From Desulfurivibrio alkaliphilus AHT 2 (GTDB lineage: Bacteria; Desulfobacterota; Desulfobulbia; Desulfobulbales; Desulfurivibrionaceae), in assembly GCF_000092205.1 (NCBI RefSeq), contig NC_014216.1, forward strand, positions 1,865,742 to 1,929,741: 64,000 nt of DNA, in the 5' to 3' direction. Numbering within the stretch: position 1 is the first letter of the stretch; every line of letters begins with the position of its first letter. Below the pieces are notes generated by a model. That model searched no databases. It was not told the origin of the DNA and worked only from the letters and a program-made list of their open reading frames with translations. Below are positions 1 through 64,000 of this stretch, in pieces. The position numbers and the translations under genes were made by a program.

Positions 1-1
1 C

Positions 2-1513
2 CACGACCATAAAAAGGGCAACTCCCGCCGGGCCGCCGCCATCATGCTCCAGGGCACCGGCTCCGATGCCGGCAAGTCGGTGATGGCCGCCGCCCTGTGC
101 CGCATCCTGCTCCAGGACGGCCTGCGGGTGGCGCCGTTCAAGGCCCAGAACATGTCGCTCAACTCCTTTGTCACCCATGACGGCCTGGAAATGGGCCGGG
201 CCCAGGTGGTCCAGGCCCAGGCGGCCAGGCTCGACCCCGACGTGCGGATGAACCCGGTGCTGCTCAAACCCTCCAGCGAGGTGGGCAGCCAGGTGATCGT
301 TAACGGCCAACCGGTGGGCAACATGAAGGTGGCCGAATACGTGGCCTACAAGCCCCAAGCGGCGGCCGCCGCCTGCCGGGCTTACGACGAACTGGCCTCG
401 GAGTACGACGTCATCGTGCTGGAAGGGGCCGGCAGCCCCGGCGAGATCAACCTCAAAAGCCATGATATCGTCAACATGGAGATGGCCCGCTACGCCCAAG
501 CGCCGGTGCTGCTGGTGGGCGACATCGAGCGGGGCGGGGTGTTTGCCTCGCTGGTCGGCCATTTTGAATTGATGGAGCCCTGGGAGCGGGAGTTGCTGGC
601 CGGTTACCTGGTCAACCGTTTTCGCGGCGATGCCACCCTGCTGGACCCGGCCCTGGAGTTTATGCTCAGCCGCACCGGCCGGCCGGTGTTGGGGGTGGTG
701 CCCTATCTCGATGATCTCGGCCTGCCCCAGGAGGATTCGGTGAGCTTCAAGCAGGGGCTTTACAGCCGTAAAAAAACCGGGCCTACCGATCTGCGCCTGG
801 CGGTGATCGACCTGCCCCATATCTCCAACTTCACCGACCTGGAACCCTTCCTGGCCGAGCCGGACGTGGCCATCAGCCTGGTGAGGCGGCCCGAGGAACT
901 GGGTGAGGCGGACGCCCTCATCCTGCCGGGCAGCAAGAACGTCATCGCCGACCTGGACTTCATCAAGCGCACCGGCCTGGACGGCGCCATCAAGGCAGGG
1001 GCGGCGGCGGGCAACTGCGAGATCATCGGTATCTGCGGCGGCTTACAAATGCTGGGCCGGACCATCGCCGATCCCCTGGGCCTGGAAAACGCCACCGGCC
1101 ATGTCAGCGGCCTGGCCCTGCTGCCTCTCGAAACCACCTTGGCCCCGAACAAAACCCTGGTCCAGCGGCGCTTTACCCACCTGGCCTCGGGCCTTGAGGT
1201 TCACGGCTACGAGATCCACCACGGCCAGAGCCGGGTGGAGGGAGCCCCGGCCCTGCGGGACGGCGCCACCCCGGAAGGCGCTTGCTCGCCCAACGGCCGA
1301 ATCTGGGGCAGCTACCTGCACGGCATCTTCGACGCCGACCACTTCCGCCGCTGGTTCATAGACCGTCTCCGGCGGCGGCGGGGCCTGCCCCCGCTGGTGG
1401 CAATCCAGGCCCCCTACGACCTGGAACCGGCCTTCGACCGCCTGGCCGCCACCGTCCGCCAGTCCATCGACATGAAGCAAATTTACCGCCTGCTGGATGG
1501 GAGGAACGGATGA
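2..1513 (+). CDS. cobQ: Cobyric acid synthase (glutamine-hydrolysing), 5' end cut by window
   Basis: The enzyme amidates four carboxylates (b, d, e, g) of adenosylcobyrinic acid a,c-diamide using glutamine and ATP, late in cobalamin synthesis in the cytosol. The P-loop GTGSDAGKS lies right at the first visible ATG (position 44). In the family a few residues precede this motif, and the frame stays open back to base 2, so the true start is probably just upstream of the window. The C-terminal class I glutamine amidotransferase domain has nucleophile Cys331 (counted from the ATG at 44) in IGICGGLQMLG and the His of SYLHGIF. It is the first visible gene of a cobQ-cbiB-cobD run. Family assignment is certain; only the start is not. 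Confidence 0.95.
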   Translation, partial: HDHKKGNSRRAAAIMLQGTGSDAGKSVMAAALCRILLQDGLRVAPFKAQNMSLNSFVTHDGLEMGRAQVVQAQAARLDPDVRMNPVLLKPSSEVGSQVIVNGQPVGNMKVAEYVAYKPQAAAAACRAYDELASEYDVIVLEGAGSPGEINLKSHDIVNMEMARYAQAPVLLVGDIERGGVFASLVGHFELMEPWERELLAGYLVNRFRGDATLLDPALEFMLSRTGRPVLGVVPYLDDLGLPQEDSVSFKQGLYSRKKTGPTDLRLAVIDLPHISNFTDLEPFLAEPDVAISLVRRPEELGEADALILPGSKNVIADLDFIKRTGLDGAIKAGAAAGNCEIIGICGGLQMLGRTIADPLGLENATGHVSGLALLPLETTLAPNKTLVQRRFTHLASGLEVHGYEIHHGQSRVEGAPALRDGATPEGACSPNGRIWGSYLHGIFDADHFRRWFIDRLRRRRGLPPLVAIQAPYDLEPAFDRLAATVRQSIDMKQIYRLLDGRNG

Positions 1514-1565
1514 CGCCGGATTATGGTAAACTTGAGCCAAGGCCGGCAGCTTTGGGGTGGCGGCA

Positions 1566-2534
1566 ATGTTGACCTTTCCCCCTCTGCTCATCACCTTGGC
1601 CTTTTGCATCGACGCTCTGGTCGGTGACCCGCCGCGGCTGCCCCACCCGGTGCGGCTGATTGGCGCCGTTATTGCGCGACTGGAAGCGTTGCTGCGGCGG
1701 CTGGGCAATTTGCGGCTGGCCGGGGTGTTGCTGGCGGTGATGGTGCCCCTGGGGGCCGGGGCGGCGGGGCTGGCCCTCACTTATCTGGCGGCCGGCCGCG
1801 GCGGCTGGGCGGGGCTGCTGGCGGCTTTGCTGGTGCTTTATTTAACCGCCGCCACCATCTCGGCCCGGGAGTTGCTGCTGCGGGTGCGGGAGGTGCTGGC
1901 CTGCGAGGATCTGCCGCGAGCCCGGGAATTGCTCAGCCATATCGTGGGGCGGGACACTGCCGCCCTGGATGCCGACGGGGTGCGGCGGGCGGCCCTGGAA
2001 ACTTTGGCGGAAAACGCCTCCGACGGCATTGTCGCGCCGCTTTTCTACCTGGGGCTGGGGGGACTGCCCCTGGCCCTGGCCTACAAGGCGGTCAACACCC
2101 TGGATTCCATGGTGGGGTATAAAAATGAAAAATACGCCGAGCTGGGCCGGGCCTCGGCCAAGCTTGACGACCTGGCCAACTATCTGCCGGCCCGGCTCAC
2201 CGGCCTGCTGATCATTGTCGCCGTCTGGCTGCTGGACCATGGCCGACCGGGGCGGGCGGCGGCGGCCTGGCGGATCATGCGCCGGGACGGCCGCAACCAC
2301 GCCAGCCCCAACAGCGGTATCCCGGAAGCGGCCCTGGCCGGCGCCCTGGGGATTCAGTTGGGCGGCCCGACCAGTTATTTCGGCCAGCTCAAGGACAAAC
2401 CCTTTATCGGCGACAACCGGCATCAACTGCGCGCCGCCGGCCAGGAGGCCAGGACCATCATCCGCCTCACCGCCCTGCTGGCCCTGCTGGCGGCAATCCT
2501 GCTGGCCGGTGCCGGTGAGGCTCTGAGTTGGTAA
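1566..2534 (+). CDS. cbiB: Adenosylcobinamide-phosphate synthase (CbiB/CobD family)
   Basis: This inner-membrane enzyme attaches (R)-1-aminopropan-2-ol or its phosphate to adenosylcobyric acid. The protein is about 322 aa, near the family length, with several hydrophobic segments and the N-terminal family signature GDPPRLPHPVRLIG. Other conserved blocks are ENASDGIVAPLFY and YKAVNTLDSMVGY. I chose the ATG at 1566 because a G-rich Shine-Dalgarno-like stretch (1553-1559) precedes it; a GTG at 1557 would add three residues. It starts about 50 nt after cobQ, and cobD follows at 34 nt, so all three are probably one operon. The substrate of CbiB depends on the threonine-phosphate decarboxylase encoded next. 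Confidence 0.95.
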   Translation: MLTFPPLLITLAFCIDALVGDPPRLPHPVRLIGAVIARLEALLRRLGNLRLAGVLLAVMVPLGAGAAGLALTYLAAGRGGWAGLLAALLVLYLTAATISARELLLRVREVLACEDLPRARELLSHIVGRDTAALDADGVRRAALETLAENASDGIVAPLFYLGLGGLPLALAYKAVNTLDSMVGYKNEKYAELGRASAKLDDLANYLPARLTGLLIIVAVWLLDHGRPGRAAAAWRIMRRDGRNHASPNSGIPEAALAGALGIQLGGPTSYFGQLKDKPFIGDNRHQLRAAGQEARTIIRLTALLALLAAILLAGAGEALSW

Positions 2535-2567
2535 ACGGCCAATCAATCAACACAACGGGATTTCTTT

Positions 2568-3626
2568 ATGTCAGCAACCACCCCCCACGGCGGCAACCTG
2601 CGCCAACTGGCCGCCCAAGCGGGACGCCCGGCAGAGGAACTGCTGGACTTCAGTGCCTCCATCAATCCCCTGGGGATGCCGCCGGCGGCCCGCCGGGCGA
2701 TCATCGACCACATCGACCGGCTGGGCCATTACCCCGACCCCCTGGCCGGAGAACTGGTCACTGCCATTGCCGAGGCCTACCGAGTCAACTCTGAACTGCT
2801 GCTGGCCGGCAACGGCAGCACCGAGCTGATCTACCTGGCCCTGCGGGTGCTCAAGCCACGCCAAGTTCTGCTGACCGCCCCGGGCTTTGGCGAATATGAA
2901 CGGGCCGCCCGGCTGGCCGGGGCCGAAATCAAGTGGCTGCGGTTGAGCAAAAAAAATGAGTTGCGCATCGACCCGGCGGCCTTCATCGCCGCCATGGCCG
3001 ACTGCGACCTGGCCCTGCTCTGCAACCCCAACAACCCCACCGGCCACGCCTTAAGCCGCCCCGAAGTGGCGGCCATCGCCGAGGCGGCCAAAACCCATCG
3101 CTGCTACTTGCTGCTGGACGAGGCCTTTGCCGACTTCTGCCCGGAAGTTTCCCTGCTGGGCCACTTCTACAACACCCACCTGCTGATCCTGCGCTCCCTG
3201 ACCAAATTCTTCGCCCTGCCCGGCCTGCGGCTGGGCTTTCTGCTGCTGCCCCGTTCACTGCGCCGCGCTTTCCTGGCCCACAAGGAACCCTGGAGCGTCA
3301 ACACCCTGGCCGAAGCGGCCGCCGTCGCCGCCCTGGCCGATGAAGAGTTTGCCCAACGCAGCCGCCGCTTTATGGCCGAGGAACGCCCCTGGCTGGCCGG
3401 CGAACTGGCACGGCGCACCGGCGCCAGGGTCTACCCCGCCGCCGCCAACTACCTGCTGCTGGAAACCCCGCAGGCCCAGGAACTACTAACCGGCCTGCTG
3501 CAACAGGGCATAGCCCTGCGCGACTGCAGCAACTTCCGCGGCCTCAATGCCAATTTCCTGCGCACCGCAATCCGCAGCCGCCAAGAAAACCAACGCCTGC
3601 TGGCAGCCCTGGCCACCATCTTGTAA
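2568..3626 (+). CDS. cobD: Threonine-phosphate decarboxylase
   Basis: A PLP-dependent fold-type I aminotransferase-like enzyme of 352 aa. In cobalamin synthesis it decarboxylates L-threonine-O-3-phosphate to (R)-1-aminopropan-2-ol phosphate, the side chain that CbiB couples to the corrin ring. The N-terminal DFSASINPLGMP block is typical of CobD. The PLP lysine is expected at Lys213 in SLTKFFALPGLRLGF, and CNPNNPTG is the usual cofactor-binding block. A histidinol-phosphate aminotransferase is the main alternative, but the position directly after cbiB favours CobD. Confidence 0.92.
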   Translation: MSATTPHGGNLRQLAAQAGRPAEELLDFSASINPLGMPPAARRAIIDHIDRLGHYPDPLAGELVTAIAEAYRVNSELLLAGNGSTELIYLALRVLKPRQVLLTAPGFGEYERAARLAGAEIKWLRLSKKNELRIDPAAFIAAMADCDLALLCNPNNPTGHALSRPEVAAIAEAAKTHRCYLLLDEAFADFCPEVSLLGHFYNTHLLILRSLTKFFALPGLRLGFLLLPRSLRRAFLAHKEPWSVNTLAEAAAVAALADEEFAQRSRRFMAEERPWLAGELARRTGARVYPAAANYLLLETPQAQELLTGLLQQGIALRDCSNFRGLNANFLRTAIRSRQENQRLLAALATIL

Positions 3627-3659
3627 TATGGCAAGAATGAAGGAGAAACTCAAAGCTGG

Positions 3660-4373
3660 ATGAAAATACCCCGCCCACCCCATAACTGGCAGGTGTCGCC
3701 CCGGAGGGCGGCGGCCATTCAGCAGGAACTGGCCCGGGCGGTAAGGCAGGAACAACCCGCCGGGGAGCTGCGCCTGGTGGCCGGGGTGGACGCCGCCTTT
3801 GTCACTGACCCGCCGGCCTGTCTGGCCGGAGTGGTGCTGTGGGATAGCGCCAGCGGCACGGTGCTGGAAAGCCATACCGCCCGCCGACCGCTGCTCTTTC
3901 CCTATGTGCCCGGCCTGCTCAGTTTCCGCGAGGCACCGGCCATCATCGCCGCCCTGCGCCGCCTGCGCCGCACTCCCGACGCCTTGCTGGTGGACGGCCA
4001 GGGGCTGGCCCACCCCCGCCGCTTCGGCATTGCCTGCCACCTGGGGCTGCTCACCGGACTGCCCAGCGTGGGCTGCGCCAAAAGCCGGCTGATCGGCTCA
4101 TTTCAAATGCCGGGGGAAAAACGGGGGGATTACTCGTTGCTGGTTGACCGGCAGGACACCATCGGTGCTGTGCTGCGCACCCGCGACCATGTACGGCCGC
4201 TGTTTATCAGTATTGGCCACGCCATCGACCTGGACCATGCCATCGAGTTGACCCTGGCCTGCGGCTGCGGCTACCGCCTGCCGGAACCCACCCGCCTGGC
4301 CGACCGGCTGGTGGCCTCCGAGCGGTCTAAAACCCGTATTCGCTCAACAATTCGTCGACCAGATCCTGCTTGA
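3660..4373 (+). CDS. nfi: Endonuclease V (deoxyinosine 3' endonuclease)
   Basis: This repair enzyme nicks DNA at the second phosphodiester bond 3' of deoxyinosine. The 237-aa protein has the family blocks VAGVDAAF, with its metal-binding Asp, and VDGQGLAHPRRFGIACHLG followed by VGCAKSRL. The ATG at 3660 overlaps the stop of an eight-codon frame beginning at 3637. The only good Shine-Dalgarno (AGGAG, 3640-3644) is about 15 nt away, so translation may depend on that mini-frame. The last 47 bases overlap the convergent cheZ-like gene in antisense. Confidence 0.93.
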   Translation: MKIPRPPHNWQVSPRRAAAIQQELARAVRQEQPAGELRLVAGVDAAFVTDPPACLAGVVLWDSASGTVLESHTARRPLLFPYVPGLLSFREAPAIIAALRRLRRTPDALLVDGQGLAHPRRFGIACHLGLLTGLPSVGCAKSRLIGSFQMPGEKRGDYSLLVDRQDTIGAVLRTRDHVRPLFISIGHAIDLDHAIELTLACGCGYRLPEPTRLADRLVASERSKTRIRSTIRRPDPA

Positions 4374-4965
4374 GCGAGGACGGCGTGTTGTCGTTATACA
4401 CCTCGCGCAACAGTTCTTTTTTCTTCTCGATATTGGCCGCCGAGCTGTCCTTCTTGAGATTTAACACCACCAGCACTTCAATGAGCCAGTCGCGAACCTG
4501 GTTGAGATCGGCAATCTGCTTTTCCATCCGTTGCCGGGCAACATCCTGGTAAGACTGGGAGGCAATGATATCGTAAACCGCCGCCTTCATTTCGGTCAGC
4601 AATGACTTATTGTCGGCCTGCTCCTGCTGGTCGGCCCCGTTAAGCCGCTGCTCCAGCTGCTCGGCCTGCACAATCACCCTGTCGGCCTTGTCCAGTACCT
4701 CGCCGGTGGCCTGTTCCATCAACTCCACCACATCCCGGGCATTGCCGACCAGAAAAGGGGCCTGTTCGCCGGCATTGGCCAGCGGGGCCTGCATGGTCCG
4801 CATGTTGAGCAGCATGGTATTGATCTGCCTGGCCAGCACCGAAAGCAGACCTTCAGCGTCAATTTCCGGCGGATTTTCCTTGAAATCACCCCGAAGCAGG
4901 GCATCGGTAATGTCCACCAGGGCCTTAAGCTGTTCTTCCATTTGCGGGTTATGGTCGTTTGCCAT
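4327..4965 (-). CDS. cheZ: CheZ-like protein phosphatase
   Basis: This soluble, mostly helical 212-aa protein resembles CheZ, which dephosphorylates CheY-P. The central segment IIASQSYQDVARQRMEKQ matches the CheZ active-site helix, in which an acidic residue and Gln catalyse hydrolysis. The last residues, DLVDELLSEYGF, resemble the C-terminal CheY-binding peptide. I chose the ATG at 4965; a TTG at 4998 would add 11 residues. No other chemotaxis gene is nearby, so its target may be one of the many receiver proteins elsewhere. It lies just downstream of a diguanylate cyclase on the same strand (64-nt gap). Confidence 0.8.
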   Translation of the reverse strand: MANDHNPQMEEQLKALVDITDALLRGDFKENPPEIDAEGLLSVLARQINTMLLNMRTMQAPLANAGEQAPFLVGNARDVVELMEQATGEVLDKADRVIVQAEQLEQRLNGADQQEQADNKSLLTEMKAAVYDIIASQSYQDVARQRMEKQIADLNQVRDWLIEVLVVLNLKKDSSAANIEKKKELLREVYNDNTPSSLKQDLVDELLSEYGF

Positions 4966-5029
4966 GGAATCGCTCACCACTTGGAAACGGCAGCCCAATG
5001 CCGGCAGCTGCCTGGTTTATTCTCAGCCG

Positions 5030-6781
5030 TTAACGATAACGTCGTTGTTCCTGGTAAAACTGCTGTTTGTCGGCATACATCCGTTTATCCGCTTCCTTGA
5101 GCAAGATCGCGCTGTTTTCCTCGCCGCCACAAGCGTCGATGCCGGCCCAGCCCAGGCTAAGGGTAATGGGAAATTTCTCCCCAGTGTCCAGCTCCAGCTG
5201 CCGGTTACGGAAAACCTGAATTTTCAGGCGCTGCACAAAATGGCCGGCATCGACCTCCGGGCAGTTGGCCATCAACAGCACAAACTCATCCCCCCCGGTC
5301 CTGGCCACAATATCGGTGGGGCGCAGGCTTGTTTTCAGTTCCTGCGCCACGGCAACGATCAGCCGGTCGCCGGCCTCATGGCCATGTTCATCGTTAAGCT
5401 TTTTAAGCTGGTTCACATCTGCCAGCACCAATGAGTAAGGGGTGCCGTGGTCGTTGAACTTGGCCTGCTCCTCCTCCAGGGCCTTGTTGAGGTAGCTGCG
5501 GTTAAACAGCCCGGTAAGCCCGTCGGTGTTGGCTTCATCTTCCAGTTGCCGCAACAGGATCTGGTTTTGGAAATATGCCCCCAGGGGCTCAAGGACCAGC
5601 TTGAGCATATCTTTTTCTTTCTCGTCCAGATCGCCCTCCAAAATAACCAGACCGATCCGCCGGCCGGTGGACCCCGCCAGCGGCAACTGGGTCCCGGTGG
5701 ACCAGGGAAGCACCGGGGAGGGGAGCAGAGCCGATTGCTCCTGAGAAAACTCCCGGGTAAGACAGGACCTCCTGATCCGCTCGAAATCGGTCGCCTCGAT
5801 TCCCCGTTGCTGGCTAATCCAGAGCACCCCCGGGCGGGTATTGTGCACCAGGATGGCCGCCGCCCCTTGGTGCAGCACCGGCAAAATGGAGTGCAGAAAG
5901 TAGAGCGCCACTTCCTGGCCGTCATTTTCCTGTTGCAGATAGGTGCCGAAATCCACCAGCAGTGAAAGCAGTTGATTCTTGCTGGCGATTTCCTCGCGAT
6001 GTTCGCGGATCTGGCTGATCAGTTGCACCTGCCGGGTGTTGTCGCGAAAGAGCAACAACCCGCCCCGCCTGTTGGGCCCGGCGGAAAAGATTTCGGTAAC
6101 AATCCGGCCGTCTATCTCGTGACTCTTTTTCTGCCCGGCGGCCCGGGCAAAGCCGTGTCGGGCCGGGCAATCCGGGCATGGCGCGGTCCGGCCCACCAGG
6201 GTGAAACATTGGGAGCTAGCGGAGGTAAACATCTTGTCCGCCTCACTGTTTTTCCGCTCAACCCGGTAGGTTTCGTCAACCACCAGAAGGGCATCCGGCA
6301 AGTAGTCCATCAACTGGGCCATAAAATCCTGCTCGGCGGCATTGCGCCGCCGGCTGTGCTCCAGCAGCACATTTTTGGCCAGCAGCTCTTTTTTATGAAT
6401 CTCCGAGCGCCGGAGCAGGCTGATTTCTTCCGTCACATCCTGGATGGTCAACAGTTGATATCCCTGCCACGACCGGCAGTATATCTTGAGATGCATTCCA
6501 CCATTTTTTCCATTAATGGTGAGGGCCTGGCGACGCTGATGGGTGCCGCCGGCAGTGCCGGCCGCCAGGCAGGTAGTGCAATCAACATCGTCTTTGGCGA
6601 ACAGGCTTTGGCAAATTTTCTCCGTCAATTCCACGCCGGCGCGATCAAGCAGTTCCCGAGCCCAATGGTTGGCAAAAAACAGCCGGCCATTATCCTGGCA
6701 GAGCAACAAACCGGTCTGGACCATGTCCAGCAGTTGCTCGGGGTGAAGCTCGGGGTCTATGGAATTAACCGCAGTCTCCAT
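5030..6781 (-). CDS. Diguanylate cyclase with PAS/GAF sensory region
   Basis: A 583-aa soluble protein whose C-terminal GGDEF domain should make c-di-GMP from two GTP. The active-site TGGDEF is at about residues 495-500, with an inhibitory RxxD site (RPTD) five residues before it. Two PAS-like domains occupy roughly residues 10-115 and 155-255, and a GAF-like region about 270-410. The first PAS region has CTTC and the second CPDC plus nearby cysteines, which might bind a cluster or metal; that part is inference. No transmembrane segment is visible. The likely partner is the adjacent CheZ-like protein, but only proximity supports this. Confidence 0.88.
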   Translation of the reverse strand: METAVNSIDPELHPEQLLDMVQTGLLLCQDNGRLFFANHWARELLDRAGVELTEKICQSLFAKDDVDCTTCLAAGTAGGTHQRRQALTINGKNGGMHLKIYCRSWQGYQLLTIQDVTEEISLLRRSEIHKKELLAKNVLLEHSRRRNAAEQDFMAQLMDYLPDALLVVDETYRVERKNSEADKMFTSASSQCFTLVGRTAPCPDCPARHGFARAAGQKKSHEIDGRIVTEIFSAGPNRRGGLLLFRDNTRQVQLISQIREHREEIASKNQLLSLLVDFGTYLQQENDGQEVALYFLHSILPVLHQGAAAILVHNTRPGVLWISQQRGIEATDFERIRRSCLTREFSQEQSALLPSPVLPWSTGTQLPLAGSTGRRIGLVILEGDLDEKEKDMLKLVLEPLGAYFQNQILLRQLEDEANTDGLTGLFNRSYLNKALEEEQAKFNDHGTPYSLVLADVNQLKKLNDEHGHEAGDRLIVAVAQELKTSLRPTDIVARTGGDEFVLLMANCPEVDAGHFVQRLKIQVFRNRQLELDTGEKFPITLSLGWAGIDACGGEENSAILLKEADKRMYADKQQFYQEQRRYR

Positions 6782-7036
6782 CCGTCACTCAAGTAGAGAA
6801 GAAAGCCTGCCTGCCGAACCCTGCTTTGACCATCATTAAGCATGGCCAGAACCAGAGAGGCACCAGGCTTGTTCGCAAGCTTTGCCAGGAGCAACAAAAC
6901 CTCAACATATTTTTACTCTAGCACATAGTCAGCCGGGTGGCGAGCGCAAAGCGAACTTTAATTTTCCACGTATTTGCTAATGATAACCAGAAGTAGCAGC
7001 AGGCGCGAGCCGCACCAAACCGCCTGACAAAAATGT
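6782..7036. other. Intergenic gap, nothing assigned
   Basis: This stretch of about 255 bases lies between the diguanylate cyclase start (minus strand) and the arfB stop (minus strand). It should hold the promoter of the cyclase gene, but no convincing -35/-10 pair, strong hairpin or RNA gene is visible. It is more AT-rich than its flanks. Confidence 0.4.
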
Positions 7037-7453
7037 TTAATCATTGGAGCTGACCGGCTTGCGCAGTCCCTTGATTTTGGCGGTGCGGGTTTTGGCGGCC
7101 AGCCTTCTTTCCTTGGCGGCCTTGGTGGGGCGGGTGGGTTTGCGTTTCTTGGGCTCTTTGGTGACCGCCGCGATCAGTTCGCGCAGACGCTGGCGGGCCT
7201 CTTCCTTGTTCTTCTCCTGGCTGCGGTGGCGCACCGCCTTGATCACCACCACCCCGTCGGCGCTGATCCGCCGGTCGTTGAGGGCCAGCAGCCGCTCCTT
7301 GTATGGCTCCGGCAAGGAGGAGGCGCGGATATCAAAAAAAAGCTGGATGGCGGTGGAGACCTTGTTGACGTGCTGCCCGCCCGGCCCGCCGGCCCGGATG
7401 GCGGTAAACGCCAGCTCTGTCTCCGGTATCGTCAATGTCCTGCTGATCCGCAT
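7037..7453 (-). CDS. arfB: Alternative ribosome-rescue factor / peptidyl-tRNA hydrolase ArfB (YaeJ family)
   Basis: ArfB enters ribosomes stalled at the end of broken mRNA and releases the peptide. The 138-aa protein has the class I release-factor GGQ at residues 25-27 ([14 protein letters not shown]). It ends in a long basic tail ([16 protein letters not shown] and onward) that in ArfB occupies the empty mRNA channel. The length fits ArfB, not a full release factor. I chose the ATG at 7453 because AGGTGG lies just upstream (7458-7463); a GTG at 7462 is the alternative. The Shine-Dalgarno touches a 108-bp palindromic repeat, so the mRNA leader probably carries that hairpin. Confidence 0.93.
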
Positions 7454-7464
7454 ATTTTCCACCT

Positions 7465-7608
7465 GTAATCGTTCAGCAGCACCGCATCTTCGGGCGATCA
7501 GCCAGGCTTACGTACAGGGGGTACGCTGCGCCTGGCTGCTTACCCGAACCTGCGGCACTGCTGAACGATTACAGCCCGTTAAGCGGTAAGTTAGTACCCC
7601 TGGTGAAC
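7465..7608 (+). repeat. Dispersed palindromic repeat, copy 1 (flank on right)
   Basis: A 108-bp near-perfect palindrome (7465-7572) opens with GTAATCGTTCAGCAG and closes with its complement CTGCTGAACGATTAC. It is followed by an about 35-bp non-palindromic flank that ends ACCCCTGGTGAAC. Inside lie a CA/CA internal mismatch, a second stem (CAGCCAGGC with GCCTGGCTG) and an apical GTAC/GTAC hairpin. It is identical over all 108 bp to the reverse complement of the copy at 15079. It sits between divergent arfB and bzaF. Confidence 0.9.
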
Positions 7609-7689
7609 ACTTACCTCCACTCACAAGAAGCTTGCAAGAAACCCATCTTCCGGCTAACTTTGCCAGGTTTGAGAAAAGCAGTCAACCAG

Positions 7690-7850
7690 AGGGTGCTCCC
7701 GGTTACGGCCGGGGGAGAATAGGAAACCGGGTGCAAATCCCGGGCGGTCCCGCCGCTGTAAACGGGGAGCGATCCCGAACAAGGCCACTGTTCAACCGAA
7801 CGGGAAGGCTCGGGAAAGCGCCGATCCGTAAGCCAGAAGGCCTGCCCTTT
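7690..7850 (+). ncRNA. Cobalamin (B12) riboswitch
   Basis: The conserved blocks appear in order: GGTGCTCCCGG (7692), GAATAGG (near 7717), AAATCCCGGGCGGTCCCGCC with CGCTGTAA, CCACTG (7785), GGGAAGG (7802), and the B12 box AGCCAGAAGGCCTGCC (7831-7846). This is the adenosylcobalamin aptamer arrangement. It precedes a ThiC-family gene instead of a transporter, which points to a B12-related role for that gene. The expression platform probably involves the hairpins at 7886-7910 and 7927-7973. Confidence 0.93.
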
Positions 7851-7885
7851 GGTCGAAATCGATTCCCGCGCGTGACGGGACCTTT

Positions 7886-7973
7886 CTGGAGATGATGGCA
7901 AAGTCTCCAGCCATTTTAGCATGGCGAGCCGCCGAAGCCGCCCGCCATGCCTTAACGGCTGGGGGCTTTTTTT
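7886..7973 (+). terminator. Riboswitch expression platform: hairpin and U-rich terminator
   Basis: CTGGAG (7886-7891) pairs with CTCCAG (7905-7910). A second GC-rich region, 7927-7968, can fold with AAGCC (7935-7939) against GGCTT (7964-7968) and is followed by seven T (7967-7973). It lies between the B12 aptamer and the bzaF start, so ligand-controlled termination is the simple reading. The competing antiterminator was not worked out. Confidence 0.55.
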
Positions 7974-8015
7974 GTTTTCGCCCCCGCCACAGCCTGAAAA
8001 AAGGAGAAAAAGGCT

Positions 8016-9323
8016 ATGGCAACTCAGATTCAACGGGCAAGAGCAGGGGAAATCAGCGACGAAATGGCCCAGGTGGCCGCCGCCGAAGGGGTGGAGGCTG
8101 AAATGGTGCGCGGCGGGGTGGCCGCCGGCACCATCGTCATTCCCTGCAATCATGGCCGGCAGCAGCGGGCGGTGGGCATCGGCCGGGGGCTTGGAACCAA
8201 GGTCAACGCCAGCATCGGCACCTCCAGCGACATCATCGATTACACCGCCGAGGAGGTCAAGGCCAAAGCCGCCGAGGAAGAAGGGGCCGACACCCTGATG
8301 GAGCTTTCGGTGGGCGGCAATCTCGATGAAGTGCGGCGCCGGGTGCTGGCCGCCACAACCCTGCCGGTGGGCAACGTCCCCCTCTACCAGGCCTTCTGCG
8401 AGGCCTCCCGCCGCTACGGCGATCCCAACAAGCTGGATGAAGAGCTGCTCTTCGACCTGATCGAACAACAGTGCGCCGACGGCATCAGCTTCATGGCCAT
8501 CCACTGCGGCATCAACCTCTACACCATCGAGCGGCTGCGAAAGCAGGGTTACCGCTACGGCGGCCTGGTTTCCAAGGGCGGCACCCAGATGATCGCCTGG
8601 ATGCTGGCCAACAACCGCGACAACCCCCTCTACACCAAGTTCGACCGGGTGGTGGAGATCCTGCGCCGCCATGACGTGGTGCTAAGCCTGGGCAACGGCA
8701 TCCGGGCCGGGGCCATCCACGATTCCTCGGACCGGGCCCAGGTGGCGGAACTGGTGATCAACTGCGAGCTGGCCGAACTGGGCCGGGAGATGGGCTGCCA
8801 GATGATGGTGGAAGGGCCGGGCCATGTGCCCCTGGATGAAATCGAGGGCAACATCCAGTTGCAGAAAAGGATGTCCGGCGATGCCCCCTACTACGTGCTG
8901 GGGCCGCTGCCCTGCGATGTCGGGGCCGGTTACGACCACGTCACCGCCGCCGTGGGCGCCGCTTCATCCTCACGCTACGGCGCCGACCTGATCTGCTACA
9001 TCACCCCCGCCGAGCACCTGGCCCTGCCCAACGAGGATGATGTCCGCGAGGGCGTGCGGGTGGCCAGGCTGGCGGTGCACATGGGAGACATCGTCAAGCT
9101 GGGGGAGCGGGCCAAGAAGCGGGACCGGGCCATGAGCCGGGCCCGGCGGGACATGCAATGGGAGCAGCAGTTCGAACTGGGGCTGTTCGGCCGCCAGGCC
9201 AAAGAGGTCCGCGACAGCCGCAGCCCCGGCGACCAGCAGACCTGCACCATGTGCGGCGAGTTCTGCGCCGCCAAAAACGCCGAGGCCATCTTCAGCGACT
9301 GCACCAGCCAGGCCAAACAGTAA
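8016..9323 (+). CDS. bzaF: 5-hydroxybenzimidazole synthase BzaF (ThiC paralogue)
   Basis: A 435-aa non-canonical radical SAM enzyme of the ThiC/BzaF group. Both enzymes use aminoimidazole ribotide: ThiC makes HMP-P for thiamine, BzaF makes 5-hydroxybenzimidazole, a lower ligand of cobamides. The C-terminal cluster motif is CTMCGEFC (Cys410, 413, 417), a C-X2-C-X3-C spacing; E. coli ThiC, as I recall it, has C-X2-C-X4-C. ThiC-family blocks such as MVEGPGHVPLDEI and YYVLGPLPCDVGAGYDH are intact. A Shine-Dalgarno (AAGGAG) precedes the ATG. I favour BzaF over ThiC because the gene sits under a B12 riboswitch and about 4.4 kb from cobQ-cbiB-cobD. Sequence alone does not settle it. Confidence 0.75.
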   Translation: MATQIQRARAGEISDEMAQVAAAEGVEAEMVRGGVAAGTIVIPCNHGRQQRAVGIGRGLGTKVNASIGTSSDIIDYTAEEVKAKAAEEEGADTLMELSVGGNLDEVRRRVLAATTLPVGNVPLYQAFCEASRRYGDPNKLDEELLFDLIEQQCADGISFMAIHCGINLYTIERLRKQGYRYGGLVSKGGTQMIAWMLANNRDNPLYTKFDRVVEILRRHDVVLSLGNGIRAGAIHDSSDRAQVAELVINCELAELGREMGCQMMVEGPGHVPLDEIEGNIQLQKRMSGDAPYYVLGPLPCDVGAGYDHVTAAVGAASSSRYGADLICYITPAEHLALPNEDDVREGVRVARLAVHMGDIVKLGERAKKRDRAMSRARRDMQWEQQFELGLFGRQAKEVRDSRSPGDQQTCTMCGEFCAAKNAEAIFSDCTSQAKQ

Positions 9324-9344
9324 CCAATCGCGGCAACCGTGTTT

Positions 9345-9378
9345 CGTCCCGGCCCCACCGGGGCGGAGCACGATTTTT
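9345..9378 (+). terminator. Possible terminator after bzaF
   Basis: GCCCC and GGGGC form a short stem with a 3-nt loop shortly after the bzaF stop, followed after about ten bases by TTTTT (9374-9378). The distance to the T run is longer than ideal. Confidence 0.35.
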
Positions 9379-9392
9379 GATTGCTTGACACA

Positions 9393-9449
9393 ACTCCCCG
9401 GATCGACCAAATTGCGCTGGCTTTTTACCTGCGACACCAACCGGGGAGT
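9393..9449 (+). promoter_or_regulatory. Inverted repeat covering the ribosome-binding site of a TauE gene
   Basis: ACTCCCCGG (9393-9401) is exactly complementary to CCGGGGAGT (9441-9449). The second arm contains the GGGGAG Shine-Dalgarno of the gene starting at 9458. In mRNA the two arms could pair over a 39-nt loop and hide the ribosome-binding site. Regulation is inferred from complementarity alone. Confidence 0.4.
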
Positions 9450-9457
9450 TTGTGCTT

Positions 9458-10249
9458 ATGTTAACGGTTTTACCGCTTTATCTGGGGCTGGGCGCGGTGG
9501 CCGGGGTGCTGGCCGGGCTGTTGGGCATCGGCGGCGGGCTGGTGATTGTGCCCATGCTGGTCTTTGCCCTGGCCTGGCAGGGAGTGGCCCCGGAGTATTT
9601 GATGCATCTGGCCCTGGGAACCTCGATGGCCACCATCATCTTCACCGCCGTCTCCAGCGCCCTGGCCCATCATCGGCGCGGCGCGGTGCGCTGGGAGGTG
9701 GTGCGGGGTATTGTGCCCGGCATTTTGGCCGGCACTCTGGGCGGCACCTTCATCGCCGCCGCGCTTAGTACCGATTTCCTGCAAATATTCTTCGCCTTCT
9801 TCCTCTACTTCGTGGCCTGGCAGATGCTCAGCGGCCGCAAACCCAATCCGGCCCGAGAGTTGCCGGGGCCGGCGGGAATGCTGGGCGCCGGCGGGACCAT
9901 CGGGGTCTTTTCCAGCCTGGTGGGCATCGGCGGCGGCACCCTGTCGGTACCCTTCATGGTCTGGTGCAACATCGGGCTGCATCAGGCCATCGGCACCTCG
10001 GCGGCCATCGGCTTTCCCATCGCGGTGGCCGGTACCGCGGGCTACCTGCTCAACGGCCTGCGGGCCCCGGCGCTGCCGGAGTACGCCCTGGGCTTCATCT
10101 ACCTGCCGGCCCTGGTGGGCATCGTGGCCGCCAGTGTGCTCACCGCCCCGCTGGGCGTACGCCTGGCTCACAGCCTGCCGGTGAACAAATTAAAAAGAAT
10201 TTTCGCCCTCTTGCTGCTCGCCGTGGCAACCCGCATGCTCTTTATGTAA
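9458..10249 (+). CDS. TauE/SafE family membrane permease
   Basis: A 263-aa integral membrane protein with about eight hydrophobic segments in two repeats. Each repeat carries the glycine-rich family motif (LLGIGGGLVIVPML near residue 25 and LVGIGGGTLSVPFMVW near 155). TauE/SafE proteins are linked to export or uptake of sulfite, sulfoacetate and related anions; the substrate here cannot be read. I chose the ATG at 9458, 9 nt after GGGGAG; a GTG at 9452 is possible. It follows bzaF by 134 nt with its own leader structure, so it is probably transcribed separately. Confidence 0.88.
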   Translation: MLTVLPLYLGLGAVAGVLAGLLGIGGGLVIVPMLVFALAWQGVAPEYLMHLALGTSMATIIFTAVSSALAHHRRGAVRWEVVRGIVPGILAGTLGGTFIAAALSTDFLQIFFAFFLYFVAWQMLSGRKPNPARELPGPAGMLGAGGTIGVFSSLVGIGGGTLSVPFMVWCNIGLHQAIGTSAAIGFPIAVAGTAGYLLNGLRAPALPEYALGFIYLPALVGIVAASVLTAPLGVRLAHSLPVNKLKRIFALLLLAVATRMLFM

Positions 10250-10419
10250 CAGGGGAGCCCTTCGCAAACGTGGACCAGTTGCCGCCAGCTGCGGGGCATA
10301 TCTTTTTGGCCCTTTTGAAAAGTGGGTGGGTAATAGGTGCCATGCTCAGGGTCTATAGCGGTTACTCATTGACGTCCCGGAAGGACCAGCAAATTTTGAA
10401 GAATCTCAATGCGGAGTGA

Positions 10420-11061
10420 ATGACCGATCAAGGAACAATAATGGCATGGCCTGGCGAGGCAGAGGCATGGGATGCGCTGACACAGCTTTGCCCTGATGAA
10501 ACCAGGGTCAATGCAAAGGTTTTATTCAATCCCCACAACTCCACCTATGTGCTGAATTGTTTTGGCCAGGATATCTTTGTCTCACTGAATGATCGTGATA
10601 TTTACAGCAATTCCGCCTTGGGCCAGGTGCTGGTTAACCAATATGCAGAGTACTCGCACCTTTCGATCCTGAAATATTTAATCCATTCACGCGACCTGCC
10701 GTGTTCAGGGCAGATGATCCCCCCGTTTGATTTACCCGGTGGCGATATCTTTGTTAAAGGGACCCACATTCTGCCTCTTGACGACATTGCTGGGTGTTTT
10801 GATGGCAATGTTGACAAGTTCGTAAAAACAGGCAAAAACCTTGCCGGTACGCAACTTGAGTATGGCGATATGTCGTTCAAGCTCTTCCCCTTCCCCAGGG
10901 TGCCGGTCGTAATCATCGTATGGGAAGGCGATGAAGAGTTCCCCGCCAAGGCGACACTTTTGCTTGACGCTGGCTGTGTGTCGCAAATACCAACGGAGAT
11001 TGTTTGGTCCACCGCGATGATGTCCGTCAAGATGTTGTTGCAAAGTGCGCGGGGCAAGTGA
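10420..11061 (+). CDS. DUF3786 family protein
   Basis: A 213-aa soluble protein matching the DUF3786 pattern as I know it: an early YVLNCFGQDIFVSL stretch, LSILKYLIHSRD, a GGDIFVKGTH block, and FPRVPVVIIVWEGDEEFPA near residue 160 followed by TEIVW. The family occurs widely in anaerobic Desulfobacterota and Firmicutes and has no established function. A link to corrinoid or metal metabolism has been suggested only by gene neighbourhood. Its GC content is visibly lower than that of neighbouring genes. It stands alone, with a 170-nt gap upstream that holds nothing I can assign. Confidence 0.8.
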   Translation: MTDQGTIMAWPGEAEAWDALTQLCPDETRVNAKVLFNPHNSTYVLNCFGQDIFVSLNDRDIYSNSALGQVLVNQYAEYSHLSILKYLIHSRDLPCSGQMIPPFDLPGGDIFVKGTHILPLDDIAGCFDGNVDKFVKTGKNLAGTQLEYGDMSFKLFPFPRVPVVIIVWEGDEEFPAKATLLLDAGCVSQIPTEIVWSTAMMSVKMLLQSARGK

Positions 11062-11104
11062 TGGCCCCGGGTTGGCAGGCTGACGGCGGCAACTAGGCCG
11101 CTGC

Positions 11105-12466
11105 TCAGGGCTCCTTGAGCAGCAGGGCCAGCAGGGCCGCGAAAACGCAGGCGGCTCCGGCGATACTGAAAGAAATCTGCCAGGTGGAGATGTCGCCGGC
11201 CAGGGCCATGTCGCGAAAATAGCCGGCAATCTGGGGGCCCAGGATGCCGGCCACCCCGTAGGAGAGAAAAATCCAGCCGTAGTTGCGGCCCAGGTTGGCG
11301 GCGCCGAAGTAATCGGCGGTGGCGGCGGGAAAGAGGGCAAAGTTGCCGCCGAAATTGAAACCGATGATGGCGGCGGCAATGATCAGGCTGCTGGCCGCAC
11401 CCCCCAGTTCGTAAAAGGCAAAGACGATGAAGGCCTGGAAGCTGCACATCATGAACAGCGACCACTTGCGGCCCAGGCGATCGGAAACCCCGCCCCAGAC
11501 AATCCGGCCCAGCCCGTTGAAAATCGCGTACCAAGCCATGGCGGTACCGGCGATTCGGGCCGCTGCCGCCGGGTCGCTCACCGCCTGGCTCATTTGCAGG
11601 GCATCGGTGCCGAACAGGCTGATGCTGTAAATCACCATCAGCCCGGCCAGGGCGGTGCTGCAAAACATCAGCCACAGGATGTAGAAGTGGCCGGAACGCA
11701 ACATCTCGCTGCTGCTGTACTCCCTGGGGGCCACCGGGGACGGCGGCGCGGCTTTGTCGGCGGCCGGGGCCGCCGCGGGTTCCGTTCCCAGCCGGCAACC
11801 GCCGCCGGCTCCGGTGGGAACGTAGCCCGCCGGAGGGTTGAGCATCACCCGACTGCCCAGGAACACCAGCAGGGCAAAGAGCACCCCGTAAATCAAAAAA
11901 ACCGACTGCACCCCCGGCAGCCCAAAGAGGCTGACGGTATGGAGCAGGCCGCCAAACCAGCTCCCGGCCAGCTTGACCCAAAGGGTGGCCCCGAACCCGA
12001 AACCGGCCACCGCCAGCCCCGAAACCAGCCCCTTTTTGTCGGGAAACCACTTGACCCCCACGGCGATGGGCACCACGTAAGCCAGGCCGATCCCGGCCCC
12101 GCCGATCAGGCCGATCCCCAGAAACTGGCCCCAGAAACTGCTCCCCAGCAGCCCGCCCAGCACATAGCCTGCCCCCAGCACCAGACCGCCGGCGGCGGCC
12201 ACCGGCCGCGGCCCGTAAAGGGGCAGCACCCGCCCCGCCGCCACCATCACCACGGCAAAGGTGGCCAGCCCGGCGGAAAAGATCCAGGCGGCCTCCCGGG
12301 CGTTAAAGCCGTAGTGCCCACCGGCACTCAAAGGCTGGGTCAGCGGCCCGGTGAAGACACTCCAGGCGTAGATGGCGCCCAGGCAAAACTGGATCATCAC
12401 CGCCCCCGCCACCACCAGCCAGCGCCGTTGCCCCACGCTCAGATATGTCGCCAGATCGCCCATCAT
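11105..12466 (-). CDS. OFA-family major facilitator transporter
   Basis: A 453-aa MFS protein with about 12 transmembrane segments and a hydrophilic loop near residues 225-250. The N-terminal stretch MIQFCLGAIYAWSVFTGPL and the loop WFPDKKGLVSGLAVAGFGFG are typical of the oxalate/formate antiporter-like (OFA) family. Related proteins move small carboxylates such as oxalate, formate, lactate or pyruvate; the substrate here is unknown. GGAG lies 2-5 nt before two adjacent ATG codons (12466 and 12463), so either may start translation. Confidence 0.87.
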   Translation of the reverse strand: MMGDLATYLSVGQRRWLVVAGAVMIQFCLGAIYAWSVFTGPLTQPLSAGGHYGFNAREAAWIFSAGLATFAVVMVAAGRVLPLYGPRPVAAAGGLVLGAGYVLGGLLGSSFWGQFLGIGLIGGAGIGLAYVVPIAVGVKWFPDKKGLVSGLAVAGFGFGATLWVKLAGSWFGGLLHTVSLFGLPGVQSVFLIYGVLFALLVFLGSRVMLNPPAGYVPTGAGGGCRLGTEPAAAPAADKAAPPSPVAPREYSSSEMLRSGHFYILWLMFCSTALAGLMVIYSISLFGTDALQMSQAVSDPAAAARIAGTAMAWYAIFNGLGRIVWGGVSDRLGRKWSLFMMCSFQAFIVFAFYELGGAASSLIIAAAIIGFNFGGNFALFPAATADYFGAANLGRNYGWIFLSYGVAGILGPQIAGYFRDMALAGDISTWQISFSIAGAACVFAALLALLLKEP

Positions 12467-12735
12467 CTCTCCTGAATTGTTCTCCAGCCGCCGTTCAGCA
12501 GGCCCTTACGGGGTCCCGATTGGCTCCACAGTTCGCGCGGGTCGATAAGCTCGGCACGGGTTTAGGCTTCGTTCATGCTGCCATGCTTAATTTCATCATT
12601 GGCAACCATGGCGCAATCAAAACCCGATCAAGAAAATCTTAGGCCAAACAATTGTCTTATCTTCCTGGTTTCTTTAAATATTTGCCGTTTGAGTACGCAT
12701 CGGATATGCTGAAAATCAAAACCTGATCAAGAAAA
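12467..12735. other. Intergenic gap with a 23-bp direct repeat
   Basis: A 269-base AT-richer stretch holding the probable promoter of the MFS gene. Two 23-mers, 12616-12638 and 12715-12737, begin ATCAAAAC and end GATCAAGAAAATC and differ at one base. The second overlaps the stop codon of the ATPase gene at 12736. The pair may record a local duplication or an integration boundary. Confidence 0.6.
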
Positions 12736-14190
12736 TCAGGCCCAGCCGGGCACGTAGCCTGCACGTGGGTGATCCGCATCCGCCACCTTGATTATGCCCT
12801 CTTCCAGGGCCTTACGGATTATTACCGAAGCCTGAGAGGCATTCTTTGGATCAATGCCGAAGCGTTCGCAAAGGGTGGCATTTTTCATCCGTTCGCCGCT
12901 AAGGAGTTTTAAGACGGCATGTTGGTAACAGGCCCTTACCCGCTCATCCGGGGTCATGTCTGCAAATTTGCGCGGACCATAGAGAATTACCTGCATGGAA
13001 TTTGCACCTTCCCGAAACAACGGCGGCGGCAGTTGGTAAAGTTCAACCTGCGCTATCACTTTGTCCAGCCCGCTACCTTGCTCTTCACAAAAGCCCATGC
13101 GGCGCATCAACGATGCCAGGGCCTCGTTCCGAGAACGCGGAGGAAGATCGATCATCCGCTCAGCCTGAACCAAGGGGCGGCCGGGATTGGTAATCTCCAT
13201 GCGGTCCTCGAAGATCTCAATCTGCGGCCCCGCACCGGTTACTGTCATATCCTGGTGAATCAGAGCATTGGCAACCAGTTCGCGCACCGCCAACTCGGGG
13301 AACAGCGGCTGAGCCACGCGCAACGCGATGCCGATATGCTCGTTCCGGGGGATCAGTCCGTTGATGTAGTCGACCAGCCCTTCGAATCCGGCGGCATAAC
13401 CCTTGTGACCATCCAGACGGTGGGTGACCGTCTCGGCACGGTTCTTTCCGTCGTAAACCACCAGTCGCACCGCCTTACGGGCCAGCGATGCATCGAACCT
13501 GTCCAACCGTGTGGCGAATAAGATTGCCCCGAGATGAGTGATATTCCATTTCTCACCTACGTCGCGACTGATCAGGCCATCCGCTTCCAGATGCTCAAAA
13601 ATACCGGCACGGTTGTCTGGGAGGGGGTGCCTAATGAGGCGAAAGTATTGAGCGTAATCAAGCAGATCCAGCACCTCGTCGCCCGAAGCATACCGTCGCG
13701 CGATGCCGTGCTCCCAAGTGTAGGGTCGCAGGCACTTGATCAGTTTGATATAGCGCTCGGGATAGTCGGCGAGTTTCGGTGTGGCACTGCCAATACGAAT
13801 GTAGGCAATATTGTTAAAGCCGACAGGCGCACTGGTTGCCGCCGGAACCTCCAGGATCACCACCCGCCCGTCGGGATGGGCGACGGTACGGAAACTGAAG
13901 GCTACACTCGGTTGCAGCCGTTGGGCCAGCCAGAGCTGAAACTCCTGGTTCCCAACCCTGAAAGAGGCCGGATCGAAGTTGGTGCCAACGACCTCATGAC
14001 TCGTATCGTCTATACCCCACAGCATGAAGCCGCAATCGCGACCTTCGAGGCGCGCTAAATTGGATAGAGCCGAACAACGCTTGCCGATCCCATCCGGGTC
14101 AACATTATTCTTCTTAAACTCCAACCAGGGCAACTCGGCCGGTTGTGCTCGGAGCTCATCAATGAGATCAATGTCACGCTTCTCGTTCAT
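12736..14190 (-). CDS. AlbA_2/Schlafen-type putative DNA-binding ATPase
   Basis: A 484-aa protein. The N-terminal AlbA_2 (Schlafen-like) domain spans about residues 15-135 (PWLEFKKNN, NLARLEGRDCGFMLWGIDD). The GHKL-type ATP-binding half has its N box near RELVANALIHQD (about residue 310) and a GSGLDKVI block near 380. The C-terminus looks like a winged helix. Such proteins are annotated as transcriptional regulators or RecG-like ATPases and are common in mobile or defence contexts. The coding region is less GC-rich than its neighbours, which suggests transfer. No partner gene is adjacent. Confidence 0.8.
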   Translation of the reverse strand: MNEKRDIDLIDELRAQPAELPWLEFKKNNVDPDGIGKRCSALSNLARLEGRDCGFMLWGIDDTSHEVVGTNFDPASFRVGNQEFQLWLAQRLQPSVAFSFRTVAHPDGRVVILEVPAATSAPVGFNNIAYIRIGSATPKLADYPERYIKLIKCLRPYTWEHGIARRYASGDEVLDLLDYAQYFRLIRHPLPDNRAGIFEHLEADGLISRDVGEKWNITHLGAILFATRLDRFDASLARKAVRLVVYDGKNRAETVTHRLDGHKGYAAGFEGLVDYINGLIPRNEHIGIALRVAQPLFPELAVRELVANALIHQDMTVTGAGPQIEIFEDRMEITNPGRPLVQAERMIDLPPRSRNEALASLMRRMGFCEEQGSGLDKVIAQVELYQLPPPLFREGANSMQVILYGPRKFADMTPDERVRACYQHAVLKLLSGERMKNATLCERFGIDPKNASQASVIIRKALEEGIIKVADADHPRAGYVPGWA

Positions 14191-14355
14191 GCCGCCACTG
14201 CCTCAACTTCCTTTTCCGCCTCTGCGGTCGGTTCACCTCTTTTGCTTCATGACTAACTTGTTCGTAAAAATATACTGTAAACCTTGGTCGCCTACAACAG
14301 CGGCTTTGCCCGGGCTGGAATTATCGACCACGCCAAGCGGGTGCCCTGTGATCGC

Positions 14356-14934
14356 TTACCTGATAACGCCGGACTCGGTTACCAGGTGGTGGAGTTGCTG
14401 GTCGTGGGGCAGCAGGGGCAGGGAATCCACCACCTGCAGGTCGAAGGCCAGGCCGATGCGAACCGCTTGCGGCGCCTGTTGCGCCAGGAAGCGGTCGTAA
14501 TAACCGCCGCCGTAGCCGAGGCGACCGCCCCGGCGGTCGAAGACGCTGCCCGGCACCAGGACCAGGTCTATTTCTCCCGGCTCCTGGGGTTGGCTGGCGG
14601 CCGGGTCCGGCTCCGGGATGCCGCAGTAACCGGGGCGCAACTGGCGGTCAGGGTCGGTGAGTTGAAAAACTTCCAGGCGTTTTCCCTTTACCCTGGTCAA
14701 GGGAACCGCCAGGCGGCAGCCGGCCGGCAGATGCGCCGCCAGGGCGGGCAGGGTTTCCACCTCGCTGCGAAAGTGCAGGTAGACCATGATCACCCGAGCC
14801 CGGCGCACCGCATCCAGCCCGGCCAGGGCGGCATGGATGGCGCCGCTCTTTTCCCGCCGCCGGGCGGGGCTTAAACCGTCGCGGGCGGCTAAAACCGTGT
14901 CGCGCAAACGGCGGCGCTGTTCTTCGATCTGCAT
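14356..14934 (-). CDS. 5-formyltetrahydrofolate cyclo-ligase
   Basis: The enzyme converts 5-formyl-THF to 5,10-methenyl-THF with ATP in folate salvage. The 192-aa protein shows the family signature VFDRRGGRLGYGGGYYDRFL near residue 140 and the N-terminal RRREKSGAI region that binds substrate. I chose the ATG at 14934; a TTG three codons upstream is less likely. The 165-base gap after its stop contains a short plus-strand open stretch (AYNSGFARAGIID) that looks like decayed coding sequence I cannot assign. Confidence 0.93.
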   Translation of the reverse strand: MQIEEQRRRLRDTVLAARDGLSPARRREKSGAIHAALAGLDAVRRARVIMVYLHFRSEVETLPALAAHLPAGCRLAVPLTRVKGKRLEVFQLTDPDRQLRPGYCGIPEPDPAASQPQEPGEIDLVLVPGSVFDRRGGRLGYGGGYYDRFLAQQAPQAVRIGLAFDLQVVDSLPLLPHDQQLHHLVTESGVIR

Positions 14935-15004
14935 TGTTGCCAACCTGTATTTAATGTTCAGCTTATTGACCGGCAGGGGTGGTTTAAAGTAAATTCACCA
15001 CAGA

Positions 15005-15027
15005 CGCCCGGTTAACGCAACCGGGCG
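15005..15027. other. Nine-bp hairpin
   Basis: CGCCCGGTT (15005-15013) is complementary to AACCGGGCG (15019-15027) with a 5-nt loop. It lies in the divergent region between the cyclo-ligase and mutM genes and has no T run, so it is not an obvious terminator. Confidence 0.5.
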
Positions 15028-15041
15028 TAAACTTTGCAAGC

Positions 15042-15186
15042 GCTCACCAGGGGTACTAACTTACCGGTTTAACGGGCCGTAATCGTTCAGCAGTGCCGCA
15101 GGTTCGGGTAAGCAGCCAGGCGCAGCGTACCCCCTGTACGTAAGCCTGGCTGATCGCCCGAAGATGCGGTGCTGCTGAACGATTAC
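15042..15186 (-). repeat. Dispersed palindromic repeat, copy 2 (flank on left)
   Basis: The palindrome 15079-15186 is the exact reverse complement of copy 1 (108 of 108 bases). It is preceded by the flank GCTCACCAGGGGTACTAAC... (15042-15078), which matches the copy 1 flank in inverse orientation. It lies between the divergent 5-formyl-THF cyclo-ligase and mutM genes. Confidence 0.9.
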
Positions 15187-15250
15187 TAAACTTTCAGACC
15201 ATCAAACATGGACGGCGGTCAAGGGTAAAATTGACCCGCCGTGGGAAAAT

Positions 15251-16168
15251 ATGCCTGAACTACCGGAAGTGGAAGTGGTGCGCCGGGGGCTGGAACCCTT
15301 GGTGCTGCAGCGGCAAATCGCCCGCATCAGCGCCAGCGGCCTGCCCCTGCGCCGGCCCGTGCCCCTGGCCGAGCTGCGGCGCTGGGGGGAAGGCGCCCGG
15401 GTAACCGGGGTGAGCCGGCGGGCCAAGTACCTGCTGCTGCACCTGGACAACTCCGCCCTGCTGATCTTTCACCTGGGCATGACCGGCAAGTTCTACCCGG
15501 CCGTCGCCGACGACCCACCCCGCAAACATGACCACCTGGTACTGCACCTGAATGATCATGCAAACGACGGGCACGGGGGCCGGGGGGCAAGTGGCCAAAA
15601 GGTGGCCCAGATACGTTTCAACGATTGCCGCCGCTTCGGGCTGGTCGCCGTCTGTGCCCCTGCCGAGACCACAGCGCCAGCGCTGCTGGCCGGGCTGGGG
15701 CCCGAACCCCTGGATGACAAGGCCTTCACCCCCGCCTACCTGGCTCAACGCTGCGCCCACCGGCGCACCCCCATCAAAAATCTGCTGATGGACAATCGGG
15801 TGGTGGTGGGGATCGGCAATATCTACGCCAATGAAGTGCTGTTTGCCGCCGGGGTACACCCGCAAACCCCGGCCGGGGAAATATCCCGGGCCAGGTTAAA
15901 AAAAATCTGCGCCGCCGCCCGGGAAATCCTGACCCGGGCCATTGCCGCCGGTGGCACCACCATTGCCGATTTTGCCAACGCTGCCGGGGAGAGCGGTTAT
16001 TTTCAGGTGCAACTGGCCGTTTACGGGCGCGGCGGCCAACCCTGCCCGCGCTGCGGCCGGGAAATAGTCCGGCAGGTGCAGGCCGGGCGGGCAACCTACT
16101 TTTGCCCCCGCTGCCAACGGCCGCCCAAAGTAATATCAAAAAACAAGGAACAAAAGAGCGGCAAATAA
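15251..16168 (+). CDS. mutM: Formamidopyrimidine-DNA glycosylase (MutM/Fpg)
   Basis: This bifunctional glycosylase/AP lyase removes 8-oxoguanine and formamidopyrimidines. The mature N-terminus PELPEVEVVRRGLEP carries the catalytic Pro2 and Glu3. The helix-two-turn-helix region reads VVVGIGNIYANEVLF. The C-terminal zinc finger (CPRCGREIVRQ...CPRCQ) is complete. At 305 aa it is slightly longer than usual because of a Gly/His-rich insertion near residues 100-115 (NDGHGGRGASG), a surface-loop position. The 5' region carries repeat copy 2. Confidence 0.96.
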   Translation: MPELPEVEVVRRGLEPLVLQRQIARISASGLPLRRPVPLAELRRWGEGARVTGVSRRAKYLLLHLDNSALLIFHLGMTGKFYPAVADDPPRKHDHLVLHLNDHANDGHGGRGASGQKVAQIRFNDCRRFGLVAVCAPAETTAPALLAGLGPEPLDDKAFTPAYLAQRCAHRRTPIKNLLMDNRVVVGIGNIYANEVLFAAGVHPQTPAGEISRARLKKICAAAREILTRAIAAGGTTIADFANAAGESGYFQVQLAVYGRGGQPCPRCGREIVRQVQAGRATYFCPRCQRPPKVISKNKEQKSGK

Positions 16169-16221
16169 CTCCTTGAAGAAGTTCACGTTTTTTACTCTTA
16201 ACCCTGGAAGATCTTGGCACC

Positions 16222-17490
16222 ATGGCTAAAAAAGAAAAAATCATCCGCTTTGTTTTACCCCTGCTGGTGCTGCTGGCGGGTTTTCTGCTGATGCAGTTAC
16301 TGCTGTCCCAACGCCAGGCGCCGGAGCCCCGGGAAAGGGTGGAGCGCGGCGCCCTGGTGGAATTGCTCGCCGTGCAGCCGGAAACCCACCAGGTGATGGT
16401 GCGGGGCAGCGGCACGGTGCAGCCCCAGCGGGAAATCAGCCTGATCCCCAGGGTCTCCGGCGAGGTGGTGGAGCTGGGGCCGAATTTTGTCGCCGGCGGC
16501 TTTGTTCGTGAAGGCGAGTTGCTGTTCCGCTTGGACCCGGCGGATTACGAGCTGGCTCGGGAGCGGGCCAAGGCCGCCGTGGCCCGGGCCGAAGCGAGGC
16601 TGGTGGAAATAAGCGAACGGGCGGCGGTGGCCCGCCGGGAGTGGGAGTTGTTTGCCGCAAGCCCCGACCATGAAAGCGACACCCGGCTGCAGCCCAGCCC
16701 CCTGGCCCTCTACCAGCCCCAGTTGCTGGAGGCCGAGGCCGAGCGGGTCGCCGCCGAAGCCGATCTTACCGCCGCCCGGCTGGACCTGGAACGCACCACC
16801 CTCTTGGCCCCCTTCAACGGCCGCATTCGCCAGCGCCAGTTGGAATTGGGCCAGTTTATCCAGGCCGGGGTCACCGTCGCCACCCTGACCGGCACCGACC
16901 GGGCGGAAATCATCGTTCCCCTGCCCCAGGCCGACCTACCCTGGCTGCAACTGCCCCGCCCGGCCAGCGCCCCCGCAACTGACTCCGGGGTCCACGGGGT
17001 AAGCGATCTCGGCTCCCCGGCCCTAGTTACCTTCACCGCCGGCGATCGCGATTACCAGTGGCCGGGCAAGCTGCACCGGACCCTGGGCGAGGTGGAAAGC
17101 CAGGGGCGAATGGTACAGACGGTAATCATGGTCGAAGACCCTTACGACCTGGCCGACCGCCGGGACGATGCCCCGGCCCTGCTGCCGGGGATGTTTGTCG
17201 GGGTGCAACTGGCCGGCAAACGCCTGGAAGAGGTGTTCATTCTGCCCCGCCGGGCGGTGCGGGAAGGCGACACCGTCTGGCTGATGGATGACGAGCAGCG
17301 GCTGCGCCTGGCGCCGGTCAACATTCGCCGCCGGGAACGGGAAACCGCCATTATCGACCACGGCCTGACCGCCGGCGACCAGGTGGTGCTCACCGAACTG
17401 GTCGGCGCCGTCGAGGGCATGCTGCTGCGGGCCAACAACCGGGAAACGCCCCGGGAAATGCCCCGAGAAATGCCCCGAGAAATACAATGA
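16222..17490 (+). CDS. RND efflux periplasmic adaptor (membrane fusion protein)
   Basis: A 422-aa HlyD/AcrA-type adaptor with one N-terminal membrane anchor (about residues 8-29). The biotinyl-lipoyl-like half motif PRVSGEVVELGPNFVAGG is near residue 75, with a helical hairpin about 105-185 and a second lipoyl half LLAPFNGRIRQRQLELGQ near 195. It links the inner-membrane pump to an outer-membrane channel. The C-terminal tail repeats the tetrapeptide PREM, encoded by a 12-bp tandem repeat. Its stop overlaps the start of the permease gene by four bases, so the two are co-translated. No TolC-type gene is adjacent. Confidence 0.92.
   Translation: MAKKEKIIRFVLPLLVLLAGFLLMQLLLSQRQAPEPRERVERGALVELLAVQPETHQVMVRGSGTVQPQREISLIPRVSGEVVELGPNFVAGGFVREGELLFRLDPADYELARERAKAAVARAEARLVEISERAAVARREWELFAASPDHESDTRLQPSPLALYQPQLLEAEAERVAAEADLTAARLDLERTTLLAPFNGRIRQRQLELGQFIQAGVTVATLTGTDRAEIIVPLPQADLPWLQLPRPASAPATDSGVHGVSDLGSPALVTFTAGDRDYQWPGKLHRTLGEVESQGRMVQTVIMVEDPYDLADRRDDAPALLPGMFVGVQLAGKRLEEVFILPRRAVREGDTVWLMDDEQRLRLAPVNIRRRERETAIIDHGLTAGDQVVLTELVGAVEGMLLRANNRETPREMPREMPREIQ
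17449..17486 (+). repeat. 12-bp tandem repeat in the adaptor 3' end
   Basis: About three copies of CCCCGRGAAATG encode the repeated tetrapeptide at the C-terminus of the adaptor. Copy number could vary by slippage without changing frame. Confidence 0.7.
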
Positions 17491-20400
17491 ACAACCAGAT
17501 CCAATGGATGGCCCATAACCACGTGGCCGCCACCCTGCTGCTGCTCTTTTTCGCGGTGGGCGGCCTGGTCTTTGCCTTCAACGTCAAGCAGGAGGTCTTT
17601 CCCGAGATCAGCCTGGACCGGGTGAACATCACCGTCAGCTACCCCGGCGCCAGCCCCGAGGAGGTGGAAGAAGGGATCATCCTGCAAATAGAAGAGAGCA
17701 TTGCCGGCATTGACGGCATTAAAGAGATGCGAGCCACCGCCGCCGAAGGGATCGGCACCGTCACCGCGGTGGTGGATACCGGGGCCGACGTGGACCAGGT
17801 GCTGCAGGACATCAAAAACGAGGTGGACCGCATCACCACCTTCCCCGAAGACGCCGAGCAGCCGGTGGTGAGCAAGGCCCTGATCAGAAACGAGGTGATT
17901 TCGGTAGTGGTTTACGGCCCCACCACCGAACGGGCCCTGCGGGAACGGGCGGAGATGATCCGCGACGACCTGCTGGAGATGCCGGAAATCACCCAGGTGG
18001 AACTGGCCGGGGTGCGGCCCTACGAGATCTCCATCGAAATCGAGGAAGAGATGCTGCGCCGCCATCACCTTACCCTGGAACAGGTGGCGGCGGCGGTGCG
18101 CCGGGCCTCCCAGGACACCCCCGGCGGGGTGCTGAAGACCGAGGGCGGCGAGATCCTGCTGCGCACCAAGGAACGGCGCTACACCGGGCCTGAGCACGAG
18201 GAGATCGTCATCCGGGCCGGGGCCGACGGCGCCTTGTTGCGCCTGGGCGAGGTCGCCACCATCCGTGACGGCTTTGAAGATATCGACCTGATCAGCCGCT
18301 TCAACGGCCAGCCCGCCGCCATGGTGGAGGTTTACCGGGTGGGCGAGCAGCGCCCCATCGAGATCTCCGAGTTGGTGCGCCGTTATGTGGAGCGGCAACA
18401 GCCGGCGGTGGCCGGCACGGTCATCGACCTGGCCCTGTGGAACGACAACTCCGAGGTGCTGCAGAGCCGTTTTCAACTGCTGCTGAAAAACGCCGCCATC
18501 GGCCTGCTGCTGGTGCTGCTGATTTTAAGCCTCTTTCTGGAGATCAAGCTGGCCCTGTGGATCATGCTGGGGCTGCCGGTTTCCTTTCTCGGCGCCCTGC
18601 TCTTTCTGCCCAGCTTCGATGTTTCCATCAACATGATGTCGCTTTTTGCCTTCATCATGGCCCTGGGGATCGTGGTGGACAACTCGGTGGTGGTGGGCGA
18701 GAGCATCCACGAGCACCGCAGCCGGGGCAAGGAACGACTGCGGGCGGCGGTGGAGGGCACCAGGGAGGTGGCCGTGCCGGTGGTCTTCTCGGTGCTGACC
18801 ACGGTGGCGGCCTTCCTGCCCCTGGTCTACATCACCGGCACCATGGGTAAGTTCATCCGCGCCATCCCCTTTGTGGTGATCAGCATCCTGATGGTGTCGC
18901 TGGTGATTTCCCTGTTCTGCCTGCCGGCCCTGCTGGGGCGGCGGGATCATGCCAGCCCCCCCGGCCCCGGCCTGATTGGCCGCCTGAAAGGGCTGCACCG
19001 GCAAGCCGATGCGTTACTGCAACGGTTGATTAACGGCCCCTACCGGCGCACCCTGGAGTTCTGCCTGACCTACCGGGGGCTGACCCTGGCCGCCGCCCTG
19101 GCCCTGCTGATGCTGGCCGGCGGCCTGGTGGGCGGCGGGCTGGTGCAGTTTCGCTTCATGCCGGAGGTGGAAGGCGATATCATCCGGGTGGAGTTGGAAA
19201 TGCCCCAGGGCACCCTGGTGGAGGAGACCGCCCGGGTGGAGGCCTTCATCGTCGAGCAGGGTCAGCGGACCATCGCCGAATTCGATGCCCGGCGCGACGA
19301 CGGCAGCACCATCCTGCGCCACCTTTATTCGGTTATCGGCGGCACAGCGGCCAATGAAGGCCCCGGCGGGGGCGGCGGCGACTCCGGCACCCACCTGGCC
19401 ACCACCACCCTCTTTCTGCAACCGGCCGAAAAACGCGGCCTGCCGGCCTCGGAAGTGTCGGCCCGCTGGCGGGAGTTGGTGGGGGAAATTCCCGGCGTCC
19501 GCTCCCTGACCTTTACCACCAACCTGGTCCGTTTCGGCGACCATATCGACGTGCAGTTGTCCCACCACGATTTCACCACCCTGCTGGCCGCCCGCGACCG
19601 CCTGCAGGCGGATCTGGCCAATTACCCCGGGGTTTACGATATCGCCGACAACTTCCCGGAAGGCAAGCGGGAGCTGACCCTGCGCTTAAAACCCGAGGCC
19701 CGCAGCCTGGGGGTTACCGAAGAGGACCTGGGCCGCCAGGTGCGCAGCGCCTTTTTCGGCGCCGAGGCCCTGCGCCTGCAACGGGGGCGCAACGAGGTCA
19801 AGGTGATGGTGCGTTACCCGGAGGTGCAGCGGCGCAGCCTCAGCGATCTGGAGGCGATGACCATCCGCACCCCGGACGGCGGCGATATCCCTTTGCTGCA
19901 AGCCGCCGAGGTGATCGACGGCCGGGGCTATGCCGCCATCAGCCGCAGCGACCGCAAGCGGGCCATCAACGTCACCGCCAGTGTGGACGACCGGCTGGCC
20001 AACGCCGAAGAGGTGCTGGCCGCCTTGCGGCAGGGCCCCCTGGCCCGGCTGGTGGCCGATTTTCCGGGGCTGAGCTACGACCTGGAAGGGGAGGAAAAAG
20101 AGCGCCGGGAGTCCATGGGCAGCATGGGCCAGGGCTTTATCCTGGCTCTGTTCGCCATATACGCCCTGCTGGCCGTACCCCTGCGCAGCTTCGCCCAGCC
20201 GGTGCTGATCATGATGGCCATTCCCTTCGGCATCGTCGGCGCCCTGCTGGGGCACCTGCTGCTGGGTTTTAATTTGAGTATTTTGAGCATGTTCGGCATT
20301 GTGGCGCTGTCCGGGGTGGTGGTCAACAACTCCCTGCTGCTGATTGACCGGATCAACCGCAACCGGCGGCGGCAAGAAACCCGGGTGGACGGGCCTGGCG

Positions 20401-20666
20401 AGCTGGACGGATTGGCAAAAACCGCCGCCACCCGCGAGGCGGTGATCGACGCCGGATGCCGCCGTTTCCGCCCCATCCTGCTTACTTCGCTGACCACCTT
20501 CGGCGGCCTTTTCCCCATGATCCTGGAAACCAGCGTCCAGGCCCAGTTCCTGATTCCCATGGCCATCAGCCTGGGCTTCGGGGTACTCTTTTCCACCTTC
20601 ATCACCCTGGTGCTGGTCCCCACCCTGTACCTGGTGCTGGATGGAACGCGGCTACCTTCACAATAA
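17487..20666 (+). CDS. RND efflux transporter permease
   Basis: A 1059-aa inner-membrane proton-driven pump of the AcrB/HAE superfamily. The N-terminal helix is followed by FPEISLDRVNITVSYPGASP and EEVEEGI. Two sets of transmembrane helices flank large periplasmic loops. The central helix region GIVVDNSVVVGESIHEH carries the charged residues expected for proton relay, and the second half has FGIVALSGVVVNNSLLLIDRIN. A Gly-rich loop (GPGGGGGDSG) near residue 630 is unusual. Substrate is not readable; the heavy-metal CzcA subgroup is less likely than hydrophobic-compound pumps. The gene ends nine bases into the convergent exporter gene. Confidence 0.92.
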   Translation: MNNQIQWMAHNHVAATLLLLFFAVGGLVFAFNVKQEVFPEISLDRVNITVSYPGASPEEVEEGIILQIEESIAGIDGIKEMRATAAEGIGTVTAVVDTGADVDQVLQDIKNEVDRITTFPEDAEQPVVSKALIRNEVISVVVYGPTTERALRERAEMIRDDLLEMPEITQVELAGVRPYEISIEIEEEMLRRHHLTLEQVAAAVRRASQDTPGGVLKTEGGEILLRTKERRYTGPEHEEIVIRAGADGALLRLGEVATIRDGFEDIDLISRFNGQPAAMVEVYRVGEQRPIEISELVRRYVERQQPAVAGTVIDLALWNDNSEVLQSRFQLLLKNAAIGLLLVLLILSLFLEIKLALWIMLGLPVSFLGALLFLPSFDVSINMMSLFAFIMALGIVVDNSVVVGESIHEHRSRGKERLRAAVEGTREVAVPVVFSVLTTVAAFLPLVYITGTMGKFIRAIPFVVISILMVSLVISLFCLPALLGRRDHASPPGPGLIGRLKGLHRQADALLQRLINGPYRRTLEFCLTYRGLTLAAALALLMLAGGLVGGGLVQFRFMPEVEGDIIRVELEMPQGTLVEETARVEAFIVEQGQRTIAEFDARRDDGSTILRHLYSVIGGTAANEGPGGGGGDSGTHLATTTLFLQPAEKRGLPASEVSARWRELVGEIPGVRSLTFTTNLVRFGDHIDVQLSHHDFTTLLAARDRLQADLANYPGVYDIADNFPEGKRELTLRLKPEARSLGVTEEDLGRQVRSAFFGAEALRLQRGRNEVKVMVRYPEVQRRSLSDLEAMTIRTPDGGDIPLLQAAEVIDGRGYAAISRSDRKRAINVTASVDDRLANAEEVLAALRQGPLARLVADFPGLSYDLEGEEKERRESMGSMGQGFILALFAIYALLAVPLRSFAQPVLIMMAIPFGIVGALLGHLLLGFNLSILSMFGIVALSGVVVNNSLLLIDRINRNRRRQETRVDGPGELDGLAKTAATREAVIDAGCRRFRPILLTSLTTFGGLFPMILETSVQAQFLIPMAISLGFGVLFSTFITLVLVPTLYLVLDGTRLPSQ

Positions 20667-21218
20667 GGCGGAAACCAGCACCCAGAGGCCGATGGCGGCG
20701 AAGATCAGGGCGCTTAAGCGGTGCAGCAGGCGGGGGGAGATCCGGCAGCCGTAGCAGTGGCCGAACCAGACGGTGGGGGCGTTGACTACCATCATGCCGC
20801 TGACGCTGCCGGCCACCACCCAGAAAAAGGTGGAGTAATGGGCGGCCAGGGCGGCGGTGGCGATCTGGGTCTTGTCGCCCATCTCCATCAGGAAAAAAAG
20901 CACGAAGGTGGTAACGAAGGCCCCTTTGAGGGAGACCGGCGGCGCCTCCTCCTCGGCACTGTTACGTAACGCCCAGAGGGCCATGGCGAGAAACCCCAGG
21001 CCCACCAGCCAACTGATTACCTCCGCGGGCAGCAGGCGCGAAACCCAGACCCCGCCCACGGCGGCCAAGCCATGATTGGCCAGCGAGGCCAGAAAAATCC
21101 CGGCCAGCACCGGCCACGGCCGCTGGTAGCGGGCGCTCAGGGTCAGGGCGACAAACTGCGTTTTATCGCCGATTTCGGCCAGGGTAACGGCCACCAGCGC
21201 AATAAAAAAAACTTCCAT
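20658..21218 (-). CDS. Gdt1/UPF0016 family divalent cation (manganese) exporter
   Basis: A 186-aa membrane protein of about six to seven helices in two halves. Each half carries the family motif E-x-G-D-K-T (LAEIGDKTQFVALTLSARY near residue 15 and EMGDKTQIATAALAAHY near 112). Family members export Mn2+ or move Ca2+ in exchange for protons. Its Shine-Dalgarno overlaps the stop of the upstream UGA-containing gene, so it is probably the third gene of an operon with that gene and the ArsR regulator. Confidence 0.88.
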   Translation of the reverse strand: MEVFFIALVAVTLAEIGDKTQFVALTLSARYQRPWPVLAGIFLASLANHGLAAVGGVWVSRLLPAEVISWLVGLGFLAMALWALRNSAEEEAPPVSLKGAFVTTFVLFFLMEMGDKTQIATAALAAHYSTFFWVVAGSVSGMMVVNAPTVWFGHCYGCRISPRLLHRLSALIFAAIGLWVLVSALL

Positions 21219-21229
21219 ACCAGATCTTG

Positions 21230-21670
21230 CTACTCCTGTTGCCGCTTGGCCAGCAGGAAGGCGGCGCCGCTGGCCGACAGGCCCAGGGCGTCGGCCAGGG
21301 TGACGGCGTCGCTGTCCGGATGACGTTGCAGGAAGGCCGCCGCCTCTTCTTCCAGTTCATCGAGCCAGCTTTCAAAAAGCTTGAGGATGCCGGGCTCGGT
21401 CACCGCCTGCAACTGTTTTGAACGGGCCACTTTATGGACCAGACTCTGACACATGTTGGTTGGATCGACACCTTCGTCCAGGCAGCGGGCCAGTCAGAGG
21501 TTGACCATCCCCACCAGCTTGTCGTCGCCGTTGTCTCCCAGAAAGCGGGCCAGCCATTGCTGGCGTTCCTCGTCATCCAGGTGCCCCAAGGCCCCGCGCA
21601 CCGCCGGCAGCAGGGTCTGCAGAATTTCTTTGGGCTCCAGCTCGTCCAGCAGTTCCGTAAGCTCCCGCAT
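21230..21670 (-). CDS. Candidate new selenoprotein (146 aa, in-frame UGA at codon 59)
   Basis: The frame starts at ATG 21670, nine nt after AGGAG, and runs to TAG at 21230. It is broken only by TGA at 21494-21496, after residues DDKLVGMVNL. Beyond it the frame continues as a normal-looking helical, acidic protein (LARCLDEGVDPTNMCQSL..., SWLDELEEEAAAFL). Reading UGA as selenocysteine gives Sec59 with Cys63 (U-x3-C). A hairpin with loop AGGUG begins 14 nt after the UGA. The stop lies within the Shine-Dalgarno region of the next gene, as expected if the whole frame is translated. I do not recognise the family. A nonsense mutation remains possible but is less likely given two other UGA genes within 2.3 kb. 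Confidence 0.72.
21461..21496 (-). promoter_or_regulatory. Candidate bacterial SECIS element, small protein
   Basis: After UGA (21494-21496), TGGA-CGA pairs with TCG-A-TCCA with one bulged A. The apical loop is AGGTG, 21 nt after the UGA. GGU in a loop at this distance fits bacterial SECIS requirements. Confidence 0.6.
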
Positions 21671-21682
21671 ATATCAAGTCTC

Positions 21683-22027
21683 CTAGAAGGATGTGCGTCG
21701 GGCCAGCAAGTCGCCGGTTAGGGAATTCAGCTCATCCAGCAGCCCCTCCAGGCGGGGGTCGGCCAGGCGGCAGTAAACAAAAGGCCCGCGCCGCTCGACA
21801 CTGACCAGCAACGCCCGCCGCAGCTCTTTCAAATGGTGCGACACCAGGGGCTGGGAAATCCCCAGTTCCTCCACCAGTTTGGAGACCGGCTTTTCGGTGC
21901 CGACCAGGGCGCGCAGAATCCGCAAGCGGTTCTCGTCGGCCAGCCCCTTGAGCAACACCACCAGGTCCGCCGGGGTAACCGTTGCGGCCCCATCGCCGGG
22001 GGAATGATTTGAATTGCCGTTTTTCAC
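21683..22027 (-). CDS. ArsR-family transcriptional regulator
   Basis: A 114-aa winged-helix regulator. The DNA-binding helix-turn-helix reads KLVEELGISQPLVSHHLKELRRA, in its usual place, followed by the wing VSVERRGPFVYCRL. The ELCVCDL metal-binding motif of ArsR/SmtB is absent, so arsenic-type metal sensing through that site is unlikely. It is the first gene of an apparent operon with the small UGA-containing protein (13-nt gap, Shine-Dalgarno overlapping its stop) and the Gdt1-type exporter. It presumably regulates that operon. Its upstream region holds palindromic repeat copy 3. Confidence 0.88.
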   Translation of the reverse strand: MKNGNSNHSPGDGAATVTPADLVVLLKGLADENRLRILRALVGTEKPVSKLVEELGISQPLVSHHLKELRRALLVSVERRGPFVYCRLADPRLEGLLDELNSLTGDLLARRTSF

Positions 22028-22168
22028 CGGCCAAGGCTCCGGGTTTTAATCAACCAGATAGTAATCAAGCAGCCAACAATGAAAAGGGCGCCGAAAAAGC
22101 CGTTGCCGACTTCCGGCGGCCACCAAGTTAACTTAATCCACCACCGCTGACCAGCTAAAAACGTAACC

Positions 22169-22312
22169 GTTCACCAGGGGTACTAACTTACCAGTCTAAC
22201 GTGCCGTAATCGTTCAGCAGTGCCGCAGATTCGGGCGATCAGCCAGGCGCCGCGTACACTGGTACTCAAGCCTGGCTGATCGCCCGAAGGTGCGGTGCTG
22301 CTGAACGATTAC
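22169..22312 (-). repeat. Dispersed palindromic repeat, copy 3 (flank on left)
   Basis: The 107-bp palindrome 22206-22312 has outer arms GTAATCGTTCAGCAG and CTGCTGAACGATTAC, a TG/TG mismatch, and a perfect 19-bp inner stem starting TTCGGGCGATCAGCC. Its apex is GTACACTGGTAC. The flank 22169-22205 begins GTTCACCAGGGGTACTAAC. The right arm ends eight bases before the stop codon of the UGA-containing membrane protein. Confidence 0.9.
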
Positions 22313-22319
22313 CTAAAAA

Positions 22320-23426
22320 CTATGTTTGGCGGTACTTGAGCAGCACCAGGCCGTAAACCATGGCCATCAGCACGATGGAAAGATAGTTGGCCACCAGCAG
22401 CAGCTGATGGGCAAAGTAGGTGCCGTAGACGTATCCTCCCAGGACCTGGGAGCCGACCAGGGCTCAGACTATCCCCCACTGGGCCGGGGAGTATTTCTGC
22501 CGGCCGAACTTGCGGAAATAATCCGCAAGCAAATACAACCCGAACACAGCCCAGGCCACGGCGGCGGCGTAAGCGAAGTTGAGCACTAGAAACGAAGCCG
22601 GTTCGGCGGCAAACCCGAAATGGTTTTGCAGGTAGGCCATAATCCGAAACAGGCTGATACCGAAAAGGCAGAGGATGGGAATAACCAGAAAAAAGGCGGG
22701 CTGGATGGGATCGCCCGGCAACCGTTGGGCCTTGAGCTGGCCGTAGAGCAACACCACGATTTTCAACAGAAAGATAAAAATACCGGCCCCGATGGTAAAA
22801 AAGGCGGCAAAGGCAGCGGCCGCCGCCACCGCCGGGTCGGTGGCGATGGCGGCAATACCGCTGCCGGTAAGGCTTACCAGGCCGAAGGCAAAGATATCCA
22901 GCAACCAGGCAAAATTAAGCTTGCTCGGCTCCACCGGTTGGGTCAGCCAGATTTTCAGCACCTTGGCTTCAAACCCCAGCAGGGCCAGCCAAAGCAGAGC
23001 GAAGAAAAAAAGCGACGGCAGCATCAGCCCCTGCAGGGTGGCCCCCATGTTCGGCACAAAAAAGGCCAGCGGCCCCCAGACCACGTTGGCAGTCATGGCC
23101 AGCGAGGCGATGGGGGAAAAGATGGCGATATGGACTTTGGGGTCGTTGATAAAGGCGCTGAACTGCTCACGCTGGGCCATCATCCCGGCCAGCCCTTTAA
23201 GATAAAACAGGGTCAGTAGCAGGTGGATGACCACAAACAGCAGCATCACCCCCACCAGCGGGCCGTAGAAAAAGTTTTCCACGGCACTGAGCTGTTCCCA
23301 CGGCATGGCCGCCATGGTAATCAGCCCCTCGCCGTGCGGCACGGCAAATTGCAACAGCACGAAGGGCATCAACGCCGCCCCGCCGGCGGCCACGGAAATC
23401 TGGAACTGCAAGGGAGAAAACTTCAT
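22320..23426 (-). CDS. Membrane selenoprotein candidate (368 aa, Sec321), TsoY-like
   Basis: A polytopic membrane protein with about nine to ten hydrophobic helices. The frame from ATG 23426 (AAGGAAA upstream) meets TGA at 22464-22466 after KYSPAQWGIV, then continues for 47 more residues as a further membrane helix (LLLVANYLSIVLMAMVYGLV) ending KYRQT at TAG. Read as selenocysteine, this is Sec321. A perfect 5-bp stem UCCCA/UGGGA with loop GGUCC begins 13 nt after the UGA. It starts 11 nt after the DsrE-type selenoprotein gene, so the two form an operon. I recall the database name TsoY for Sec membrane proteins paired with DsrE proteins, but could not check it. Function is unknown; a thiol/sulfur redox role is inferred. 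Confidence 0.8.
22437..22466 (-). promoter_or_regulatory. Candidate bacterial SECIS element, membrane selenoprotein
   Basis: After UGA, TCCCA pairs with TGGGA around loop GGTCC, the loop starting 18 nt downstream. It resembles the GGUCU loop of the E. coli fdhF SECIS. Confidence 0.75.
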
Positions 23427-23437
23427 CGCTTTTCCTT

Positions 23438-23758
23438 TTAGAAGGTCAGGACTTTTTCACTTTCGGCAACCATTTGGTAAAGGTCGGTCATCATGCCCAA
23501 AGGACAGGAGGCTGATCCCGCCAGACCGCGGGATTTGATGCAGGTGCCTCAGACCAGGAAGTTGCCGCCCAAATTGTCGAATTCCGCCAACTGGCCGGAG
23601 ATATCGAACTGCTCACTGCTGATCTGTTCATACTCGACCCCCCGGCCCAGCATGAACATATTGACTTCCTTGCCTTGTTTCAGGCTGGCATTGGCCAGCC
23701 GGGCGGCGTTGAACACCGTTTCCGGGTCGTTGCTGGAAATAACGAACAACCAACTCAT
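23438..23758 (-). CDS. DsrE-family selenoprotein (106 aa, Sec70)
   Basis: A small DsrE-like sulfur-transfer protein. The start ATG 23758 follows GGAGG. The N-terminus WLFVISSNDPETVFNAARLA and MFMLGRGVE are DsrE fold elements. TGA at 23549-23551 is codon 70; reading through gives UGTCIKSRG followed by SCPLGMMTDLYQMV and a stop at 23438. In related DsrE proteins this position is a cysteine (CGTC), as I recall, so the change to Sec is conservative and would create a U-x2-C redox pair (Sec70/Cys73). The SECIS hairpin is the clearest of the three. It is the first gene of a pair with the membrane selenoprotein. Confidence 0.88.
23516..23551 (-). promoter_or_regulatory. Bacterial SECIS element in the DsrE gene
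   Basis: After UGA, TCCCGC pairs with GCGGGA (6 bp, perfect). The loop is GGTCTG, starting 22 nt downstream. GGUCU in the loop matches the known E. coli fdhF SECIS loop. Confidence 0.85.
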
Positions 23759-23901
23759 AACGATACCTCCATGAGAATGGATTTTACCGCCGCCCCAACG
23801 GCGGGCAGCGACTCTTGCCCGCCGGGCATGGGCATGGCCCGAAGGGGGCCGGCGGTCTGCAGGATTATCCTGCGACTGGCCGCCTTGCCGGCAACCAGAT
23901 A

Positions 23902-23922
23902 ATAAACATTCATACATATCAA
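23902..23922 (-). promoter_or_regulatory. Shared 21-bp motif upstream of the DsrE selenoprotein gene
   Basis: On the minus strand this reads TTGATATGTATGAATGTTTAT, about 143 nt before the start codon. The same motif with two differences lies upstream of the rhodanese gene (25239-25259). This suggests a common regulator or promoter element. The 199-base gap it sits in holds no gene. Confidence 0.55.
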
Positions 23923-23957
23923 GACCCATCAATGCAAGCGGATTTTTTGTAACCGCT

Positions 23958-25079
23958 TTAATAGCCTCCGGCCAAGGGTGTCCGCGCCACTTCCACACCA
24001 CGATCCCGCACCAGCGGCAGGCGGGGGTTATTGCCCCAGATAATCCAACTGTCGTGATACACGGCCGGGTCGCTGAAGCCCAACAGGCGCAGAACGAAGT
24101 AGGACATGGAAGCCCGGTTGGCGATGTAGCAGTAAACGATGGTTCGCCGGTGGCGGTCCAAGTCGCCGTACATCGCGTCCAGTTCGGCAATGGGCTTGAG
24201 CCGCAGGCTTTCAAAATCGGCAAACTGCTGCCAGTGGGGCACGTTTGCTATGGTGTGGGGAATCCGGCCGGTGCGGATTACCGAATCGTAAAGAAAATGT
24301 CCCGGCGGGGCCGGCTGGGCGCCGGAGTGCTCCACATCCACCCGCACGTCAACCAGTTGCGGCAATTCAAACTGGTGCGGATTGACCCCGATATCCTGCA
24401 AATAGGATGGGTTGAAGCGGGCCAGCCGCAACACCTCGGCCTCGTGGGCGATCACTTGCGGCTGCAAGCGGGCCCGGAAGTCGGAAGGCGGCAGCCGGTT
24501 TTCTCCCTGCCCTAACGGCAGCCGGTGCGCCCACCAGTTTTCGATCCCGCCGTCCATTACCCGGACATCCTCATGCCCCAGGTATTCCAGGATGACAAAG
24601 GGAACAAAAGTGTAGCCCGGCAGGGTGTCTTCCAGGTCGCTGTAGAGAATTACGGTATGTTCACGGGTTACCCCGGCGGCGGCGAAAACCTGCTCCAGTT
24701 CCGCCACCGGCCGCGGCTCCAAGTGTTCGATCAACTTGCCCTGTTTGGGGTCGATATCTTGATCACCGTAAAAGAGAATATAGCGGTCCTCGCGCAACAT
24801 CTTGTGCCCCCGGTCGCCCAGGTGAATGGCGCCGGGCACATGCCCTTCAAGGTATGATTCCCGGTCCCGAAGGTCGATGATCAGCCAGTGCTCCCGGTTT
24901 TCCCACACCTCCAGGGGGGTGACCAGCAGATGGGGGTTGGCGCCGGGAGGAACAGATCCCCCGGCCCCGGCCGAGCCGGCGCAGAGCAGCACCAGCAGCA
25001 CGAAAAACGGCAGAGAAACCAATCCGGTCGCCAGCCAGCGACCACCTCTGCTTTTGGTAACAGTCGTAATTGTTTTCAT
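23958..25079 (-). CDS. Exported double-domain rhodanese-like protein
   Basis: A 373-aa sulfurtransferase-type protein. The start ATG 25079 follows GGAGG. An N-terminal signal or anchor (about residues 15-40, WLATGLVSLPFFVLLVLLCA) implies a periplasmic or membrane-bound location. Two rhodanese domains follow. In the first the active-site loop reads ILYSDLEDTLP without Cys, so it is probably inactive. The second has IVYCYIANRAS with a catalytic Cys. Rhodaneses transfer sulfane sulfur. The next genes downstream encode a DsrE and a membrane selenoprotein, so a sulfur-relay function is plausible but inferred. Confidence 0.87.
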   Translation of the reverse strand: MKTITTVTKSRGGRWLATGLVSLPFFVLLVLLCAGSAGAGGSVPPGANPHLLVTPLEVWENREHWLIIDLRDRESYLEGHVPGAIHLGDRGHKMLREDRYILFYGDQDIDPKQGKLIEHLEPRPVAELEQVFAAAGVTREHTVILYSDLEDTLPGYTFVPFVILEYLGHEDVRVMDGGIENWWAHRLPLGQGENRLPPSDFRARLQPQVIAHEAEVLRLARFNPSYLQDIGVNPHQFELPQLVDVRVDVEHSGAQPAPPGHFLYDSVIRTGRIPHTIANVPHWQQFADFESLRLKPIAELDAMYGDLDRHRRTIVYCYIANRASMSYFVLRLLGFSDPAVYHDSWIIWGNNPRLPLVRDRGVEVARTPLAGGY

Positions 25080-25234
25080 GGCCCACCTCCCTGTCTTGTT
25101 GGTTTGTCTTGCCATGCGGTCTTCGAGGCTTTTTGCGAACATGCCGCAACCCGGAGGTCGCATTACAGACCATCGGCAGCCCCTGAAACCTGCCCCACAA
25201 TTGGCGAGGGGCGGCCCCCCGTGCCGCCGATTGA

Positions 25235-25268
25235 ATGTATAAACGATCATACATATCAACAATGATAT
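25235..25268 (-). promoter_or_regulatory. Operator-like palindromes upstream of the rhodanese gene
   Basis: ATGTAT-N8-ATACAT (25235-25254) and ATATCA-ACAA-TGATAT (25253-25268) overlap. The region includes the 21-bp motif shared with 23902-23922. It lies between the rhodanese gene (minus) and the padR gene (plus), so PadR is a candidate binder, unproven. Confidence 0.5.
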
Positions 25269-25450
25269 ATGTCAAGTGAGAAATGCGAAAAAGGGAGTGT
25301 TTGTTTTCCAGCAGGTTAATCCCTGCCGGACATCGGCCATTTAATATCCATGAACAATGGATGATGGTGGTGAAAGACGGCGGACAAGCCGGTGAAAATT
25401 TGCTTGCCTTTATTACGTTTATCGACTACGGTTAACGGAAAGGAGGGGCC
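25269..25450. other. Divergent intergenic region
   Basis: About 180 AT-richer bases between the operator-like palindromes and the padR gene. The padR Shine-Dalgarno AAAGGAGGGG (25439-25448) lies at its end. No RNA gene or terminator is visible. Confidence 0.4.
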
Positions 25451-25780
25451 ATGAACGGTGACGAAAGAGAGGAACGCAAGGCGTTACAGCGGGAAATTCT
25501 GCTTGGTTTCTGGAAGGTTCATATCCTCCACCACGCGGTGGAGGGGCCGGTGGTGGGCCAGTGGATGCTCAGCGAGTTGCGGCACCATGGCTATGAGGTC
25601 AGCCCCGGCACCCTTTACCCACTGCTGCACCGCCTGGAACGGCTGGGCTGGCTGGCCAGCGAGGTTGACCCCGGCGGCGGCCCCAAAGCCCCGCGCCGTT
25701 TTCGGACCACCCCGGCCGGCAAGGCTGTGCTGGCCAAGGTTCGCCGGCAGCTACACGAGCTGCTTGAGGAAATCGATTAA
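25451..25780 (+). CDS. PadR-family transcriptional regulator
   Basis: A 109-aa winged-helix protein. It shows the PadR pattern: LGFWKVHILHHA, helix-turn-helix VVGQWMLSELRHHGYEVSPGTLYPLLHRLER, then a wing and FRTTPAGKAVL, with a short C-terminal dimerisation helix. A strong Shine-Dalgarno precedes the ATG. It is followed 36 nt later by a TauE permease gene and lies divergent from the rhodanese gene, so it may control both. Confidence 0.9.
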   Translation: MNGDEREERKALQREILLGFWKVHILHHAVEGPVVGQWMLSELRHHGYEVSPGTLYPLLHRLERLGWLASEVDPGGGPKAPRRFRTTPAGKAVLAKVRRQLHELLEEID

Positions 25781-25816
25781 AAAAACTTCAAGCCTGATAT
25801 TTTTCGGAGACAGATT

Positions 25817-26620
25817 ATGCTTTCCCACCTGATCATTGCCGTAGCCGCCCTGGGCGCCTCCACCTTGACCCTCTATTCCGGCTTTGGCCTGGGCACCTTG
25901 CTGCTGCCGGTCTTTGCCCTCTTTTACCCGGTGGAAACGGCGGTGGCGGCCACCGCCGTGGTGCATCTGGCCAACAATATCTTTAAAATCGGACTGGTGG
26001 GCAAGATGGCCGACCGTTCCTTGGTGCTGGGCTTCGGGCTGCCGGCCCTGCTGGCCGCCTTTGCCGGCGCCGCCCTGCTGGGGCTGGTGGCGGGGCTGGG
26101 CACCGTTACCAGCTACCAGCTTGGCGCCCTCGAAGCCACGGTGACCCCCATCAAGCTGCTGATGGGGCTTTTGATTCTGGCCTTTTCCCTGTTCGAGCTG
26201 CTGCCGGGCCTGCGGCAAATCCGCTTCGATCGCCGTCACCTGACCATCGGTGGTCTGCTTTCCGGCTTTTTCGGCGGCCTTTCCGGCCACCAGGGAGCGC
26301 TGCGCTCGGCCTTTCTGGTCAAGACCGGGGTGGACCGGGAGGCCTTTGTCGGCACCAACGCGGTGATCGCCTTCATGGTGGATGTGGCCCGGCTGCTGAC
26401 CTACGGCACCATCTTTGTGCTGGCCGGCCGCGCCGCCACCGACATGGTGGCCTGGACCCCGGCCGACGGCTCGCTGGTGTTCACCGGGATTGCCGCCGCC
26501 TTTATCGGCGCGGTGGTGGGCAAACGGTTGCTGCCCAAGGTTACCATGGCCACCATCCGCACCCTGACCGGCACCCTGCTGGTGCTGGTTGCCCTGGGCC
26601 TGATTTCCGGTTTAATATAG
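25817..26620 (+). CDS. TauE/SafE family membrane permease
   Basis: A 267-aa protein with about eight hydrophobic segments. It begins MLSHLIIAVAALGASTLTLYSGFGLGTLLLPVF, where FGLGT replaces the usual GIGGG loop, and its second half has GGLLSGFFGGLSGHQGALRS. TauE/SafE proteins move sulfite-like or organosulfonate anions. The position next to rhodanese and DsrE genes supports a sulfur anion, but the substrate is inferred. thiD follows at 11 nt, so the two may be co-transcribed. Confidence 0.87.
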   Translation: MLSHLIIAVAALGASTLTLYSGFGLGTLLLPVFALFYPVETAVAATAVVHLANNIFKIGLVGKMADRSLVLGFGLPALLAAFAGAALLGLVAGLGTVTSYQLGALEATVTPIKLLMGLLILAFSLFELLPGLRQIRFDRRHLTIGGLLSGFFGGLSGHQGALRSAFLVKTGVDREAFVGTNAVIAFMVDVARLLTYGTIFVLAGRAATDMVAWTPADGSLVFTGIAAAFIGAVVGKRLLPKVTMATIRTLTGTLLVLVALGLISGLI

Positions 26621-26631
26621 GATAAACGACC

Positions 26632-27456
26632 ATGAAAACTTATCTGCGGACCCTGACCATCGCCGGCTCCGACTCCGGCGGCGGCGCCGGGATCCAGGCC
26701 GATCTTAAAACCTTTGCCGCCCTGGGCTGTTTCGGCATGAGCGCCATCACCGCCATCACCGCCCAGAACACCCGGGCGGTGACCGCCATTCACCCGGTAC
26801 CGGCGGCCATGGTCGGCGCCCAGATCCGGGCGGTGCTGGATGACATCGGGGTGGACGCGGTCAAGATCGGCATGCTCAACACCCCGGAGGTGATCGTCGA
26901 GGTGGCCCAACAACTGACCGTCGGCGGCGAGGGTGGCGGGGGCGGGGCAAAAAACATCGTGCTGGACCCGGTGATGGTGGCCAAAAGCGGCGACAAACTG
27001 CTGCAGGACGAGGCCATTGCCGCCCTGCGCCGGCATCTGATCCCCATCAGCACCATCATCACCCCCAACATTCCCGAGGCCGAAGTACTAAGCGGACTGC
27101 AGATCGGCAACCGGGAGCAGATGGAGGCCGCCGGACATGCTTTAATGGAACTTGGCGCACAAGCCGTGCTGCTGAAAGGCGGCCACCTGGTCGGCGGCGA
27201 GAGTCCCGACTGCCTGGTCACCGCCGGCGGCACCACCCGATGGCTGGAAGGCAAACGTTTTGCCACCCCCAACACCCACGGCACCGGCTGCACCCTCTCT
27301 TCGGCCATCGCCGCCGGGCTGGCCCAAGGCCTGAGTTTCACCGAGGCGGTGAGCAAGGCCAAAGAGTATCTGTACCGGGCCATCAGCGCCGGGGCCGACT
27401 ACCGCCTGGGCCGGGGCCACGGCCCGGTCCACCACTTTTTCGCCCACTGGTCCTGA
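26632..27456 (+). CDS. thiD: Hydroxymethylpyrimidine/phosphomethylpyrimidine kinase
   Basis: A 274-aa ribokinase-family enzyme that phosphorylates HMP and HMP-P for thiamine diphosphate synthesis. The N-terminal [20 protein letters not shown] and the C-terminal [18 protein letters not shown] (anion hole and catalytic Asp/Cys region) are diagnostic. A short Gly-rich insertion ([10 protein letters not shown]) lies near residue 103. No other thiamine gene is adjacent, and no TPP riboswitch is visible upstream. Confidence 0.95.
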
Positions 27457-27475
27457 GCCGGCAGAAACATTTTTT

Positions 27476-28174
27476 TTAACCACCGAGGCGGTATCCCATT
27501 CCGAAAGCGGTAAAGATCAGGGCCGGTTTGCGGGGATCTTCCTCGATTTTTTTGCGCAGGCGGGAGACCAGCACGTCAACCGTCCGGTAATGCCCCTCCC
27601 CTTCACTGCGCGCCACGGCCTGCAGAATTCGCTCACGGCTCACCACCCGTCCCCGGGCATCGATCAACATCGCCAGCAGCTTAGACTCACCCAGCGTCAA
27701 TTCCTCACGCCTGCCGTCAATATTAATCAGCAGGTGGCGGTCCAGGTCTACCTGCCAGGGACCAAGGCGGTAAAGAGCATCTGGATTATCAGGTGTGGAA
27801 GGCCGGGCCTCTGCTGGCTGCGGCAAGGCCCGTTTGATTCGGTAAATCAATTCATTGGGGTGAAACGGCTTAACCAGGTAGTCGGCAGCCCCGATCTCAA
27901 AGCCGGTCAACCGCTCCTGGGGGTCGCTACGGGCGGTCATCAGCAGAAAGGACACCCCCTGTTGCTGCAACCGGCGCCCGATATCCAAACCGTCACCATC
28001 CGGCAGATTGAGATCCAGCACCACTAGGTCAAATTGTCTTTCGCCGACCATCTCTTCCGCCTGCTGCTTATTCCGGGCGCAATCCACCGACCAGCCCTGA
28101 CGCTCAATAACGCTACGACAAAGGCTCAGCATGGTGAGATCGTCGTCAACCACGAGTATTTGGGGTTTGCTCAT
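27476..28174 (-). CDS. OmpR-type response regulator
   Basis: A 232-aa two-component regulator with an N-terminal receiver domain (VVDDD near residue 8, phospho-acceptor Asp in LVVLDLNLPDGDG) and a C-terminal winged helix (LTLGESKLLAMLI, VLVSRLRKKIEE, FGMGYRLGG). I chose the ATG at 28174 with AAGGAA upstream. No kinase gene is adjacent; the nearest one on this strand is at 31.6 kb. It is convergent with thiD. Confidence 0.92.
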   Translation of the reverse strand: MSKPQILVVDDDLTMLSLCRSVIERQGWSVDCARNKQQAEEMVGERQFDLVVLDLNLPDGDGLDIGRRLQQQGVSFLLMTARSDPQERLTGFEIGAADYLVKPFHPNELIYRIKRALPQPAEARPSTPDNPDALYRLGPWQVDLDRHLLINIDGRREELTLGESKLLAMLIDARGRVVSRERILQAVARSEGEGHYRTVDVLVSRLRKKIEEDPRKPALIFTAFGMGYRLGG

Positions 28175-28344
28175 ATATTCCTTGCCGTGGGAGGAATTTT
28201 CGGCCCCGGTGAAAGCCGGCCCGGCCACAGAAACGTTAATCCATTGCAAAAAGCCAGGAACTGTAACATGCTAACGTAAACCCCGTATAAACATCCAAGA
28301 AAAACCGCTGCCGATACCCGAAAAAATATTCCTTACAAGCCGGG

Positions 28345-29118
28345 TCATTCGCCGATTACATCGGGTGTTTTGCTGGCCAGCCATTTGAGCAGCTTGGTCA
28401 GGCGCAGTTCCACGTCACGCTCCATGTTGCCGGGCGGCAAATAAAGCGCCAGTTTGAAGGCCGACGAGGTGGGGTGGAAGGAGGCTTCCGCCTCCAGACG
28501 GACGATACGCCCGGTAAGGCCGCTGATCAGCACGGTATCGCGCTCCAGGCCGTCGGGGTCCCGCAAGCGCAAGTCCAACTCGCAGGGTTTGAACAACCCC
28601 AGGTTCGGATCGAATTTTTCTCCGGCAAAGGCCGCCCCGGTGCGACTTAGATCCAGCAACCGGCCGGGTATCCGCTTGCCCTTGAGGTGAATTTCCGCCA
28701 CGTGGGCCGGCAGGGCGTAACGTTTGGCCTGGCGCTGGCAAAGGACGTTGAGCGAGGAACGGATCTTCTTTTCCAGCTCGTCGGCGGTGAAGGGCTTGAC
28801 CATGTACTGGGTCACCCCCAGTTGGATGGCCATGATGATGAAGTCACGATCGGAGTTGGTGCTCATCATCACAAAGGGGATCTCTTTGAGTTCGGAATCG
28901 CTGCGCACCGTGTACAACAGCTCTTCACCGTTCATATTCGGCATGTTCCAGTCGGAGATGATGATGTCGATCTTCTTTTCCCGCAGCAGCCGCAGGGCGG
29001 CCTTGCCATCCTCGGCCAGCATGACCTCGGCCCCGCCGAAAATCGCCTTCAGCGAACGCCGCACCAGATCGCGTACGGTGACGCTGTCATCTACTACCAG
29101 AAAAGTAACTTTGTTCAT
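28345..29118 (-). CDS. Response regulator with C-terminal PilZ domain
   Basis: A 257-aa protein. Residues 1-125 are a CheY-like receiver (VVDDS, IIISDWNMPNMNG, conserved Lys in MVKPFT). Residues about 135-245 look like a PilZ domain, the c-di-GMP-binding module, with KRYALPA and DLSRTGAAF serving as the R-rich and D-x-S-x-x-G motifs. It could join phosphorelay and c-di-GMP signals and act on pili or motility. It is the last gene of an apparent operon with the kinase (31574-32938), response regulator and GspE-type ATPase, and overlaps the ATPase gene by ATGA. Confidence 0.87.
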   Translation of the reverse strand: MNKVTFLVVDDSVTVRDLVRRSLKAIFGGAEVMLAEDGKAALRLLREKKIDIIISDWNMPNMNGEELLYTVRSDSELKEIPFVMMSTNSDRDFIIMAIQLGVTQYMVKPFTADELEKKIRSSLNVLCQRQAKRYALPAHVAEIHLKGKRIPGRLLDLSRTGAAFAGEKFDPNLGLFKPCELDLRLRDPDGLERDTVLISGLTGRIVRLEAEASFHPTSSAFKLALYLPPGNMERDVELRLTKLLKWLASKTPDVIGE

Positions 29119-31121
29119 CTTGCCGGCTCCTTGCTGGCTGCTGGTCGTGATCGTTTGCTTGTTTTTTTAGGGGCGCCGCAGGCCGGGCAGGCCCGCCATT
29201 CCGCCTCCAGGGGGTAGCGGCAGTGGCCGCAGAAATCGGGCCGGGCGGTGCCGCAATGGGGGCAGTAAAAGAAGCCGCTGTCATGCTCCCGGCCGCATTG
29301 TTCGCAACTCCGCCGCCGGCCGGTGGCCGGCCCCAGCACCCGCAATAGCTCCTCGGTGGTGGTCAGGCCCCGGCGCAGCTTGAGCAGGGCATCCTCGCGC
29401 AGGGTGCGCATGCCGCCGGCCCGGGCCGCGCTCAGCAAGTCGGCCTCCCGGCAGTCGCCGGCGGCGATCAGCCGCCGCAGTTCATCGTGGCAAACCAGAA
29501 ATTCAAAAATTCCCACCCGGCCCAGATAACCGCTTTGGTTGCAGCGCTCGCAGCCGCGGGCGGCGACCACCGGTGCTCCGGCCAGGCTCTCCGGACTGAA
29601 GCCCAGCAGTTGCAGGGCGGCCGGGTCCGGCGCCGTTTCGTGGCGGCAGTGGGGGCAGGGCTTGCGGACCAGCCGCTGGGCCACCACCCCCTCCAGGGCC
29701 GAAGCGATCAGATAGGGGCGCAGGCCCAGGTCCAGCAGCCGGGTGACGGCGGCCACCGCGTGGTTGGTATGGAGGGTGGTCAGCAGCAGGTGGCCGGTGA
29801 TGGCCGCCTTGAAGGCGACGTCGGCGGTTTCCCGGTCGCGCATCTCGCCCACCAGCAGCACGTCGGGGTCCTGGCGCAGGGTGGCGCGCAACACCGAGGC
29901 GAAGCTCAGGCCGATCTTGTCGCGGACCGGCACTTGGTTGACCTCGTCGAGGAAATACTCCACCGGGTCCTCGATGGTCTGAAAATTGCGGTGCTCGTCC
30001 AGCACCGAGTGGAGCAGGGCGTAGAGCAGGGTGGTCTTGCCGCTGCCGGTGGGTCCGGTACAGATCAGCATCCCCTGGGGCTTGCGGACCAGGGTGGCCA
30101 GTTTTTCCCGATCCTCCGGCTCAATCCCCAACTGATCCAGGCGGCGGACGGCGGCACTTTTGTCGAGCACCCGCAGCACCGCCTTTTCGCCGTCAATGGT
30201 GGGCATGGTGGAGAGCCGGACATCCACCTCCCGCCCGCCGGCCCGGATCGCCAGACGGCCGTCCTGGGGCATCCGGCGCTGGGCGATATCCAGCCCGGCC
30301 ATGATCTTAAGCCGCGAAAGCACGGCGGGGTGCAGCTTTAGCGGCACCGTCAGCCGGGGCTGGAGCAGACCGTCCAGGCGGTGGCGGACCACCAGGTGCC
30401 GGCGGCGCGGCTCCAGGTGAATATCGCTGGCCCCCAGCCGGATCGCTTCGCTCAGCATCGCGTTGACCAATCCCACCACCGACGGGTTTTCGGAAGCGGC
30501 CAGCAGTTGCTTGGGGTCGGCGCCATCATCGGCCCCCTCTTCTTCCAGCCCCACCAGGTCGATTTCCCCGCCCTCAACCGACGCCAGGGCCGGTGGAGGG
30601 GCGGTGCCGGGCGCCATCCCCTCTGCCGGCAACTCCTCAGGCAACTTCACCGGCAGCTCCTCCGGCAACTCATCCGGCAGTTCCACCGCCCCCCGGATTT
30701 CCCCCGCTCCCTGCAACTGCTGCAGCCGCTCCTGCAGCGCCGAACCGGTGGTGATCAGCGGGGTGACCGGCAGACCGGTCAGGGCCGAAATGGCGTCGCA
30801 TTTGAGAAGATCGGAGGGATCGGCCATGGCGACTAGCAGCCGCTTGTTTTTCAGGCCCACCGGCAGCAGCCGGTTGCGCCGGCACAACTCCCGGGGCAAC
30901 AGCGCCGCCGCCTCCGGGCTGACCGGGGTGGCGGCCCAGTCGATCACCTCCAGCTTCAGCCGCTGCCGCAGCACCGCCACGATGCCATCCTCGTCGGCCA
31001 GGCCGAGGCGCAGCAGGGTATCGTAAAACAGTTCATCCTCCAGCCGCGCCCGGCGGGCCGCCGTCAGTTGTTCGGGAACAAGCACCCCGGCCTGCCGCAG
31101 CAGATCGCCCAGCACCCCCAT
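29115..31121 (-). CDS. GspE/PilB-type secretion ATPase with C-terminal double zinc ribbon
   Basis: A 668-aa type II secretion/type IV pilus ATPase. The order is an N-terminal MshEN-like domain (LGDLLRQAGVLVPEQL), a linker rich in Pro/Glu/Leu repeats, then the ATPase core with Walker A GPTGSGKTTLLYALL near residue 360, Asp box and Walker B (ILLVGEMRDRETADVAF). The PilB-type zinc motif CPHC...CERC is near 505-535. The last 60 residues add four further CxxC pairs, two zinc ribbons, which is not usual for this family. It shares 89 bases with the upstream response-regulator gene. GAGGATC before ATG 31121 supports the start. No other pilus gene is in the window. Confidence 0.88.
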   Translation of the reverse strand: MGVLGDLLRQAGVLVPEQLTAARRARLEDELFYDTLLRLGLADEDGIVAVLRQRLKLEVIDWAATPVSPEAAALLPRELCRRNRLLPVGLKNKRLLVAMADPSDLLKCDAISALTGLPVTPLITTGSALQERLQQLQGAGEIRGAVELPDELPEELPVKLPEELPAEGMAPGTAPPPALASVEGGEIDLVGLEEEGADDGADPKQLLAASENPSVVGLVNAMLSEAIRLGASDIHLEPRRRHLVVRHRLDGLLQPRLTVPLKLHPAVLSRLKIMAGLDIAQRRMPQDGRLAIRAGGREVDVRLSTMPTIDGEKAVLRVLDKSAAVRRLDQLGIEPEDREKLATLVRKPQGMLICTGPTGSGKTTLLYALLHSVLDEHRNFQTIEDPVEYFLDEVNQVPVRDKIGLSFASVLRATLRQDPDVLLVGEMRDRETADVAFKAAITGHLLLTTLHTNHAVAAVTRLLDLGLRPYLIASALEGVVAQRLVRKPCPHCRHETAPDPAALQLLGFSPESLAGAPVVAARGCERCNQSGYLGRVGIFEFLVCHDELRRLIAAGDCREADLLSAARAGGMRTLREDALLKLRRGLTTTEELLRVLGPATGRRRSCEQCGREHDSGFFYCPHCGTARPDFCGHCRYPLEAEWRACPACGAPKKTSKRSRPAASKEPAR

Positions 31122-31581
31122 GATCCTCGCCCAGGCGGTTGCGCCCCTTGTCCAGCTTGGCCGCCTGCCGCTCGGCCAGCATCTTCAATTCGCGGTTCTC
31201 CCGGCGCAGGCTGTACTGCTCGCGGGCCAGCCTGACGGTGAGGCGCAGATCTTCGTCGTTCCAGGGTTTGGTGATGAACTTGTAAACCGCCCCCTCGTTG
31301 ACCGCCGCCATGATCGAGTCGATATCGGTATAGCCGGTGAGCATAATCCGGATGGTCTCCGGCCAGCGCACCTTGATCTCTTTGAGCAACTGCACCCCGT
31401 CGCGGCCGGGCATCCGGAAATCGGAGATCACCAGTTGCACCGGCTCGGCGGCCATGACCGCCAGGGCCTGATCGGCGTCGGTGGCGGTGAAGATGCGGTA
31501 ACCATCCTCGCGGAACAAACGCCGGAGCGCCCGCAACACGCTCTCTTCGTCATCGACCAGCAACAGGGTGTACTCACTCAT
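31033..31581 (-). CDS. Single-domain response regulator with coiled-coil tail
   Basis: A 182-aa receiver protein: LLLVDDEES, phospho-acceptor in LVISDFRMPGRDG, and Lys in FITKPW, followed by a helix (REQYSLRRENRELKMLAERQAAK). This receiver type is common next to histidine kinases and HD-GYP proteins. Its last 30 codons overlap the start of the ATPase gene in another frame and give a low-complexity tail, so the end may have arisen by frameshift or loss of a downstream domain. The start ATG 31581 overlaps the stop of the kinase gene by eight bases. Confidence 0.85.
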   Translation of the reverse strand: MSEYTLLLVDDEESVLRALRRLFREDGYRIFTATDADQALAVMAAEPVQLVISDFRMPGRDGVQLLKEIKVRWPETIRIMLTGYTDIDSIMAAVNEGAVYKFITKPWNDEDLRLTVRLAREQYSLRRENRELKMLAERQAAKLDKGRNRLGEDHGGAGRSAAAGRGACSRTTDGGPPGAAGG

Positions 31582-32938
31582 GGGCGCCCCCCTGACCGCT
31601 TCCCCCCCGGCCCCCGGTCGAATCACCGCTGTCCTTTTCGCCCCGTACCGGCAGGCGCACCCGGAAGGTGGCGCCAACCCCGGGGGCGCTGCTGGCGGTG
31701 ACCTCACCGCCGTGCTGCTTGACCACGATGTCGTAGGCAATGCTCAGCCCCAGGCCGGTGCCCTGCCCCACCGCCTTGGTGGTGAAAAACGGCTCAAACA
31801 GGCGGGAGAGGTGTTCCGGGGCGATCCCCCGCCCGGTATCGGTGATGGTGACCATGATCGCCCCGTTCTTATGCCAGGTACGAATGGTGATTTTCCCCCG
31901 CTTTTCGATGGCCTGGGCGGCATTGATCAGCAGATTCAAAAACACCTGGTTGAGCTGCTGCGGGTGGCACCAGGTGGGGGGCAGCTCGCCGTAGTGTTTG
32001 ACCACCTCCGCTTTATATTTCAACTCGTTCCAGGCGATGGCCAGGGTTTCCTCCAGGCACCGGTTGATATCGGCGGAGCAGAAACGGGCCTGGTCCACCC
32101 GCGAGAAATTTTTCAGATTCTGGACGATCAACTTAACCCGCTCCACCCCTTCCAGGCATTCCCGCAGCAGATCATGGGCGTCACTAAGGACAAAATCGAT
32201 CTGGTACTGCTGTCTCAACTCCGCCGCCTGGTCGCGCTCCGGAGCGCCAGCCACCCGGTCCAGCAGTTGCTGCTGCTGCTCGAAAAAGGCTTTGGTTTTG
32301 CCCAGATATTTGGCCAGGGTGCCCAAATTACTGGTAACAAAACCCACCGGGTTGTTGATCTCGTGGGCCACCCCGGCGGCCAACTGGCCGATAGCGGCCA
32401 GTTTTTCCTGCTGCAGCAGGCGGGCGTGGGAGTGTTTCAGCTCTTCGTAAGCCCCGGCCAGTTCCTCATTTTTTCGCTCCAGCCGGCGGGCCGCCGCCAA
32501 CTGCTGGGTAATCTCCTGGAAGGTGAGCACCCGCCCCCGCAGCTCCCCCTGCTGATCGGTCACCGGGTAGGCGGTACAGCAATAAACCCGCCCGCTTGCC
32601 GGGTGGCTAAACTCGCGGCAATGTTTACCGCACTTACCCGCGGCCAGCAGCCCGGCGGCGGCCAGCAACTCGCCGATTTTAAGGCCGATGAGTTGCTGGA
32701 AGGGGCGGTCGGCCAGGTTGGCAAAGGCCAGGTTACAGCGCTTGACCACCCCGTCGTTATCGACCTGAACCATCAGGTCGGCCACGCAGTCGATCATCCC
32801 TTCCAGGTCCCACTTGGCCCGGCAGATCCGCTCCATGGTCTGCCGGTCGATGGCGGGTTGCGACTCGGATGCCGCCGAAGGCGGATCGGATGAGCCGGAA
32901 GAACCGGGGGTACCGGTGGGGTTGGCATTGGTGCCCAT
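31574..32938 (-). CDS. PAS-domain sensor histidine kinase
   Basis: A 454-aa soluble kinase: a PAS domain about residues 40-145 with four Cys (KCGKHC, YCC), then a HisKA domain with phospho-acceptor His in LAAGVAHEINNP. The ATPase domain has N box NQVFLNLLINAAQAIEK and G boxes DTGRGIAPEHL and GQGTGLGLSIA. No transmembrane helix is visible. The next gene encodes its likely receiver partner. Cysteines in the PAS domain may sense redox or bind a cofactor (inference). Confidence 0.9.
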   Translation of the reverse strand: MGTNANPTGTPGSSGSSDPPSAASESQPAIDRQTMERICRAKWDLEGMIDCVADLMVQVDNDGVVKRCNLAFANLADRPFQQLIGLKIGELLAAAGLLAAGKCGKHCREFSHPASGRVYCCTAYPVTDQQGELRGRVLTFQEITQQLAAARRLERKNEELAGAYEELKHSHARLLQQEKLAAIGQLAAGVAHEINNPVGFVTSNLGTLAKYLGKTKAFFEQQQQLLDRVAGAPERDQAAELRQQYQIDFVLSDAHDLLRECLEGVERVKLIVQNLKNFSRVDQARFCSADINRCLEETLAIAWNELKYKAEVVKHYGELPPTWCHPQQLNQVFLNLLINAAQAIEKRGKITIRTWHKNGAIMVTITDTGRGIAPEHLSRLFEPFFTTKAVGQGTGLGLSIAYDIVVKQHGGEVTASSAPGVGATFRVRLPVRGEKDSGDSTGGRGGSGQGGAHE

Positions 32939-32964
32939 GGTATGCTTACGCTCCTTGCCCGGGG

Positions 32965-34803
32965 TCAGGACGGGTAAAGGTTATTGGCCGGCGCCGTCAT
33001 GGCGCTGCCGGTGGGCGGGCCAGCCAGCTGGCAGCGGTTGCGGCCGGCCCGTTTGGCTTCATACAGCGCCTGGTCGGCGGCCCCGATCACCTCGGCCACG
33101 GTCTTACCGTGGGCGGGGAAACCGGCCACCCCGATGCTGATGGTATTGTGCAACGCCAGCCCGCCGGCACAGTGGAAAGTATGCTCGTCCACCGCCCGGC
33201 AGAGGCGGGCGGCGATCTTGTGCCCCGTCTGCGGCCCGTCGGTTACCAGCACGATGAATTCCTCGCCGCCGTAGCGGCAGGCGACATCATCCTGGCGGAG
33301 TTGGCGGCGGATCAGCTCCGCCAGTTGGCTCAGCACTTCATCCCCCACCGGGTGGCCGTGGGTGTCGTTGACCCGTTTGAAATGATCCAGGTCCAGCATC
33401 AGAACACTGAACGGCCGGTGACGATCCTGCCGATGGGCTTCCACCAGCTTGCGCAGGGCCGTTTCGCAGTAGCGTTTGTTACGCAGGCCGGTGAGGCTGT
33501 CGGTGACCGCCAACCGGTAAAGACGGGCATTGGCCAGGGCAACCTCGATCTGCTCGCAGACCGCCGCCAGCAGCTTGCTCTCCCGGCTGCGGAAAGGCTG
33601 CTCCGGCGGCCGATGCAGGCAAAGCAGCCCCAGGTTGACATGCTGGGTGACCAGGGGAACCAGGGCGATGGTCCGATCAGGGGAGTAAGCCGGGGTGGCG
33701 GCGGGGCTTTGGCGCCAGTGCTCCCAGGCCTGGGCCAGCCAGGCCGGCAATTCGCCGGCCGGCGGCGGCAAGCGGTATTCCCGGTGGAAGCAGCGGCGAT
33801 CATCGGCCTCCCGCCAAGTGATTTCCGTCAACTCCCCTTCCTGCAACTCCCGCCGCAACAGCAGGGCGACCCGCCCGGCCTGGAAGGTATCCTGTACCAG
33901 TTCAAGAATCACCCGCCGCAACCGATCCCATTCAGCCTCTTGGCTCAAGCGGCGGACGAAGGCGTAAAGCTGTTCGGTTTCCCAGTTTTTGTGCCTGATT
34001 TCGGCAAAGGAGCGCTTGATGGCCTGACTCATCACATTGAACTGGGTGGCCATATCCTGGATCTCCCCTTCCGCCTCCACCTCCACCCAGTGATTGAAAT
34101 CACCCCGGCCAACGTGGTTGAACCCTTCCTCCAACCGCCGCAGGGGGCGGTTCAGGTAGCGGCCGACCAGCAGCGACAGCAGCATGGCCACCAGCAGGAA
34201 GGTGACGGCACCAGTGAGAATGGTTCGAAACAACACCGTGCGCAGCATGGCATAAACTTCGGCAAATGTGGCGTCATAGAGGAAAACCCCCAGGTTGTCG
34301 CCGTCCTCCTGGTGGCAGGAGCGGCACTCGGCGCTGTTTTCCAGCTTGATGATATTGCGCAGCACCGGCCCGGCGGCGGTCTCCAGAAAAATCACGTCCC
34401 GCTCCGGCGGCGTCTGCGGCCGGGCGTGACAGACGACACATTCCGCAGCCCGGTGGAAATCAAAACGATGGCCGAGCAGGGTCGGGTCACCGGAGGCCAG
34501 CACCCGGCCCTGATTGTTGATGATGCCCACATTGGCCGGTTCCACTAACCGGTACACATCATCCACCGTCCGGCGGATCATCTCCCAATCATTAAGGATC
34601 ATGGCATGGCGCAGGGCCTGCTCCAGGGTATGGGCCGCCCGCAGGGCCTCTTCCCGGGCGATCTCCCGGTAACGATCCCGCTCGAAGGTCCAGATACCGT
34701 AAAGCGACACCCCGATGGAAAGGGCCAGCAGCGCCAGCAAACCGGCCAATAACTTAAAACGGATGGTACGAGTCAAAGCACTCAGGCGCGGAAGTAATCC
34801 CAT
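32965..34803 (-). CDS. Membrane diguanylate cyclase with two c-type heme motifs
   Basis: A 612-aa protein. Transmembrane helices at about residues 15-38 and 190-214 enclose a periplasmic domain with two CXXCH motifs (CVVCH 122-126, CRSCH 160-164), the signature of covalent heme c. A HAMP domain (NRPLRRLEEGFNHVGRGDF) is followed by a GAF-like region and a GGDEF domain with active site YGGEEF and inhibitory RQDD five residues before it. It should make c-di-GMP in response to redox state, gas or electron carrier; the signal is inferred. It lies 26 nt upstream of the kinase gene on the same strand. Confidence 0.88.
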   Translation of the reverse strand: MGLLPRLSALTRTIRFKLLAGLLALLALSIGVSLYGIWTFERDRYREIAREEALRAAHTLEQALRHAMILNDWEMIRRTVDDVYRLVEPANVGIINNQGRVLASGDPTLLGHRFDFHRAAECVVCHARPQTPPERDVIFLETAAGPVLRNIIKLENSAECRSCHQEDGDNLGVFLYDATFAEVYAMLRTVLFRTILTGAVTFLLVAMLLSLLVGRYLNRPLRRLEEGFNHVGRGDFNHWVEVEAEGEIQDMATQFNVMSQAIKRSFAEIRHKNWETEQLYAFVRRLSQEAEWDRLRRVILELVQDTFQAGRVALLLRRELQEGELTEITWREADDRRCFHREYRLPPPAGELPAWLAQAWEHWRQSPAATPAYSPDRTIALVPLVTQHVNLGLLCLHRPPEQPFRSRESKLLAAVCEQIEVALANARLYRLAVTDSLTGLRNKRYCETALRKLVEAHRQDRHRPFSVLMLDLDHFKRVNDTHGHPVGDEVLSQLAELIRRQLRQDDVACRYGGEEFIVLVTDGPQTGHKIAARLCRAVDEHTFHCAGGLALHNTISIGVAGFPAHGKTVAEVIGAADQALYEAKRAGRNRCQLAGPPTGSAMTAPANNLYPS

Positions 34804-34850
34804 GCTGTAAAAACCTCCCCCAAACAGGTTTTTTCTGCCATTGTCGACGT

Positions 34851-37025
34851 TTACCCAAATTTTTCGAATTTGGCAGCCGACACCGGCGGGCTGAAATAAT
34901 AACCCTGAAACATATGGCAGCCGTGCTGCTGCAAAAAGTGTAATTGCTGCTCGTTTTCCACCCCTTCGGCGACGATTTCAAAGCCCAGGGTACGCCCCAT
35001 GGCGATTATGGTTTCCACGATGGCGGCGTCCTGGGGGTCGTTCTCCAGGTCGCGGATGAAGGCGCGGTCGATCTTGAGCTGTTCCAGCGGCAGTTGCTTG
35101 AGTTTGGCCAGCGAAGAATAGCCGGTACCGAAATCATCCATGGCAAACCCCACCCCCAGGGCCCGCAGTTGCTCCATCTTGACGATGGTATCATTAAGAT
35201 CGGCCAGTACCAGGCTTTCGGTGAGTTCCAGCTTGAGCCGGCGGGGGTCAATGCCGGTGCTGCCAATCACCTCCTCCACCTCGCCGACGAAATTGGGCTG
35301 ATGGAACTGGCGGGGGCTGACATTTACCGCCAAGCGGAAATTCTCCTGGCCGGGCCGGCCACTCCAGGCGGCCAGTTGGGCACAGGCGGCGTGCAACACC
35401 CAACTGCCGATGGGCAGGATCATACCGTTTTCTTCCGCCAGGGGAATAAAGGCCAGCGGTGTGATCAGCCCCCGCTCAGGATGGACCCAGCGCAGCAGGG
35501 CCTCGGCCCCCAGCAAACGGCCATGGGCGTCCATCTGGGGCTGGTAGTGCAAGGCAAAATGTTCCTCGTCGATGGCCCGGCGCAGCTCGCGCTCCAACTC
35601 TTCCGCCTCTTCCAGGGCCTGCTGCATGGCCGGATCGTGAAAGCGAACGGTGTCCCGTCCGGCCTGCTTGGCCTGGTACATGGCGGTATCGGCGTATTTG
35701 AACAGATCTTCGGCCGAAAGCTGGTGGCCGACAAAAAGGGTAACGCCGATACTGGCGCTTAAGTGAAACCGGCAATCGCCCTGACATTCGGAAAACTGGA
35801 AGGGTTTGCTCAGGGCCAGGCGAATTTTTTCCGCCACCCGGCCGGCCTGCTTGATGGCGGTGGCGTCGTCGGTGGCCAGGTACTGAAGCAGCACCACGAA
35901 TTCGTCACCGCCCTGGCGGGAGACGGTGTCATCCTCTCGCACAGTGGCCCGCAAGCGGCGGGCCGCTTCCCGCAGAATCAGATCGCCGGCCTGGTGGCCA
36001 CGGGTGTCGTTGATGTTTTTGAAACGGTCAAGGTCGAGAAAGAGCAACGCCCCGTGCTGACCGGTACGTTCCGAGGCGGCAAAAGCCTGACCCAGGCGAT
36101 CCAGCAGCAGCCGGCGGTTGGGCAGGCCAGTTAAAGGATCGTAAAAGGCCAGGCGATAAACCTCTACTTCTTTGCGCTGTTTCTCCTCTTCCATTAATTT
36201 CAACTCGGTAATGTCGCGGATGGTCTCCACCGCCGCGTAGATCATCTGCCCATCACCCGGGCGCAGGGGGTAGGCGTTGGTTTCGACGTAGATGGGGTTG
36301 CCCTCCTTGTCGCGGTGGGTATGGATGGCGGTGTGGTGGCTGCCGTCCTGGAAGCAGCGGATTACGGCGCAGACGCAACCTTCCTCCTCCAGCCAGCAGG
36401 GGCGGGAGTAGCCGTGGGAGATCTCGTAGCAGTGACGACCGATGATCTCCTCGTCCTCGCGGCCGGTCTGGTGACGGTAACCTTGGTTGGCGGAAATAAT
36501 CCGCATATCCCGGCCGATGACCACCACCGCCTCCCCCAGGCTTTCCAAAATGGCATGGAAAAAATATTCCGACCGACGCAGGCGCTCCTCGGCGCTTTCA
36601 ATGATCCACTGCAGCTTTTTCTTTTCCCGCACCCGCTCCACGGCGGCGATCAGGGTATCGGTGGGGCAGGGTTTGGTGAGAAAGTCATAGGCCCCTTCGC
36701 GCAGACCGGCCACTGCCTTCTCCAGGGTGGCGTAGGCGGTGATCAGGATCACCTCCAGTTCGGGGTGGAGCAACTTCAGTTCACGCAGAACTTCAATCCC
36801 GTCTTTCTGGGGCATGACCATATCCACCAGCACCAGGTCGGTGCGATGGGTATTGACATGTTCCCGGGCCTGATCACCGTCGGCCACTCCGGTTACCTGG
36901 TAATCGTAGGCGCGGAGCAGTTCCACCAGGCTTTCCCGGTCCAGCCGGCGATCGTCGACCACCAGGATATACAGTTGCTCGTCCAGGGGCGGCAGTTCTT
37001 TGCTTGCTGGCTGCATGGTTGTCAT
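34851..37025 (-). CDS. Receiver-PAS-GGDEF-EAL protein
   Basis: A 724-aa dual-domain c-di-GMP protein. Residues 15-135 are a receiver domain (VVDDRRLDRE, LVLVDMVMPQKDG), followed by a PAS domain with several Cys (about 165-275). The GGDEF domain has RQGGDEF with inhibitory REDD, and the EAL domain has GAEALLRWVHPERG and DDFGTGYSSL. Both the cyclase and the phosphodiesterase motifs look intact, so the balance may be set by phosphorylation. Its start overlaps the stop of the adjacent histidine kinase gene, its likely partner, by ATGA. Confidence 0.92.
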   Translation of the reverse strand: MTTMQPASKELPPLDEQLYILVVDDRRLDRESLVELLRAYDYQVTGVADGDQAREHVNTHRTDLVLVDMVMPQKDGIEVLRELKLLHPELEVILITAYATLEKAVAGLREGAYDFLTKPCPTDTLIAAVERVREKKKLQWIIESAEERLRRSEYFFHAILESLGEAVVVIGRDMRIISANQGYRHQTGREDEEIIGRHCYEISHGYSRPCWLEEEGCVCAVIRCFQDGSHHTAIHTHRDKEGNPIYVETNAYPLRPGDGQMIYAAVETIRDITELKLMEEEKQRKEVEVYRLAFYDPLTGLPNRRLLLDRLGQAFAASERTGQHGALLFLDLDRFKNINDTRGHQAGDLILREAARRLRATVREDDTVSRQGGDEFVVLLQYLATDDATAIKQAGRVAEKIRLALSKPFQFSECQGDCRFHLSASIGVTLFVGHQLSAEDLFKYADTAMYQAKQAGRDTVRFHDPAMQQALEEAEELERELRRAIDEEHFALHYQPQMDAHGRLLGAEALLRWVHPERGLITPLAFIPLAEENGMILPIGSWVLHAACAQLAAWSGRPGQENFRLAVNVSPRQFHQPNFVGEVEEVIGSTGIDPRRLKLELTESLVLADLNDTIVKMEQLRALGVGFAMDDFGTGYSSLAKLKQLPLEQLKIDRAFIRDLENDPQDAAIVETIIAMGRTLGFEIVAEGVENEQQLHFLQQHGCHMFQGYYFSPPVSAAKFEKFG

Positions 37026-38098
37026 GTTGTCCGGTTCCCACCTTGTTTGCTGGTTTTCTCGGCTGTTGACCGGTCATTTTGCCCTGCCGGGGCAAAATGC
37101 AGCCGGCAGATGGTGCCCTGGCCGGGGAGGCTGACAAGCTCGATCTCCCCGCCCATGGAGGCCATCATCCGCCGGGCGATATAGAGCCCCAGGCCGGTGC
37201 CGGTTTCCGAGGTGGTATAATAGGGCTCGAAAACCTTGGCCAGCTCTGCGGGGGCAATCCCTCGCCCCTGGTCGCTGACGGTGATGTGGTCGGCGCCGAT
37301 TTCGATCTGTAGCCGCCCACCCTCGGGCATGGCCTCGATGGCGTTCTGGGTAACGTTGAAAAGGACGGTGAGCAAGGCCTGGCGGTCCAGCCGGGGACCA
37401 TTTTCCAGGCCGGTAAGTCGGGTCTCGATCCCCGCCGCATCCAGGGCGGTGGCCAGCAGGGCAAGCACTTCCGTCGCCGCCTCGCGGGCCTCGACCTGCC
37501 GGCAGGAGTCGCGCCGGCGGGTGTAATCGAGCAGAGTCCGGGCCATATCGCTGGCCAGCCGGTTGGCCTCGCCCAACAGTTGCAGGGGTTGGGCGATCTC
37601 CTGATCGTCGCCGACTTTAGCGGCCAGCTTACGGCGCAGCACCCCCAGGTAATTGCCGGTGACGTAAAAAGTACTGTTGAGATTGTGCACGATATGGGCC
37701 AACATGGAGCCCAAGGCCGCCATCTTGCCGGTGTGCAGCAACCGCTGCTCATCCAGCAGCGGCGCGGGATGATCGGTGACCAGCAGACCGGCCAGGCCGT
37801 ACCCGCCGTCAAACAGGGCCACCGGCCGTCCCTGACAGCAGTGGTGGCAGCAGAGATAAGTGCTGCCGCCTTCATAAAAGGCCCGGACCGGGCATTCCGC
37901 CAGCGGCACTCGACAGGGTTCCAGCAGGTCGCGCAAAAAGCCGTGGCAGGTGGAGGCCTGATCTTGCTCACCCGATTGCCCCAGGATCCGGGCCGCCCGG
38001 TTGAGCTGGATCAATTTGAATTCACGGTCGACGAGCAGCACCGGGAGTGGCAGATTCTCCAGAGCGGGGTCGACCTGCTGCGATCTGGTTGTGGTCAA
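37022..38098 (-). CDS. PAS sensor histidine kinase
   Basis: A 358-aa soluble kinase. The N-terminal PAS region is Cys-rich (about residues 50-90, with LCCHHCC). The phospho-acceptor region reads ALGSMLAHIVHNLNST in place of the usual HEIRNP. The ATPase domain has NVTQNAIEAMPEGG, SDQGRGIAPAEL and ETGTGLGLYIA. It probably phosphorylates the receiver-GGDEF-EAL protein whose gene it overlaps. Confidence 0.87.
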   Translation of the reverse strand: MTTTRSQQVDPALENLPLPVLLVDREFKLIQLNRAARILGQSGEQDQASTCHGFLRDLLEPCRVPLAECPVRAFYEGGSTYLCCHHCCQGRPVALFDGGYGLAGLLVTDHPAPLLDEQRLLHTGKMAALGSMLAHIVHNLNSTFYVTGNYLGVLRRKLAAKVGDDQEIAQPLQLLGEANRLASDMARTLLDYTRRRDSCRQVEAREAATEVLALLATALDAAGIETRLTGLENGPRLDRQALLTVLFNVTQNAIEAMPEGGRLQIEIGADHITVSDQGRGIAPAELAKVFEPYYTTSETGTGLGLYIARRMMASMGGEIELVSLPGQGTICRLHFAPAGQNDRSTAEKTSKQGGNRTT

Positions 38099-38396
38099 AA
38101 CGACCTCACTGTTGTTGAAGAAAAATCAATACCCATTCATATTCTTGACATACCACGTCTCATGCCTGGGCGCCTATGTTAAATTGATCCAATTTCCTCA
38201 TTAACACAATAATGTAAACTGGTTTTAAATAGGCTGATTTTTTTGTTTTCACAAAAGGTTGTTGTTGACAACAGGTATTACGCCACCTCTCATTTCCATC
38301 TTGGTGCACATAAAGTGTGATAGGTAAATTGATTACTGGCCTGCTCAGCAGGCTTTTTCCAGCCGAGGCCGAGCGCAAAAAAAATGGTGAGGGAAT
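38099..38396. other. AT-rich intergenic region
   Basis: About 300 bases of clearly lower GC between the hybrid kinase stop and the start of the PAS kinase, both on the minus strand. It should hold the promoter of the kinase/GGDEF-EAL pair. Small dyads such as GTTGT-TGACAAC (near 38260) are visible, but no convincing -35/-10 pair or RNA gene. Confidence 0.4.
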
Positions 38397-40820
<2,424 letters not shown>

Positions 40821-41006
40821 AAATTTAAAGAGCCAAACACGGCACCCTTTTTTGCTTGCGATTCAACGGGCGGTCGGTAATAGTTGGCAACATATCCTAT
40901 TTTTATCAAATAGTACGTTAAAAAGCGACCGGAAGCAGCCAAAAACGGCCCGTTAAACCGGTAGGTTATCAGCCCTGGTGAACGCTTGTATACCTGAGGG
41001 GGGCGG
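40821..41006. other. Divergent intergenic region with a solo repeat flank
   Basis: A divergent promoter region for the hybrid kinase (minus) and HDOD gene (plus). It contains the solo repeat flank at 40946-40988 and a G-rich Shine-Dalgarno-like run (GGGGGGCGG) just before 41007. Confidence 0.45.
40946..40988 (+). repeat. Solo flank of the dispersed palindromic repeat
   Basis: CGGCCCGTTAAACCGG...CCCTGGTGAACGCTTG closely matches the flank next to copies 1 and 2, but no palindrome is attached. It suggests that the palindrome was lost here or that the flank can move or persist by itself. Confidence 0.75.
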
Positions 41007-41894
41007 ATGAACAACGAGGAAGTCAGGCGCCATATCCAGCGCTTAAAGGAGTTACCGGCCCTGGCGCCGAATCTGAGCCGGATCATCGAGGCCTGCGAAG
41101 ATCCGGAGATTGATTTTCAACATCTGGCCCAGGTGCTGCAAAGCAGCCCCACCATTACCGCCCGCCTGCTGGGTCTGGCCAATACGGCTTTTTTCGGCCA
41201 GGCCGGCAGGGTCCAAACCCTGGAACACGCCACCGCCATCCTGGGGTTACCCATGGTGCGCAACATTGCCACCGGCCTGGCCCTTGCCGGCCCTTTCCAG
41301 CTGAAATCGTGCCGACGCTTTGAGTTGCAGCGCTACTGGCTGACTTCCATTCTAGCCGCCTCCATGGGCCGGGAACTGGCCACCGGGGTCGACCCGCAAC
41401 TGCAAATACCCCGAGACAGCGTATACCTGGCCGGCCTGCTGCACAATTTCGGGTTGCTGGCCTTGGTGCACCTTTTTCCCCAGGAAATGGAACAGGCTTT
41501 AGCCACATACTACAAGGCGCCGGAACAGAGGCTTGCTTCTCATCTGCGCCGGGCCCTTGCGATCGACCATTACCAGGCCGGTGCCTGGCTGGGCGGCAAA
41601 TGGCATCTGCCGCGGGAGTTGCTGCTGGTCATGGAGCATCACCACGACCCCCAGTACCGGCGGGAACAGTGGCCGCTGGTGCTGCTGACCGGTTTCAGCT
41701 CGCGCTGGGGGGACGGTGTTCTCAACCAGTTGACCGCCGAAGGGGTAACCTCCGGTTATGACTACGATGATCCCCAGGTGGCCCTGGTGTTCAGGCTGCT
41801 GGAGATCGACGGGGAGCAAGCCCGGGCGACCCAGCACCGGATTCTGGCACAACTGCCGGCATACCGGGAAATGGCCGCTGCCTTGAGCGGCTGA
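41007..41894 (+). CDS. HDOD-domain signalling protein
   Basis: A 295-aa protein consisting of one HDOD domain, a degenerate HD-type module found in signalling. Typical stretches are LARLLGLANTAFF-like TARLLGLANTAFFGQ, LEHATAILGLPMVRNIATGLAL, and YLAGLLHNFGLLALVHLFP, where metal ligands are partly lost (HNF in place of HDI/HDL). Family members act as scaffolds with c-di-GMP or kinase pathways. It is followed after 10 nt by a GGDEF gene and then an HD-GYP gene, a likely operon. Confidence 0.87.
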   Translation: MNNEEVRRHIQRLKELPALAPNLSRIIEACEDPEIDFQHLAQVLQSSPTITARLLGLANTAFFGQAGRVQTLEHATAILGLPMVRNIATGLALAGPFQLKSCRRFELQRYWLTSILAASMGRELATGVDPQLQIPRDSVYLAGLLHNFGLLALVHLFPQEMEQALATYYKAPEQRLASHLRRALAIDHYQAGAWLGGKWHLPRELLLVMEHHHDPQYRREQWPLVLLTGFSSRWGDGVLNQLTAEGVTSGYDYDDPQVALVFRLLEIDGEQARATQHRILAQLPAYREMAAALSG

Positions 41895-41904
41895 AACAAT
41901 TAAG

Positions 41905-43527
41905 GTGAAGATTTTGCCGTTGGAGTCTGACACCACATACGGCCAGGTTTCCCGGGAGTTGAACCGCCATATCGTCAACCTGCTGGACTCCCTGTCCGCC
42001 CTCTCCGCCCTGGCCGACCTGCCGGTGGCCGGGCTTGATCAGCGGGAATTACTGCAGCAGGCCCTGGAAGCCCTGATGGAAAACCAGGACCTGGAGCGCT
42101 GTTCCATCTTCCTGCTGGAGGAAGAAAGCGGGGAACTTATCAACGCCGCCGGCCTGGACTGGGAGGATCTGCTGCGCGGAGACGATACCCCCGAGCTTGC
42201 CGGGGCGCCGCAGCAACGCCGGCCCCCGCGCCGCTTTCGCTTGGGCGAAGGGATAATCGGCCAGGCGGCAGCAGCCGGAGAGCTGGTTGAGTGCCGCTCA
42301 ACCGCCACCGACCCCCGTTTCAAGCAAGCGCCGCAAACCGGGGCACCGGAACCCGACGGTTCCCTGCTTTGCCTGCCGATCCGCTCGGAAGAAGGGATCC
42401 TGGGGGTGCTCAATGTCTTCTACCCGGCCCCGAACTACTTCACTCTCTGGCACCAGCGCCTGCTGCGACTTTTTTGCACCATGCTGGGCCGGTTGCTGAG
42501 CAACCGGGAGCTGTTTGACGAAATGGAAATGCTGGTTGAGCGCCGCACCCGGGCTCTGCAAGAAGCCAACACCGGCTTGCAGAATGAAGTGCAACGGCGC
42601 CAGCAGGCCGAGGAAGAGCTGGCTGGCCAGCACGCTTTTCTGCAAACGGTGATCGACGGCTGCGCCGAACCCATCATGGTGATTGCCAAAGACCACCGCG
42701 TGCTCTGGATGAATCGGGCGGCCCGCACGATTACCGAGGATGGCCGCGGCCAGGAGTTCTGCTACCAGGTTTCGCACCGACGCGACACCCCCTGCCGACC
42801 GGATGACGAGCACCCCTGTCCCCTGCAGATGGTCTTAAATACGGGGGAGGCCACCAGAGTGGTGCATGAATATTGCAATGCCGCCGGCGATCCCCGGGCC
42901 ATGGAGGTTCTGGCCACCCCTTTCCTCGATGCCGAAGACCGGCTGGCCGGGATAATTGAAAGTGGCCGTGATATCACTGAACGGGTACTTACCGAATCGA
43001 ACCTGCGCCGGCAGCAGGAGGAGTTACACGCCAAGGCCTACTACGACCCCCTGACCGGCCTGCCCAACCGGCAACTTTTCAACCTGCGCCTGCACCATCT
43101 GACCCGTCGGCACGAGGGTGAAGCGGCTCTGCTTTTTATTGATCTCGACGGCTTCAAGGCGATCAACGACCGGCACGGCCATCTCTTTGCCGACCAACTG
43201 CTGCGGGTGGTGGGCAAACGCTTGCGGCAGGCGGTTCGCCAAAAGGACATGGTGGCCCGTTTCGCCGGCGACGAGTTCGTGGTACTGCTGGAATCTTTGC
43301 ACAACGGCCCAGGCGACGCCGAGAAAGTGGCTGAAAAACTGCTGGCCGCAATGGCCCGACCGATGAACCTGGAAGAGCAGGAAGTACAAATTGGGGCCAG
43401 CATCGGCCTGGCCCTCTTCCCCACCGATGCCGCCGACCCGGAGCAACTGCTGGAGAAGGCCGACGCCGCGATGTTTGCCGCCAAAAAGGCGGGCAAGCAC
43501 ACCTGGCGGCACTGCTCCGCCTCTTGA
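41905..43527 (+). CDS. GAF-PAS-GGDEF diguanylate cyclase
   Basis: A protein of about 540 aa: GAF domain about residues 40-205, coiled coil, PAS domain 245-365 with several Cys (QVSHRRDTPCRPDDEHPC), then GGDEF. The active site is AGDEF (RFAGDEFVVLLE), a tolerated variant, with inhibitory RQKD five residues before it. There is no nearby ATG. GTG 41905 is the longest start, but AAGGTG lies best for TTG 41914, so the start is uncertain by three codons. No membrane helix is visible. Confidence 0.88.
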   Translation: MKILPLESDTTYGQVSRELNRHIVNLLDSLSALSALADLPVAGLDQRELLQQALEALMENQDLERCSIFLLEEESGELINAAGLDWEDLLRGDDTPELAGAPQQRRPPRRFRLGEGIIGQAAAAGELVECRSTATDPRFKQAPQTGAPEPDGSLLCLPIRSEEGILGVLNVFYPAPNYFTLWHQRLLRLFCTMLGRLLSNRELFDEMEMLVERRTRALQEANTGLQNEVQRRQQAEEELAGQHAFLQTVIDGCAEPIMVIAKDHRVLWMNRAARTITEDGRGQEFCYQVSHRRDTPCRPDDEHPCPLQMVLNTGEATRVVHEYCNAAGDPRAMEVLATPFLDAEDRLAGIIESGRDITERVLTESNLRRQQEELHAKAYYDPLTGLPNRQLFNLRLHHLTRRHEGEAALLFIDLDGFKAINDRHGHLFADQLLRVVGKRLRQAVRQKDMVARFAGDEFVVLLESLHNGPGDAEKVAEKLLAAMARPMNLEEQEVQIGASIGLALFPTDAADPEQLLEKADAAMFAAKKAGKHTWRHCSAS

Positions 43528-43618
43528 TTTTTTTCGCTGCAAGCACTCACCTCCTGCTTGCGCCCTGGGAATAAGCCCCTCCGGTACTGCAAGCCGGATT
43601 GGGCCATGGAGAAAAAAG

Positions 43619-45001
43619 ATGGACAAGGCACCGAAGTTACCCATCGACCGCCTGATTGAGGTGGTGCAAAAGGGCGGCACCGTCCGCACCGGGGTGGACG
43701 TTTTCAATAAGCAGGGAATTTTACTGCTGGACAAGGAGGTACCGATCACCGACCCCCAGGTGCTGGTGCGGGCCAAAGAGCAGGGAGCCGGAATGGTGCC
43801 GATCAACGCAGCCGGCGGCGGGGGAATCTGGGACAGCCAGGGCAACCGGCTGGATTTGCCCAGTGAGGCGCCGGTGCAGAAACCGGTAGCCGGCGGCGGC
43901 CGGGGCGGCGAGATCGAGCGGCGGATCAACGAGATTATCGAGACCAAAAGGATCGCGGCGGAAAAGTATCAGCAGGCCAAGGCCTGTCTCCGGCAGATTA
44001 TGGACTCCATCCGCCGGACCGGCGGCGAATTCGACCTGGAACCGGTGAATGAAACCGTCAAAGGTCTGGCAAATTTTGTCACCAGCCACGACAATTCATT
44101 TGCTTACCTGACCCGGGAGATTTTCTCCTGTGACGACTATCTCTACAACCACTCGGTCAACGTCTGCACCATCGGGACAGTGGTGTTGAAAAAGTTCAAC
44201 AGCAACTTCAGCAATGCGGTCAACAGCCTGCTGAACAATGTACCCACCGGCGGCTTGGGGGAAGAAAAAAGGGACCCCAGTGCCTTCTCTTATTTCCTCC
44301 CCGCTGAATTGCAGGATATCTCGCTGGGCTTTTTCCTCCATGACCTGGGCAAGGTGCTGATCGACCCAGAGGTGCTCAATAAAACCGGCCGGCTAAAAGA
44401 GAGCGAATTTGCCGAAGTGCGCAAACATGTTACCGAAAAGGCCCGCCTCATCCTGGACAAAAACAGACTGAACAACCCTTATATCGCCAACATCTGCTAC
44501 TATCACCACGCCAAGCTGTACAGCGCCGAAGAGCGCTGTTACCCGGCCCAGAGCCCGCACCTGATTCCTGCCTATGTTAAGGTTTGCAAGCTGGCCGATG
44601 TATATGATGCAATGACCTCCAAGCGCTGCTACCGGGAGGCGCTCAACCCGGTGGGTGCGGTGACCGACATCTTCAACCGTTACGCCAGAAAGGAGCCGCT
44701 GCTGCAGTACGTGCTGCACTCCTTTGTCAAGTCGGTGGGCATTTACCCACCGGGCAGCGTGGTTCACCTGACCAACGGCCAGCTTTGCTACGTGCTGGAA
44801 AGCGATGGGCCGGTACTGCTGCCGCTGACCGACAGCGAGGGCGAGTCCCTCCGCGACAAACCGGAACTGCTTGATCTGAGCCAGGGCCAGGCCCCCAAGG
44901 AAATCAAAGTTGACCGTCGCCGCCCTTCGCTCAACCCCATTGAGGCCTACGAGATTCTGCCGGACTATCTGCGCCGAGTCGTCACCAGCCAACCGTCATG
45001 A
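43619..45001 (+). CDS. HD-GYP-type domain protein (variant motif)
   Basis: A 460-aa protein, started at ATG 43619 because GGAG lies 10 nt before it. The N-terminal region (1-120) is a DUF3391-like part with a Gly-rich linker. The HD-GYP domain spans about 160-390: HSVNVCTIG, metal pair FFLHDLGKVL, then YYHHAKLYSAEERCYP where classical proteins have HHE...GYP, and LADVYDAMTSKRCYREAL. HD-GYP enzymes hydrolyse c-di-GMP. The GYP change (CYP) and the missing Glu leave activity open. It is the last gene of the HDOD-GGDEF-HD-GYP run. Confidence 0.85.
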   Translation: MDKAPKLPIDRLIEVVQKGGTVRTGVDVFNKQGILLLDKEVPITDPQVLVRAKEQGAGMVPINAAGGGGIWDSQGNRLDLPSEAPVQKPVAGGGRGGEIERRINEIIETKRIAAEKYQQAKACLRQIMDSIRRTGGEFDLEPVNETVKGLANFVTSHDNSFAYLTREIFSCDDYLYNHSVNVCTIGTVVLKKFNSNFSNAVNSLLNNVPTGGLGEEKRDPSAFSYFLPAELQDISLGFFLHDLGKVLIDPEVLNKTGRLKESEFAEVRKHVTEKARLILDKNRLNNPYIANICYYHHAKLYSAEERCYPAQSPHLIPAYVKVCKLADVYDAMTSKRCYREALNPVGAVTDIFNRYARKEPLLQYVLHSFVKSVGIYPPGSVVHLTNGQLCYVLESDGPVLLPLTDSEGESLRDKPELLDLSQGQAPKEIKVDRRRPSLNPIEAYEILPDYLRRVVTSQPS

Positions 45002-45013
45002 TCGCTTCTTGCC

Positions 45014-45763
45014 TTACTGCCAGTCCAGGTCGGCCAGCACCGGCAGGTGGTCGCTGGCGATTTTGGAGATCTGCATCCGGCAGCGCTGGCGTTTGACAAT
45101 CGCGAAAGGCCCGCGGACGAAAATCTTATCCAGCCCGCCGGTGGGAGAAAAAGATGGGTAGGTAAGGTAAGGGCTCTGAAAATCTTCCTGGTGACTGGAG
45201 GCGCATTTGAAGTCCATCACCTCGGTGAACATGGGCGACAGGCGGGTGAACCAGTCGTTGAAGTCACCGCCCACGATGCAGGGGTCATCCGGGGCCAGGG
45301 CCGCAAACTCCGGGGTCTTGACCAGGTTTCCCACCTGCCTGGGCCGCTCGTTGAAAGAAAGCCCCAGGTGCAGATTGAACACCGCCAGGGGGCGGGACTT
45401 GCCGTTGCTCTCCGGAATCTCAAGGGCCGTGTAGAGACAGCCCCGCGCCTTGTGGCCGGGCAGGGTCAGGTCGATGTTGCGCTCGGCCACAATGGGAAAG
45501 CGGCTTAAGGTAGCATTACCATAATGCCCCTTGGTGAGGGCCACGTTGAGCCCCAGCGCCCGGTGCGGATAGCCGCAAAGGCCGGCCAGTTCCTCGGCCA
45601 GGTCCAGGTTGCGGGAACGGGGCACCCCCACATCCACTTCCTGGAGCAGCAGCAGGTCGGGTTCGTGGTGCTTGATGATCCGGGCGATCCGCTCGGGGCG
45701 AAAAAGGCGATCAACCCCGATGGCCCGGTGAATATTGTACGACATCACTCGTAAACGCATCAT
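45014..45763 (-). CDS. Endonuclease/exonuclease/phosphatase family protein
   Basis: A 249-aa metal-dependent phosphoesterase of the EEP fold. Conserved blocks are VMSYNIHRAIGVD, PDLLLLQEVD (metal-binding Glu), VFNLHLGL, IVGGDFNDW (catalytic Asp/Asn) and the terminal SDHLPVLADL (His). Family members cleave nucleic acids or phospholipid headgroups; the substrate cannot be told. The gene is five bases from an alpha/beta-hydrolase gene on the same strand. Confidence 0.87.
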   Translation of the reverse strand: MMRLRVMSYNIHRAIGVDRLFRPERIARIIKHHEPDLLLLQEVDVGVPRSRNLDLAEELAGLCGYPHRALGLNVALTKGHYGNATLSRFPIVAERNIDLTLPGHKARGCLYTALEIPESNGKSRPLAVFNLHLGLSFNERPRQVGNLVKTPEFAALAPDDPCIVGGDFNDWFTRLSPMFTEVMDFKCASSHQEDFQSPYLTYPSFSPTGGLDKIFVRGPFAIVKRQRCRMQISKIASDHLPVLADLDWQ

Positions 45764-45768
45764 CTCCT

Positions 45769-46605
45769 TTACCGCACTCCCATTTTTTTGCGCCGGGGCT
45801 TTTGCCCCAGCTTGCGGCAGAACATCGCCAGGGCCTGAAAATACAGGTCCCCCACCCGCTCGATGATATCGTTATGCCCGGCACCCGGCACCAGTTGAAA
45901 TTCCTTGCTCTGAGCCCCGCAATGGGCCTGCAGGGCTTCGGCCAGGCCCGGCGGGATGATCTCGTCATGCTGGGCATGGAGGATGTAGGTGGGTTTTTCG
46001 ACCAGGGTCATTTTCTGCACATTGCAAAAGCCTTCCGCCTCGCTGCTCAGCCCGCAGTCCTGCACGTCGACCCCCAGGCCGAGCAGAAAAGGCAGGGTCT
46101 GGGCAATGCCGCTTTCGATGATCAACCCCTCCACCTCACCGGCCGGGGCGCTGACCGCCAGGTCAATGGCCGGAACACTGCCCAGGGAGCGGCCCATGAC
46201 CCCCAGGCGGCCGCTTTTGCCCCGCTCGGCCAGGGTAGCGCGGACCACCGGCAGCAGTTTACGGGCATCACTGACCAGGTTGGCAACCGACGGGGTGCCG
46301 GTGGCGGCCCCGTAGCCCCGGTATTCGGCCACCACCAGGTTGATCCCGGCGGCGTTGAAGCGGGGCCCCAGCTCGTCGTAATCACTGGCCACCTCGCCGT
46401 TACCGTGAAAAAACAGCAAGTTGGGCGCCTCCGCCGCTTCCGCTCCCAGGTGGTAACGCAACGGCAGTTTCACCCCCGGCACCACTTCCACCTCCTGATC
46501 AAACGCCGGCGCCGCGGGGGGGTGCCAGTCCGCCCGGGGGTGAAACAGGGCCGCGGCAATGGCGGGATGAGCCAGTTTTTCGTAATTCATTGCACGAATA
46601 TCCAT
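45769..46605 (-). CDS. Alpha/beta hydrolase
   Basis: A 278-aa serine hydrolase fold. The oxyanion region LLFFHGNGEVASDY is near residue 80, the nucleophile elbow GVMGRSLGSVPAI has the Ser near 145, and a His follows in GAGHNDII near 245. YILHAQHDEIIPPGLA supplies the acid. It belongs to the small cytosolic BEM46-like group of unknown substrate. No signal peptide is visible. It is probably co-transcribed with the phosphoesterases on either side. Confidence 0.88.
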   Translation of the reverse strand: MDIRAMNYEKLAHPAIAAALFHPRADWHPPAAPAFDQEVEVVPGVKLPLRYHLGAEAAEAPNLLFFHGNGEVASDYDELGPRFNAAGINLVVAEYRGYGAATGTPSVANLVSDARKLLPVVRATLAERGKSGRLGVMGRSLGSVPAIDLAVSAPAGEVEGLIIESGIAQTLPFLLGLGVDVQDCGLSSEAEGFCNVQKMTLVEKPTYILHAQHDEIIPPGLAEALQAHCGAQSKEFQLVPGAGHNDIIERVGDLYFQALAMFCRKLGQKPRRKKMGVR

Positions 46606-46616
46606 CTTATCGTCCT

Positions 46617-47813
46617 TTACTGATGATAAAGCTTGATCAGCGTCACCTCGGGCGGCGCCAGAAAGCGGACCGGCGGCCCCCAGGTACCGGTTCCGCGCCC
46701 CACATAAAGATAGCGGCCATCTTCGGCCCGGCTCAAGCCGGTGGGCACCCGGTAGGCCAGCCAGGTAAAAAAATTAAAGGGCACCAGCTGCCCCCGGTGC
46801 ACATGCCCCGACAACTGCAGATCCACATGCCCGCCGGGCACGATTTCCGGCTGATGCTTGAGCAGAATATTATATGTTGCCGCCGGCAATTCGGCCAGCA
46901 GCTCCCGCTCCTGCTCCGGCGGGGTCAACCCCATGGCAATGCCGGTACGATCATCCACCCCGGCGATGCGCAGGCGGTTACCGATGACCACACTCTCCCC
47001 GCGCAGCACGGTAAAACCGGCCTCCTCCAAAAACGCCCGGGATTGCTCCGCCCCCACATAAAACTCATGGTTGCCAAGGATGGCGAATTTGCCCAGCGGG
47101 GCCTCCAGGCGGCGGATTTTGGCCGCCAAGTGAGCAATCCCGTCACCTTGGCCGTCAACAATATCACCGGTGGCCACCAGGATATCCGGCCGGGCCTGCT
47201 CGACTGCCGCCAGCATCGGCGCCAGTCGGGCTTCCTGGACCAGCAACCCCAGGTGGACATCGGTTATTTTAACAATCCGCAGGGGGCGCTCGGCCGGCCA
47301 GGGCTCATTTGCCGCCCCGCTGCCCGCGGCAACGGCCGGGGCAAAATCGGCCAGCTTCGGGGAGGCCAGCCGCACCTCTTCGATGATGATCCGCCGCGCC
47401 TCGAAATGACCGTAAAAGCTGGCGGCCAGGGCAAAAACCAGGGCCAGTTTAAAAATCGCGGCCGGGGGCAAAAACGGGCCCAACCGGCCGGGCTCATCGC
47501 CTGACAGGACTCGCCGCTGCCGGCGATAACGGAGCAGCCAGCCCAGCCCGGAGAGCAGCAGGGCCGCCACCGCAAACAAAAAAACAAACCCCATCCAGTA
47601 AAAACCGGCATAAGCCGCCACCAGGGCCGTACCCTCCAGCCCCTGCCGCTCCAGCAGGCGGACCAGCACCGGGGCCAAAGTCAGCAGCAGCAGGACAAAC
47701 AGCAGCAGCCAGCGCCATCGCCCCGGCTCCCAGGCCGTCTTCAGCAGGCGGTAAAAAAGCCAGTGCAGGCTGCCGTAAACTAAAAAAAACGCCGATAAAA
47801 AGAGCAGCATCAA
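46617..47813 (-). CDS. Membrane-anchored metallophosphoesterase
   Basis: A 398-aa protein with several N-terminal transmembrane helices (residues 1-125) followed by a calcineurin-like phosphoesterase domain. The metal motifs are KITDVHLGLLV, VATGDIVDG, ILGNHEFYVG, LLKHQPEI and LSGHVHRGQLVPF. Members of this YkuE-like group act on phospholipids or UDP sugars; the substrate here is unknown. It is the first gene of a three-gene run with the alpha/beta hydrolase and EEP protein. Confidence 0.9.
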   Translation of the reverse strand: MMLLFLSAFFLVYGSLHWLFYRLLKTAWEPGRWRWLLLFVLLLLTLAPVLVRLLERQGLEGTALVAAYAGFYWMGFVFLFAVAALLLSGLGWLLRYRRQRRVLSGDEPGRLGPFLPPAAIFKLALVFALAASFYGHFEARRIIIEEVRLASPKLADFAPAVAAGSGAANEPWPAERPLRIVKITDVHLGLLVQEARLAPMLAAVEQARPDILVATGDIVDGQGDGIAHLAAKIRRLEAPLGKFAILGNHEFYVGAEQSRAFLEEAGFTVLRGESVVIGNRLRIAGVDDRTGIAMGLTPPEQERELLAELPAATYNILLKHQPEIVPGGHVDLQLSGHVHRGQLVPFNFFTWLAYRVPTGLSRAEDGRYLYVGRGTGTWGPPVRFLAPPEVTLIKLYHQ

Positions 47814-48019
47814 TCAGCCCGAAGTATCGTTTTTTAACCTGCACGGCCGGCTAACCAACAGCCGCCACCGGCAGCAGGGGATGCTAACGTTGCGCTGACC
47901 CACGGGACCGGGTAGAATGGCCGCAATTTGCCAACGGCAAGCCAGCGGTAACTTAATATAATCTACGGCACTGCAACGTAGCCTTGAAACCGACCATACC
48001 ATCCTCACGAGGGGAATCA

Positions 48020-48820
48020 ATGAGCATGGAACTGATTTCCGTTGACCGGAAAAAATGTAAACGTGACGGCATCTGCATGGCAGGGTGCCCATTCGGCTTA
48101 ATCAGCGAAAGCGAGGATGGCGGTTATCCCGCCACCAGACGGGCAGCGGCCCGGATCTGCATCGACTGCGGGCACTGCCTGGCGGTTTGCCCCCACGGCG
48201 CATTAAGCTTAAAGGGTCAGGGCCCGGACAGCTGCCTGCCGCTGGACCGGCGCCTTGTCCCCAGTGCCGAAGCCACCGCCCTGCTGCTGCGCAGCCGGCG
48301 GAGCATCCGCAACTACAAAGACAAACCGGTGCCCCGAGAAGTTCTTGGTGAATTGCTGGATATCAGCCGCTGGGCCCCGTCGGTTAAAAACGCCCAGCCC
48401 ACCAAGTGGCTGATTATTGAATCGCCCTCCGAGAAAAACCGGATGATCGAGCTGACGGTGGACTGGATGCGGGCCAACAACTCCTTTCCGGGAGCGGTCA
48501 GCGCCTGGGAGGAAGGCAAGGACAAGATCCTGAACGGGGCGCCGCATCTGGTGATCGCTTACGCCTCGGATAAGGCCCTGAAACCTGAAATAGACTGCAC
48601 CATCGCCCTGACCTACCTGGACCTGGCCGCCCACGGCAAGGGGCTGGGCACCTGCTGGGCCGGCCTTTTCCTGGCCGCCGCCTTCAACCACCCGCCCCTG
48701 CTGGAAGCCCTGGCGCTGCCGGAAAATCACCGGGTGCACGGCGCCCTGATGCTGGGCTACCCCAAGTTCCGCTTCGCCCGCATCCCCCAGCGCAACCCGA
48801 TTGACGCCACCTGGCGCTAG
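48020..48820 (+). CDS. Ferredoxin-nitroreductase fusion protein
   Basis: A 266-aa protein. An N-terminal two-cluster ferredoxin (CKRDGICMAGCPFG, CIDCGHCLAVCP, about residues 8-65) is fused to an FMN nitroreductase domain (RRSIRNYKDKPVPREVL, WAPSVKNAQPTKW). It should pass electrons from ferredoxin-type clusters to FMN and reduce an unknown acceptor. I chose the ATG at 48020 after GAGGGG. The last base of its stop codon is the first base of repeat copy 6. Confidence 0.9.
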   Translation: MSMELISVDRKKCKRDGICMAGCPFGLISESEDGGYPATRRAAARICIDCGHCLAVCPHGALSLKGQGPDSCLPLDRRLVPSAEATALLLRSRRSIRNYKDKPVPREVLGELLDISRWAPSVKNAQPTKWLIIESPSEKNRMIELTVDWMRANNSFPGAVSAWEEGKDKILNGAPHLVIAYASDKALKPEIDCTIALTYLDLAAHGKGLGTCWAGLFLAAAFNHPPLLEALALPENHRVHGALMLGYPKFRFARIPQRNPIDATWR

Positions 48821-48920
48821 TAAAACTTTCGGCAGCACCACATCTTGCGGCGCTCAAGCCGACCGACGCACTGTTGTACGCCAATCGGCCTGCCGTCCGT
48901 GGCACTGCCGAAAGTTTTAC
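48820..48920 (-). repeat. Palindromic repeat, divergent copy 6
   Basis: A 101-bp palindrome with outer arms GTAAAACTTTCGGCAG and CTGCCGAAAGTTTTAC (16 bp, perfect), followed by the family CA/CA mismatch. The arm sequence differs from copies 1-4, but pairing is kept by matched changes. It starts at the last base of the nitroreductase stop codon. Confidence 0.8.
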
Positions 48921-48921
48921 G

Positions 48922-48958
48922 GTAATCGTTGAGCAGCTCCGCGTTTGTAACTGATTAC
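48922..48958. repeat. Shortened copy of the palindromic repeat
   Basis: It opens GTAATCGTTGAGCAGCTCCGC, like copies 1-4, and closes GATTAC after only 37 bases. It looks like an element that lost its centre. It lies between copies 6 and 7. Confidence 0.6.
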
Positions 48959-48990
48959 GGGATACCCCCTGCGTGACGATCTTCCAAGGA

Positions 48991-49100
48991 GTAAGCGGTC
49001 ACGGGGTGCCCCAGATTGCGGCAAGCAGACCGGCGTAGCGTACACCGGGTACTCAAGCCGGGCTGATCGCCGCAAGGTGGGGTGCCCCGTGACCGCTTAC
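48991..49100 (+). repeat. Palindromic repeat, divergent copy 7
   Basis: A 110-bp palindrome with arms GTAAGCGGTCACGGGG and CCCCGTGACCGCTTAC, a TG/TG mismatch, a second stem, and apex GTACACCGGGTAC. The stem sequence is unlike copies 1-4 yet fully paired. It lies 15 bases from the metV stop. Confidence 0.85.
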
Positions 49101-49115
49101 CCGCGTTTTCCCCTT

Positions 49116-49784
49116 TTACAGGGTGAGGTCGGGGCGCACCGTTTTTCGGGGGCCGCCGTGGCCGGCGCTGCGCCAGTCACGAATGGGGGCCACCCGCTCC
49201 AGATCTTCCCGGCGCTCGAAACGGTTGAGCCGCTCGTGAATGAACTGCCAGATGCAGGGCACTTCCTGGTGAATCTCGCAGCGGCCTTCCACCGAACCGC
49301 CGCAGGGTCCGTTCATCAGGCTTTTGGCACAGCGGGCCACCGGGCAAAGGCCGCCGGTGAGATGCAGCACGCAGTCACCGCAGCCGGCGCACTGCTCGCT
49401 CCACACCCCCTGCTCGGTGGAGCCGCCGAAGCTGGTGGTGTTGACCGCCGGATAAACCTGGTCGTTGGGGCGCAGGTTGGCAATAAAGTTCACCCCCACC
49501 CCGCAGGCCATGGAGACAATGGCGTCGTACTGCCCCTGCCACTGATCGATCTCGTCGACATACTCCTTGTCGCACTGGCGCACTAGGGTGGCGCCGATCA
49601 CCTCGGCCTTTTGCCCCTGTTTCTGTTTGCCCAGGCGAATAAGCGAACTGAGCAGTTCAACTTCCCGCTCGCCGCCGGCGGAGCAGACCGAAACACAGCC
49701 GCGACAGCCCAATACCAGAACGCGCTTGGCATCCCGGACCATTTCCACGATTTCGTTAACCGGTTTACGTTCAGCGATAATCAT
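49116..49784 (-). CDS. metV: Methylenetetrahydrofolate reductase zinc/iron-sulfur subunit (MetV type)
   Basis: A 222-aa protein of the MTHFR C-terminal (MetV) family: GCRGCVSVCSAGG near residue 28, then a Cys-rich part CAGCGDCVLHLTGGLCPVARC, MNGPCGGS and HQEVPCIW. In acetogens and related anaerobes MetV pairs with MetF for methylene-THF reduction in the Wood-Ljungdahl pathway, as I recall. No metF is in the window. It overlaps mvhD by ATGA and is the last gene of hdrC-mvhD-metV. Confidence 0.88.
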   Translation of the reverse strand: MIIAERKPVNEIVEMVRDAKRVLVLGCRGCVSVCSAGGEREVELLSSLIRLGKQKQGQKAEVIGATLVRQCDKEYVDEIDQWQGQYDAIVSMACGVGVNFIANLRPNDQVYPAVNTTSFGGSTEQGVWSEQCAGCGDCVLHLTGGLCPVARCAKSLMNGPCGGSVEGRCEIHQEVPCIWQFIHERLNRFERREDLERVAPIRDWRSAGHGGPRKTVRPDLTL

Positions 49785-50203
49785 CCTTGCTCCCCCTTGA
49801 ACGGACTGGGCCCGAGTTGTTGGACTTTTTCATTCATCTCCTGGGTCACCCGGACAAACTCGGGGTGAAAGCCGCGCTCCAGGTGGAACATGGCCACCCG
49901 CTCGGGCTCCACTTCCAGCTCTTCCAGGGCTTTTTTCACCGCCAGCACCCGCCGGGCGGCCCGCTGACTGCCCATCAGGTTGTGGCACTCATCGGGCCGG
50001 CAGCCGACCACGCAGACTCCGTCGGCCCCCTGCTCGAAGGCGGCCAGCAGATCGGAAACCTTGAGTTTGCCGCCGCAGACCAGCCGGTTGATGTTGGCGT
50101 TGGGCGGAAAACCGTCGGCGGTGAGCCCTTCCCGCCCCTCGGCCAGGGCCTGCTGAGAGGTGTAATGACAACAGAAAACTTGAATATTCGGAGTAAAGGC
50201 CAT
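49781..50203 (-). CDS. mvhD: MvhD-type hydrogenase/heterodisulfide reductase iron-sulfur subunit
   Basis: A 140-aa protein of the MvhD family, which carries a [2Fe-2S] cluster and passes electrons to HdrA-type subunits. Conserved parts are IQVFCCHYTSQQA, VCGGKLKVSDLL, and GADGVCVVGCRPDECHNLMG. Its genes on both sides, hdrC and metV, suggest a complex feeding electrons to methylene-THF reduction. hdrA is absent here, so the partner flavoprotein must be encoded elsewhere if the complex works. Confidence 0.88.
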   Translation of the reverse strand: MAFTPNIQVFCCHYTSQQALAEGREGLTADGFPPNANINRLVCGGKLKVSDLLAAFEQGADGVCVVGCRPDECHNLMGSQRAARRVLAVKKALEELEVEPERVAMFHLERGFHPEFVRVTQEMNEKVQQLGPSPFKGEQG

Positions 50204-50217
50204 TTGTTCGCCCTCCC

Positions 50218-50784
50218 TTAGCGGCCGCCGCCGGCGGCGGCGATCAGCCGCTCATCGGCGGACTGGTTGAGTTTAATGGCCCCGGCCGGGCACTCTTCGG
50301 GACAGATCCCACAGGCCCGGCACTCCTTGGCGTCGATATGGGCCCGACCGCCCTGGTCGATTACCGGAATCCGCCAGGGGCAGACCCGCACGCAGGTAAG
50401 GCAGGAGACACACTGGTCACGCTCCACCCATGCCGCCTTGCCACGCGCCAACAGGTCCTCTTCGGTGAGCAGCCCCTGCTCCAGGGCCAGTTCCCGCAGG
50501 GCGCCGACGATCTCGGCAAATTTAACATCCTGGGGGCAAACGAACACGCAGCTGCGGCAGCCGGAACAATAGCTGAGCAACTCCGAGCTGAGCAGGCGCT
50601 CTTTCAACCCCATACGGATCATATGGATCAGCCGGCGCGGATCGAAATCCGGAATCGCCTGGCTGACCGGGCAGGCGCCGCTGCAGGCCCCGCAAGAATA
50701 ACAGCGGTTAAGGTGCTCACCGCCGGGCCGGGCCGTAACCTCGGCGCTGAAGGCCGCACTAATCTCCTTGTTGGTAATCGCCAT
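50218..50784 (-). CDS. hdrC: HdrC-like iron-sulfur protein with extra ferredoxin domain
   Basis: A 188-aa protein with four 4Fe-4S motifs: CYSCGACSGACP and CSGCRSCVFVCP (the HdrC pair), then CVSCLTCVRVCP and CRACGICPEECP (a second ferredoxin pair). HdrC is normally followed by HdrB/HdrA. Here it is first in a short operon, 14 nt before mvhD. It should act as an electron conduit in the cytosol. Repeat copy 4 lies in its upstream region. Confidence 0.88.
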   Translation of the reverse strand: MAITNKEISAAFSAEVTARPGGEHLNRCYSCGACSGACPVSQAIPDFDPRRLIHMIRMGLKERLLSSELLSYCSGCRSCVFVCPQDVKFAEIVGALRELALEQGLLTEEDLLARGKAAWVERDQCVSCLTCVRVCPWRIPVIDQGGRAHIDAKECRACGICPEECPAGAIKLNQSADERLIAAAGGGR

Positions 50785-50913
50785 AAACTTTCCCCTGTAA
50801 ACCTGGTAATAACTCTAATCCAGCCCGAAAAGACGCAATTTCCCGGGCGGAAGCCGGAACCAAGATCAAAAGCAGCCGTGAATGCTACCGAAAAGCAACG
50901 GTTTTGTCAAACC

Positions 50914-51059
50914 GTAATCGTTCAGCAGCACCGCATTTTCGGGCGATCAGCCAGACTTACGTACATGGGGTACGCTGCGCCTGGCTGCTTACCCGAACCT
51001 GCGGCACTGCTGAACGATTACGGCCCGTTAATTCGGCAGGGCAGTATCCCTGATCAACG
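50914..51059 (+). repeat. Dispersed palindromic repeat, copy 4 (flank on right)
   Basis: The 108-bp palindrome 50914-51021 is nearly the same as copy 1 (arms GTAATCGTTCAGCAG / CTGCTGAACGATTAC, CA/CA mismatch, apex GTACATGGGGTAC). A more divergent flank follows (GGCCCGTTAATTCGG to about 51059). It sits between the kdsD stop and the hdrC start, both on the minus strand. Confidence 0.88.
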
Positions 51060-51065
51060 ATTGCG

Positions 51066-52037
51066 TCAAACCAGAAAGCGAAATTCGCCTTTGCCCAGCA
51101 GATCCTGCAGGTGGAGAATGCCGATCAACTGCCGCTCATCGTCGGTGACCGGCAGCACCGTGACTTCGTGGCGCTGCATAATGCTCAGCGCGTCGGCGGC
51201 CAGCAGTTCGGCGCTGATGCTTTTGGGGTCGGCGGTCATCACCTGGGCCAGGGTCAGCGTTTCGGGTCCTTCTCCCCGGGCCAGCATCCGCCGGACATCG
51301 CCGTCGGTGAGAATGCCCGCCATCCGATGGGCCGATGCCATAACCAGCACCGCGCCCAGATTCTTGCGGTTGAGTTCGGCTAACGCTTCGGCCAAAGAGG
51401 CGGTACTGTCGACCCGGGGAATCCCGTCGCCGGTGAGCATCACCTCGGCCACCCGCACCTTCAGGCGTTCGCCCAGGCTGCCGCCGGGGTGATTGCGCCG
51501 GAAGGCCCGGGCATCGAATTTTTTGCGATTGAGCAGCACCACCGCCAGGGCATCGCCCATGGCCAGCGAGGCGGTGGTGCTGGCGGTGGGGGCCAGCCCC
51601 AGGGGGCAGGCTTCGCGGGGCACCGTCACCGAGAGAACCACGTCGGCCCCCCGGGCCATGCTGGATTCGGGCCGCCCGGTCATGGCAATGATGGCCGCCC
51701 CCCGTTTTTTCAGGGTCGGCAGGAGCTGATTCAGCTCGGCGGTTTCACCGCTGTAGGAGATGGCCAGAATCACATCCCGGGGGTCCACCACCCCCAAGTC
51801 CCCGTGCATGGCCTCCACCGGGTGGAGAAAGAAAGCCGGGGTGCCGGTGGAGTTCAGGGTGGCGGCAATCTTCTGGCCAATGATGCCGGACTTGCCGATG
51901 CCGGTCAGCACCAGCCGGCTGGGGCAATTCATGATCAACTCCACGGCCCGGGCAAACTCATCCCCCACCTGGTCGATCAGGGCCAGAATCCCCTCGGCTT
52001 CAATGCGTAAAACCTCCCTGGCCTGCTCAACACTCAT
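51066..52037 (-). CDS. kdsD: Arabinose-5-phosphate isomerase (KdsD/KpsF)
   Basis: A 323-aa enzyme that converts ribulose 5-phosphate to arabinose 5-phosphate, the first step of KDO synthesis for lipopolysaccharide. An N-terminal SIS sugar-isomerase domain (RLVLTGIGKSGIIGQKIAATL, HGDLGVVDPRDVILAISYSG) is followed by two CBS domains (about 205-320). I chose the ATG at 52037, which overlaps the purF stop by ATGA; an upstream ATG at 52055 is possible. A lipopolysaccharide-making, Gram-negative cell is implied. Confidence 0.94.
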   Translation of the reverse strand: MSVEQAREVLRIEAEGILALIDQVGDEFARAVELIMNCPSRLVLTGIGKSGIIGQKIAATLNSTGTPAFFLHPVEAMHGDLGVVDPRDVILAISYSGETAELNQLLPTLKKRGAAIIAMTGRPESSMARGADVVLSVTVPREACPLGLAPTASTTASLAMGDALAVVLLNRKKFDARAFRRNHPGGSLGERLKVRVAEVMLTGDGIPRVDSTASLAEALAELNRKNLGAVLVMASAHRMAGILTDGDVRRMLARGEGPETLTLAQVMTADPKSISAELLAADALSIMQRHEVTVLPVTDDERQLIGILHLQDLLGKGEFRFLV

Positions 52038-53524
52038 TGCTTGCGGCCCGGGCATGCCAGCGTTGATCCCCCGCAGCCAAGGACGTTTTTACGGAAGTCG
52101 CGATCCGGCGGCACAGGATAATTGCCGTCGAAGCAGGCCTTGCAGAAGTTTTCCGCCGGGGCGCCGGTGGCCTCCACCAGGCCTTCCAGGCTAAGGTAAT
52201 AGAGGGTGTCCAGATCGAGATAGTCGCGAATTTGCTCCACCGTCTTCTGGTTGGCCACCAGCTCTTCGCAGGAAGGAAAGTCGATCCCGTAATAACAGGG
52301 GTTGCGGGTGGGCGGGCAACTGATCACCATATGCACTTCTTTAACCCCGATGCCGCGCAAAGACTGGACCCGGCTGCGGGCCGTGGTGCCGCGGATGATG
52401 GAGTCTTCCATGATGATCACCCGCTTGTTTTCGAGAAAGCTGCGAATGGGGTTAAGCTTGACCCGCACGGAGAAATCACGCATGGACTGGGTGGGCTGGA
52501 TAAAGGTACGCCCCACATAATGGTTGCGGATCACCCCCATTTCCAGAGGAATTCCCGAGGCCTGGGCGTAGCCGATGGCGGCATAGTTGCCCGAGTCGGG
52601 AAAGGGCATCACCAGGTCGGCCTCAATGGGGCATTCCCGGGCCAGAATCTCACCCATCCGCTTGCGGCTCTGATAGACGTTGATCCCGAAAATATCGCTG
52701 TCCGGCCGGGCAAAATAGACATGTTCAAAGATGCAGAAGCTCGGCGGCTGGTTTTGCTCAAGATGCAGCGAACGCAAACCCTGCTGGTCGATGATCAGCA
52801 CCTCACCGGGCTCCACATCGCGGATGTACTGGGCTTCCACCAGATCCAGGGCACAGGTTTCAGAGGCCACAATGTATGAACCGTTGTTGAGCCGGCCCAG
52901 GCAGAGAGGCCTGAAGCCTCCCGGGTCGCGCACCGCCACCAGCTTGTCTTTGGTCATCAGCAGGATGGAGTAAGCCCCCTTGATCAGCCGAAAGGTCTCG
53001 ACAATAGCTTGATCCAGCTCCATATCCAGGCAGCGGGCCAGCAAATGGACCACCACCTCGCTGTCCATGGTGGACTGAAAAATCGAGCCCTGGCTCTCCA
53101 GTTCATCACGCAAACTGCGAATATTGACCAGATTGCCATTATGAGCCACGGCCAGGGTGGAGCCCCGGTGGGTGGCAACAAAAGGTTGAGCGTTGGTGAT
53201 GTGGGAAGCCCCGGTGGTGGAGTAGCGCACATGCCCCACCGCCAGGTGCCCCTGCAAACGCCCCAGGTCTTCCTCGCTGAACACCTCCGGCACCAGCCCC
53301 ATGCCTTTGTGCTGGCGGATCTGCTCGCCGTCGGAGACCACGATCCCGGCGCTTTCCTGGCCGCGGTGCTGCAGGGAAAAGAGCCCGAAGTAGGTAATTT
53401 TGGCGGCATAAGGATGGCCGTAGATGCCGCAGACCCCGCACTCTTCCCGGGGTCGATCGTTGGCGGCAGCCGCCGGCGGCAGGTAGTCGGTTGAAGGTAT
53501 TGGAGTCGCCATGAGAGTCGCCAT
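52034..53524 (-). CDS. purF: Amidophosphoribosyltransferase
   Basis: The enzyme makes 5-phosphoribosylamine from PRPP and glutamine, the first committed step of purine synthesis. The N-terminal nucleophile Cys is in EECGVCGIYGH after a short propeptide. The glutaminase block reads GHVRYSTTGAS, and the PRPP-binding site VIIMEDSIIRGTTARS is near residue 360. Cysteines near the C-terminus (FCKACFDGNYP) may hold a 4Fe-4S cluster, as in the B. subtilis type. The start is uncertain (53524 or 53512); neither has a good Shine-Dalgarno. Confidence 0.95.
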   Translation of the reverse strand: MATLMATPIPSTDYLPPAAAANDRPREECGVCGIYGHPYAAKITYFGLFSLQHRGQESAGIVVSDGEQIRQHKGMGLVPEVFSEEDLGRLQGHLAVGHVRYSTTGASHITNAQPFVATHRGSTLAVAHNGNLVNIRSLRDELESQGSIFQSTMDSEVVVHLLARCLDMELDQAIVETFRLIKGAYSILLMTKDKLVAVRDPGGFRPLCLGRLNNGSYIVASETCALDLVEAQYIRDVEPGEVLIIDQQGLRSLHLEQNQPPSFCIFEHVYFARPDSDIFGINVYQSRKRMGEILARECPIEADLVMPFPDSGNYAAIGYAQASGIPLEMGVIRNHYVGRTFIQPTQSMRDFSVRVKLNPIRSFLENKRVIIMEDSIIRGTTARSRVQSLRGIGVKEVHMVISCPPTRNPCYYGIDFPSCEELVANQKTVEQIRDYLDLDTLYYLSLEGLVEATGAPAENFCKACFDGNYPVPPDRDFRKNVLGCGGSTLACPGRKQ

Positions 53525-53680
53525 GAAGATTAAAGTTAGCCCAAATTCAGACACGCAACTTGCGCACAGAAAAAAGCGTAACTATACCTTTTCGCGGGCT
53601 TGGGGGCAAAGTTTTTTTCCAAATGGGAGATTCAGGCCGGCAGGGAAAGGGGCTCGGCTGCTCGGTTACGAAGGGAGAGT

Positions 53681-53902
53681 TCAATCGAGCCAGTGGCGCC
53701 GCTCACGTAGAAACTCGGCGGCCAGCAGGGCAGCACCGGTTAAGGTGGCGGCGGTCAAACCGACCAGCGGGATCCACAACGGAAACCGGCAGGAAGCCGG
53801 AGCGGCCGGCGGCGCCGACGGCAGATCGCGGCCGCAGAAGGGACAGACCACCGCCCGGGGGTTGATTTTCTCGTAACAATATGCGCAGGTTTGCGAAGCC
53901 AT
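53681..53902 (-). CDS. Small zinc-ribbon membrane protein
   Basis: A 73-aa protein with one zinc ribbon (CAYC...CPFC, residues 6-24) and one transmembrane helix (about residues 42-64). Function is unknown; such proteins often have regulatory roles at the membrane. It is a real-looking gene with normal codon use, but no clear Shine-Dalgarno precedes it. Confidence 0.65.
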   Translation of the reverse strand: MASQTCAYCYEKINPRAVVCPFCGRDLPSAPPAAPASCRFPLWIPLVGLTAATLTGAALLAAEFLRERRHWLD

Positions 53903-53931
53903 GCCAGCATGTTATCCCGGCCGGGCAAAGC

Positions 53932-53960
53932 TTGTCAAGAAGGAGCAGCAAAGATATGAT
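53932..53960 (+). promoter_or_regulatory. Sigma-70-type promoter upstream of trxA
   Basis: TTGTCA (53932-53937) and TATGAT (53955-53960) are separated by 17 bases, close to the consensus. It points toward trxA with a leader of about 190 bases. The gap between here and trxA contains no other feature. Confidence 0.6.
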
Positions 53961-54154
53961 TTACCCTTGTCATTATCTTGCCCAGCCGGTACAATTTCGG
54001 CGTGTAACCGATGTCAACCTCCCGGCTGCGAACCCATACGGGAGTCCCGCCTGGGCCAGGCAGACCAGTATTCAACTCAATCAGCAACAAAATTTGCCAA
54101 CTAAGCTAAAGATTAAATCTAAACCAAATAACAAACGAACGAAGGAGAACCAAC

Positions 54155-54484
54155 ATGGCCAGTGACAAATTGCTAGAGATTTCCGATGCCGATTTCGACG
54201 CTCAGGTACTGAAAAATTCCCTGCCGGTGCTGGTTGACTTCTGGGCTCCCTGGTGTGGTCCCTGCAAGGCCATCGGTCCGGTGATCGAACAACTGGCCGA
54301 GGAGTACGCCGGCAAGGTCGCCATTGCCAAGATGAACGTCGACGACAGCCCGTCGACCCCCGGCAAATACGGCATCCGCGCCATCCCCACCCTGATCATG
54401 TTTAAAAACGGCGAGGTGGTGGATCAAATCACCGGCGCCGTGGGCAAACCCCAGCTCGCCGCCCTCATCGACAAAGCACTGTAA
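54155..54484 (+). CDS. trxA: Thioredoxin
   Basis: A 109-aa thioredoxin: FWAPWCGPCKAIGPVIEQLA holds the redox Cys pair, with the cis-Pro in GIRAIPTLIMFKNGE. It reduces protein disulfides in the cytosol. A good Shine-Dalgarno (AGGAG) precedes the ATG. The next gene, a BamD-type lipoprotein, starts one base after its stop, so they share a transcript. Confidence 0.97.
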   Translation: MASDKLLEISDADFDAQVLKNSLPVLVDFWAPWCGPCKAIGPVIEQLAEEYAGKVAIAKMNVDDSPSTPGKYGIRAIPTLIMFKNGEVVDQITGAVGKPQLAALIDKAL

Positions 54485-54485
54485 A

Positions 54486-55292
54486 ATGCCTCTTTTTCAA
54501 CATCCGTCCGCCAGGCCGACCGGTTGGTCGGCCTGGCTTTTGACCCTGCTGATCCTGCTGCTGCTGGTGAGCGGTTGCGGCACCAAGAACCGCGATCAAT
54601 CGCCGGAGGCCGAGCAGGACCCGCGGGCGCCCGAATTGCTGGCCATGGAAGGGATGGAAAAGTTCAACCAGGCCAGATACCGCCAGGCTTTGGAGATCTT
54701 CAAGGACCTCAAGGAACGCTACCCTTTCAGCTCGGTGGGGGTGCTGGCGGAACTCAAAGCGGCCGACGCCACCTACTACCTGCGCCGCTACGACGAGGCC
54801 CTGCCCCTGTACCAGGAGTTTGAAAACAACCATCCCACCAACGAGGCCATCCCTTACGTAATGTTCCAGATCGGCATGTGCCATTACCAGCGGATCGGCA
54901 CCATCGATCGCGACCCCGCCCACGCCTTGAACGCCATCGCCGCCTTCACCCGGCTGAATCGCGCCTTCCCCGACTCACCCTACCGGAAGGAAGCCGAGGC
55001 GCGGACCATGGCTGCCCGGGATTTCATGGCCCGCCACGAGATGTTCATCGCCGGCTTTTACCTCAACACCAAAAAATACGACCAGGCGGAAAGACGGCTT
55101 GCTTATCTGATCGACAACTACCCGGAAAGCGAACTTATCCCGGAAGCCGAAGAAGTGCTGGCCGCCCTGGAAGCCGGCAACCCGCCCCGGCGGAACTGGC
55201 GGGACTTTGTCCCCGATCTGTCGTTGGGCAGCTGGCGGGATTTTATCGGCACCGTCAGCGCCGCCCCCGGCGTCGAAAGCGACCATTATTAG
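54486..55292 (+). CDS. bamD: Outer-membrane assembly lipoprotein (BamD)
   Basis: A 268-aa lipoprotein with a signal peptide and lipobox LLLVSGC at about residues 25-31. TPR-type helical repeats follow (GMEKFNQARYRQALEIFKDL, ADATYYLRRYDEALPLYQEF, PYVMFQIGMCHYQRI). This is the pattern of BamD/ComL, the essential lipoprotein of the outer-membrane beta-barrel assembly complex. Its length fits. Repeat copy 5 follows the stop. Confidence 0.9.
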   Translation: MPLFQHPSARPTGWSAWLLTLLILLLLVSGCGTKNRDQSPEAEQDPRAPELLAMEGMEKFNQARYRQALEIFKDLKERYPFSSVGVLAELKAADATYYLRRYDEALPLYQEFENNHPTNEAIPYVMFQIGMCHYQRIGTIDRDPAHALNAIAAFTRLNRAFPDSPYRKEAEARTMAARDFMARHEMFIAGFYLNTKKYDQAERRLAYLIDNYPESELIPEAEEVLAALEAGNPPRRNWRDFVPDLSLGSWRDFIGTVSAAPGVESDHY

Positions 55293-55455
55293 CGCTCACA
55301 GCCATCACCAGGGGTACCAACCTTACCTACCGTTATAAAGGCCGGTAAACGTTCAGCCGTGCCGCAGATTTGGGCAAGCAGCCGGGCGCCGCGTACACCG
55401 GTACTCAAGCCTGGCTGATCGCCCAAAGGTGCGGTGCGGCTGAACGTTTACCGGC
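55293..55455 (-). repeat. Dispersed palindromic repeat, copy 5 (flank on left)
   Basis: The palindrome 55341-55455 has arms GCCGGTAAACGTTCAGCCG and CGGCTGAACGTTTACCGGC, a TG/TG mismatch and apex GTACACCGGTAC. The flank 55293-55340 contains CACCAGGGGTACCAACCTTACC. Arm bases that differ from copy 1 change on both sides, so pairing is kept. Its right arm contains the stop codon of queH (55448-55450). Confidence 0.88.
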
Positions 55456-55978
55456 GGTCATACCGCTCCTGCTCGCTGTAGATGCAACCACAATATGGCT
55501 GCCGATACAACTCAAGGCGGCGGGAAATTTCAATCCCCTGCCGCCAGCCCGGCCGGAAATCCCGGTAATAAAAGTCAACCCCTTCCCGGCGGGCCGCCGC
55601 TTGGGCCACCTCGGTAATCACTTCAAGCTGCTGGTAACGGCTGTACAACAGCGTGGTGGTGAAGGCCTGCAACCCCAACAGCCGGGTTTGCCTGGCCGCC
55701 GCCGCCAGGCGCATTTCATAGCACAGACGGCAGCGCTGCTCCTCGTGGAACACCACCTGCCGCAGGTAATCGCGCAGCCCGTAACGGCGCTCATAATCCA
55801 CCGTTAACTGCCAGCGCGCCGCCAGTTGCTCCAGGGCCTCCAGCCGCCGCTTGAATTCCTGAAAAGGATGGATGTTGGGGTTGTAAAACCAGCCCCGAAA
55901 CTCTACCCCTTCCGCCTGCAGTACGCTTACCGGATAACAGGCGCAGGGGCCGCAGCAGATATGGAGCAGCAGCTTCAT
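55448..55978 (-). CDS. queH: Epoxyqueuosine reductase QueH
   Basis: A 176-aa enzyme of the DUF208/QueH family that reduces epoxyqueuosine in tRNA to queuosine with iron-sulfur chemistry. Cys motifs are [11 protein letters not shown] at the N-terminus, CRLCYEMRL near residue 95, and YCGCIYSE near the end. It replaces QueG in many anaerobes. Its start overlaps the nifA-type gene's stop by ATGA, and its stop lies inside the arm of palindromic repeat copy 5. Confidence 0.92.
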
Positions 55979-57594
55979 GCCGAACTCTTTGCCGCCACCC
56001 GGTAGCGCCTGGGCTCAATGGCGTATTTCTTGATTTTGTAATTGATGATCCGCAGACTGGTCTCCAGCAGGGCCGCGGCCCTGGTCTGGTTGCCGTCGGT
56101 CTTTTTGAGGGCGTCGATGATCAGCTCCCGCTCAAAACTCTCCACGGCAGCGGTGAAGGAACTGGGGCTGACCTCCCGCAGGGAATCGGAGCTCTGCAGG
56201 GTGGGCGGCAGGTGATAACTTTTGATGGTATCCTCGTCACAGATCAGCACCGCCCGTTCCAAGCAGTTCTGCAACTCACGGACATTGCCCGGCCAATGGT
56301 ACTGGGTGAGCAGATCAATGGCGGGGGTGGAAATGCGGCGGATATTCTTGTCGTTTTCGGATGCAAATTTTTCCAGGAAAAATTCGGCCAGCAGCAGAAT
56401 ATCGGTGCGCCGCTCCCTGAGCGGCGGCAGATAAATGGGAAAGACGTTGAGCCGGTAATAAAGGTCCTCCCGGAAAGTACCTTCGGCCACCGCTTTTTCC
56501 AGATCCTTATTGGTGGCGGTGATCAGGCGCACATCGCACTTCAACGGCCGGCTGCCGCCGACCCGCTGAAACTCCCGGTCCTGCACCACGCTGAGCAGCT
56601 TGACCTGAACGGCGGTACTCAGCTCGCCGATTTCATCAAGAAACAGGGTGCCGCCCTCGGCCAGTTCAAAGCGGCCCTTGCGGGTCTCGTGGGCGCCGGT
56701 AAAGGCCCCCCGTTCATGCCCGAACAGCTCACTCTCCAGCAGGGTCTCCGGCAGGGCCGAGCAGTTGACGGTGATGAAGGGCCCGGCCGCCCGTTTGCTG
56801 TTGTGATGCACCGCCCTGGCCACCATGCTCTTACCGGTGCCGGACTCGCCGCGCAGCAGCACGGTGGCGTTACTGGCCGCCACCCGGTGAATCATCTCCA
56901 GCACCTCCTGCATGCGGCTGGAGTTGCTCAAAATACTACTGACCCGGTATTTTTCCGACAACTCCCGGCGCAGTTGGCTGTTTTCCTGCTCCAGGCGCTG
57001 CTGTTCCTGGTTTACCAACTGCACCCTTTTTACGGTCTGGGCCACAAGACCGCTCAGGATGGTCAGAAAACGCAGATCCTGCTCAAATTCCTCTCCTTCC
57101 CGGTACTCCCGGTCCACACTCAAGGCACCGATGGTATCCGGCCCGCGACGAATGGGCACACAGATGAAGGAAAGCTCTTCCCCCCTGCTTCTTCTGGCAC
57201 TGGTGCGGTCGAGAAAAAGGGGCTCTTCACTGATTCGGGGCACTACGATGGGGGCCCCGGAGGCCACCACCCGGCCGGTGATCCCTTCGCCGATCCGATA
57301 GGTGCCCTTCTTCCGGGCCTCCACCGTAATCCCGTGGGCCACCTCGGTTTCAATCTGGCCGGTGAGCGGGTTGATAATGGTCACCGCCCCGTTGTTGAGC
57401 CCCTTCTGCCGTGATAAGATGGCCAGGATCTTGGCCAGGCAAACCCGCAGGTCGGCCGAAGAGGCCAACTCCCGGGTAATCTCATAAAGACAGGCCAGGT
57501 CGGCATAATCGCGGGGCAGGGGTTCGGTCGCCTCACCGTTGCCGGCGCCGTTTGGGGGGGGGCTTTGGGGGGTCTTGCTGGTTGCGGTTGTCAT
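55975..57594 (-). CDS. Sigma-54-dependent activator of the NifA type
   Basis: A 539-aa activator with an N-terminal GAF domain (about residues 30-195), a central AAA+ domain (Walker [18 protein letters not shown], sigma-54-contact GAFTGA, Walker [13 protein letters not shown]) and a Fis-type C-terminal helix-turn-helix ([20 protein letters not shown]). The architecture and HTH resemble NifA. The interdomain Cys motif of oxygen-sensitive NifA is not obvious. No nitrogenase gene is in the window, so the target is inferred only from family similarity. It is followed directly by queH. Confidence 0.83.
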
Positions 57595-57745
57595 CTCAAG
57601 GTTGCCATATGGCTGCGTTTAAGGATATACATTGGTGAATGTGATCACCGCCTGTTACCCAGGCAAGATAACAAAATTGTGTAAATTTTCCGTATAAAAA
57701 ACTCTCCACCGGCCGGAAATCTTTCCCCTGCCCGGCGGTTAGGGT

Positions 57746-58411
57746 ATGATAAAAAAAGTCCGTTTGGCGGACATTTCAGCCACTCTGCAAGCCAACGAGA
57801 TCATGCTCAAGCTACTCCCCGCCTGGCTGGCCCTGCCCATCCTGGTAACCCTTTACAAACCTCTTTGCCGGCTGCTACCCGGCCTGGACAAGGACGCTTA
57901 TGTCCGCCGCACGGTGGCCGTCGGCAACCGTTTTTACGCCCGCCGCTTTCGCCGTACCCCCTATGACCGGCGCCTGCTGTTTCTGCCTTACTGCCTGCGG
58001 GCCGCCGACTGCCCCACCACCATCGACCCCGACCAGGGCCTGATCTGCCCCCCGGCCTGCAACCTGCCCTGCCGACTGCGTGAAATGCGGCAACTGGCAT
58101 TGGACCTGGGATATCTTGACGCCTATATCGTGGTCAGCGGCAAGCTGCATCAAAAGGAAGGGGTCTTGCGCAGCCGCAACTTCCTGGTCCGCCGCATCGA
58201 AGATCACCAGCCCCAGGGAGTCATCGGCTGCCTCTGCACCCGCGACCTCCGAGAAAAATACCTCAAACCGGAAACCTTCAGGGCAGGCGGCACCCTGGGC
58301 CGGCACGGCACCCCGGTCATCCCCCAGGTCTGTCTGCTGGAAAACAGCCGCTGCCGCGGCAGCCAGGTGAACTGGCAACAACTGGAACAACTGATCCGCA
58401 GCCGCGAGTAA
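57746..58411 (+). CDS. DUF116 family protein
   Basis: A 221-aa protein with a short hydrophobic stretch near residues 24-42 and a Cys-rich DUF116 domain (LPYCLRAADCP, CPPACNLPCRLREM, GVIGCLCTRDL). DUF116 proteins occur in anaerobes next to radical SAM, lipoate-like and formyltransferase genes. Iron-sulfur binding is plausible, but the function is unknown. Convergent with ppc and divergent from the NifA-type gene. Confidence 0.82.
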   Translation: MIKKVRLADISATLQANEIMLKLLPAWLALPILVTLYKPLCRLLPGLDKDAYVRRTVAVGNRFYARRFRRTPYDRRLLFLPYCLRAADCPTTIDPDQGLICPPACNLPCRLREMRQLALDLGYLDAYIVVSGKLHQKEGVLRSRNFLVRRIEDHQPQGVIGCLCTRDLREKYLKPETFRAGGTLGRHGTPVIPQVCLLENSRCRGSQVNWQQLEQLIRSRE

Positions 58412-58476
58412 CCGCAAGCCCCCAAGGGGCAAAAGGGGCACCCCACTATGCGGCAAGATGTGACGCTGCCCCCGTT

Positions 58477-61392
58477 TCAGCCGGTGCTCTGCATGGCGGC
58501 GGCGATGCCGTTGACGCTGAGGAAGAGGGCATCCCAGAGGGCCTCGCGCTCCTCGTCGCCGCCGGAATCGTGGTAGCGGCGCAGCAGTTCCACCTGCAGC
58601 AGGTTAAGGACGTCGGTGTAAGGGTTGCGCAGGGCAATGGAACGCTGGACCTCGGGGCTGCCGCCCAGCAGTTCCTCCTCCCCGCTCAGCTCCAGCAACG
58701 CTTGCCGGCCCTCGGCAAAATCCCGGCTGATCTGGGCATGAAAATCCTTCACGGCCAGATCGTTGGCCAAAGCAGCGTAGTCGGCGGCGATCTCCAGCCG
58801 GGTGCGGCCCATCTCGCGGCGGGCGTTGTCGATCAGCATCCGAAAAAAAGGCCACTGCTCGTACATCTGCTTTAAGGTCTGCCGCCCGCGCTCGGTGCCG
58901 GATAATTCACCCAGGGCCGCGCCGACGCCATACCAGCCGGGCACGATATAACGGGTCTGAATCCAGGCAAAGACCCAGGGGATGGCCCGCAGGCCGTCCA
59001 GATCGACATCGCCGGCGGCCTTGCGGGAAACCGGGCGGGAGGCGATGGGCAGTCGGCTGATCTGCTCAATGGGGGTAACCCTGGTGTACCAGGCCCAGAA
59101 TTCCGGGTCCCGCACCAGCTCCCGGTAAGCCTGCATACTGCGCTGGGCCACTTCATCCATTAAAGCGGAAAACTCCTGCAGCCGCTCAGGGGCAACCCCG
59201 GCTTCAATTCCCTCCAGCCGGCCGGGCTCAGCATCGGCGGCCGCTTCTACCGCCTCCCCGGCCGCCCCCGGCTCTGCTTGTTGCTCGGCCAGCCTGGCCA
59301 CTCGCCCCGCCGTCCGGATCATGGCATAAAAGATCTGTTCCAGATGCCGGTGGGCCAGATCGGCAAAGGCGTAGCGGAAGGAGATCACCTCCCCCTGCTC
59401 GGTGAAGCGGATGCGCCCGTTGTGGACCACCTCCGGCATGGCCACAATGGCCTGACTGGAGCGCCCGCCGCCCCGCCCTACAGTGCCGCCGCGACCGTGA
59501 AAAAGCCGCAGATCGACCCCATATTGCCGGCAGACCTGCCCCAGACGCTCCTGGGCCCGGTGCAGGGCCCAGTTGGCCATCCAGTAGCCGCCGTCCTTGT
59601 TGCTGTCCGAATAGCCCAGCATCACCTCCTGGAAATCGTTCTGGGCCGCCAGGTGCTGGCGGTATACCGGATTGGCCAGCATCTTCTCCACCAGCCGGCC
59701 GGAAAGTTCCAGGTCTTCAATGGTTTCAAACAACGGCACCAGTTGCAGGCGGCTTTCCACCCCACCATCGCGCAGCCGCCAGATTCCCGCTTCCTTGGCC
59801 AACAGCAGCACCTCCAGCAGATCACTGACCTGATGGGTCATGCTGATGATATAACTGCCCACCGAGGCCGGGTCGAGCCGCTGCAGCTCTCCGATTAAAG
59901 CCAGTGTTTCCAACAGATCCCGAGCCTCGGGGGGCAACTCGCACCCCCGGGGCAAAAGGGGGCGGGGGTTGCCGAGTTCCTCCTGCAGCAGCGCCAGGCG
60001 CCGCTCTTCGGGCAGGGACAGGTAATCTTCCTCCACCCCGGCCAGGCGCAGCAGCAAGGCCACCGTCTCTTCATGCACCTGGCTGTGCTGACGAAAATCC
60101 AGCGCCACCAGGTGAAAGCCGAAGGTCCGCACCCGCACCAGCAAGCGCCCCAGGCGGCCCTGGCTGACCAGCCGGCTGAAACCGCTTTCCCGCAGGCTGG
60201 CGGCCAACAGTTGCAGGTCGGCAAGAAAGGCAGGGCAATGGTAATCGCCGGCGGCCAATTCCCGGGGACGGTTTTCCATCTGCCACAGCAAGCTTCTCAA
60301 GCGCGCCATGATATAGGTGATTTTCAAGCGATAGGGCTCATTCCGGTAATGCCGACGGCGCTGCTCATCAATGGCCAGGGTGCGGCCGTCTTCTTCCAGG
60401 GAGTTACGCAGGGCTTCAGAGGGAGGGGCCTGGCGGGAAGAAAGGCTGAGCTCCCGGCGTAATTCGCAAAGTTCATCAAGGTAAAGCTGCAGCACCACCC
60501 GCCGCTGATAATGATAGGTCCGGCGGCTGACAGCGGCGGTGACGTTGGGGTTGCCGTCCCGATCGCTGCCGATCCAGGAACGAAAGCGGAGCAGTACCGG
60601 CAGAATCTCCGGGCTTTCGCCGTAATGCCGCCAGAGAGCCGCCCGCAGGTCGCGGTAAATGCGCGGCACCGTGGCCCAGATAGCGTTGCGGACAAAGTAC
60701 AGGCCGCTTTCCACCTCATCGTCCACCGTGGGGCGGGTTTGCCGGATATCGTCGGTGGTCAGCAACAATCCGATCTGGTTGGAAATTTCCCCCAGCAGTT
60801 CGTCCCGCTCATCAGTGGTCAAGGCTTCCCGGCGCAAGCGCCCCAACAGGGAGGCTACCTGCTTCTGCTTGTAGAGAATGCTGCGGCGCCGGGCCTCGGT
60901 GGGGTGCGCGGTGAGGGTGGGCTGAATGTCCAGCCGGGAAAGCACCGCCAGGGTCTGCTGCAAGCTGCAGCCCTGCTCCTTAAGACCCCGCACCGCCGCA
61001 TCGATGGTCTCCCGCCGGCGTGAGTTTTCACCGGGGGTTGCCGGCGGCGGCGATGGGTCCGGCTCGCGGTATACCCGGGTGATCTCCATCTGTTCCACTT
61101 TATTGACCAGGTGAAAAAAGGCGGTATAGGCGTGCAGCAGGTGGACGATCTCCCGGCAATCCAGATCGGCAATCCGCTGGGCCACCTGGCGGCGCAGTTC
61201 CGGCCGGTTTTCCACCATGGCCTGCTTGCATAACTGGCGCAGATCCTCCACCTGCTCCAGCACCGCCGCCCCTCGCAACTCCTTGATGGAGCGACCCAAC
61301 AAACGGCCCAGCAAGCCGACCTGGCCGGCCAGGGTGGCCGAATCCTCCGGCTGCCAGCCGGTGAGAGTTGAAGTAAATACGCCTGGTTCCAT
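58477..61392 (-). CDS. ppc: Phosphoenolpyruvate carboxylase
   Basis: A 971-aa enzyme that carboxylates PEP to oxaloacetate for anaplerosis. The catalytic His lies in QPTLTAHPTEARRRSIL near residue 160, the glycine loop FHGRGGTVGRGGG near 620, and the C-terminal allosteric region ends with the usual helical block plus NGIAAAMQSTG. LGYSDSNKDGGYWMANW is the PEP-binding block. The length is slightly above the common 880-930 aa because of an Ala/Glu-rich insertion near residues 705-725. Confidence 0.96.
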   Translation of the reverse strand: MEPGVFTSTLTGWQPEDSATLAGQVGLLGRLLGRSIKELRGAAVLEQVEDLRQLCKQAMVENRPELRRQVAQRIADLDCREIVHLLHAYTAFFHLVNKVEQMEITRVYREPDPSPPPATPGENSRRRETIDAAVRGLKEQGCSLQQTLAVLSRLDIQPTLTAHPTEARRRSILYKQKQVASLLGRLRREALTTDERDELLGEISNQIGLLLTTDDIRQTRPTVDDEVESGLYFVRNAIWATVPRIYRDLRAALWRHYGESPEILPVLLRFRSWIGSDRDGNPNVTAAVSRRTYHYQRRVVLQLYLDELCELRRELSLSSRQAPPSEALRNSLEEDGRTLAIDEQRRRHYRNEPYRLKITYIMARLRSLLWQMENRPRELAAGDYHCPAFLADLQLLAASLRESGFSRLVSQGRLGRLLVRVRTFGFHLVALDFRQHSQVHEETVALLLRLAGVEEDYLSLPEERRLALLQEELGNPRPLLPRGCELPPEARDLLETLALIGELQRLDPASVGSYIISMTHQVSDLLEVLLLAKEAGIWRLRDGGVESRLQLVPLFETIEDLELSGRLVEKMLANPVYRQHLAAQNDFQEVMLGYSDSNKDGGYWMANWALHRAQERLGQVCRQYGVDLRLFHGRGGTVGRGGGRSSQAIVAMPEVVHNGRIRFTEQGEVISFRYAFADLAHRHLEQIFYAMIRTAGRVARLAEQQAEPGAAGEAVEAAADAEPGRLEGIEAGVAPERLQEFSALMDEVAQRSMQAYRELVRDPEFWAWYTRVTPIEQISRLPIASRPVSRKAAGDVDLDGLRAIPWVFAWIQTRYIVPGWYGVGAALGELSGTERGRQTLKQMYEQWPFFRMLIDNARREMGRTRLEIAADYAALANDLAVKDFHAQISRDFAEGRQALLELSGEEELLGGSPEVQRSIALRNPYTDVLNLLQVELLRRYHDSGGDEEREALWDALFLSVNGIAAAMQSTG

Positions 61393-61575
61393 TTTTTTAC
61401 CTCTAAATTATTGATCAGCGTCGCAAAATGCCGCGCCGCCGACTGGGCCATCTTGGTAACAAACTGTTTTCACCTTACCGGCCAACCCGTTTGGTGTTTT
61501 TTTGCACGACTATTAAATTTATTTTCCCTGCCCCGCGCGAATCGCGGCCAAACGCGTTATTCTACCGCACTATAG

Positions 61576-63705
61576 TTAAGCGATCAAGAGGACGGCGGCA
61601 AAGTTCGCCACCTTGCAGCGCGCCCCGCGTACCGCCACCGCTTCGGCCTCGTCGACAATATCCGCCGGCGAGGCGGCGGCGGTATCGATCAGTTGCCGCC
61701 AGCGTCGGCCGGGGGGCGGCGAGGGCAGGGAAAAGGTCCGGGGCTCGGCGGCGGCGTTGAGCATCACAAAAAAATCCGGCTCCCCCTTGCCGCCGTGCAG
61801 CTGATAGGCCAGCACCCGGGCCTCGTCGGACCAATCCTGCCGCCCCGGCACCAAAGACTGCCAACTGATCTCCGCCGCCCCCTCGGCCTGGTCGGGGGCA
61901 AAGAATCGATCCCGGCGAAACAGGCTGTATTTCCGCCGGAGGGCAATCAGCCGGCGAAAAAACCGGAGCAGATCGGCGTTTTTTTCCGCCAGGCGCCAGT
62001 CGAGCCAGGAAATTTCATTATCCTGGCAATAGGCGTTGTTGTTACCCCGTTGACTGCGACCGAATTCATCCCCGGCCAGCAGTAGCGGCACTCCTTGAGA
62101 GAGCAACAGAATCACCGCTGCCGTGCGCATCCGCCGCCAGCGCAGGGCCAGCACCGCCTGAGCCGTGGTTTCCCCTTCCACCCCGGAGTTCCAGGAGATG
62201 TTGTGATTGTCGCCGTCACGGTTTTCTTCACCGTTGGCCAGGTTGTGCTTGTGGTTGTAGCTGACCAGGTCGCGCAGGGTAAAGCCGTCATGGCTGGTGA
62301 TAAAGTTGATGGAATTGACCGGCTTGCGGCCGTTATGGGCATAAAGATCGGAACTGCCGGCGATCCGGGTGGCCAGGGGGGCCACGCTGCCGCTGTGGCC
62401 GCAGAGAAAACGGCGCACATCATCGCGGAAACGGCCGTTGAGTTCGGCCCAGCGGTGGTGGGAAGAAAAGGTGCCCACCTGGTAAAGGCCGGCGGCGTCC
62501 CAGGCCTCGGCAATAATCTTGGTTCTGGCCAGCACCGGATCCTCGGCGATCTTCTCCACCATGGGCGGGTTGGCCAGCACCTCGCCATTGGTCCCACGGC
62601 CCATGATGGAGGCCAGATCGAAGCGAAAGCCATCCACATGCATTTCCACCACCCAGTAGCGCAGGCACTCCATGATCACATGCCGCACCCACGGGTGGTT
62701 GCAGTTAACGGTGTTGCCGCAGCCGGAAAAATTAAGATATTCACGAGTGACCGGGTCCAGCAGATAATAGATGGTGTTGTCGATGCCGCGGAAACTGATG
62801 GTGGGTCCGTCGGCCCCGCCCTCGGCGGTATGGTTGTAAACCACGTCCAGGATCACCTCGATCCCGGCGGCGTGCAGGGCCTTGACCATCTCCTTGAACT
62901 CCCGCACCTGGTTGCCGTTGCGGCCGTTAACCGCGTAAGCGGCCTTGGGGGCGAAAAAGGCCAGCGGCGAGTAACCCCAGAAATTCTTCAACGCCTCGCC
63001 GGTCTCCGGGTTAACCCGGGTGTTTTCCAACTCGTTGAACTCGGCCACCGGCAGCAGTTGCACGGCGGTAATGCCCAGCTTTTGCAGATAAGGAATCTTT
63101 TCAATCAGCCCCCGGTAGGTGCCGGGGTGCTCCACCCCGGAGGAGGAGTGACAGCTGTAACCCCGCACGTGCAGCTCGTAAATAATGCTTTCTTCCAGGG
63201 GGATGTTCAGCGGCCGGTCACCTTCCCAGTCAAAATCGTCCTCGACATACAGGCAGCGGCGTTGAAAGCTGGCCAGTGGGTCGGGACGGCGGCCCTTGCG
63301 GCGATAGGCCACCCCCCAGTCCGAGCCGCCGGTCAGGGCTTTGGCGTAGGGGTCCAGCAGCACGCCTTGCGGCTGAAAAAAGTGCCCCTGCCCCCGGGGA
63401 TCATAAGGGCCCTGCAAACGGTAACCGTAACGCAAGGCCGGATCAAAGTTCTTGATCAGAACATGCCAGACCTCGCCGGTCCGGTTAAATTCCGGGTCCA
63501 GCACCACCTCCGCCAGCGGTTCTTCGGCGTTGGTGCGAAAAAAAACCAGGGAAACCGCCTCGGCATGGCGGGAGAAGAGCGCAAAGTTGTAACCGGCCGG
63601 GGTCCGGCTGAGCCCCATGGGCAGCGGCGAGCCGCAGGAGGTCTGGAATTTGATGGCTGGCTGCCCGCGCTTGCCGGCTGTTTTACCTTTCATGGTTGTT
63701 TTCAC
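61576..63705 (-). CDS. glgX: Glycogen debranching enzyme (isoamylase type)
   Basis: A 709-aa GH13 enzyme that cleaves alpha-1,6 branches of glycogen. The N-terminal CBM48 domain (about 25-150) is followed by a catalytic barrel with GFRFDLASIMGRG (nucleophile Asp), AEAWDAAGLYQVG (acid Glu) and NFITSHDGFTLRDL (third acidic residue). The start is GTG 63705, three bases after GAGG; ATG 63693 is an alternative. No other glycogen gene is nearby. It is divergent from the small membrane-protein gene. Confidence 0.93.
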   Translation of the reverse strand: MKTTMKGKTAGKRGQPAIKFQTSCGSPLPMGLSRTPAGYNFALFSRHAEAVSLVFFRTNAEEPLAEVVLDPEFNRTGEVWHVLIKNFDPALRYGYRLQGPYDPRGQGHFFQPQGVLLDPYAKALTGGSDWGVAYRRKGRRPDPLASFQRRCLYVEDDFDWEGDRPLNIPLEESIIYELHVRGYSCHSSSGVEHPGTYRGLIEKIPYLQKLGITAVQLLPVAEFNELENTRVNPETGEALKNFWGYSPLAFFAPKAAYAVNGRNGNQVREFKEMVKALHAAGIEVILDVVYNHTAEGGADGPTISFRGIDNTIYYLLDPVTREYLNFSGCGNTVNCNHPWVRHVIMECLRYWVVEMHVDGFRFDLASIMGRGTNGEVLANPPMVEKIAEDPVLARTKIIAEAWDAAGLYQVGTFSSHHRWAELNGRFRDDVRRFLCGHSGSVAPLATRIAGSSDLYAHNGRKPVNSINFITSHDGFTLRDLVSYNHKHNLANGEENRDGDNHNISWNSGVEGETTAQAVLALRWRRMRTAAVILLLSQGVPLLLAGDEFGRSQRGNNNAYCQDNEISWLDWRLAEKNADLLRFFRRLIALRRKYSLFRRDRFFAPDQAEGAAEISWQSLVPGRQDWSDEARVLAYQLHGGKGEPDFFVMLNAAAEPRTFSLPSPPPGRRWRQLIDTAAASPADIVDEAEAVAVRGARCKVANFAAVLLIA

Positions 63706-63731
63706 TTACCTCTTAGGCTAAAATTCCGGGC

Positions 63732-63929
63732 ATGAACCGTACCCTGGCTTTGGTCCTGCTGATCCTGATGGCCGTCGTGCTGCTGCACAGCCTCTACTCC
63801 TTTTACCATGGCCGCTTCGGTGAAGCCATGGTCATGTACCCCTTGCTGGTGGTCTGTTACCTGGTTTTCCTCGGGCGCGGCAAATGGAAGCTGAACCGCG
63901 AGGATGACGACCGGCCACCTCAATCATAA
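63732..63929 (+). CDS. Small two-helix membrane protein
   Basis: A 65-aa hypothetical protein with two predicted transmembrane segments (about residues 5-24 and 33-50) and a charged C-terminal tail (KWKLNREDDDRPPQS). I do not recognise it. Codon use matches the neighbours. Confidence 0.55.
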   Translation: MNRTLALVLLILMAVVLLHSLYSFYHGRFGEAMVMYPLLVVCYLVFLGRGKWKLNREDDDRPPQS

Positions 63930-63960
63930 CCGGGCAGCGAACCCCACCGTACCCTTCCTT

Positions 63961-64000
63961 ATGATCCTGCGCATCTTGCTGTCGATCGCGACCATTGCCG
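63961..64000 (+). CDS. Possible start of a further gene, cut by window end
   Basis: ATG at 63961 opens a frame reading MILRILLSIATIA that runs off the window. It could be a signal peptide or membrane-protein start. No Shine-Dalgarno is evident, so support is weak. Confidence 0.25.
   Translation, partial: MILRILLSIATIA

Follow-up and report, generated by a model that had tools for sequence, protein, structure and literature searches.

The Tso selenoproteins, listed in a 2026 review (PMC13188914) as TsoA, TsoB, TsoC, TsoX and TsoY, are credited there to Haft and Tolstoy 2025 (mSystems), Tso standing for three-selenoprotein operon. The same review treats DsrE-like selenoproteins with a UxxC motif as already known, and its model of the bacterial SECIS element (bSECIS) calls for a loop of 3-9 nt with a G in loop positions 1-2, an upper stem of at least 4 bp, a distance of 16-37 nt from the UGA, and a free energy no higher than -7.5 kcal/mol. 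The window studied here, a stretch of 64,000 nucleotides from Desulfurivibrio alkaliphilus AHT 2, contains a gene interrupted by UGA which an earlier note had put forward as a possible new selenoprotein family. Our results indicate that the gene is tsoA, a selenoprotein gene of the known TsoA family, and the sequence comparisons give a probability of about 0.93 that it is this gene with selenocysteine (Sec) inserted at UGA59. The read-through protein matches the NCBIfam model NF045695 ("LULAXC motif selenoprotein TsoA") with 186.9 bits (E = 2.4e-55) against a curated whole-protein cut-off of 170 bits, and the match spans residues 5-146, which correspond to model positions 2-143 of 144. Since this score exceeds the cut-off, the idea of a new family has to be given up: the family is already catalogued by NCBI and the window protein is a member of it. 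The LULAxC motif reads NLULARC here, U being UGA codon 59. Pfam matches to Arg_decarbox_C and TarS_linker were set aside, as they lie below the cut-off and occur in just one TsoA member each.

On the minus strand the frame of 146 codons runs from an ATG to a TAG with UGA59 as its sole interruption (Table 1), as the earlier note had read it; a plus-strand reading of the same interval found no support and was rejected. The 3' end reads CAG GAG TAG, the stop following directly on CAGGAG, so that a Shine-Dalgarno-like AGGAG lies within the last codons, 14 nt 5' of the ATG of a Gdt1-family gene. The host genome, which is complete (3,097,763 bases), encodes the Sec machinery that the selenoprotein reading calls for: SelA (632.6 bits), SelB (350.9 bits), SelD (384.2 bits) and tRNA-Sec (selC, 73.2 bits) are all above their cut-offs, and the gene for SelD itself carries an in-frame TGA. 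SelB would read UGA59 as selenocysteine, aided by a hairpin 14 nt downstream.

Table 1 Features of the tsoA cluster, in positions of the window
Feature	Position	Strand	Basis
Gdt1-family transporter, downstream of tsoA	20658..21218	-	PF01169, 155.7 bits
tsoA coding sequence, 146 codons, read through UGA59	21230..21670	-	Translation and NCBIfam NF045695
C-terminal helix-turn-helix domain (predicted), residues 92-146	21233..21397	-	Model helices, HTH_24 in relatives, PDB folds
Bacterial SECIS hairpin (putative), stem GGACGA/UCG-A-UCC, loop AGGUG	21462..21479	-	Codon conservation, covariation, RNAalifold consensus
Codon 63, invariant Cys of the U-x3-C motif	21482..21484	-	Invariant alignment column
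In-frame UGA, codon 59 (selenocysteine)	21494..21496	-	Translation; TGA in 52/52 canonical relatives
tsoR, ArsR/SmtB-type regulator, ends 12 nt upstream of tsoA	21683..22027	-	NF045707, 126.1 bits (cut-off 115); PF01022
tsoY, membrane selenoprotein, in-frame UGA at codon 321 (22466-22464)	22320..23426	-	NF047643, 490.5 bits (cut-off 250)
DsrE-like protein, in-frame UGA (23551-23549), UGTC motif	23438..23758	-	PF02635, 39.2 bits (cut-off 22.7)
Rhodanese-domain protein, likely exported, true start uncertain	23958..25262	-	PF00581, 71.2 bits

Relatives of the gene are widespread, with TsoA-like matches in 45 out of 395 genomes of the phylum and in 75 out of 258 genomes of the class. Every full-length match in the phylum sample has an internal TGA. 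With one exception, the full-length relatives carry a single in-frame TGA at the same place and a protein sequence that stays conserved past it, and codon 59 is TGA in all 52 distinct canonical relatives. The full-length relatives thus neither end at the UGA nor, apart from one copy with Arg, show an unrelated residue there. In a 44-member alignment the invariant residues are V56, U59, C63, G67, P70, F99 and W102, most of them positioned after the UGA; Sec59 and Cys63, proposed earlier as a U-x3-C pair, are both among them. Cys at the Sec site was sought across the 395 phylum and 258 class genomes, and none was found; the single deviation among the full-length matches is an AGA (Arg) codon in one copy (L114, 2446-2889, genome G504, contig 109), which keeps the hairpin, and a second copy in that genome (L115) has TGA. 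Either a Sec-less TsoA is tolerated or the AGA copy is decaying. Because no Cys homologue was seen, searches that depend on ordinary Cys/Sec pairs would miss the TsoA family. The reading of the sequence without tools did find a true selenoprotein gene.

The hairpin that the earlier note described, with loop AGGUG and beginning 14 nt after the UGA, recurs in the relatives and is conserved at the codon level, beyond what chance would give. In tsoA (GGACGA-AGGUG-UCGAUCC) its stem has 6 bp and a single bulged A. Among the 52 canonical genes, the hairpin codon GAA is fixed (52/52), GGT, which accounts for 14% of the Gly codons in the rest of these genes, is found in 51 of 52, and GTC is found in 51 of 51 against 29% elsewhere; other Glu, Gly and Val codons are used outside the hairpin in the same genes. 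The variable pair of the stem, the third, is formed by the second base of Asp/Gly codon 65 and the third base, a silent one, of the codon for Asp69, and over the 52 genes it is A-U in 23 (GAC with GAT), G-C in 27 (GGC with GAC), G-U in two (GGC with GAT), and A-C in none (GAC with GAC). This covariation gives a Fisher p of 8.5e-13, a statistic that ignores relatedness among the 52 genes; on the tree the pair changed about five independent times, which is not enough for significance in a test that takes the tree into account. The RNAalifold consensus is the same hairpin, and more distant TsoA members have other hairpins in roughly this position. The element agrees in shape with the bSECIS model (its loop, AGGUG, begins 20 nt past the UGA, and its 6-bp stem has a single bulge). 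However, the conserved hairpin alone is weak, at -5 to -6.1 kcal/mol (-6.1 in the window), short of the -7.5 of that model; a 48-nt fold at tsoA reaches -10.0 kcal/mol, but is paired otherwise. A scan of Rfam returned no match to a SECIS family, with sub-threshold hits only. That the UGA should be an ordinary stop, leaving a 58-residue protein followed either by a remnant or by an ORF of its own with 74 residues, or a sequencing error, could draw on the ATG which the downstream part has at codon 73 and on the one relative with AGA, but it is very improbable given that the UGA and the protein past it are kept across many genera, together with the codon-level conservation of the hairpin and the position of most invariant residues.

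The gene does not stand alone. tsoY has a strong 7-bp hairpin after its UGA, and in the DsrE-like gene, where the UGA stands within LVUGTC, it precedes a strong hairpin whose loop is GGUCUG. Since each of these two genes carries a strong hairpin after its UGA, the cluster, as read from its sequence, holds three selenoprotein genes: tsoA, tsoY and the DsrE-like gene. While the window protein itself shows no difference from TsoA, being a full-length match with the LULAxC motif and an adjoining TsoR, the genome differs in the company that it keeps: the best match to TsoB is 75 bits against a cut-off of 805, TsoX has no match, and neither has TsoC, though the search controls for the latter likewise gave none. 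TsoY and the DsrE-like selenoprotein are found near tsoA in place of TsoB/TsoC. Between tsoY and tsoR (22195-22318) lies a palindromic element of ~118 bp, with ~40 or more copies in the genome at 87-98% identity, which looks like a MITE or REP-type repeat.

What kind of protein TsoA is can be approached from its predicted architecture, an N-terminal helical region whose last helix would hold Sec59-x3-Cys63, followed by a C-terminal helix-turn-helix (HTH). An AlphaFold model built with 44 sequences has a mean pLDDT of 78; residues 41-90, with the Sec-x3-Cys helix, are mostly of low to middling confidence, and residues 92-146 are confidently modeled as a trihelical HTH (helices 93-116, 122-129 and 133-145). 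Pfam HTH_24 matches 16 out of the 44 members (best 3.5e-8), the window's own copy not being among them, and the structural matches of the C-terminal domain in the PDB are HTH folds with Z of 5-7. A Foldseek search with the whole TsoA model gave no match at E 0.001. From the model and the family matches, we conclude that the C-terminal third is an HTH domain. It resembles winged HTH domains (HTH_24, MarR_2, Lrp/AsnC, DeoR) in its three helices, but the chain stops at or just past the recognition helix, so that the wing is missing or very short. This fold, as modeled, need not mean DNA binding.

The most constant partner of tsoA is tsoR. The earlier note's ArsR-type regulator proved to be TsoR, scoring above the NF045707 cut-off; it is a protein distinct from TsoA, with only an HTH-type fold in common with the C-terminal part of the latter. 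In 68 out of 71 tsoA loci the gene is preceded, in the same orientation and mostly within ~50 nt, by a TsoR-like gene, and the three others begin at a contig end (L094), have an overlapping TsoR-like match (L096), or contain a marginal TsoA match (L103). Because tsoA follows tsoR directly and in the same orientation, their products are probably made together. TsoR has no conserved Cys column, and 22 of the 68 TsoR proteins lack Cys altogether. The Gdt1 exporter noted earlier is indeed present, but among the loci examined it stands beside tsoA only in the present window; thus it says little about function, and we reject it as a functional partner of TsoA.

A further group of relatives is shorter. 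Three of them (L098, 4004-4306; L099, 3930-4238; L101, 3763-4071) share the U-x3-C motif MVERUMQMC. Their N-termini are rich in Met, each has its own strong hairpin, and the genes that they adjoin were recognized by eye as SHOCT-like and TVP38-like. With the TsoA model L099 scores 59.5 bits, far below the cut-off, and the group is possibly an undescribed one of selenoproteins. In L095, another short relative, Met occupies the Sec column as well as the Cys column, as read by eye; a search for further Met/Met relatives yielded the same 45 genomes and no other clear case. These short Met-rich relatives, the C-terminal HTH, the presence of TsoR upstream in nearly all loci, and the Cys-poor nature of TsoR are what the present analysis adds to the description of the family.

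TsoA may have a metal or redox role, in line with the earlier suggestion of metal or redox stress. As a tentative proposal drawn from the sequences, TsoA might sense or signal in some form: a soft metal(loid) or a reactive sulfur species would bind to or react with the Sec/Cys pair, a signal that TsoA would relay to TsoR or DNA. TsoA is cast as the giver of the signal because TsoR itself has no conserved Cys to sense with. The constant pairing with a Cys-poor ArsR-type TsoR, together with the HTH and the soft-ligand motif, favors this role and suggests that TsoA is a selenol-bearing sensing partner of TsoR. A stricter version, in which TsoR is a Cys-poor repressor that depends on the HTH-bearing TsoA as the other half of a split regulator, with the Sec-x3-Cys helix as sensor, we regard as distinctly unlikely.

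About equally likely as the sensing partner is a selenol/thiol redox or sulfur-transfer protein of a persulfide or sulfite pathway, in which the HTH-like part would be a mere scaffold. The neighbors fit such a non-regulatory, sulfur-handling protein: rhodanese-like genes stand beside tsoA in 19 loci and genes for DsbD-like membrane proteins in 18, DsrE-like proteins are encoded near it in other loci (all three named by eye), and TsoX, with its motif HSGNPxUxxC, occurs beside it in several. Also, TsoY in the window bears a weak resemblance to SLAC1 channels/exporters, with a match that stays below the Pfam cut-off. However, none of these genes accompanies tsoA nearly as constantly as tsoR does, and the Met/Met relative and the short Met-rich relatives suit metal binding better than redox chemistry. 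Those same Met-rich relatives lend some weight to a third, doubtful idea, that TsoA binds or buffers a soft metal or metalloid (of the Cu, Hg, As or Cd type) beside its ArsR repressor and has no direct regulatory role. An ArsR-type neighbor in nearly all loci would agree with this, as would the i, i+4 spacing of U and C on the predicted helix and the HMA-domain ATPase-like, ArsP-like permease and DGC-domain-like genes nearby, recognized by eye and not by family search. Nevertheless, Met/Met is one clear case only, and the LULAxC group itself sits among sulfur genes.

Returning to TsoA as the sensing partner of TsoR, the idea has a consequence for what selenocysteine does. If it is true, selenocysteine would serve gene regulation and not enzymes alone, and if the split-regulator version were to hold, TsoA and TsoR would form a selenocysteine-based transcriptional sensor.

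Follow-up and report, generated by a model that had tools for sequence, protein, structure and literature searches.

A DsrE-like selenoprotein gene with an in-frame UGA adjoins tsoY in Desulfurivibrio alkaliphilus AHT 2

The window, a 64-kb stretch (64,000 nucleotides) of the Desulfurivibrio alkaliphilus AHT 2 genome, carries a gene for a DsrE/DsrF-like protein (dsrE, Table 1) that is interrupted by a UGA at codon 70. The original prediction gave the correct coordinates for this gene and left the strand unstated; it lies on the minus strand. A GGAGG Shine-Dalgarno sequence is located directly 5' of the ATG. Translation with the UGA taken as a residue yields MSWLFVISS...GGNFLV-U-GTCIKSRGLAGSASCPLG...VLTF, a 106-residue frame with a single UGA in the context NFLV-U-GTC-IKSRG, which includes the U-G-T-C-I-K-S-R motif that had been predicted around codon 70. 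Residues 2-106 of the read-through protein match the Pfam DsrE family (PF02635), scoring 40 bits (cut-off 22.7) at an E-value of 4.9e-10.

Table 1. Coordinates of the dsrE locus and of further features in the window
Feature	Position	Strand	Description
cobalamin riboswitch	7674-7863	+	Rfam RF00174, 134.7 bits
tsoA	21230..21670	-	LULAxC-motif selenoprotein, 146 aa; UGA 21494-21496; NF045695, 187 bits (cut-off 170)
tsoR	21683..22027	-	ArsR/SmtB-type regulator; NF045707, 126 bits (cut-off 115)
palindrome	22206-22312		between tsoY and tsoR
tsoY	22320..23426	-	SLAC1/TDT-like membrane selenoprotein, 368 aa; NF047643, 490.5 bits (cut-off 250)
UGA codon 321 of tsoY	22464..22466	-	Cys in non-Sec homologues (QWGLI-C)
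dsrE	23438..23758	-	DsrE/DsrF-like selenoprotein gene; coding 23441-23758, 106 aa, Sec70 in U70-G-T-C73
stop TAA of dsrE	23438-23440	-	
candidate bacterial SECIS upper hairpin	23515..23534	-	7-bp stem ATCCCGC/GCGGGAU, loop GGUCUG; loop 21 nt past the UGA
UGA codon 70 of dsrE	23549-23551	-	read as selenocysteine; 58 distinct Sec loci; aligns with Cys of Cys homologues
rhodanese-domain protein	23961-25262	-	upstream neighbour of dsrE
TauE/SafE permease	25820-26620	+	near the dsrE locus

The next gene, tsoY, begins 11 nt past the dsrE stop, and the NCBIfam models of TsoR, TsoA and TsoY all score over their cut-offs in the window, as expected of a Tso locus. The tsoY and tsoA genes are two further Sec genes beside dsrE that are absent from the original prediction, and TsoA and TsoY are already named selenoprotein families. 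An in-frame UGA is present in tsoY of every over-cut-off genome of the order (11/11, this one counted), one of which has an extra TAA. Routine gene calling shortens all three adjoining Sec genes (dsrE, tsoY and tsoA) in this stretch, and standard ORF calling leaves fragments of 320 aa for tsoY and 74 aa for tsoA. The 108-bp palindrome between tsoY and tsoR has 43-nt arms that are 91% complementary; the genome carries at least 40 copies of it at 89-100% identity, as for a REP/MITE-like high-copy repeat. Because this element separates tsoY from tsoR, transcription of dsrE-tsoY may be separate from that of tsoR-tsoA. The upstream rhodanese-domain protein and the nearby TauE/SafE permease provide a sulfur-metabolism context. 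The best match to TsoB in the genome reaches only 75 bits against a cut-off of 805, so that the full three-selenoprotein operon with TsoB was not found there; the TsoC model gave no match in this genome, and the control genomes likewise gave none. Elsewhere in the genome, a rhodanese-domain frame with two in-frame UGA codons (L114, G000:C1:236173-236502) resembles the N-terminal part of TsoB and is a possible selenoprotein.

The selenocysteine machinery on which the original prediction depends is encoded in the genome (3,097,763 bases, one contig), where SelA (633 bits, cut-off 268), SelB (351 bits, cut-off 242) and tRNA-Sec (73 bits, cut-off 47) all exceed their curated cut-offs. SelB is also present in 34 of the 36 tested genomes with a Sec-DsrE gene, the other two being multi-contig drafts that are 85% and 94% complete. 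The presence of SelB was discarded as a means of separating Sec-DsrE from Cys-DsrE genomes, as it occurs in 9/10 Cys genomes too.

When 395 genomes of the phylum were searched at the protein level, 87 contained relatives of the DsrE protein, and the better relatives mostly carry exactly one in-frame UGA. The loci scored after retrieval comprise 58 distinct sequences of the Sec type and 13 of the Cys type. The UGA is kept across the phylum down to approximately 30% protein identity. In an alignment of 47 sequences the codon-70 column is invariant, the Sec genes having UGA there and all 10 Cys homologues Cys, which agrees with the expectation that Cys-containing relatives would carry Cys at this position. 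Named Cys homologues, among them those of Thioglobus and SUP05, do carry CGTC, the motif given for related DsrE proteins in the original prediction. The same UGA occurs in a Desulfobulbaceae metagenome contig that is 83% identical, and TsoR- and TsoA-like genes are located downstream there. Past the UGA the coding sequence is under purifying selection, with dN of 0.05-0.21 against dS of 0.56-3.8; the comparison of the window with locus L201 gave dN 0.12 and a saturated dS of 3.8, and that of L201 with L048 gave dN 0.05 and dS 0.56.

The original prediction also described a perfect 6-bp stem with the loop GGUCUG downstream of the UGA; the hairpin and its loop were recovered, with a stem of 7 bp instead of 6. 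The folding energy of this hairpin is unremarkable (z -1.0, with 28/200 shuffles folding equally well) and was set aside as evidence for a SECIS. A loose scan of the 64-kb window for a UGA followed by a G-loop hairpin returned 15 candidates, mostly meaningless, and Rfam analysis of the dsrE locus and the window identified no SECIS or other relevant match. The hairpin is far above chance because it is conserved, not because of its folding energy. The Sec genes fall into two subfamilies. Subfamily 1 (UG[VTS]C, 32 sequences) has an invariant GG opening the loop, 87.6% of stem cells pair, and both sides have changed in 4/7 pairs, while subfamily 2 (25 sequences, UGK[CL] and related) has a three-base loop, GGN, with 90.1% of cells paired and changes on both sides in 7/8 pairs. 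The covariation score was reached by 0/500 shuffles in each subfamily, and sliding the partner columns as a control destroys the pairing and lowers the scores in both. When synonymous codons were shuffled with the protein fixed, 57% of the 58 Sec genes gave p <= 0.05 (median z -2.3) against 0/13 Cys genes (median z +0.2). The covariation and codon-shuffle counts are descriptive, as the sequences are related and not independent. The remaining 43% or so of the Sec homologues are individually no better than their codon shuffles; the hairpin scorer is ungapped and cannot span the stem mismatch or bulge in several of them. On the sequence evidence, a covarying hairpin stands where a bacterial SECIS belongs after UGA70.

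The recurrence of UGA at the Cys column, the covariation of the stem, the purifying selection and the Sec machinery together identify UGA70 as a Sec codon. We consider it nearly certain from these sequence comparisons that dsrE encodes a genuine DsrE/DsrF-like selenoprotein in which Sec70 takes the place of the first Cys of the C-x-x-C active site. That UGA70 is an ordinary stop, in a gene that is decaying or that makes a DsrE truncated to 69 residues, is scarcely credible and was rejected: standard translation does terminate there and hairpins of such strength are common in the GC-rich window, but selection persists beyond the codon, it is precisely UGA that stands at the Cys column throughout the phylum, and the RNA stem covaries.

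Three related genomes (L153, L158 and L155) keep the order TsoR-TsoA-DsrE(Sec)-TsoY. The DsrE adjoining TsoY belongs to the other subfamily in L155 and L156, and at other loci Sec-DsrE lies no more than about 2 kb from TsoA and TsoY is absent (e.g. L048, L052, L055, L057 and L197). The slot between TsoA and TsoY holds NEPxGxxU and HSGNPxU frames, by motif TsoC and TsoX, in L154, L157 and L160, and in L151 a rhodanese/DsbD-like frame that carries two UGA codons is TsoB by motif. One Sec and one Cys DsrE gene are present in tandem in L049 and L188, as if for a hetero-oligomer. TsoY is rare, occurring in 4/395 genomes of the phylum sample, which implies that most Sec-DsrE proteins act without TsoY.

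The AlphaFold2 model of the DsrE protein has a pLDDT of 95.3, and the ten best structural chains match it with VIA Z scores of 13.1-16.3. The top matches all have the DsrE fold: a Sulfolobus DsrE/F-like protein (Z 16.3), YchN (15.8), DsrEFH (13.7) and TusBCD (13.6). No signal sequence was seen in the protein. For DsrE of DsrEFH, PMC13293266 describes a conserved Cys that bears a persulfide (Cys78 in type I, Cys67 in type II).

SelB and Sec-tRNA would read UGA70, and the product would be a cytoplasmic DsrE-fold oligomer, the solved relatives being trimers or hexamers. By analogy with DsrE of DsrEFH, the Sec70 selenolate would pick up sulfane sulfur from a persulfide, a polysulfide or a carrier protein to form an Se-S adduct. 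In subfamily 1, Cys73 would resolve this adduct and free sulfide, or the sulfur would move to an acceptor, and the membrane selenoprotein TsoY would work with DsrE. The resolving Cys is often missing in subfamily 2 (UGKL), so resolution through U-x-x-C would not be general. On chemical grounds the selenothiol would make sulfur transfer "much more reactive", as the original prediction put it. We judge the chances of such a sulfur-relay mechanism to be about even, with sulfur as the probable ligand of Sec70 in preference to selenium or a metalloid.

The presence of TsoY with TsoR suggests a module, inducible and dependent on Sec, by which reduced sulfur or some other thiophilic ligand is handled at the membrane, and the pairing of an ArsR-type regulator with a SLAC1/TDT-like protein fits sulfur species as well as metalloid handling. 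A rival to the sulfur relay is a role of Sec-DsrE in selenium or metalloid handling, in which the ligand of the selenolate would be selenide, As(III), Hg(II) or similar, TsoR would exert control and TsoY would act as an exporter or sensor. The ArsR/SmtB-type nature of TsoR points this way, but ArsR-family proteins also sense sulfur species, and a weak match to the sulfur sensor BigR was obtained here. Among NCBIfam models, that of the selenium-metabolism protein YedF comes nearest to the DsrE protein, though far under its cut-off (18.4 against 110 bits), and subfamily-2 Sec-DsrE genes are found less than 1 kb from selB in two genomes. Many transporter-type selenoproteins are tied to metal or metalloid handling (PMC13188914). 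On the other side, none of the immediately adjoining genes was recognised as ars or mer, and the flanks include the rhodanese-domain protein and the TauE/SafE permease. We regard a selenium or metalloid function as somewhat unlikely. The two Sec-DsrE genes near selB (L092, G261:C5:296728-299681; L098, G052:C1:157019-160035) are convergent with it, and the two genomes belong to a single taxonomic order.

In a different sulfur function, Sec-DsrE would be the missing DsrEFH-type sulfur transferase that feeds DsrC in sulfide oxidation. Desulfurivibrio alkaliphilus oxidises sulfide and does so without a dsrEFH operon (PMC5516251), and the fold of the protein matches DsrE of DsrEFH. No DsrF or DsrH homologue was seen adjoining dsrE, though, and strong expression in D. 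alkaliphilus is reported for another DsrEFH-like complex, that of the YTD cluster (PMC13047784). A type II DsrEFH with active Cys67 has also been reported to transfer sulfur in vitro in cable bacteria (PMC13293266). These observations make a DsrC-feeding role improbable.

Sec-DsrE and TsoY could form a two-selenoprotein module under TsoR and alongside TsoA, in which the selenolate hands sulfur or selenium species to TsoY at the membrane, a selenium-dependent membrane relay that would be distinct from DsrEFH and TusBCD; we offer this arrangement as a speculative one that is rather doubtful at present. The shortened gene calls hide a selenium-dependent module amid sulfur-metabolism genes. DsrE-fold proteins carry sulfur as a Cys persulfide, and in this small protein a U70C swap would show how much a selenolate carrier gains in redox potential and exchange rate. 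The conserved TsoR-TsoA-DsrE-TsoY order provides candidate partners for a family that is listed as uncharacterised in PMC13188914. A conserved linkage of Sec-DsrE to TsoA and TsoY is not stated in the portions of the literature surveyed, though Haft and Tolstoy 2025, the likeliest source, may describe it.

The literature on DsrE-like UxxC selenoproteins dates back to 2005-2006, with reports for the Sargasso Sea (PMC1088965) and Desulfovibrio vulgaris (PMC1794560), and recent lists give them as uncharacterised (PMC9312934, PMC13188914). The family (PF02635, example WP_014524487.1) shares with the protein studied here the Pfam family, the UxxC motif, a SECIS right after the UGA and a deltaproteobacterial spread. 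The present protein exceeds the PF02635 gathering score, has its UGA at the Cys of UxxC, a SECIS-like hairpin and the Sec machinery in its genome, and it belongs to this known selenoprotein family. The copy differs from the published ones, compared by description rather than by alignment, in that it adjoins tsoY and is near tsoA.

The best sequence-detectable relative of solved structure is E. coli YchN (1jx7), with an E-value of 3.1e-7 with a profile and the VIA match extending over all 106 residues. Its Cys pairs with Sec70 in the profile alignment; YchN, whose deposition labels it hypothetical, differs in having Cys rather than Sec and in its 24% identity. DsrE of DsrEFH and its TusBCD counterpart are alike in fold but have 19-21% identity and a Cys where this protein has Sec. 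Membership in DsrEFH or TusBCD was rejected: the fold agrees, the adjacent F/H (C/B) genes are absent, and the neighbours are tsoY downstream and the rhodanese-domain gene upstream. YedF (TIGR03527) has a C-terminal DsrE-like domain with a CGxC motif (PMC5322559) and an N-terminal SirA/TusA-like domain that this 106-aa protein is without; its score and length place the protein outside YedF. The Tso neighbourhood (TsoA, B, C, X and Y) was described by Haft and Tolstoy 2025, as cited in PMC13188914. In such neighbourhoods elsewhere, TsoC- and TsoX-like frames occupy the slot in which the Sec-DsrE gene stands here, and it is this neighbourhood that sets the present member of a known family apart.
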